The notes under the pieces are model-generated. The model was not told the origin of the DNA and made no database searches. It saw nothing but the letters and a program-made list of their open reading frames with translations. Positions 1-24,014 of a DNA stretch of 24,014 nt are shown here, in pieces; the first letter of the stretch is position 1, and the number at the start of each line of letters is the position of its first letter. Where the stretch lies: IMG/VR virus record IMGVR_UViG_3300018049_000144, positions 1 through 24,014 of that record. One strand, given 5' to 3'. A program made the translations under genes and the position numbers. This DNA comes from a virus.

Positions 1-1
1 A

Positions 2-640
2 ATAAGACATAGCCCAATGCTAAAAGAAAAAATTCTTGTAGCTGGAAGTAATATTCATAAATCGCCACAATATTCACAAGCAGTTTTAAACAAAATGAAA
101 TCCTTAGGAGATCATCATGGTTTCGAACATGCGCGATGGAGAGATATACATCCTTCAGTACGTGAACGAAATCAAGCTTTTGCTGTTATACGTAATCCTT
201 GGGATCGTGTTGTAAGTCGTTATTTCTTTGCAAAGAAAGTAATAGAAGTAGAAAAGAAAGTAGATCCAAGTTATGCTGATGTTAGTTCATTTGAAGCTTT
301 TTTGGAAGAACGTCATAAATGGGGATCCGAAGACTATATGTGGCATTGAGCAGTTCGTGGTTGGTATCCTGCTTTTGATCACGTTATTGACGATGATAGG
401 AATGTTAGGTGCAATATTATACGCTTTGAACATTTAGATGATGATTTGTGTTCATATTTTAATTTACCTATGATGTCACGAAAAAGAAATGTCACTGCAC
501 TTAATAAAGGATCTTATAAAGACATATATACAAAAGAAACAATTCAAATAGTAGCAGATTGGTACAAAGCTGATATTGATTATTGGAAATTTGATTTTGA
601 TACATCTGCAAATCAAAATTACTGGAAACAAGAACAATGA
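2..640 (+). pseudogene. Sulfotransferase-family gene, cut by the window edge and interrupted by an in-frame TGA
   Basis: The reading frame is open from the window edge and runs to the TGA at 638-640, broken only by a TGA at 347-349. The first half carries the AVIRNPWDRVVSRYF block typical of the 3'-phosphate-binding part of PAPS-dependent sulfotransferases; the part after the TGA continues the same fold (GWYPAFDHVID, then IIRFEHLDDDL, then a C-terminal helix). The N-terminal P-loop expected in the family would lie upstream of base 1. TGA is used as a true stop elsewhere in the window, so the break suggests a nonsense mutation, a sequencing error or readthrough (a Trp codon TGG would fit). The stop overlaps the next start (ATGA), so it sits in the same operon. 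If intact it would transfer sulfate from PAPS to a glycan or similar acceptor. Confidence 0.72.
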
Positions 641-1236
641 TGGGAAATCCTGTAAATAAAGATGCAGATAGCATTATTAAAGCAATACCTAAAGATACGA
701 TTGGATGTGAAATTGGTGTATGGGAAGCTAATACTTCAATGAAATTTTGGAAGCAAGGATTACAGCATTTATATTTAGTTGACGCTTGGAGTCCTATTGC
801 ATATAAAGATCAACCAGAAAATGAACATGGATCCTATGAAGATTATTTGAAAAAATATAAAAAATTAACTGGAGAAGCTACTGAAGAAGCATTCCATAGA
901 TATTATGATAAAGTCTATAAGCGGGTTGTCGATAAATTTAAAGATACAAATAATGTTACAATCTATCGTATGACGTCAAAAGAGTTTTTTGAAAGCTTTA
1001 CTGAAAAATTAGATTGGGTCTATGTAGATGGTGCGCATGATTATATTGGATGTTTGTATGATTTAGAAGAATCTAGAAAAATAGTTAAACCTGGCGGTAA
1101 AATTTTTGGGGATGATTATCGGTGGACTAACAAACATGGAAAGCATGGAGTTACACAAGCTGTAAATGAATTCATTAATAAGTATGGATATAATATAAAA
1201 CGTTATGGGCTATTACAGTTTGAAATAGGAATTTAA
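637..1236 (+). CDS. Class I SAM-dependent methyltransferase (Methyltransf_24-like)
   Basis: A 199-residue protein with a Rossmann-type methyltransferase signature: motif I IGCEIGVWEANTS (22-34), the acidic end of strand 2 in YLVDAW (46-51), DWVYVDGAHDY (126-136) and KPGGKIFGDDY (151-161). The VDGAHDY block is typical of Methyltransf_24 enzymes, many of which act on sugars or small molecules. The start overlaps the upstream stop by 4 nt; ATG 640 is an equally possible start. The genes on both sides are sulfotransferase and glycosyltransferase-like, so O-methylation of a sugar is a reasonable inference; the substrate is not shown. Confidence 0.8.
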   Translation: MMGNPVNKDADSIIKAIPKDTIGCEIGVWEANTSMKFWKQGLQHLYLVDAWSPIAYKDQPENEHGSYEDYLKKYKKLTGEATEEAFHRYYDKVYKRVVDKFKDTNNVTIYRMTSKEFFESFTEKLDWVYVDGAHDYIGCLYDLEESRKIVKPGGKIFGDDYRWTNKHGKHGVTQAVNEFINKYGYNIKRYGLLQFEIGI

Positions 1237-1237
1237 T

Positions 1238-1852
1238 ATGTTAGCAGAATTATTTAATAAGTATGGTTGCGATAAAGCAAGTAAACATTCTTATGATGTA
1301 GTGTATGAAGCAGAGTTTCAAGGTATGAGAAATCTGCCAATTAATTTTTTAGAAATTGGAATTTTTAAAGGAAATAGTATTCAAGCTTGGCTAGACTTTT
1401 TTCCTAGAGCAACAATTTATGGCATCGATACTTTTCAACGAATTGATCCTAAAAATATTCCAGTACTTAAACACGAAAGAGTTAAATGGTTAAGGGCTGA
1501 TTCTACCAAAGAAGCAACACGTGACTTAGTAGACACAGTTTGGAATGATGTTAAATTTGATATTATTCTAGATGATGGAATGCACACTCCACGCGCAAAT
1601 GGACAAACGTTTTTACACTTTTACAATTTTTTAAAAGATGATGGAATGTATTTGATTGAAGATGCATGGCCACTTCATATCATGTCAAAGGAAGAAAAAA
1701 AGCATCCATGGATTAGAAAATATCCTGAAAGATATAACGCCGATGAAATGTATTTTTTTCAAAAGCACTTACCACCTACCAAAGTAGAAGAATTTGATTT
1801 AAGGAAAAACTCAGGTGAACCTGATAGTTACATATTTAAGATTACAAAATGA
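1238..1852 (+). CDS. Class I SAM-dependent methyltransferase, second copy type
   Basis: A 204-residue protein with FLEIGIFKGNS (37-47) as motif I, YGIDTF (61-66), FDIILDDGMHT (107-117) and GMYLIEDAW (136-144). This arrangement resembles sugar O-methyltransferases of the MycE/cephalosporin-hydroxylase-like group, in which the LDDGxH aspartates bind a metal. It is clearly different from the methyltransferase just upstream, so the two are not a recent tandem duplication. An AGGA ribosome site lies 8 nt before the ATG. The stop overlaps the next start by 4 nt. Confidence 0.78.
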   Translation: MLAELFNKYGCDKASKHSYDVVYEAEFQGMRNLPINFLEIGIFKGNSIQAWLDFFPRATIYGIDTFQRIDPKNIPVLKHERVKWLRADSTKEATRDLVDTVWNDVKFDIILDDGMHTPRANGQTFLHFYNFLKDDGMYLIEDAWPLHIMSKEEKKHPWIRKYPERYNADEMYFFQKHLPPTKVEEFDLRKNSGEPDSYIFKITK

Positions 1853-2544
1853 AACACTTTGCAATAGTTGTCAAAGACAACGACATATCTGAAAAAGGAT
1901 ATGAATTTTTAGTTAAAAGCTCAAAGTCTGTTGATAATAAATTTACAATAGAAAAATTTGATGCCGTTACTCCAGAAAACGTTGAAAGGCTTATGTTTGA
2001 GTCAGATGTCACTTGGAACTATCCTTGGGAAGGTGAAGTTATTGACATCGCAAGTGGAATGAAAAAACGTGCTTATCAAACAAAAAATAAGTATGCACGC
2101 ATGGCTGCAGCAATGAGTCATTTTCAATTATGGCAAGCTTGCTTTGAAAAACAAGAACCTTTTATGATACTTGAACACGATGCTATGTTTATGTTAAGAT
2201 GTGACGTAGATATTACTAAAACAAAGTTTGATATTTTAGGTATTAACAACCCATTAATGGCTACTAGATTAGCTCAGAAATACTATGATTTAGTAGTAGG
2301 TAATTTTGATCAATATCAACCAGTGCCTTATGTTGATAATGATATTACTGTTCCTCAAGGATTAGCAGGAAATTCAGCATATATAATTTCACCAGCTGGC
2401 GCTGAGCAAATGATATCATTAGTTTATAATTATGGATTATGGCCAAATGATGCTTTAATGTGTAAGCAATTAGTAAATAAACTCGGTGTCACTAGAAAAT
2501 TTTATACAAGGGTTCAAGGGTTACGGAGCACTACAACACAATGA
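1849..2544 (+). CDS. Glycosyltransferase family 25-like protein
   Basis: A 231-residue protein with the pattern of GT25 (LPS-biosynthesis) transferases: a conserved MAAAMSHFQLW helix (86-96), an acidic MILEHDAMF motif (106-114) in place of the usual EDDA, and GNSAYIISPAGAEQMI (174-189). GT25 enzymes transfer hexoses onto LPS or, in relatives, onto hydroxylysine. It overlaps both neighbours by 4 nt, which indicates translational coupling. Inferred role: adding a sugar to a glycan on the host or virion surface, or to modified DNA. Confidence 0.72.
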   Translation: MKHFAIVVKDNDISEKGYEFLVKSSKSVDNKFTIEKFDAVTPENVERLMFESDVTWNYPWEGEVIDIASGMKKRAYQTKNKYARMAAAMSHFQLWQACFEKQEPFMILEHDAMFMLRCDVDITKTKFDILGINNPLMATRLAQKYYDLVVGNFDQYQPVPYVDNDITVPQGLAGNSAYIISPAGAEQMISLVYNYGLWPNDALMCKQLVNKLGVTRKFYTRVQGLRSTTTQ

Positions 2545-3185
2545 ATTATGTAATACAAATTGATGATATTGAAGAATCAGTACAAGCTGCTAAAAGAGCT
2601 ATTAGAACAGCATCTTCTCATGGCGCTAGTGTAAAAGTATTTCATGCAATTACTCCACGTAATACAGATGTTTTTAAGAAGTGTGAAGAAGAAGGTATTA
2701 ATCCTGAAGGATTTAAAGAAATATATTCACGTTTTGAAAATTGTATTGCAGCATTTTTATCACATTATACATTATGGAAGAAGTGTGTTGAGGAAGATTC
2801 CAGAATTGGTATTCTTGAGCATGATGCAGTTATCACAAATCAATGGAACAGTGATATACCATTTGATAAAGTATGCAATATAGGTAAACCTTCGTATGGA
2901 AATTTTAACCATCCAGCTCACCTTGGTGTTGGTCCACTTGTTTCAAAACCTTATTTCGGTGGAGCTCACGCTTATTTAGTGAACCCAGCAGGAGCCAAAG
3001 AATTAATTAAACAAGCTAAAATAGCAGCTAAGCCAACAGATGTATTTTTACATAGAGATACATTCCCTTGGCTACAAGAAAAAAATCCATATGTTGCTGA
3101 AGTCAAAGATTCGTTTACTACAATACAAAAGGAAAGAGGATGCCAAGCCAAACATAATTATGGAGAAGGATATGCGTTACTCTAA
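2541..3185 (+). CDS. Glycosyltransferase family 25-like protein, paralogue
   Basis: A 214-residue relative of the preceding gene: IAAFLSHYTLWKKC (69-82), GILEHDAV (90-97) and FGGAHAYLVNPAGAKELI (139-156) align with its three GT25 motifs, but the rest has diverged widely. The start overlaps the upstream stop by 4 nt. Its last 14 nt overlap the next gene in another frame. Two diverged GT25-like genes side by side suggest two successive sugar transfers rather than redundancy. Confidence 0.72.
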   Translation: MNYVIQIDDIEESVQAAKRAIRTASSHGASVKVFHAITPRNTDVFKKCEEEGINPEGFKEIYSRFENCIAAFLSHYTLWKKCVEEDSRIGILEHDAVITNQWNSDIPFDKVCNIGKPSYGNFNHPAHLGVGPLVSKPYFGGAHAYLVNPAGAKELIKQAKIAAKPTDVFLHRDTFPWLQEKNPYVAEVKDSFTTIQKERGCQAKHNYGEGYALL

Positions 3186-3777
3186 TCTTTTTATCACTGG
3201 ATATGATAAAAATAATAAATGGATGTTAGACTGGTTTTTAAAAAATTTTAATGAACACTGTTCTACACCTATCCTTCCATATGATTTTGATGATTTTAAA
3301 ACACCTGTTGACGGTCAAAAGAATTGGTTTAAAAAACCATTTGCTATGATAGATGCTTCTAAGAAAGCCGAAAAGGTTTGTTGGATTGATTTAGATTGTC
3401 ATGTACTAGGTTCAATAGATAATATTTTTGATCACACATCTCCAAATAAACTTTCAATGGTAGAAGATGTACCTTGGTCAAAACGAAGAGGAGAAACGTG
3501 GCACAATTCAGGAGTGGTTTTATTTGAAAATAGACCTAATATTTTAGATGAATGGGCAGCGGCTGTTTCTTTAAACCCTCAAGTAGGAGATCAAGAAGTA
3601 TTACATTCTTTAGTGAGAGAAGGAATGAGAAGATTAATACATATAGAAAGTATATCACGTAAATATAATACTTTAAGACTAGACAAATTAGATAACTCTG
3701 AACCTAAAAAAGTTTTAGTTATGCATTGGACTGGAAAAAAAGGTAAAGAAGAAATAAGGAAATTAATTAATGAGTAA
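3172..3777 (+). CDS. GT8-like nucleotide-sugar glycosyltransferase
   Basis: A 201-residue protein with a DxD-type nucleotide-sugar/metal site in VCWIDLDCHVLGSID (69-83) followed by WHNSGVVLFE (110-119), the order found in GT8/GT-A transferases. The frame is open further upstream, but ATG 3172 is preferred because GGAG lies 6 nt before it; ATG 3160 is the alternative, and a longer start would run through the previous gene. It ends in an 8-nt overlap with the next gene. Confidence 0.62.
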   Translation: MRYSNLFITGYDKNNKWMLDWFLKNFNEHCSTPILPYDFDDFKTPVDGQKNWFKKPFAMIDASKKAEKVCWIDLDCHVLGSIDNIFDHTSPNKLSMVEDVPWSKRRGETWHNSGVVLFENRPNILDEWAAAVSLNPQVGDQEVLHSLVREGMRRLIHIESISRKYNTLRLDKLDNSEPKKVLVMHWTGKKGKEEIRKLINE

Positions 3778-4381
3778 AGTGGCTCATCTTATTGGCAACG
3801 GGAAATCATCTGCACTTTATAACCCTTCAAAAGGATTGAAAATTACTTGTAATGTTCCTCCATTTGAAGTTGCTAATTGCTACACTACTGTAATGGTAGA
3901 TTTTAAAATGATGAAAGCAATTAATGAGGGAAGTGTACAAGTTGCGGGTGATTGGGTTTTAGGTGCTAGACCTAAAAAATGGATGGAAATGAAGCCACAT
4001 TTTTACATGAAATATGCACAACAAATTAAAAAATTTTACACAGTTCTGCCGCCATATTGTCCAAATTATACAGATTTTAATTGTGGTCACATGGCAACAC
4101 ACTACATTGTAAATCCAAAAGCTGGCGGCTTAGGATGTGATGAAATCCATATGTATGGATTTGATTCATTATTTTCATTTGACACAACAAGTATGTCAGA
4201 TATGTTTTTACAATCTGATAGAGGAAACAACCAAACGGAAAAACTAACTCGTCGGTGGAGACCAGTATGGATGGGAATATTTAGAGAATTTTCTAATACT
4301 CAGTTTGTTGTATATAATCATAAAGGCGATACCGGTGTAATGAATTTTCCTAAAAATGTAGAGGTAAGAGATGGAAAATGA
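3770..4381 (+). CDS. Putative GT42/DUF115-like glycan enzyme
   Basis: A 203-residue protein starting VAHLIGNGKSS (4-14), then TCNVPPFEV (26-34), and near the middle GCDEIHMYGFDS (122-133). The N-terminal GNG(K/P)S loop, the following CN motif and the later YGFD block are arranged as in bacterial GT42 sialyltransferases and related DUF115/MptE-like proteins, but similarity is only at motif level. No catalytic residue can be assigned safely. The position at the end of the glycosyltransferase operon supports a glycan role. Confidence 0.45.
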   Translation: MSKVAHLIGNGKSSALYNPSKGLKITCNVPPFEVANCYTTVMVDFKMMKAINEGSVQVAGDWVLGARPKKWMEMKPHFYMKYAQQIKKFYTVLPPYCPNYTDFNCGHMATHYIVNPKAGGLGCDEIHMYGFDSLFSFDTTSMSDMFLQSDRGNNQTEKLTRRWRPVWMGIFREFSNTQFVVYNHKGDTGVMNFPKNVEVRDGK

Positions 4382-4487
4382 AGCATTATCGGAGGGCGAT
4401 AGTGATGACCCATGCGATGATTGTACGGATTTTGAACAATTGTGGAAGTGGTATGAACCACAGAAAGTAGATAATGATGACACATAG
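4371..4487 (+). CDS. 38-residue acidic peptide
   Basis: ATG 4371 to TAG 4487 encodes a very acidic peptide with a CDDC pair (15-18) and an aromatic LWKWYEP segment (24-30). It overlaps the upstream gene by 11 nt and the downstream gene by 14 nt, as expected for a translated link in an operon. GTAAGAG lies just before the start as a weak ribosome site. Function unknown; the two cysteines could form a disulfide or bind metal. It may be chance, but the nested overlaps argue for a gene. Confidence 0.5.
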   Translation: MENEALSEGDSDDPCDDCTDFEQLWKWYEPQKVDNDDT

Positions 4488-4680
4488 TGTAGAAGATTTT
4501 TATAATAAAATTAAAGTTATGCATGATAAAGGTATTGAACTCCACCGCGAACGATATAGAGTTCAAGGATGGTATGATAAAGCACGATGTCAATATATGG
4601 TAGACGATATTAAAGCTTTAGCACGAGATATTGAACACGGGCTTATTGACTTAAATATTGACTTTGGAAAAAAAACGTAA
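4474..4680 (+). CDS. Conserved-type hypothetical protein, 68 aa
   Basis: A 68-residue mainly helical, charged protein (M-T-H-S-V-E-D-F-Y-N start; ATG 4477 is also possible). No family recognised. The stop codon TAA lies inside the conserved A8CGTAAG element that precedes an early promoter, so the 3' end of the gene and the promoter cassette are fused. Confidence 0.6.
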   Translation: MMTHSVEDFYNKIKVMHDKGIELHRERYRVQGWYDKARCQYMVDDIKALARDIEHGLIDLNIDFGKKT

Positions 4681-4691
4681 GTAGTTGATTT
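4668..4691 (+). promoter_or_regulatory. A8CGTAAG-N3-TTGATTT element upstream of early promoter (copy 1)
   Basis: Eight A residues, CGTAAG, three variable bases and TTGATTT. The same element occurs at 13565 and 15082, each time upstream of an early promoter. Here it begins 41 bp before the -35 hexamer. Its role is unknown: an UP-like activator site, a protein-binding site or a recombination cassette border are possible. Confidence 0.6.
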
Positions 4692-4696
4692 CTAAA

Positions 4697-4740
4697 GAAA
4701 CAAAAAGGTGTACAATCGGTTTAAACTATGGTAGATTAGT
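4697..4740 (+). repeat. 44-bp perfect direct repeat, copy 1 (early promoter cassette)
   Basis: Identical over 44 bp to 15111-15154. It covers an AC-rich lead-in, the -35 box, the spacer and the -10 box. Even the 17-bp spacer is identical, which points to recent copying or gene conversion, not only selection on promoter boxes. Confidence 0.9.
4709..4737 (+). promoter_or_regulatory. Early sigma70-like promoter P1
   Basis: The -35 box is TGTACA (4709-4714), the spacer 17 bp and the -10 box TAGATT (4732-4737), preceded by TATGG. Start of transcription is expected near 4744, followed by AAAGGA (4755-4760) before ATG 4768. It would drive the small genes from 4768 and probably the tRNA region. Confidence 0.82.
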
Positions 4741-4767
4741 ACTATAAGGTAAACAAAGGAAAATCAA

Positions 4768-4998
4768 ATGTCAAGAATTACACATCTTCCAAACGGTTCA
4801 ATGATTAAAGCTGACGTAGTTGCAAGCTTCGACAAAGCAATTCGCGATGACTTTAACCTTCGCCCTGGTTTTGGTTCAACAGATTTTTGGAATTTTGTTG
4901 AGTCTGATATGTATATGGACTTATCTGGCATTTATGCTTCATCTTATATTGATGAATGCTTTGAAACTTTAGCCGATCTTGAAATGGAGACAGTATAA
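4768..4998 (+). CDS. Hypothetical early protein, 76 aa
   Basis: First gene after early promoter P1, with AAAGGA 7 nt before the ATG. The protein has a short polar N-terminus (SRITHLPNGSMIKAD) and an acidic C-terminal half; no family recognised. The stop overlaps the next start by 1 nt. The position after a strong host-type promoter suggests expression soon after infection. Confidence 0.7.
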   Translation: MSRITHLPNGSMIKADVVASFDKAIRDDFNLRPGFGSTDFWNFVESDMYMDLSGIYASSYIDECFETLADLEMETV

Positions 4999-5399
4999 TG
5001 GAATTCACTTACTCAGACGATTGCTTCTCAGACCTTCATAAAGATGTTTATGGGTTTCGTCCTCGTGGTATTATAATGGACGATTGGAATGATCGTACTC
5101 CTCGCCAAAAACAAGAGCTATGGAATGCTCTTTGTGACCAGCTTGAGGAGAATACTGCTCGTGAAAAAAAGATGGAAGCAATGAAAGTTGATGAATTCAA
5201 AGAGCGTATTCATCAAGCTCAAACCTGGGGTGCCAGAGATTATTGGGACGCTCTTCGCTGGATCACCGGCTGTGAAACTTTTTATCACATTCAAGACGTT
5301 GAACACTATGTGTGGGAGCAAGGTATCTTGTTTACACAGTATGGTAAACAGCTTGTCGAAGATCTTGCCAAAGTGGTAGAATATAAAGAGTTTGCATAA
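4998..5399 (+). CDS. Hypothetical early protein, 133 aa
   Basis: A 133-residue acidic soluble protein rich in Trp and charged residues (WNDRTPRQKQELW near 32-44; RDYWDALRWITG near 80-91). No catalytic motif seen and no family recognised. It overlaps the genes on both sides by one base (TAATG), so the three form one translation unit behind P1. Confidence 0.7.
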   Translation: MEFTYSDDCFSDLHKDVYGFRPRGIIMDDWNDRTPRQKQELWNALCDQLEENTAREKKMEAMKVDEFKERIHQAQTWGARDYWDALRWITGCETFYHIQDVEHYVWEQGILFTQYGKQLVEDLAKVVEYKEFA

Positions 5400-5602
5400 T
5401 GCATTGGGTCCTAGTATACATCGTAATTTCTGGTCATTCAATTTATGCTGTTAATGCTATGGGCCCAAAAACTTATTTTGCAACTATTAATGATTGCTTT
5501 TTTGCTCGAGAAAGATTGTCAGTGACAGTAGGTGGAGATGTAGAAGGTTACTTTCCTACTAATAGTCAAGCAATTTGCGTACAAGCCTCCGTGGTGGAAT
5601 AG
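5399..5602 (+). CDS. Small conserved phage protein, 67 aa
   Basis: A hydrophobic N-terminus (WVLVYIVISGHS) is followed by GPKTYFATINDCFFARERL, a pattern seen in short hypothetical proteins of marine T4-like phages; function unknown. The N-terminal segment may be a signal or membrane anchor. The last 18 nt, including the TAG stop, lie inside the tRNA-Leu gene. Confidence 0.68.
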   Translation: MHWVLVYIVISGHSIYAVNAMGPKTYFATINDCFFARERLSVTVGGDVEGYFPTNSQAICVQASVVE

Positions 5603-5669
5603 GTAGACACAAGAGACTTAAAATCTCTCGCCTAGAGGCGTACCGGTTCGAGTCCGGTCGGAGGTACCA
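5585..5669 (+). tRNA. tRNA-Leu (anticodon UAA)
   Basis: Acceptor stem GCCTCCG/CGGAGGT (first pair G-U), anticodon arm AGAGA-CTTAAAA-TCTCT with anticodon TAA, a class II variable arm CGCCTAGAGGCG, T arm ACCGG-TTCGAGT-CCGGT and an encoded CCA at 5667-5669. It would read UUA/UUG, codons common in this AT-rich genome. Its 5' 18 nt are shared with the end of the upstream gene. Confidence 0.95.
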
Positions 5670-5671
5670 AT

Positions 5672-5748
5672 GGTCACGTAGCTCAACTGGATAGAGCAGC
5701 TGACTTCTAATCAGCAGGTTGAGGGTTCGAGTCCTTCCGTGATCGCCA
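5672..5748 (+). tRNA. tRNA-Arg (anticodon UCU)
   Basis: Acceptor stem GGTCACG/CGTGATC (one G-T pair), anticodon loop CTTCTAA with anticodon TCT inside stem GCTGA/TCAGC, T arm GAGGG-TTCGAGT-CCTTC, discriminator G and encoded CCA. It reads AGA/AGG. It starts two bases after tRNA-Leu, so the two are processed from one transcript. Confidence 0.95.
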
Positions 5749-5755
5749 AAAACAA

Positions 5756-6301
5756 ATGAAAAATAATATGATTCTAACAATTAAATTTAAACGACATTTG
5801 GAAGTAAAAGACACTTTACTTGAAATGATAGCTAGTACTCCATCAGGAAATATTCTTGAAGGACAAGATAAAATTCAAAATACTGATTGGCATCACTCAG
5901 GTGGGCAGCCACAAGCATATTGGAATTTTGTAGGACCAATTATCTTTCAAGAGCTTGAACCTATTATTACTGAAAAGCTTTTACCTGATAGTTGGAGTAT
6001 TAAAAATGCTTGGTTTCAACAATATGAAACTAAAGATACTCATTCTTGGCACGTTCATCCAGGAAGTTTTTGGAATGCTGTATATTATATTGAATTACCA
6101 GAAGATGGGCCTTCTACTCAAATGCAAATGCCTATCACACGTGAAGTAATAACACCACAAGTTACAGAAGGTGATATAATTATATTTCCTGCTGTATATC
6201 GTCATAGATCAGCACCAAATGAATCGAAGAAAAGAAAAACAATTATCTCATTTAATATCAATGCAAATGAGGTAGTATCTCGGAGTAGCGCAGGCTGGTA
6301 G
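5756..6301 (+). CDS. 2-oxoglutarate/Fe(II) oxygenase (2OG-FeII_Oxy_5 / TIGR02466-like)
   Basis: A 181-residue protein with WHVHPGSFWNAVYYIELP (98-115), EGDIIIFPAVYRHRSAPN (138-155) and KRKTIISFNIN (159-169). These match the family's usual order: metal-binding H-x-H (H99, H101), distal H150 and a 2-oxoglutarate-binding Arg near 160. Members are common in marine T4-like phages; the substrate is unknown. It starts 7 nt after the tRNA-Arg (ATG 5756 or 5768), with no clear ribosome site. Its last 23 nt, coding SRSSAGW, are also the 5' part of tRNA-Pro. Confidence 0.8.
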   Translation: MKNNMILTIKFKRHLEVKDTLLEMIASTPSGNILEGQDKIQNTDWHHSGGQPQAYWNFVGPIIFQELEPIITEKLLPDSWSIKNAWFQQYETKDTHSWHVHPGSFWNAVYYIELPEDGPSTQMQMPITREVITPQVTEGDIIIFPAVYRHRSAPNESKKRKTIISFNINANEVVSRSSAGW

Positions 6302-6355
6302 CGCATTTGGTTTGGGACCAAAGGGTCGGGAGTTCAAATCTCTCCTCCGAGACCA
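6279..6355 (+). tRNA. tRNA-Pro (anticodon UGG)
   Basis: Perfect acceptor stem CTCGGAG/CTCCGAG, anticodon arm TTTGG-TTTGGGA-CCAAA with anticodon TGG, T arm GGGAG-TTCAAAT-CTCTC, encoded CCA at 6353-6355. It reads CCA. The D-loop GGTAG supplies the stop codon of the overlapping oxygenase gene. Confidence 0.95.
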
Positions 6356-6376
6356 AATTTAACGAAAGGATATATA

Positions 6377-6493
6377 ATGGCAAAAGGCTTTACAAACGCT
6401 AAGAAAACATCAATTGGTAGAAGAAATGTAAAAACGTCTTCTATGAATAAAAGTAAAAAACGTAGTTTTAAAAAATACAGGGGACAAGGGTGA
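6377..6493 (+). CDS. 38-residue highly basic peptide
   Basis: ATG 6377, with GAAAGGA 7 nt upstream, to TGA 6493. The peptide is made almost only of Lys, Arg, Ser, Thr and Gly, ending KKRSFKKYRGQG, a tail that I associate with very short conserved proteins of marine phages. It may bind nucleic acid. The last four bases overlap the next gene's GTG start (GTGA). Confidence 0.65.
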   Translation: MAKGFTNAKKTSIGRRNVKTSSMNKSKKRSFKKYRGQG

Positions 6494-7092
6494 ACTACTA
6501 CTTATTTGGGTTACAGAGATCAGGAACAAATTTAGTCCACAATTTAATTAAAGATAATTATGGATTGGAACCAGCAAATTCTGGACATGAAGAGTGGAAA
6601 CACTCTATGAAACCTGATTTAAAAAATGATTATCCAATTTTTAAAGTAATCAAAAATCCATACACTTGGGTTGAATCTATAGTTTATAGAGAACGTGCAG
6701 ATTTTTATGAAAAACATGATTATGATTTTTTCCAACCAGGACCATTTATGGTGGAAGATGTTAATTTAAATATGTTGATGTACGTTTATAAAACTTGGTA
6801 TGATCAATGGAAAGATAAAGGCATACTCATTAAATATGAGGATATTTTATATCCAGAACAACAAAGAGAATATTTTGCAAAACACTTTGGAGATTTAGGT
6901 GATTGGAAAACAGTTGCACCTGGATCTATGTTTATGTGTGAAGATTTTAAAGAAGAGCACTTAGAATATTATGAAAAGCAAAGACCAACGAAACTAACTG
7001 GTATGCATGTGAAAATAATTAATAAAGTGATGACTAAATATTTCTTTATTGAAACTGGATTTAAAATGTTAAGAGTAAAAGGATTAATCTAA
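6490..7092 (+). CDS. Sulfotransferase-family protein
   Basis: A 200-residue protein with the P-loop-like 5'-phosphosulfate motif GLQRSGTNLVHNLI (7-20), the 3'-phosphate-binding motif FKVIKNPYTWVESI (51-64) and ILIKYEDIL (112-120), the usual order in bacterial and phage sulfotransferases. The GTG start overlaps the upstream TGA; no good ATG lies upstream. The 3' end overlaps the convergent minus-strand hydrolase gene by 9 nt. It is predicted to use PAPS; the acceptor is unknown. Confidence 0.78.
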   Translation: MNYYLFGLQRSGTNLVHNLIKDNYGLEPANSGHEEWKHSMKPDLKNDYPIFKVIKNPYTWVESIVYRERADFYEKHDYDFFQPGPFMVEDVNLNMLMYVYKTWYDQWKDKGILIKYEDILYPEQQREYFAKHFGDLGDWKTVAPGSMFMCEDFKEEHLEYYEKQRPTKLTGMHVKIINKVMTKYFFIETGFKMLRVKGLI

Positions 7093-7587
7093 AACCATAA
7101 ATCTGCGAAATCCAATTGCAGTAGATAAAGGTCTTTCTCCAATTGTTACTTGGTTTTTATCATTTCCACTTATAATAACAACATATTCTTTATTATCTCT
7201 TTTTCTCATTTCTAAGAAAAACCCAACATGACCTTGCCAGTCTTCACCATCTTCTCTTGGGAAAACTATAATATCTCCTTGAGTTAAATCTTGAGGAAGA
7301 ATTTGTTGGCCATATTGTAAAAAGCTTCTTGCAAGTAAAGATGTTTCAGGATCAATAATTTCAGTACCCCAATATCCTGATTGTTGTAAAACTGAATTCA
7401 TAAATGCTGCACACCAAGGTGTAACAAATGGATCGACATTAAGAAATTTTTTTAGTTCTTTTCTATGCGTTTTTTCATTATATCCAATATACATATAACT
7501 ATTCGAAATAAAAGGATGAACGTAATCAGCCGCGGCTGAAGTACTTAGTGCTAGTGCACCTACTGTAAAAAAAGTAATTTTTTTCAT
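7084..7587 (-). CDS. Secreted NlpC/P60-like (TIGR02594) cell-wall hydrolase, probable endolysin
   Basis: A 167-residue protein with a signal-like N-terminus (basic MKK, hydrophobic 5-15, A-A-A near 18-20). The core reads TPWCAAFMNSVL (56-67), SLLARSFLQYG (83-93), QGDIIVFPR (103-111), GHVGFFLE (119-126) and ISGND (139-143), which is the TIGR02594 family pattern with catalytic Cys59 and His120. A Sec signal on a phage lysin suggests export without, or in addition to, a holin. The only minus-strand gene in the left 20 kb. No clear ribosome site was found before the ATG. Confidence 0.8.
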   Translation of the reverse strand: MKKITFFTVGALALSTSAAADYVHPFISNSYMYIGYNEKTHRKELKKFLNVDPFVTPWCAAFMNSVLQQSGYWGTEIIDPETSLLARSFLQYGQQILPQDLTQGDIIVFPREDGEDWQGHVGFFLEMRKRDNKEYVVIISGNDKNQVTIGERPLSTAIGFRRFMVLD

Positions 7588-7594
7588 TTTATGG

Positions 7595-7623
7595 TGTACA
7601 TTTGAATAGAACTATGGTAGTAT
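7595..7623 (+). promoter_or_regulatory. Early sigma70-like promoter P2
   Basis: TGTACA (7595-7600), 17-bp spacer ending in ACTATGG, and TAGTAT (7618-7623). It stands between the divergent hydrolase gene and the glycine-zipper gene, and would produce a short leader with AAGGAG before ATG 7650. Confidence 0.78.
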
Positions 7624-7649
7624 ATATAAAATCTTTAAGGAGTCAGACT

Positions 7650-8120
7650 ATGAAAAAACTTATTCTCGCAATTGCATTGATTGGCATTGGTAGCACAACA
7701 TTTGCTACATGCGCTCAAGCTGCAACTCGTCCAGCAAAAGTTGTGTTTGTTGAAACAGAAAGAGTTTACGAAAATGTTTATGTTGAAAAAGAAGTTTGTA
7801 CACGTGAAAGAATTGAATATACTACACCAAGCGGCGATGTTCTTGGAGGCCTAATTATTGGTGGAATCCTTGGTAAAATCATCACAGGTGATGATGGAGG
7901 TGCTGCTGTAGGTGCTGTACTTGGTGCAGGTATTGAAGGTAATAAAAGAAAACATGTAGGTCATGGGTACGAAACTAAATGTGAAATTGTAGTTGAACCT
8001 GTTAAACGTGAAATCAATATGTATGTCGTCCATTGGAAATATAAAGGAAAGCGTGGATATTTCTTTACAGAAAAGAAACACTACGTAGGCCATACTATTC
8101 ACGTTGATGTAGGCCACTAA
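7650..8120 (+). CDS. Exported glycine-zipper (17-kDa surface antigen-like) protein
   Basis: ATG 7650 is chosen over the upstream in-frame ATG 7602 because AAGGAG lies 7 nt before it and 7602 falls inside the promoter spacer. The 156-residue product has a signal peptide (MKKLILAIALIGIG), a glycine zipper 2TM-type segment (GGLIIGGILGKIITG, then GGAAVGAVLGAGIEG, about 66-97) and four Cys in total. This resembles the rickettsial 17-kDa antigen and enterobacterial SlyB families, which sit in the outer membrane. FATC is a poor lipobox. Likely role: altering the host envelope; not proven. Confidence 0.75.
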   Translation: MKKLILAIALIGIGSTTFATCAQAATRPAKVVFVETERVYENVYVEKEVCTRERIEYTTPSGDVLGGLIIGGILGKIITGDDGGAAVGAVLGAGIEGNKRKHVGHGYETKCEIVVEPVKREINMYVVHWKYKGKRGYFFTEKKHYVGHTIHVDVGH

Positions 8121-8761
8121 TGGTATTTAAATTAAGTGGTGATTTAAATAGATGGGGCATAGGAAAAATCGGGAATGGTTTAGTTCATCCAGACAAAACT
8201 AGATTTTGGTTAGATATTCCAAAAAATGCATCACAAACTACAATTCATGGATTAACTAATCGTCATAAAAATGATGGAAAATGGCAACCAATTAATTCAT
8301 CAAACTTTAATGTTAATAAAACTCACAAATATTTAATTGTTAGAGATCCGATCCAGAGATGGGTTGGATCTTCAGTAGAATTAGCATGGCATTTTCATAA
8401 ACATAAATCAGAGGGAGATTTTTTTGCACAAAAAAATTTAAGAGAATGGTATGATATGCACGCACAGCCTGATCTTCACCACTTACCGCAATGGGTATGG
8501 GCAAGATATTTAGACTTATATAATGGTACAACTTTTATTATAATGGACGATAAAGATATTAAATTAAAATTAAAAAAAGCATTTCCAGATTATGATTTTG
8601 ATATAAATGTAAATTATACTGAAGATAGTGAATTTAAGAAGAAAATGAAATATCGTATTATGGATGAGTTCATGACTGATCCTATATTTGTAGATAAGTT
8701 AAAAGATTATTACGCTGAAGACTACGATTTACTTGAACTAGCACATAAAAATCAGTTATAG
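8120..8761 (+). CDS. Sulfotransferase-family protein, second intact copy
   Basis: A 213-residue protein with FWLDIPKNASQTTIHGL (29-45) as the 5'-phosphosulfate loop of the Sulfotransfer_2 type and KYLIVRDPIQRWVGSSVE (70-87) as the 3'-phosphate site. TFIIMDDKDI further on corresponds to the conserved strand before the C-terminal helices. It shares one base with the preceding stop (TAATG), so it is coupled to the glycine-zipper gene. It is not closely similar to the copy at 6490. Confidence 0.75.
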   Translation: MVFKLSGDLNRWGIGKIGNGLVHPDKTRFWLDIPKNASQTTIHGLTNRHKNDGKWQPINSSNFNVNKTHKYLIVRDPIQRWVGSSVELAWHFHKHKSEGDFFAQKNLREWYDMHAQPDLHHLPQWVWARYLDLYNGTTFIIMDDKDIKLKLKKAFPDYDFDINVNYTEDSEFKKKMKYRIMDEFMTDPIFVDKLKDYYAEDYDLLELAHKNQL

Positions 8762-8776
8762 ATATAGAGGTAACAT

Positions 8777-8872
8777 ATGGTTGATAGTAACGATGAAGAT
8801 CCAGAACCAATACGGTATTATGAATGGATGCTTTGGAAATTGAGACAAGAGCGGAAAGAAAATGACAAATAA
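8777..8872 (+). CDS. 31-residue peptide directly upstream of the radical SAM gene
   Basis: ATG 8777 (AGAGG 7-11 nt upstream) to TAA 8872. The peptide is acidic at the start, then aromatic (RYYEWMLWKL), then basic. The radical SAM gene begins inside it with an 11-nt overlap. It may be only a translation-coupling leader or a small protein; a modified-peptide precursor is possible but unproven. Confidence 0.55.
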   Translation: MVDSNDEDPEPIRYYEWMLWKLRQERKENDK

Positions 8873-9710
8873 AAGATATAAAGATTTCTATGACGACAAT
8901 AATTTGTGGATGTGGTTAGATATATGTACAAACTGTAATGCAGGATGTCCCGAATGTCACAGAACAGATTGGGAAGGTGGAGGCCTAGGAAAGCAAGAAT
9001 GGCTTCCTCTTGTTAGTTGGACCTTTGCACAATTTAAAAAGGTTTATCCTCCTGAGTTTATTAAAAGAGTAAAAGAGTGGGATATTTGTGGAACGTGGGG
9101 AGACCCTGCAATGTGTAAAGATCTATATGAAATTGCAGAATATATTATTACACATCGTCCTAATGTTAAATTAAGCATTGATACAAATGGTAGTATTAGG
9201 TCTAAAGCCTGGTGGAGAAAACTTGGTGAATTATCTAAACTTATGCCAATAGATGAAGGTGTAAGACCTATTAGAGTTGATTGGGCAATCGAAGGCATCA
9301 ATCAAGAAATGCATCAAGCGTATCGTAGAAAAACTCACTTAAATAAAGTGCTAGGAAATATGCAAGCTTTTGTTGAAGGTGGTGGTTATGCAACAGCTAT
9401 GGTGGTTGTTCATAAACATAATCAAAACTATTTGCAAGAAATTAAAGATTTAGCAATGTCTTATGGTGCAACCGAAGCCTGGTTTACAGAATCAAATCGT
9501 TTTTATAATGGTCCTATTTTCCATTTTAAAGATGAACATGGTAATGATGCTACATTAGAACAAGCTGGTGGTGACTATTATAAACCTAATCCTGTTAGAC
9601 CACCTCAAGCGGATTGGAAAACAAGAGTAGAAAAACAAGCCTGGTTTAAAGAAGCACAAGAGGGCGTAGATGAAATAGAGGAATTTGAAGATGAAGACAA
9701 CTTGTATTGA
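8862..9710 (+). CDS. Radical SAM enzyme
   Basis: A 282-residue protein with the radical SAM cluster motif C-N-A-G-C-P-E-C (Cys25, Cys29, Cys32) preceded by another Cys22, then GTWGDPAM (77-84) in the place of the GGE-type motif, LSIDTNGS (104-111) and VDWAIEG. This is the core of a partial TIM barrel that cleaves S-adenosylmethionine to a 5'-deoxyadenosyl radical. It lacks the C-terminal cluster domain, which seems to be encoded by the next gene in another frame. The acidic tail (EEFEDEDNLY) overlaps that gene. Confidence 0.85.
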   Translation: MTNKRYKDFYDDNNLWMWLDICTNCNAGCPECHRTDWEGGGLGKQEWLPLVSWTFAQFKKVYPPEFIKRVKEWDICGTWGDPAMCKDLYEIAEYIITHRPNVKLSIDTNGSIRSKAWWRKLGELSKLMPIDEGVRPIRVDWAIEGINQEMHQAYRRKTHLNKVLGNMQAFVEGGGYATAMVVVHKHNQNYLQEIKDLAMSYGATEAWFTESNRFYNGPIFHFKDEHGNDATLEQAGGDYYKPNPVRPPQADWKTRVEKQAWFKEAQEGVDEIEEFEDEDNLY

Positions 9711-10098
9711 ATGTAGTTGGCAAAATGAAGGAAAAATTTTAATTAATCCTGATGGCCAAGTTTTTCCTTGCTGTTATCTTGCCAATAAGACATATAAAGC
9801 TGATCAGCATGGTGCAGCATTTGCTACTATGGAAGAAAAATCTGAAGAATGGGGCAATTGGTTTTGGAAAGAAAAGTCTGATGCGATTATGAGAAAATAC
9901 ATAGAGCATAAAGACGATTTAAACGTATTTAATAAACCAATGGAAGAAATTGTAAATCACCCTTGGTTTACAGAATGGCTGCCTGAGTCATGGGAAGAAG
10001 AAGAAACACGTAATGAAATTTGTGTTACGTTTTGTGAAGTTCCTGTAGATGAAGAAGAGAAAAAAGAATTCTTTGAAAAGTATACAAATTCATCATGA
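9691..10098 (+). CDS. SPASM-like iron-sulfur protein, partner of the radical SAM enzyme
   Basis: A 135-residue protein starting TTCIECSWQ, then ILINPDGQVFPCCYLANK and, near the end, ICVTFCEVP. C-x2-C, the DGxVxPCC block and the distal C-x3-C make a SPASM/twitch-type auxiliary cluster domain, which in most enzymes is fused to the radical SAM core. ATG 9691 is preferred over TTG 9685, because AGAGGAA lies 7 nt before it. It overlaps the radical SAM gene by 20 nt in the +1 frame. It ends overlapping the carbamoyltransferase start by 4 nt. Confidence 0.75.
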   Translation: MKTTCIECSWQNEGKILINPDGQVFPCCYLANKTYKADQHGAAFATMEEKSEEWGNWFWKEKSDAIMRKYIEHKDDLNVFNKPMEEIVNHPWFTEWLPESWEEEETRNEICVTFCEVPVDEEEKKEFFEKYTNSS

Positions 10099-11456
10099 CA
10101 TTAATTGTTGGCATAAGTGAGGGATTTCACGATGCCGGCCATTGCGTGATTAAAAATGGAAGAATTATTAAGGCTGAGCATTCTGAAAGATTTACTCGTA
10201 AAAAAAATGATAGATGGTTATCTGATAACTCTGCAACAGATATTTGCAGAGCAGACTTAGTTGCTTTTTATGAAAAACCTTGGCTAAAAAAGACTCGGCA
10301 GTTTTATGCTGGACAAGGCTGGAAGAAAACTCATACAAAATATGATATTTGTTTTCCTCATCATATGTCTCATGCCGCAGCTGGATTCTATACATCGACA
10401 TTTGATGAATGCGATATTTTAGTAGTTGATGCCATTGGTGAATGGGATACTATTTCTATCTGGAAAGCCTGGATGGATGGCGATATACCAAAAATGAAAA
10501 AGACCAAGAGTTGGAAGTATCCATATTCTCTTGGTCTTTTTTATTCTGCGGTAACACAAAGAATTGGACTTAAACCGCAAGAAGATGAATATATTACAAT
10601 GGGTATGGCAGCTTATGGTTCTCCTAAACATGTCACAGCCTTGCAACCTTATATGGAATCTAACTGCCATAAAGGTATTGGCAATGCAATTCCAGAAGCA
10701 AAAGATGAAGATCTTGCAGCCTCTGCCCAATTTTGCATTGAAAGAGAAATATTACATATAATAGACAAATATTGTTCTCATAAAAATTTAGTGTTTATGG
10801 GAGGTGTGGCTCTTAATTGTGTTTTAAATACTAAGATAGCTGAACGTGGAAAAAATATGTGGATTATGCCTAATCCTGGTGACTGTGGATCCTCTCTTGG
10901 CGCTGCAGCATTAGCATATGGTAAAAAATTAAAATGGAGGCACCCATATCTTGGTACAGACATACGAAGAGAAATCAATCCTACAGAAGTTGTTGAACAT
11001 TTGCTTAAGCATTCTTATTGCGGTGTTGCAAACGGTCGTGCAGAGTTTGGCCCTCGCGCTCTTGGCAATCGTAGCTTGCTTGCTGATCCTAGACGAGATA
11101 TTAAAGACACAGTTAACCAAATTAAACGTCGACAAAAGTTTCGACCCTTTGCACCCGCAATCATGGAAGAATATGCTGACGAATATTTTGAAGGACCGAT
11201 GAATGAGTATATGCAGTTTGTAGCAAAAGCTAAACATGATTATTCTTCAGTAACACATGTAGACGGTACAGCAAGAGTACAAATTGTAAGAAAGAATTGT
11301 ATGTCACCACTAAGAATTATTTTAGAAGAATGGATGGATAAAACAGGTGTTCCTATGTTATTAAATACAAGTCTTAATATTAAAGGACAGCCTATGGTAG
11401 ATACATGGGAACACGCGAAACAATTCGAGGAGCATTATAATGTTAAAGTCTTCTAA
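10095..11456 (+). CDS. NodU/CmcH-family carbamoyltransferase
   Basis: A 453-residue protein with HHMSHAAAGFY (89-99), VVDAIGEWDT (110-119), GLFYSAVTQRIG (147-158), FMGGVALNCVLN (234-245), GRAEFGPRALGNRS (314-327) and KFRPFAP (348-354). These are the motifs of TobZ/NodU/CmcH enzymes, which make carbamoyl-adenylate from carbamoyl phosphate and ATP and move the carbamoyl group to a hydroxyl. It is shorter than the approximately 570 residues of many relatives. Known acceptors in the family include sugars, cephems and, in some phages, 5-hydroxymethylcytosine in DNA. The acceptor here is unknown. It overlaps the next gene by 17 nt. Confidence 0.88.
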   Translation: MTLIVGISEGFHDAGHCVIKNGRIIKAEHSERFTRKKNDRWLSDNSATDICRADLVAFYEKPWLKKTRQFYAGQGWKKTHTKYDICFPHHMSHAAAGFYTSTFDECDILVVDAIGEWDTISIWKAWMDGDIPKMKKTKSWKYPYSLGLFYSAVTQRIGLKPQEDEYITMGMAAYGSPKHVTALQPYMESNCHKGIGNAIPEAKDEDLAASAQFCIEREILHIIDKYCSHKNLVFMGGVALNCVLNTKIAERGKNMWIMPNPGDCGSSLGAAALAYGKKLKWRHPYLGTDIRREINPTEVVEHLLKHSYCGVANGRAEFGPRALGNRSLLADPRRDIKDTVNQIKRRQKFRPFAPAIMEEYADEYFEGPMNEYMQFVAKAKHDYSSVTHVDGTARVQIVRKNCMSPLRIILEEWMDKTGVPMLLNTSLNIKGQPMVDTWEHAKQFEEHYNVKVF

Positions 11457-12273
11457 AATATTATTTGCTTCTGGTTGTAGTTTTACACAAGAAGGTTGGA
11501 CAATTACAGAAGCAAATTATATGAAAGATTATCCAACAGGACCACATCCAATGTGGCCTGAAATCTTAGGAAATAAAATGAATTTAAAGGTTGTCAATCA
11601 CGGTCGTGGTGGGCATGGTAATGATTACATTATGCAAGACAGCATAAAATTTATTCTTGACAATTATAAGAATATAGAATTAGTTTGTATTCAATGGTCA
11701 CAATTAACTAGAATGTGGGTTTATGATATGAATTATTTTAATCCTTCAGTCTGGTTAAATGAAGAATATCGTAAATATGGAAGACCTGAATGGGAAGAAG
11801 ATGATTTTAATGGCTTTCCAAATATTTTTGGTGATAGATTTAAAGCTTCTACAAAATTAATGAAATTTGTTATAAGAGATCCGTATACTGTTGTAGATTT
11901 ATTTAAAAAGTATCTTAGAGAAATATACACACTTCAAAAATTATGTGAAGAATTAAATGTGAAATATATTATGGGTCAAGGGTTTACTTCTCATCAGTTA
12001 GATCAATGGAAATTAGTTAATCCTGATTTGGATTGGAAAGAAGTTTTAAGTTGCTTAGTTGGACAACCAGAGTTTCATTTAATTAATAAGAAAACATTTA
12101 TGGGTTGGCCTTGTCTTCCTGAGCTTGGTGGTATAACAATGACAGATCATCATCCAGAATTTTCGCCTATTCCAAAAAATAGAATAAATCCTATAGATCC
12201 ACATCCAAGCGCTTATGGCCAAAAACTTTTAGCTGAGCAATTTCATAGCAAATATGTAGAGTTATACGGATGA
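11440..12273 (+). CDS. SGNH-hydrolase-like protein
   Basis: A 277-residue protein with ASGCSFTQ (10-17), NHGRGGHGND (53-62), IQWSQLTR (84-91) and IDPHPSAYGQKLLA (252-265). The Ser in GCSFT, the Gly and Asn of the second block and the D-x2-H-like final block match the SGNH order, seen in esterases and in domains that acetylate or deacetylate glycans. It follows the carbamoyltransferase with overlap, so it likely acts on the same product. Substrate not shown. Confidence 0.7.
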   Translation: MLKSSKILFASGCSFTQEGWTITEANYMKDYPTGPHPMWPEILGNKMNLKVVNHGRGGHGNDYIMQDSIKFILDNYKNIELVCIQWSQLTRMWVYDMNYFNPSVWLNEEYRKYGRPEWEEDDFNGFPNIFGDRFKASTKLMKFVIRDPYTVVDLFKKYLREIYTLQKLCEELNVKYIMGQGFTSHQLDQWKLVNPDLDWKEVLSCLVGQPEFHLINKKTFMGWPCLPELGGITMTDHHPEFSPIPKNRINPIDPHPSAYGQKLLAEQFHSKYVELYG

Positions 12274-13220
12274 CTTATGTTTTATTTAGTGGTTGTAGTT
12301 TCACCGCAGAATCATATTACTGGCACCAATTTATAAGAACGCCTGAAGAAAATTTATTACATGATTATCACAGAGGTTTAAACCTCTTTCCAGCCTGGCC
12401 TGAAATTTTAACAAATCAGCTTAATAAAAAGACAGGCAGTAATCATGAATGTGTTAATGTTGCTGTGTCTGGAGATAGCAATCAACAAGCTATTAGAAAT
12501 ATATTTACTTATCTTGAAACTCATGAAAAACCAGAAGCAATAGTCATAGGTCTTACTGAATGGACAAGATTTGTAGATTATTATGGTAATGCTATAACTT
12601 GTTCGCTTGTTAGCCATTTAAGTCAACGAGGATTTTATGATGATCCAGAATCATTTGATGAGCTTGAAGAAATTATCATTGACTATCAACAATCAAGATA
12701 TCAAGGGCATAAACTAAAATCCGCCACTGCGTCTACTATTTTTGGATTTATGGAAGGAAAGCAAGCAAGAAAATACTATCGAGGAGCAATAGAACTGAAT
12801 TTAGATTATTTAGAATATTTAATTCTTTATTGCCGTGTAAATGAAATAAAACTTCTTCTTTGTCAAGTTCTATCTCCTTGGTGGGGTGGTAGTCTAAATC
12901 CAGAAGATTATGAAGAATCCAAAAAGCACATAGGTTATGAGTGTAATAACTTAAAAAATAGAATAAATACTATTGAAAGTTATTTTGATGCAAACTGTAA
13001 ATTTCATACTGAAAAGGAAATAGGATTAGAAAATTCATTAAGATGGAATTCGAATTGTCTGACTAGGAAATGGAAACACTGTCATTCTTTTCATTGTTCT
13101 AATGTTGTGATCCCATCTACTGGTAAACCTGATCCTGGAGATCAACACCCAAATAAAGAAGGACATGAGTATATTGCGAGCCTTATATTTAAAGATTTTA
13201 ATGCATTATTCAATCATTAA
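12270..13220 (+). CDS. SGNH-hydrolase-like protein, paralogue
   Basis: A 316-residue relative of the preceding gene: FSGCSFTAES (6-15), VAVSGDSNQQAIRN in the Gly/Asn position, IGLTEWTRF after it and DPGDQHPNKEGHEYIA near the C-terminus. The two share motif order but little other sequence. The ATG overlaps the upstream TGA by 4 nt. Five genes from the radical SAM gene to here overlap without a gap and must be one operon. Confidence 0.68.
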   Translation: MTYVLFSGCSFTAESYYWHQFIRTPEENLLHDYHRGLNLFPAWPEILTNQLNKKTGSNHECVNVAVSGDSNQQAIRNIFTYLETHEKPEAIVIGLTEWTRFVDYYGNAITCSLVSHLSQRGFYDDPESFDELEEIIIDYQQSRYQGHKLKSATASTIFGFMEGKQARKYYRGAIELNLDYLEYLILYCRVNEIKLLLCQVLSPWWGGSLNPEDYEESKKHIGYECNNLKNRINTIESYFDANCKFHTEKEIGLENSLRWNSNCLTRKWKHCHSFHCSNVVIPSTGKPDPGDQHPNKEGHEYIASLIFKDFNALFNH

Positions 13221-13233
13221 ATACAAAATTAGA

Positions 13234-13299
13234 ATGAAATTTTTCAAGCCGAAACACGAAGAAAAAACTCACGTGTTTATTTACGAACAGGACGAGTAA
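13234..13299 (+). CDS. Possible 21-residue peptide
   Basis: ATG 13234 to TAA 13299 fills the gap between two genes and ends one base before the next ATG. It has a basic first half (KFFKPKHEEK) and ends VFIYEQDE. There is no clear ribosome site, but the close packing resembles the other mini-genes here. Low confidence. Confidence 0.35.
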   Translation: MKFFKPKHEEKTHVFIYEQDE

Positions 13300-13300
13300 A

Positions 13301-13564
13301 ATGGAAGACATATTTGATTTTGGTTTCACCGCTGTTGATGAAACAGAATTAGAAGCAGTTCAAAAAGCAACAACAGCTGCTACAGAAACTGCAGCTACTG
13401 CCACATCTTATCAAGATAGACTTGATAAATTATACAATGCTGTTACACCTCTTCTTAATAACCTAAAAAAGAATCCAGAAAAAGAATACATTTTATGGCC
13501 GAATCGGTTAGCAAAAGTAGAAGAATTTGAGACACATTTGCAAAAAATTTATAGCGGCAGCTGA
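13301..13564 (+). CDS. Conserved marine T4-like phage hypothetical protein, 87 aa
   Basis: Begins MEDIFDFGFTAVDE, followed by an Ala/Thr-rich helix (23-36) and NNLKKNPEKEYILWPNR (53-69). I recognise this pattern from short conserved proteins of T4-like marine phages, but no function is known to me. No cysteines, no membrane segment. Its stop lies at the edge of the A8CGTAAG element (copy 2). Confidence 0.7.
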   Translation: MEDIFDFGFTAVDETELEAVQKATTAATETAATATSYQDRLDKLYNAVTPLLNNLKKNPEKEYILWPNRLAKVEEFETHLQKIYSGS

Positions 13565-13588
13565 AAAAAAAACGTAAGCGATTGATTT
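13565..13588 (+). promoter_or_regulatory. A8CGTAAG-N3-TTGATTT element upstream of early promoter (copy 2)
   Basis: Same element as at 4668 and 15082 (here with nine A). It begins 51 bp before the -35 box, exactly 10 bp farther than in the other two copies, which keeps it on the same face of the helix. The rest of 13589-13676 holds the promoter and an untranslated leader; no gene is seen there. Confidence 0.55.
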
Positions 13589-13615
13589 CTATCAGTTTTT
13601 AATTGCACTTTTTCC

Positions 13616-13644
13616 TTTACATTACTGTGAAAATAGTGTAGATT
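13616..13644 (+). promoter_or_regulatory. Early sigma70-like promoter P3
   Basis: TTTACA (13616-13621), 17-bp spacer, TAGATT (13639-13644). The -10 region and the following leader (TAGATTAGT then ATATAAGGTAAA) resemble those of P1, but the spacer differs. It drives the gene at 13677, which has a CTGGAG ribosome site. Confidence 0.8.
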
Positions 13645-13676
13645 AGTTATATAAGGTAAAAAAACTGGAGAAAAAA

Positions 13677-13994
13677 ATGCAAATCTTAGTTCAACATCAA
13701 GAATTCGACAACGATACTGGCGAAGTGATTGGTTTCACTGACGTTGCTAAAGTTGATGTCACTGATTTCATTAACCACGGTGTTAATGAACAGCTTGAAT
13801 ATGCATGGCGTTATACAAATAACGTAATGGGTAGCTGGTCTAAAAAAATTGGCGGTGACGCAAATGACGATGTTGAAGTTTTGGTTGAGCGTGAAGATGG
13901 TTTAGGTCTTCGTTCTTCAATGATGGGTGATCGTATGATCGTTGATGGTGTAACTTACAAAGTTGCAATCGCTGGTTTTAAGGAGGTAGCGTAA
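13677..13994 (+). CDS. Conserved phage hypothetical protein, 105 aa
   Basis: First gene after P3. The middle segment LEYAWRYTNNVMGSWSKKIGGDAND (41-65, given by position) followed by GLGLRSSMMGDRM looks like a conserved short protein of marine T4-like phages; the strand-rich ends suggest a small beta fold. Function unknown. One-base overlap (TAATG) with the next gene. Confidence 0.72.
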   Translation: MQILVQHQEFDNDTGEVIGFTDVAKVDVTDFINHGVNEQLEYAWRYTNNVMGSWSKKIGGDANDDVEVLVEREDGLGLRSSMMGDRMIVDGVTYKVAIAGFKEVA

Positions 13995-14350
13995 TGTACA
14001 AAGGTTATCAAGAAAAATTGTTTAGTAACTCATGGGGTGTAAACTCTGGTTTCGAAACTCTTAGAGATCAACTTAACGAGTTGATTCCATTGTCTGGTGC
14101 TTGTGAAAATCCACGGACCAAGAACAAGGCACTTGACAAGTTCCGTAGAGCTCAAAATGCAGCTTACGATCTTTTTAACAATGGTCTTTGCAATAAGCGT
14201 GGTCTCTTCAACCAGATCTATGGATTTGCTCCGACTCAGCGCTGCACTAACTATGCTAGTCGGTTACAGTGGGGTCACTGGGAAGACCGAGTCGAGGAGG
14301 TCCTGACTCCGATCATTATCGCTGCGGCTCGTGAACAGGGGATAAAGTAA
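13994..14350 (+). CDS. Hypothetical early protein, 118 aa
   Basis: A basic, mostly helical protein with NKALDKFRRAQNAAYDLFNN (44-63) and three Cys residues (37, 67, 83). The codon choice is richer in G and C than in its neighbours around 14220-14340. No family recognised. AAGGAGG (13980-13986) in the end of the previous gene serves as a strong ribosome site. Confidence 0.7.
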   Translation: MYKGYQEKLFSNSWGVNSGFETLRDQLNELIPLSGACENPRTKNKALDKFRRAQNAAYDLFNNGLCNKRGLFNQIYGFAPTQRCTNYASRLQWGHWEDRVEEVLTPIIIAAAREQGIK

Positions 14351-14571
14351 TGGAATGGGAAGGAGTAACTTATGATGACCGCCATGGAGGCCCTTTTGAT
14401 CGCGGATCGGCTGATTCGTATTATCGTCGTGGTCCTGATCCTCACTTTTATATTGGGTCAACTTATCAAAGTGATCGCGTAGATGAAGGTGAAATGAGTG
14501 TAGATGAAATTAAAGCATATTATGCTGGCTACATGTATAATGAAAAAGAAGGTGATAAAAAGGAATATTAA
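14350..14571 (+). CDS. Conserved phage hypothetical protein, 73 aa
   Basis: Contains DRHGGPFDRGSADSYYRRG (10-28), a Gly/Arg/Tyr-rich block that I associate with a short conserved family in T4-like and other large phages, followed by YYAGYMYNE. Function unknown. One-base overlap with the upstream stop. Confidence 0.72.
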   Translation: MEWEGVTYDDRHGGPFDRGSADSYYRRGPDPHFYIGSTYQSDRVDEGEMSVDEIKAYYAGYMYNEKEGDKKEY

Positions 14572-14739
14572 ATGTATGATCTTCAAGATGAGATTGAAAA
14601 AGATTTCAATCAATGGGTGAAAGATAACAATTTGTTTGACATCCAAAAGCAAGCTCTACTAAATGCTTATGCCTATGAAAAAGGCTGGGCCCAATCCTCT
14701 GACTCTGGAATGGAAATTGTAGATGAGTTGGACAACTAA
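14572..14739 (+). CDS. Hypothetical protein, 55 aa
   Basis: ATG directly follows the upstream TAA. The product is acidic and helical (LQDEIEKDFNQWVKDN, then ALLNAYAYEKGWAQ). Its last 17 nt overlap the next gene. It is one of a chain of short coupled genes behind P3. No family recognised. Confidence 0.62.
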   Translation: MYDLQDEIEKDFNQWVKDNNLFDIQKQALLNAYAYEKGWAQSSDSGMEIVDELDN

Positions 14740-14863
14740 ACTATATGAAAAAGCAGCAGCTTTTCATAGCATTTCCGTTGAAGAATTGCAAGAGCGATTA
14801 GTAAACGGAGAAGCACTCATCCATAAATATTATGTAGGTATTTATGGAAAGGACTTTATCTAA
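14723..14863 (+). CDS. Hypothetical protein, 46 aa
   Basis: ATG 14723 to TAA 14863; the stop shares a base with the next ATG. The product has a helical SVEELQERLVNGEALIHKYY segment. The overlaps at both ends and the sensible codon choice support translation. Function unknown. Confidence 0.58.
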   Translation: MSWTTKLYEKAAAFHSISVEELQERLVNGEALIHKYYVGIYGKDFI

Positions 14864-15102
14864 TGTTTACTATTGAAACTGACATGGATGAAACTGCTAT
14901 CACAATTATGGATGATACAGGAGAGCTTGAAGATGTTCAGGCTCTTTTGTACGATGACTATTGTCATATCAGACAATGGAATGAAAAGACTAAACTATTT
15001 GATGTAGTTACCTTAAAAGCTGAGATGTATTTAAAGCTAATGGAAGCTTGGAAGCTTGGTGATGGCACATATGTCTTAGAGAAAAAAAACGTAAGTGTTT
15101 GA
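14863..15102 (+). CDS. Conserved phage hypothetical protein, 79 aa
   Basis: Begins MFTIETDMDETAITIMDDTG and continues LLYDDYCHIRQWNEKTKLFDVV, predicted beta strands with a conserved phage look. The final residues (EKKNVSV) and the stop are encoded by the A8CGTAAG-N3-TTGATTT element, so the regulatory element has set the C-terminus of the gene. Confidence 0.7.
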   Translation: MFTIETDMDETAITIMDDTGELEDVQALLYDDYCHIRQWNEKTKLFDVVTLKAEMYLKLMEAWKLGDGTYVLEKKNVSV

Positions 15103-15105
15103 TTT
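15082..15105 (+). promoter_or_regulatory. A8CGTAAG-N3-TTGATTT element upstream of early promoter (copy 3)
   Basis: Eight A, CGTAAG, TGT, TTGATTT; it begins 41 bp before the -35 box, the same distance as copy 1. It overlaps the end of the upstream coding region. Confidence 0.6.
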
Positions 15106-15110
15106 TAAAC

Positions 15111-15154
15111 GAAACAAAAAGGTGTACAATCGGTTTAAACTATGGTAGATTAGT
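15111..15154 (+). repeat. 44-bp perfect direct repeat, copy 2 (early promoter cassette)
   Basis: Identical to 4697-4740, more than 10 kb away; the flanks diverge at once on both sides except for the A8CGTAAG element upstream. Confidence 0.9.
15123..15151 (+). promoter_or_regulatory. Early sigma70-like promoter P4
   Basis: TGTACA (15123-15128), 17-bp spacer and TAGATT (15146-15151), the same sequence as P1. It drives the gene at 15177; expected transcription start is near 15158, only about 19 nt before the ATG. Confidence 0.82.
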
Positions 15155-15176
15155 TCTAGAAATTATGGAGGTCTAC

Positions 15177-15380
15177 ATGGATTTAATTACTACACTGACT
15201 ATCAGCGAACGTTTAGCTAACATTCAATTACAAGCCAACAATATGGCTTGGTCTAAGGAACGCTTGCTTCTTGAAATCGGTCAGCTTAAACTTGACCTTG
15301 AGGCGGAGGCTGAAAAAGCCGAAGCCGAATTTATCCGTGAAAATGCTGTCGAAATCTGCGCAGCAATCAACGCCGCTTAA
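15177..15380 (+). CDS. Small coiled-coil-like protein, 67 aa
   Basis: ATG 15177 follows TGGAGGT by 4 nt and lies after promoter P4; earlier in-frame starts would lie within or before the promoter. The product is nearly all helix, with LLLEIGQLKLDLEAEAEKAEAEF (about 34-56) showing heptad-like leucines and Glu/Lys alternation, so a coiled coil is likely. No family recognised. Confidence 0.68.
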   Translation: MDLITTLTISERLANIQLQANNMAWSKERLLLEIGQLKLDLEAEAEKAEAEFIRENAVEICAAINAA

Positions 15381-15391
15381 GGAGATATATT

Positions 15392-15637
15392 ATGGAATAT
15401 GCAACTACTCAATCAGAACGTCTTGCTTTGATCAAGAAAGTCGCTAACCGCCGCAAAAAACTTGCAGCGGTCAAATCTAAAACTCGCAAGATACGAGCTC
15501 CTAAAGTTGATCGTTCTTTTATGGACATCCCTAAAGAGTCTAACATGTATCAGTGGACTGATGCATCTAAATACGCCAAAGAATATTATGGCGAAACCAT
15601 GTATGAAACTACAAGGTTTGATAATGACTGGGATTAA
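15392..15637 (+). CDS. Hypothetical basic protein, 81 aa
   Basis: AAGGAGA precedes the ATG by 6 nt. The N-terminal half is strongly basic (KKVANRRKKLAAVKSKTRKIR, positions 15-35) and the C-terminal half acidic and aromatic (QWTDASKYAKEYYGETMYE). The basic part could bind nucleic acid. The last 14 nt overlap the next gene. Confidence 0.66.
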   Translation: MEYATTQSERLALIKKVANRRKKLAAVKSKTRKIRAPKVDRSFMDIPKESNMYQWTDASKYAKEYYGETMYETTRFDNDWD

Positions 15638-15902
15638 TCCAGAAATTCGTAATAGGATTCGTCTTTCCGTTGCAGCTTATGCTTATGAAATGGAAGACAA
15701 TCCTATTATGGGCGATCATGAGTTTGATGAATTATCCAAGACTATTAATCCTGCTGAAAAAACTGGCAATAGAAAAATGGATAATTTTTTCAGAAAACAT
15801 TTTAATCCTGACACCGGTATGTGGATCCGCCTTCATCCTGAAAGGCAAAAAATAAAATGGATTTATGATACATACTACAAAAATAATGGTGTACAATCTT
15901 AA
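15624..15902 (+). CDS. Small protein resembling the N-terminal Ia region of NAD+-dependent DNA ligases
   Basis: The frame is open upstream, but ATG 15624 gives a coupled start (14-nt overlap) and leaves the basic 81-aa gene intact. The 92-residue product has RLSVAAYAYEMEDNPIMGDHEFDEL, positions 12-36, matching the helix pair with Y-x-x-D-x-P-x-x-x-D-x-E-(Y/F)-D that binds NMN in LigA domain Ia. The ligase nucleotidyltransferase domain is absent. NMN/NAD binding is an inference. Confidence 0.55.
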   Translation: MTGINPEIRNRIRLSVAAYAYEMEDNPIMGDHEFDELSKTINPAEKTGNRKMDNFFRKHFNPDTGMWIRLHPERQKIKWIYDTYYKNNGVQS

Positions 15903-15918
15903 CGCACTGTGGTAGAAT
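15890..15918 (+). promoter_or_regulatory. Early sigma70-like promoter P5
   Basis: TGTACA (15890-15895), 17-bp spacer ending ACTGTGG and TAGAAT (15913-15918). It lies over the last codons of the preceding gene. Transcription should start near 15925, at the ATG of the following gene. Confidence 0.82.
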
Positions 15919-15925
15919 AATGGTT

Positions 15926-16132
15926 ATGAAAACTATACACTATGTAGGAATGGATTACGATACTTATCAGCGTGCTAGACGTGTATTCGGTGGTCCAGCC
16001 TATTACCACAGGTGGATGGATGATCGTGTCTGGACTGAGGTTGCAGATAGCGACACTGTTGTAATTGGTGATCCAACTCATAGACAATATGTATGGGATG
16101 CCTCTGCCGTACCAAGAGAGTACACAGAATGA
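15926..16132 (+). CDS. Conserved phage hypothetical protein, 68 aa
   Basis: Two in-frame ATGs exist: 15920 lies immediately beside the P5 -10 box and 15926 at the expected transcription start, so the P5 transcript would be almost leaderless. The product (MKTIHYVGMDYDTYQRARRVFGG, with HRWMDDRVWTEV later) is a short strand/helix protein of unknown function. It overlaps the next gene by 4 nt. Confidence 0.66.
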   Translation: MKTIHYVGMDYDTYQRARRVFGGPAYYHRWMDDRVWTEVADSDTVVIGDPTHRQYVWDASAVPREYTE

Positions 16133-16221
16133 GGCATGATCTTCTTTGGCGATATGTCCACATTGGACTACTCGTTGCAATAGTAGTAATCCCTTTAGTT
16201 CTAATAGGAGTTATGTTATGA
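16129..16221 (+). CDS. 30-residue single-pass membrane peptide
   Basis: ATG 16129 to TGA 16221, overlapping both neighbours as ATGA. The peptide is RHDLLWRYVHIG followed by about 17 purely hydrophobic residues (LLVAIVVIPLVLIGVML), so it should insert as one membrane helix with the basic N-terminus inside. Possible roles are interference with a host membrane protein or lysis control; unknown. Confidence 0.62.
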   Translation: MRHDLLWRYVHIGLLVAIVVIPLVLIGVML

Positions 16222-16406
16222 ATATTTTCCCTGCTAGTCTTATCAACACTCAAAATCATTGGATGGTTGGTACTGAATGGCCTTTTGCTAAAGGCACTGT
16301 TACTATGCATGACGAAGGCTTTAGTTGTACATGTCAAAAGAAACCACGTAAAGCATGTAGTCACATTAGAAATGTAAAGCTAAGAATATATGGAGTGTAC
16401 CAATGA
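16218..16406 (+). CDS. SWIM zinc-finger mini-protein, 62 aa
   Basis: ATG 16218 overlaps the upstream TGA; an earlier in-frame start is unlikely as it would span the membrane peptide. Residues about 36-47 read C-T-C-QKKPRKAC-S-H, the C-x-C-x(n)-C-x-H pattern of SWIM zinc fingers, followed by an amphipathic IRNVKLRIYG. SWIM domains bind DNA or proteins. A stand-alone SWIM unit is unusual, and a small regulator is possible. Confidence 0.65.
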   Translation: MNIFPASLINTQNHWMVGTEWPFAKGTVTMHDEGFSCTCQKKPRKACSHIRNVKLRIYGVYQ

Positions 16407-16747
16407 GTATGCATATGATTCGTGGTGTGCAAGTCCACGGTAAATCAAAAATTAAACGTAAACCTGGTTGGAAAAAAGCTCAACAAGAGCATGAAGAATT
16501 TCTAAAGAAAATGGGTGTGACTGGCAAAAAATCTAATTATCGAGCTCCTATGCCTGATTATAGTTCAAATCGTCAGTCACTTCCAACTTCAGATGTTATA
16601 TGCGGCAACGGCACAAAACGTGACGCTCAAAAATATACAGGTGATGAGATTGCTGGTATTGTTGTTACACACAAATCTAATCTTATGCCAGTTCGTAAAG
16701 ACAATAAAAAAGCATTTATTGATGCTGCTCAAATGCGGAGAAATTAA
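16403..16747 (+). CDS. Hypothetical basic phage protein, 114 aa
   Basis: A basic protein with KSKIKRKPGWKKAQQEHEEFLKKMG, positions 14-38, and a less charged C-terminal part (SDVICGNGTKRDAQKYTGDEIAGIVVTHKSN, 63-93). This layout looks familiar from short T4-like phage proteins, but no function is known to me. Overlaps by 4 nt upstream and by 1 nt downstream. Confidence 0.68.
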   Translation: MSMHMIRGVQVHGKSKIKRKPGWKKAQQEHEEFLKKMGVTGKKSNYRAPMPDYSSNRQSLPTSDVICGNGTKRDAQKYTGDEIAGIVVTHKSNLMPVRKDNKKAFIDAAQMRRN

Positions 16748-17505
16748 TGATAGATTGGAATATATTTCACGATAGAGGATATGTTATTTCTGATAAATTA
16801 TTTAACGAAGAAGACATTACATCTCTTAATGAAATGGCTAGTAAATTAGACCCTTCTATTGGTCAATCAAAACAAGGATGGTATAATTACTTACGTTTGC
16901 ATGAAGAACGTGACAACGGAGTTAATATATTAAATGATATTGAATGGTCATATTTCTGGTCTCATACACCTTTAGATAATCCAATTATCAATGAAAAAAT
17001 TTTACCAGTGCTATCTGAGATCTGTGATCTAGCTTTTGATGGATGGGATTGGGGATGGCAAGATACAAATCGATATATTGTTCAAAATTATCCTCATGAT
17101 GAGTCTCAAGCAGGAGTTCATCCTCATTTTGATGCTCCATACATTTGGCCTCAAATGCCAGAAAAACAGATGGCAAAAGAATTACAAGAAGGAATCTTAA
17201 GTGTCACCTTTATTGTTCCATTAATGAACTTTACTGTGGAAACTGGTGCTACAGGTGTAGTGCCAGGGACTCATAAATTTATTTGGGATACCGCTAAATG
17301 GAATGATGCTAAAGATTATACCACACAATTTTTTAAAGATAACTATGTACAACCAGAAGTAGAAATAGGTAGAGTTGCGTGTTTTTATGGAAATATTTTA
17401 CATAGTGTTATGCCAAACCAATCTGATATGATTAGGCGTGGAATAATTTATCGAGGCATAAGACAAGATGCACTTGATGAAATGAAAAAGTATGAATTAG
17501 GATAA
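16747..17505 (+). CDS. PhyH-like 2-oxoglutarate/Fe(II) dioxygenase
   Basis: A 252-residue protein with HPHFDAP (125-131; His127 and Asp129 as H-x-D metal ligands), METGATGVVPGTHK-type turn (164-177), distal LHSVMPNQ (218-225; His219) and RRGIIYRGI (230-238) carrying the 2-oxoglutarate-binding Arg. The order fits phytanoyl-CoA dioxygenase-family enzymes, which hydroxylate small molecules or, in relatives, bases and sugars. It is set among small early genes. Substrate unknown. Not close to the other oxygenase at 5756. Confidence 0.8.
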   Translation: MIDWNIFHDRGYVISDKLFNEEDITSLNEMASKLDPSIGQSKQGWYNYLRLHEERDNGVNILNDIEWSYFWSHTPLDNPIINEKILPVLSEICDLAFDGWDWGWQDTNRYIVQNYPHDESQAGVHPHFDAPYIWPQMPEKQMAKELQEGILSVTFIVPLMNFTVETGATGVVPGTHKFIWDTAKWNDAKDYTTQFFKDNYVQPEVEIGRVACFYGNILHSVMPNQSDMIRRGIIYRGIRQDALDEMKKYELG

Positions 17506-17515
17506 GGAGATACGA

Positions 17516-17776
17516 ATGTATAAAGAAGATATTGTAGCACATCTTGTACGTAAAACTGCTACCATCACTTTTGATAAAAAAGATGGCACTGAACGAGTTA
17601 TGAAGTGCACTCTAATGAAAAGCCTGTTGCCTGAACAAATGGACATTGAGGAAAAAATGGACGGCGATCGTGTAGCCGGTAATCCAAATGTACTAGCAGT
17701 ATGGGATCTTGAAAAAAACGATTGGCGTAGTTTTAGAATTGATAGTGTCAAAGAAATGGTTTTTCACGACGTATAA
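17516..17776 (+). CDS. WYL_2/DUF2693 (Sm-like SH3 barrel) protein, 86 aa
   Basis: AAGGAG precedes the ATG. The sequence VRKTATITFDKKDGTERVMKCTL (10-32 by position) followed by VLAVWDLEKNDWRSFRIDSV matches the T4-like phage WYL_2 (DUF2693) family: a small beta barrel predicted to bind RNA, DNA or nucleotides. Role in infection unknown. Its last bases (GTATAA) overlap a TATAAATA late-promoter match. Confidence 0.75.
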   Translation: MYKEDIVAHLVRKTATITFDKKDGTERVMKCTLMKSLLPEQMDIEEKMDGDRVAGNPNVLAVWDLEKNDWRSFRIDSVKEMVFHDV

Positions 17777-17779
17777 ATA
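17772..17779 (+). promoter_or_regulatory. T4-type late promoter match TATAAATA
   Basis: Exact match to the T4 late promoter core, overlapping the stop of the upstream gene and ending 24 nt before the ATG at 17804. It is among early genes, so it may be real (late re-expression) or a chance match in AT-rich DNA. Confidence 0.4.
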
Positions 17780-17803
17780 GTGGTATTATTACCGGAGAAA
17801 AGC

Positions 17804-18148
17804 ATGGAAAATGAATTCGATTCAAACGGATATGGAATTTTAATTCGTACTGAAGATTCAGACGATCTTATTGCTTTGCGTGATGCTAGACCTCCTGGTC
17901 AAGAGGTATTTAATCCTGCAGTTACTGCAATTAAAGATATGTTTTGGCGTAAATTTGGAAAAATTTGGATAGATGATAATCCTCATCCTTTTTATGTTAC
18001 AGTAGATGATGGTATACCAACGCCAGATGGCAAAGATATAGTAGAATATTTTAATAGTGACACTATTACTCTATGGGAATATAGACAAAATAAATGGATG
18101 ACTTTCCATATAACACAAGTCGCTCAAACAAAAACAGGTAGTAAATAA
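17804..18148 (+). CDS. Hypothetical protein, 114 aa
   Basis: ATG 17804 is chosen over the in-frame GTG 17780, because GGAG lies 6 nt before it. The product (ENEFDSNGYGILIRTEDSDD, later FWRKFGKIWIDDNPHPFYVTVDDG and ITLWEYRQNKWMTFHI) is strand-rich and acidic, similar in feel to the preceding SH3-like gene, but no family is recognised. The TAA shares a base with the next ATG. Confidence 0.68.
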   Translation: MENEFDSNGYGILIRTEDSDDLIALRDARPPGQEVFNPAVTAIKDMFWRKFGKIWIDDNPHPFYVTVDDGIPTPDGKDIVEYFNSDTITLWEYRQNKWMTFHITQVAQTKTGSK

Positions 18149-18324
18149 TGGATATAGCAATACCTTTTTTCATTTGGATTACAATGCTAATATGTTGGCT
18201 TATTGGCCGGCGGTCAAGTCAAAACGAAATAATTGAAACAACTATTAATGTTTTAATTTCTAAAGGATACTTGAAGGCAAGCATTGATGAAGATGGTGAA
18301 ATAATTTTAGAAAAATTGAAATAA
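18148..18324 (+). CDS. Small membrane-anchored protein, 58 aa
   Basis: ATG 18148 to TAA 18324. Residues 4-20 (AIPFFIWITMLICWLIG) form one membrane helix, followed by RR and a cytoplasmic-like domain NEIIETTINVLISKGYLK with an acidic end. The positive residues after the helix suggest that the C-terminal part stays in the cytoplasm. Function unknown. Confidence 0.66.
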   Translation: MDIAIPFFIWITMLICWLIGRRSSQNEIIETTINVLISKGYLKASIDEDGEIILEKLK

Positions 18325-18328
18325 ATGG

Positions 18329-18357
18329 TTTACTTTTCATTTAAACTGTGGTAGAAT
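18329..18357 (+). promoter_or_regulatory. Early sigma70-like promoter P6
   Basis: TTTACT (18329-18334), preceded by G as in the T4 early GTTTAC box, 17-bp spacer ending ACTGTGG, and TAGAAT (18352-18357). It drives the 157-aa gene and the gp33-like gene. Confidence 0.82.
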
Positions 18358-18385
18358 ATACTATATGTAATGATGGAGGAAGCCA

Positions 18386-18859
18386 ATGGCTATTCGTAAA
18401 AAGCGTAAACCTATGTCACCTGAACAACGCGCCGCGGCTGGTGAAAGATTAAGAAAAGCCCGCGAAAAACGTATGAAGGAGAATCCACCTAAGTATAAAA
18501 ACATTCATCCTAGCGTCCTTGCACGTTCTGAGGAGGATCCATTTTATTTCCGTAAAATTCAAGAGTGGATTAAAATCCAAAAAGAAGAACTAGCTATTGC
18601 TCGTAGCATGCTTCGTAGAAAAGAAAAAGGAGCAGAGGCTAAAGTAGCTAGCCATCAAGCTTATATTCGTAATCTTGAAACATATCTAAGAACTGGTACT
18701 TACCAAGATATGTTTTATGGAGAAAGACAGCAAAATAAGATTAGGTACGTCTGTCACACTCCAGCGTTTCACCCGGATGGAACACAAAAATTTTCATATG
18801 GTGTCTTCTATCCTAGTCTAGGAGTTACCTATACAGGCCTAGAGGAAGAGAATGCTTGA
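18386..18859 (+). CDS. Conserved T4-like hypothetical protein, 157 aa
   Basis: The first 40 residues are strongly basic (RKKRKPMSPEQRAAAGERLRKAREKR is at 3-28), followed by a helical region with WIKIQKEELAIARSMLRRKEKG and a Tyr-rich C-terminus. GGAGG precedes the ATG by 7 nt. It sits before the gp33-like gene, near where T4 has gene 59, but I see no clear gp59 similarity. Nucleic-acid binding is likely from the charge; function otherwise unknown. It overlaps the next gene by 8 nt. Confidence 0.68.
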   Translation: MAIRKKRKPMSPEQRAAAGERLRKAREKRMKENPPKYKNIHPSVLARSEEDPFYFRKIQEWIKIQKEELAIARSMLRRKEKGAEAKVASHQAYIRNLETYLRTGTYQDMFYGERQQNKIRYVCHTPAFHPDGTQKFSYGVFYPSLGVTYTGLEEENA

Positions 18860-19082
18860 AGCAGAATTTATGAATAAATCAAAATTTAGTAAAATAGTAG
18901 AAAAGCAGGTTATGGATAAAAAACTCGACTACATTGAAGCTGTAGTCGAGGCCTGCAAAGCCACAAACATCGATCCAGAAGATGTAAAGAAATTCATCTC
19001 TCCTGTTATTAAGGAGAAGATTGAAGCAGAGGCAATGCGATTAAATTATTTGCCTCGTCAAAATACTTTGTTTTTTGAATAA
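18852..19082 (+). CDS. 33: gp33-like late-promoter transcription coactivator
   Basis: A 76-residue helical protein (KKLDYIEAVVEACKATNIDPEDVKKFISPVIKEKIEAEAMRLNYLP lies at about 23-68) with the layout of gp33-like proteins in T4-like marine phages. T4 gp33 bridges RNA polymerase and the sliding clamp to activate late promoters. The position just upstream of gene 32 agrees with the T4 order 59-33-dsbA-32. AGAGGAAGAG precedes the ATG. Short sequences make the match less certain. Confidence 0.68.
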   Translation: MLEAEFMNKSKFSKIVEKQVMDKKLDYIEAVVEACKATNIDPEDVKKFISPVIKEKIEAEAMRLNYLPRQNTLFFE

Positions 19083-19089
19083 ATAATCA

Positions 19090-19118
19090 TGTACATTTCA
19101 GAAAATATAGTGTATAAT
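19090..19118 (+). promoter_or_regulatory. Promoter of gene 32 (P7)
   Basis: TGTACA (19090-19095), exactly 17 bp, consensus TATAAT (19113-19118) preceded by TG. This is the closest match to the sigma70 consensus in the window, as suits the highly made gp32. The leader is about 30 nt with CGGAGA before ATG 19156. Confidence 0.85.
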
Positions 19119-19136
19119 ATTTCAGTAACATTTCAG
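19095..19136 (+). repeat. Three ATTTCAG repeats in the gene 32 promoter and leader
   Basis: ATTTCAG occurs at 19095, 19119 and 19130. The last two should be within or next to the mRNA leader. T4 gp32 represses its own translation by binding its leader, so unstructured repeats here could be an operator; this is inference. Confidence 0.4.
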
Positions 19137-19155
19137 ACATACGGAGAATACAATC

Positions 19156-20073
19156 ATGTCTTTTGCAAACCTTAAACGTAATAAAAATAAAATTGACCAG
19201 TTGGTAGCAGCAGCGGAAGCAACTGGTGGTGGAAGTTCAAATAATAAGTATGAAGATACTCGTTTTTGGAAACCCACAGTAGATAAAGCCAACAATGGCT
19301 ACGCTGTAATCCGATTCTTACCAGCAGCTGAAGGTAATGACTTGCCGTGGAATCGCTATTGGGACCACGGGTTTAAGGGCCCAACAGGTCGTTGGTATAT
19401 CGAAAAATCACTTACCTCTATTGGCCAAAATGATCCAGTCGGTGAACTAAACTCTCGCCTTTGGAATTCTGGTATTGAGGCTGACAAACAAAAAGCCCGT
19501 AATCAAAAACGTCGGCTTCATTACGTATCAAACGTAATGGTTGTTAGTGATCCAGCAAATCCAGATAATGAAGGTAAAGTATTCCTTTATCAATATGGTA
19601 AAAAAATCTTTGATAAACTAATGGATGCTATGCAACCTGAGTTTGCTGATGAAGAACCAGTTAACCCATTCGATTTTTGGAATGGAGCGAACTTTAAGCT
19701 TAAAATTCGTGATGTTGAAGGTTATCGTAACTATGATAAGTCTGAGTTCTCTGCCCCTAGCGCATTAAATGACGATGATGCAGAGCTTGAAAAGATTTAT
19801 AATGGACTCTATGACTTACGTGAATTTACTGATGCAAGTCAGTATAAATCTTATGACGAGCTTAAAGCAAAGTTGATGAGTGTTCTTGGTGAAGAAGCAA
19901 ATGCTGGCGCACCTAAGATTGATGATGAAATTAAACTAGGCAATGAAACTCCTGCACCTAGCATGAAAGAATCTGCTCCATCAACTATTGAGGAGACCAT
20001 CTCATCTAATGATGATGAGGATGATCTCATGGCTCATTTTTCTCAGCTTCTGGATGACGACGAAGCTGCTTAA
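19156..20073 (+). CDS. 32: Single-stranded DNA-binding protein gp32
   Basis: A 305-residue protein close to the T4 gp32 length (301). The N-terminus (SFANLKRNKNKIDQLVAAAE) holds the LAST-like basic patch for cooperative binding; the core contains FWKPTVDKANNGYAVIRFLP, RRLHYVSNVMVVSDPANPDNEGKVF and FDFWNGANFKLKIRDVEGYRNYDKSEF, all gp32 OB-fold landmarks; the C-terminus is acidic (NDDEDDLMAHFSQLLDDDEAA) for binding partner proteins. It coats single strands in replication, recombination and repair. Unlike T4 gp32 it has no cysteine, so no zinc site. The stop overlaps the stop of the convergent late gene. Confidence 0.96.
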   Translation: MSFANLKRNKNKIDQLVAAAEATGGGSSNNKYEDTRFWKPTVDKANNGYAVIRFLPAAEGNDLPWNRYWDHGFKGPTGRWYIEKSLTSIGQNDPVGELNSRLWNSGIEADKQKARNQKRRLHYVSNVMVVSDPANPDNEGKVFLYQYGKKIFDKLMDAMQPEFADEEPVNPFDFWNGANFKLKIRDVEGYRNYDKSEFSAPSALNDDDAELEKIYNGLYDLREFTDASQYKSYDELKAKLMSVLGEEANAGAPKIDDEIKLGNETPAPSMKESAPSTIEETISSNDDEDDLMAHFSQLLDDDEAA

Positions 20074-21713
20074 AATGGAATTGATGCCTCGGTGGTGTTT
20101 GGCATCGCCGGGGTATTCATTACTGTAGTGTCATTATTGTTAGTAACTCTAGCATCATTTACAGCATTAACAACTTGATTTTGGAATTGGTTTCCTAATT
20201 GAGTAAGTCTATCTCTTTGTGCTTGCATCATGTCCGCTAATTCATTATTTCTTCTAGTAATGTTAGCGTCTCTTGATGCATTTCTTCTATTAATACTTGC
20301 TTGAGCTGAAGCTCTAGTCGAAGCATCACCAACACCAGCAGTAAATCCTTCAGTAATTACTATTTCTTTATTAAACGGCCAAGGTAGCGTAACAGCAAGT
20401 CTTGGCATAGTAAACTGTAAATTCTCTGATAGCATAAGGTAAAGCTCATCTCCAAGATTAGCAACAAATGTTGTTAATCTTTCAAATGCATTTTTAACAC
20501 CAGTAACAATCTTGGTGATTTGTATTTCAAAGTCAGCTACGATAATATCTTTCATTAATATAAAATTATCAGCAACAAAACGAACCACACCTTTTATTCC
20601 AGCCCATAATGGATCAACTAAATCAGTAAAGCTGAATCCACGTAAGACTTCAGCCATGTTATCCATTCCAAATTTATCAAGCAACCAAGCTGGAACAGTA
20701 AAGAATAATAGGTCAAATGCTTCGGTGATGCCTTTTATGACACCAAGCACACCACCTTCAACTCCTGCTAATAATTTTTCACCAAATGTAGCACCTTCTT
20801 CTTCACCAGTAAATCCTTTATAAAATCCTTGTACAAAATCAATTACAGTTAATACAATTTGAGTAAATGGCCTTAGAGCAGTTTTCATAATAAACTCTAA
20901 AGGTTTTAAAGCTGGCTTTAAAATATTGAATATAGATCCAATAACACCAAGTATGCCTTTGCCAGCAACGCCAGTGCCGCCATCTGGAAAATTACCAATA
21001 ATGCCCATAACACCTTCTGTAAAGGTTTGTATACTCTGCATTTTTGGAAATTCTACAGTAATCTTTGGTAGTTTTGGCATGTCAATATCTTGAACAGCAC
21101 CAATAATTTTACCACTTATAGCATCTTTATATTGTATGGCTGGTAATTTTATTTTATAATCTATAAAATTCTTTGCAGCATCAACTACTTTACCAGCACC
21201 GTCCATAAATCGCAGTGCTGGTAATTTTATTTTATAATCTATGAAATCAGTAATAGCATCACCTGCTGCAGTTAGAAATCTTAACTTAGGAATTTCCGGC
21301 ATTTCGATTCTTACTCTTGGCAAAGCATCAAATATATTTTTAAATCCTTTTAAAAAGCTTTTAATGTTTGTTACTACATCAGGTAGTTTAAGAGCTTTTA
21401 GTGCTGCATCTAATCCAGCTAATGATGCCAATCCTCCTAAAGCTAAAGGTCCTAACAAACCTTTTAACATACCAGGAAGACCTCCTAGCATTCCACCCCC
21501 GCCGCTGCTTGAGCTTCTAGAATTATTATTATTAAAGTTAACTTTACTCTGCTTTTGAGCTTCCCTCATCATTTCTAGTTCTTTTAATCGTTGCCGATCT
21601 TCTAACTGAAATCTTTTTGCAAATAAATCATACAACTGATCAATCACGGTTTCCGTGTTTTGTTGGCTAACTCTAGTTGCCATAATTTCTTTAGTTAAGG
21701 ATTCTAAGCTCAT
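20070..21713 (-). CDS. Tape-measure-like or baseplate structural protein, 547 aa
   Basis: The N-terminal 60 residues are charged and helical, followed by an Asn/Ser-rich linker (60-70), a Gly-rich hydrophobic stretch (71-105), a region of 26-residue repeats (FIDYKIKLPA at 157-166 and 183-192), further hydrophobic helices (about 230-400), and an Asn-rich tail with RDRLTQLGNQFQNQVVNAVND. This architecture and the place after gp26 and gp51 suggest the tape measure/hub (T4 gp29 is 590 aa) or a related tail structural protein; no direct motif proves it. It has no clear ribosome site and starts with the repeated AACGACCATGAGC junction. Confidence 0.55.
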   Translation of the reverse strand: MSLESLTKEIMATRVSQQNTETVIDQLYDLFAKRFQLEDRQRLKELEMMREAQKQSKVNFNNNNSRSSSSGGGGMLGGLPGMLKGLLGPLALGGLASLAGLDAALKALKLPDVVTNIKSFLKGFKNIFDALPRVRIEMPEIPKLRFLTAAGDAITDFIDYKIKLPALRFMDGAGKVVDAAKNFIDYKIKLPAIQYKDAISGKIIGAVQDIDMPKLPKITVEFPKMQSIQTFTEGVMGIIGNFPDGGTGVAGKGILGVIGSIFNILKPALKPLEFIMKTALRPFTQIVLTVIDFVQGFYKGFTGEEEGATFGEKLLAGVEGGVLGVIKGITEAFDLLFFTVPAWLLDKFGMDNMAEVLRGFSFTDLVDPLWAGIKGVVRFVADNFILMKDIIVADFEIQITKIVTGVKNAFERLTTFVANLGDELYLMLSENLQFTMPRLAVTLPWPFNKEIVITEGFTAGVGDASTRASAQASINRRNASRDANITRRNNELADMMQAQRDRLTQLGNQFQNQVVNAVNDARVTNNNDTTVMNTPAMPNTTEASIPF

Positions 21714-21719
21714 GGTCGT

Positions 21720-21788
21720 TTACTTTTCTACTACTACTCGTACGGTTTCACCGTTTGGTAATTGAACTTCTTTTGTTTCTTGGCTCAT
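21720..21788 (-). CDS. 22-residue mini-gene in the baseplate operon
   Basis: ATG 21788 to TAA 21720 encodes SQETKEVQLPNGETVRVVVEK after Met, a compact beta-hairpin-like peptide. It lies between gp51 and the tape-measure-like gene with 5-6 nt gaps. Its start junction is a 13-bp copy of the next gene's start junction. Translation by coupling is likely; function unknown. Confidence 0.5.
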   Translation of the reverse strand: MSQETKEVQLPNGETVRVVVEK

Positions 21789-21793
21789 GGTCG

Positions 21794-21964
21794 TTATCTT
21801 CTACGCTGTTGCTGTTGTTTTTGTCTTTCTTCTTCATCTCTCAAATGTTCTATTAACATAGTTAAATATACTTCTCTCTCCCACGGCATCATCATTTCTA
21901 TTTCTGACAAACTATAGTTATGGTGTTGCATTAATTGGAAATTAATCTTATAATAATTCACCAT
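21794..21964 (-). CDS. 51: gp51-like baseplate hub assembly protein, 56 aa
   Basis: The sequence runs NYYKINFQLMQHHNYSLSEI, then MMMPWEREVYLTMLIEHLRDEEE and a Gln/Arg tail. The (M/L)P-(W/F/Y)-ERE-(V/I)Y helix is typical of the short gp51-type proteins that follow gene 26 in T4-like phages; T4 gp51 is needed for assembly of the hub but is not in the finished virion. It starts 20 nt after gp26. Met12 is an alternative start. Confidence 0.68.
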   Translation of the reverse strand: MVNYYKINFQLMQHHNYSLSEIEMMMPWEREVYLTMLIEHLRDEEERQKQQQQRRR

Positions 21965-21984
21965 CCTATCGTGAGAGAGGCATA

Positions 21985-22689
21985 TTACAAAAAATCTTGC
22001 ATTCCTTTTAGTTCAATTGTTTTTTCTTCTTTACAACCAGAGCATTCATAAGTTAGTGTATGAGATACAGAAGGCATAGCTTCTACAAAATCTCTTAAGA
22101 GGCTAAATTGTTTAGAGTCTAATGATTCTAAAAAGTCTAGTCTTTCTTGTAAAGGCTCTTCACTAAATTTAATCACTTCGTTTTCTGTGATTACTTCATC
22201 AATACACTCAACTAAAACTCTAAATGTTTGGTCTGTTGTACTTAAACCGTCAAGGTCTGCGGCTATCATATCTAAGTATTTTGGCCATTTTAAAGATACA
22301 GAAATATTATTTGTAATTTCTATATTTTTATCTACATCTGGCATATTTACTAAAATTTGATCGAGTGGTACTTCCACTGAAGTTGCGGTGTTACACTCTT
22401 TGCAAACCGCATTTACTGTACTATTTTCTCCTACAGATTTTGATCTAATTTGAATAAACGCGTATTCAATATCAAATGTAGTTAAGTTAGTATAAGAAAT
22501 ATCTTCTTGAATACATGCTTTTAGTGTATCAACAATAGCAGTCATGGATGCTTTTGTATCTCCACTTTCCGCTGCCAACATAAGAACCTTTTCTTCTTTC
22601 ACTAAGTAAGGTCTAAATCTTACTGTTTCTTGTGTAGAAGGAATAACCAATTCATACTTTGGACTTTCATTCAACTTAGGTAGTGCCAT
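21985..22689 (-). CDS. 26: gp26-like baseplate hub protein (T4_baseplate family)
   Basis: A 234-residue protein beginning LPKLNESPKYELVIPSTQETVRFRPYLVKEEKVLMLA, positions 3-39, the conserved start of the T4_baseplate (gp26) family. It also has two C-x2-C pairs, CKEC near the middle and CSGC near the C-terminus, which together could make a zinc ribbon. GGAGATAAT precedes the ATG. Role: part of the central hub of the contractile tail baseplate. T4 gp26 is 208 aa, so the size fits. Confidence 0.82.
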   Translation of the reverse strand: MALPKLNESPKYELVIPSTQETVRFRPYLVKEEKVLMLAAESGDTKASMTAIVDTLKACIQEDISYTNLTTFDIEYAFIQIRSKSVGENSTVNAVCKECNTATSVEVPLDQILVNMPDVDKNIEITNNISVSLKWPKYLDMIAADLDGLSTTDQTFRVLVECIDEVITENEVIKFSEEPLQERLDFLESLDSKQFSLLRDFVEAMPSVSHTLTYECSGCKEEKTIELKGMQDFL

Positions 22690-22691
22690 TA

Positions 22692-23216
22692 TTATCTCCA
22701 GTCTGTAAAGGCCAGTTGTACATTCACTTGTACTAATCCGTCCTGATCGTTATTTAATTCAATTACATTTACGGTTGTTGGAAATGCTTCTGATAAGGTG
22801 CAAGTATAAACTTCAAATCCTTGTTTATCTAATTGCTGTATAGTCACCTCTCTAGCAAAATCGTTTTTATACTTTACTTCATATACATTTCTTGAAATAA
22901 TTTGATCTTGCCAGCCATCCCAATATCTTTTAATACTATAATCATTATTATCATAAAAAGTTAATGATACATCGTCTACAATGTAACCATATGGCATTTT
23001 TTCTGATTTCATGCCATACATTCTTTCATTGGTTGTTATTTGTCTTCCTGGTAGTTGTGCTGCATTACACATTAAATCTAAAGTTTTAGAATCATTCTCT
23101 GCAAAGGGATCGTTTATACCTAAAGAACTTGCAGTTGGCAGATAGATTTTCCAAAGATTAGGTCGAGCTAATCCTCTACCCTTGCTTATTGCAGCTTTAA
23201 ACTCTTCTATTTTCAT
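22692..23216 (-). CDS. Tail-tube-fold baseplate protein (gp54/gp19-like)
   Basis: A 174-residue protein with GLARPNLWKIYLP (15-27), AAQLPGRQI, DDVSLTFYDNNDYSIKRYWDGWQ and a final SEAFPTTVNVIELNND...VQLAFTDWR. These are the landmarks of the gp19 tail-tube fold (compare ARPNLFQV and the W-D end of T4 gp19). Next to gp26 and gp51 it more likely is the tube initiator gp54 or another tube-like baseplate ring, but the main tube protein is possible. The ATG overlaps the upstream TGA (ATGA). Confidence 0.72.
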   Translation of the reverse strand: MKIEEFKAAISKGRGLARPNLWKIYLPTASSLGINDPFAENDSKTLDLMCNAAQLPGRQITTNERMYGMKSEKMPYGYIVDDVSLTFYDNNDYSIKRYWDGWQDQIISRNVYEVKYKNDFAREVTIQQLDKQGFEVYTCTLSEAFPTTVNVIELNNDQDGLVQVNVQLAFTDWR

Positions 23217-23800
23217 CTAATCATTTTCCTTGATTCGCGGTACACTTCTGTTTTACTTGCTTTTTGGAAGTCGGCTGTTGGTAAAAACGTAGCAATCTCC
23301 CATTCAGGAGGAGGAACATAAGCAAATCTACTACGTACATTAGAGTTTAAATAATGTTTAAAGCAAGGTGCAAAATGTTTCATTGACGATGTTTTTTGTA
23401 ACATAGCATAATTAATATTAAATCGTGTTGACTCATCATATGACATATTATTAGTATTATCTAGAAGACGGTCAAGAAACTTTGCTCTTAAGAGTGGTGG
23501 CAAATAATGTAAGTTAAGACCATGAAATCCACCAGGAGCTGGCTTTACTACTATTACGAGGGGAAACGAATCATAATACGGTAGTGTTTCTTTGTGCTTA
23601 GGATCATAGAAAAACATAAACATGCTACCTACGATCTGTCTAGGTTTAAGCTCTAATGGTTCTTGTTGCATAAGCTTTGATCGCGATGGAGCTCTAAGGC
23701 GTTGCGCCTTTTGTCGAAACCAGTTAATCGACTGACGAGTCCTAGGCTGAATGCCTGCTCTAAATGCATCTAATTCGAGTTGTCTAAATAAATTTGCCAT
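23213..23800 (-). CDS. Conserved T4-like structural or packaging protein, 195 aa
   Basis: ATG 23800 is preferred over ATG 23842, which would lie inside the end of the upstream gene; the preferred start is one base after that gene's stop. The protein is basic at the start (RTRQSINWFRQKAQRLRAPSR) and has GSMFMFFYDPKHKETLPYYDSFPLVIVV followed by GFHGLNLHYLPPLLRAKFLDRL, a block I recognise from marine T4-like phages next to baseplate genes, without a sure name. A TATAAATA late-promoter match lies just before it. Confidence 0.66.
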   Translation of the reverse strand: MANLFRQLELDAFRAGIQPRTRQSINWFRQKAQRLRAPSRSKLMQQEPLELKPRQIVGSMFMFFYDPKHKETLPYYDSFPLVIVVKPAPGGFHGLNLHYLPPLLRAKFLDRLLDNTNNMSYDESTRFNINYAMLQKTSSMKHFAPCFKHYLNSNVRSRFAYVPPPEWEIATFLPTADFQKASKTEVYRESRKMIR

Positions 23801-23801
23801 G

Positions 23802-24014
23802 TTAGTATTTATAATCGAAATGTGCAATATCTTTAGCTGCAATTAAACCAACTTTAGTAATCATATCTTCATTATAATGGTCTTTATAGTCAATGCTACC
23901 TCCGCTTGAGTTTTTAATATCTAAAGGCTTATAGCAGTCATAGAATTCTTGCATTATCTTAAAATCTTCCCACAAATTTTCATATCTTAAAACTATAGTT
24001 GAAGGATCAATATA
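23802..24014 (-). CDS. C-terminal part of a sulfotransferase-family protein (partial)
   Basis: The frame is open from the window edge to TAA at 23802-23804 (71 codons). It reads TIVLRYENLWEDFKIM, then SGGSIDYKDHYNEDMITKV and ends AAKDIAHFDYKY. The LRYENL-x-x-DF block, the YxxHY/YxxxYxxE middle and the D-x-x-x-F-x-Y end are the usual tail of phage and bacterial sulfotransferases. The catalytic motifs are beyond the window. It lies directly upstream of the late structural genes. Confidence 0.65.
   Translation of the reverse strand, partial: YIDPSTIVLRYENLWEDFKIMQEFYDCYKPLDIKNSSGGSIDYKDHYNEDMITKVGLIAAKDIAHFDYKY
23806..23813 (-). promoter_or_regulatory. T4-type late promoter match TATAAATA before the structural genes
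   Basis: On the minus strand the sequence is TATAAATACTAAC then ATG. TATAAATACT matches the T4 late consensus well. It lies in the last codons of the partial sulfotransferase gene. By T4 geometry transcription would begin at about the ATG at 23800, so the transcript would have almost no leader. Confidence 0.5.

Follow-up and report, generated by a model that had tools for sequence, protein, structure and literature searches.

Most of the SPASM proteins characterized so far are peptide modifiers. BlsE, by comparison, acts on glucuronic acid, catalysing the C5 decarboxylation of cytosylglucuronic acid (PMC3715490). A study of 2010 listed carbamoyltransferases among cyanophage genes (PMC3037559), and a phage member of the family carbamoylates 5-hydroxymethylcytosine (5hmC); the published enzymes of this type co-occur with an Asp177-type homologue of thymidylate synthase, and three specificity residues have been named for them (PMC8670742). 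In the sections of PMC7029224 used here, the GT8 glycosyltransferases and UDP-glucose 6-dehydrogenase of pelagimyophages are read as modifying the host O-chain, and radical SAM cassettes are noted in the host recognition cluster of these phages. Here we describe a phage operon in which a radical SAM enzyme divided over two genes is joined to a carbamoyltransferase of the TobZ/NodU type (CT) and two SGNH proteins.

Origin of the sequence and organization of the operon

The window, by which we mean the whole stretch of DNA that was analysed, is an IMG/VR virus record of 24,014 bases. It encodes a T4-type single-strand DNA-binding protein, and the 62-kb contig of one relative runs on, as judged by reading its ORFs, into baseplate and fibre genes. 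From its gene content, the window is predicted to be a fragment of the genome of a T4-like phage of bacteria, probably of marine origin. The genomes of the window group are incomplete, their records being fragments of a larger genome. A search with PF08722 showed that a TnsA-like phage gene is common to the records tested.

Table 1. Features of the window, with the evidence for each assignment.
Feature	Position	Strand	Evidence and remarks
Two GT25 glycosyltransferase ORFs and one GT8/nucleotide-diphospho-sugar-transferase-like ORF	1849..3777	+	Context, outside operon; GT25: PF01755 1.7e-10 and 4.9e-13; GT8-like: PF03407 0.0017 / PF01501 0.0087
Secreted glycine-zipper protein and protein with sulfotransferase-like motifs	7602..8761	+	Upstream context, outside operon
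Radical SAM half, 282 aa	8862..9710	+	PF04055 5.6e-8; CX3CX2C at C25/C29/C32; GTWGDP motif
SPASM-only subunit, predicted auxiliary Fe-S cluster carrier, 135 aa	9691..10098	+	PF13186 1.8e-5
Predicted O-carbamoyltransferase, TobZ/NodU/GdmN kind, 453 aa, compact	10095..11456	+	PF16861 8e-47; PF02543 4.5e-37
SGNH1, 277 aa	11440..12273	+	Ser14 in GCSFT; Asp253/His255 in DPHP
SGNH2, 316 aa	12270..13220	+	SGNH1 paralogue; GCSFT and DQHP
T4-type single-strand DNA-binding protein	19156-20073		phrog_224, 6e-112

The five genes announced by the first-pass annotation between 8862 and 13220 were all found, in the order radical SAM, SPASM-only, CT, SGNH1 and SGNH2, each overlapping the next (by 20, 4, 17 and 4 nt, respectively), and these overlaps support its proposal that the set is expressed together. 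In comparison with the relative L002, the dN/dS ratios of the genes in operon order were 0.055, 0.021, 0.094, 0.172 and 0.321; all five are under purifying selection, with the SGNH genes evolving fastest. In this comparison the SGNH genes also had larger dS values (0.91 and 0.63) than the radical SAM gene (0.37), an indication that SGNH alleles have been exchanged. Both the anatomy of the operon and the conservation of its order are far above chance expectation. Upstream lies a pair of ORFs syntenic in L002-L004, one of whose products carries sulfotransferase-like motifs (IPKNAS and RDPxxR) that place it in this family by eye alone; the Pfam search with ORF 8120-8761 returned no family.

A radical SAM enzyme in two parts

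The radical SAM half scored 33.6 bits against PF04055 (cut-off 29.5), as expected of a member of the superfamily, and residues C25, C29, C32, C76 and G80-D81-P82 were invariant among 14 homologues. This protein carries no SPASM domain of its own, its sequence stopping before the region that forms SPASM in fused homologues. The AF2 model (pLDDT 80.6) had BlsE (7vob) as its top PDB match (E 6.6e-9), and BlsE was also the top profile match (3.4e-4); with 17% identity and a TM of about 0.5, this likeness is at the level of the superfamily. The window protein was not among the matches of the BlsE family model (NCBIfam equivalog TIGR04466), and the corresponding protein of L106 scored 28.6 bits against a cut-off of 400, which leaves it outside that family.

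The SPASM-only protein likely starts at ATG 9691, which is preceded by a Shine-Dalgarno-like AGAGGA, with an in-frame TTG at 9685 as a possible alternative (ORF 9685-10098). It scored 25.4 bits against PF13186 (cut-off 21.5). Five cysteines (C8, C27, C28, C111 and C115) were invariant among 15 homologues, instead of the full set of seven auxiliary-cluster cysteines, so that the protein would rather be a one-cluster, twitch-like version of SPASM. Its profile matches the C-terminal ~100 aa of radical SAM/SPASM fusion proteins of phage and bacterial origin (best E 9.3e-27), which identifies the gene as the detached C-terminal part of such a fused enzyme.

The two-part character of the enzyme, which had been noticed in the first-pass annotation, was borne out in the fetched loci, where a SPASM-less radical SAM gene adjoins 35 of 36 SPASM-only genes. 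These genes reduce to 15 non-redundant versions at 80% identity, nearly all of them from marine phages. The two domains are encoded by two genes, and not by one polypeptide, in all 35 pairs; the gap between the genes ranges from -23 to +14 nt, two different relative frames are used, and in L115-L118 the order is reversed, with one SPASM gene in first place. Programmed frameshifting within a single gene, or its misassembly, would account for the 20-nt overlap of the ORFs and for the resemblance of their joined product to a fused homologue, but this explanation was rejected as extremely improbable because frames, gaps and order vary among the pairs, and because the SPASM gene has its own start codon and Shine-Dalgarno sequence together with a dN/dS of 0.02. 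The same variation leaves no room for a common frameshift and favours two subunits. The split is thus real and old, and the pair looks like a two-subunit enzyme, constituting the most unusual element of the operon. No description of a detached SPASM gene beside a truncated radical SAM partner was found in the literature searched. If both halves work as one enzyme, they would offer a natural way of uncoupling the catalytic part from the auxiliary cluster.

In a tree of radical SAM domains, the clade of the window protein comprised 17 split sequences together with 5 fused ones, and was set apart at 100/100 from 14 fused sequences, cellular and viral, and from the long-branched row of Pelagibacter phage Mosig; within it, the window protein grouped with those of L099 and L102 (95/88). 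Several changes of the split/fused label are needed on this tree, so splitting or refusion occurred more than once, the count being unsure due to long branches (Mosig, CP220). A cellular origin was considered and rejected, as the bacterial matches at 41-43% identity sit in phage-like contigs of MAGs; genuine relatives from cells have the two domains fused, at an identity of about 21-35%.

The peptide-acting nature of most characterized SPASM proteins raises the alternative that the pair modifies a peptide, in the manner of RiPP maturation, or a tail-fibre protein. The NCBIfam near-misses do include peptide maturases, and in L115, L121 and L125 the split pairs lie, by eye, between ORFs resembling tail-fibre genes. 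Against this, no small ORF upstream of the split pair is conserved that could serve as precursor, and none beside the radical SAM gene is common to the lineages: the one candidate, a 31-codon ORF at 8777-8872, was rejected because it is absent from this place in other lineages and lies elsewhere in L100. Moreover, partners such as CT and SGNH proteins better suit a sugar bearing hydroxyls, and we consider a peptide or fibre protein an improbable substrate.

The carbamoyltransferase and the SGNH proteins

Besides its Pfam domains, CT matched phrog_1601 (4.4e-87), the novobiocin carbamoyltransferase (9s2t, 7.8e-49) and TobZ (4e-36), and it contains the motifs HHMSHA, VVDAIGE, GDCGSSLGAA and GRAEFGPRALGNRS. 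The N- and C-terminal domains are both present with their metal- and ATP-site motifs, in agreement with the TobZ/NodU kind named in the first-pass annotation, and the protein is accordingly described here as a predicted O-carbamoyltransferase. A nucleotide search of annotated phages gave only two partial matches to its gene.

SGNH1 had no match in the Pfam search. Its AlphaFold2 model (pLDDT 81.8, pTM 0.85) matched PatB, Axe2 and TesA in the PDB at a probability of about 1.0, the closest structures being the peptidoglycan O-acetyltransferase PatB and acetylxylan esterases (Axe2), at 10-15% identity and low TM (0.32-0.46). The residues GCS(F)T, N53, G58, R91 and DxHP were kept over 24 homologues. 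SGNH2 matched PF00657 weakly (0.0016) and PRK10528 (4.6e-4), and with 30-31% identity over about 115 aa the two proteins are paralogues. Thus, both belong to the SGNH superfamily as anticipated, showing its fold or its Ser, Gly/Asn and Asp-x-His motifs, SGNH1 by its model and SGNH2 by motif and homology. SGNH2 occupies the same place in L001-L004 and in L103-L106/L114. As no membrane acyltransferase partner (Acyl_transf_3, MBOAT) was found in 16 records, both proteins may act as esterases and not as transferases.

Recurrence of the module in other phages

The complete five-gene order was found in four close contigs (L001-L004) and also in a distant T4-like group (L103-L106/L114), the SPASM protein of which is about 40% identical to that of the window. 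All proteins compared between L001 and the window were identical, so that L001 may be the same virus. The first four genes, up to a single SGNH gene, are present in L108-L112/L119, and L133 has all the components of the module in one row. A scattering of the genes among relatives, which would have spoken against the pathway suggested at first, was not observed: their order is kept in distant phages, and the pairing of CT with SGNH is common. An SGNH gene was adjacent to CT (within 150 nt, same strand) in 28 of 53 non-redundant loci, compared with 36 of 570 control genes (6%), for which we took the remaining genes of these loci with 150 codons or more. The association of CT with SGNH is also seen where the split enzyme is missing. 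A radical SAM-family gene lay at 6 kb or less from 28 of the 53 CT genes, a count made without a control set. In the Pelagibacter phage Mosig, a single run of genes contains a split radical SAM/SPASM pair, SGNH, an aminotransferase, a second radical SAM protein, CT and a GT8-like protein. The company of CT, SGNH and radical SAM genes provides a testable function for carbamoyltransferases that have been listed without a role in marine T4-like phages since 2010.

A sugar as the likely substrate

Genes for sugar metabolism accompany the module in several lineages. A UDP-glucose dehydrogenase family gene was detected in 11 of 16 records tested, and in L106 and L109 it directly follows the module; it was not found in the records of the window group, which are genome fragments. 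In phages of the L020 type, genes for an epimerase/dehydratase and for cytidylyltransferase-like and phosphomannomutase-like proteins lie near CT-SGNH. Several split pairs adjoin GT8-type genes, and in the pairs closest to that of the window (L099 and L102) the next gene is GT8 and not CT. The match to BlsE, the structural matches of SGNH1, and the presence of UDP-glucose dehydrogenase and GT8/GT25 genes nearby all point to sugars as the substrate. Our preferred explanation, which we hold to be somewhat better than an even bet, is that the operon is a co-translated module for tailoring a sugar of a surface or virion glycan. The recurrence of the gene set in independent lineages and the published reading of the pelagimyophage genes also favour it. 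Against it count the distant nature of the likeness to BlsE, the lack of UDP-glucose dehydrogenase in the fragments of the window group and of a membrane acyltransferase partner, and the GT8 gene that takes the place of CT in L099 and L102.

From the observed anatomy, conservation and company of the genes, we infer the following substrate, order of reactions and location of the product. The radical SAM protein would associate with the SPASM subunit, which would bring an auxiliary Fe-S cluster, and the resulting enzyme would act by radical chemistry on a sugar. This sugar would most likely be a uronic acid, or such an acid in nucleotide-activated or glycan-bound form. With carbamoyl phosphate as donor, CT would carbamoylate, via ATP, a hydroxyl of the same sugar, and the two SGNH proteins would add or remove O-acyl groups, serving either two positions or two different substrates. 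The glycosyltransferases of the phage (GT25/GT8) would build the decorated sugar into a glycan, which might end on the surface of the infected cell, where it would change the receptor and block co-infection, or on the virion fibres.

Alternatively, the module could make a soluble carbamoylated compound related to nucleosides or aminosugars, acting on the host or on competitors in a way that recalls blasticidin and tobramycin tailoring. The nearest solved relatives (BlsE, the novobiocin carbamoyltransferase, GdmN and TobZ) are indeed antibiotic-tailoring enzymes, and AG-345-D19 has an extra large ORF between the sulfotransferase-like and SGNH genes. Solved structures are, however, biased towards antibiotic enzymes, the window contains neither a transporter nor a scaffold-building enzyme, and the genes of the module sit among glycosyltransferase and fibre genes, all of which makes a soluble product distinctly unlikely.

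DNA as a possible alternative target

The module might instead decorate a sugar or hydroxymethyl group on the cytosines of phage DNA, where CT would carbamoylate 5hmC or the sugar that it bears, as a defence against restriction. Apart from the phage precedent (PMC8670742), several relatives lend themselves to this reading. C48C1, whose CT is 48% identical, carries a TET/JBP protein and an annotated DNA methyltransferase, and its nucleotide-sugar epimerase and UDP-glucose dehydrogenase lie beside the DNA polymerase/primase. Asp177-type genes resembling dCMP hydroxymethylase are present elsewhere in the CT-SGNH relatives G018 and G022, and also in G025/G026, where the split radical SAM occurs without CT. 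DNA-linked sugars are thus possible in these distant relatives (G018, G022, G025, G026 and C48C1).

For the window group the evidence runs the other way. No PF00303 gene was found in the L001-L004 records, incomplete genomes of up to 62 kb, nor in the complete genomes of Mosig, HTVC008M and C48C1, which have homologous CTs; TET/JBP was absent from the window group, Mosig and HTVC008M; and the thymidylate synthases detected at up to 8 kb from the CT genes fetched were all of the ordinary Asn177 type. The Asp177-type companion of the 5hmC system is therefore missing from the window-group records, from the three complete phages and from the 8 kb around CT genes, and a route to 5hmC through dCMP hydroxymethylase or TET found no support in the window group as far as its incomplete genomes extend. 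In addition, CT (453 aa) is of 51-kDa size, compared with 63 kDa for the 5hmC enzyme. We regard DNA as an unlikely target, and the part of the first-pass annotation that invoked carbamoylation of 5hmC is not supported, while co-expression, the protein families and a pathway of sugar or small-molecule modification stand.

A more speculative idea, to which we give little credence, is that SPASM is an exchangeable subunit that together with CT and SGNH would generate a new radical-rearranged, carbamoylated and acylated sugar, attached in some lineages perhaps to DNA as a new hypermodified base. The availability of Mosig as a cultured relative with homologous parts makes the glycan and DNA readings separable by experiment.

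Comparison with known systems

Like the TobZ, NodU, GdmN and novobiocin O-carbamoyltransferases, CT has both domains with metal- and ATP-site motifs, although it is shorter than these enzymes. With the 5hmC carbamoyltransferase (MetaGPA, PMC8670742) it shares superfamily and phage origin; it differs in its smaller size and in having SGNH and radical SAM partners, with no Asp177 homologue alongside. SGNH1 shares with the glycan O-acetyltransferases and esterases of the SGNH type (PatB, Axe2) the fold and the Ser / Asp-x-His motif, whereas the window has two adjoining paralogues and lacks a membrane acyltransferase partner. The pelagimyophage host recognition cluster, as presented in the sections of PMC7029224 used here, has in common with these loci GT8, UDP-glucose 6-dehydrogenase and radical SAM cassettes near fibre genes; those sections describe neither a split enzyme nor a CT or SGNH module.

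BlsE, the cytosylglucuronate decarboxylase of the blasticidin S pathway, has the same CX3CX2C cluster site as the window protein, but is a single chain and carries a GGEP motif in place of GTWGDP. Finally, the single-chain radical SAM/SPASM enzymes of cells (L135-L148) contain the same two domains as the split pair in one protein, whereas in the phages these are two gene products without a covalent link, and the phage radical SAM sequences form a clade separate from the cellular ones with 100/100 support.

Genes surrounding the module and its homologues

Three ORFs of the window resemble sulfotransferase genes (table), the first two on the basis of weak Pfam matches and the third on the basis of motifs only, recognised by eye. 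The 31-codon ORF was also detected in another locus, L100, at a different place. Upstream of the carbamoyltransferase-SGNH genes of other phages lie ORFs that, by eye, have the appearance of aminolevulinate-synthase-type enzymes (L023:1-969 and L020:1-510). In six loci (L059, L062, L063, L067, L077 and L091) the carbamoyltransferase gene is adjoined by tandem SGNH genes, up to eight, a copy number well above the two of the window.

Features of the window and of related phages
Feature	Position	Content
Three window ORFs, one region	2-349, 6490-7092, 8120-8761	Sulfotransferase-like features
31-codon window ORF, MVDSNDEDPEPIRYYEWMLWKLRQERKENDK	8777-8872	Conserved in close relatives L001-L004
Contig G004, close relative of the window	L158:19095 to L159:4159	Several glycosyltransferase-like ORFs (by eye)
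Campylobacter phage CP220 (L011)	70690-78500	Radical SAM gene run, amidinotransferase-like gene, sugar-transferase-like genes
Phage C48C1 (OQ984149.1; L155, L156)	33480-37226 and 49583-52032	TET/JBP protein, annotated DNA methyltransferase, nucleotide-sugar epimerase, UDP-glucose dehydrogenase

The glycosyltransferase-like ORFs of G004 are flanked by baseplate and tail-fibre genes, and the split radical SAM/SPASM enzyme of other phages occupies sites of this kind. The radical SAM run of CP220, whose genes are distant kin of the radical SAM half in the window, also lies near baseplate genes.

Possible cytosine-modification genes in related phages

Thymidylate-synthase homologues of the Asp177 type, small (224-246 aa) and resembling dCMP hydroxymethylase, were observed in L130, L131 and L153, in phages related to the window through either the carbamoyltransferase-SGNH genes or the split enzyme. 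In C48C1, the DNA polymerase and primase genes adjoin the gene set listed in the table, which looks like a pathway for glycosylation of 5-hydroxymethylcytosine.
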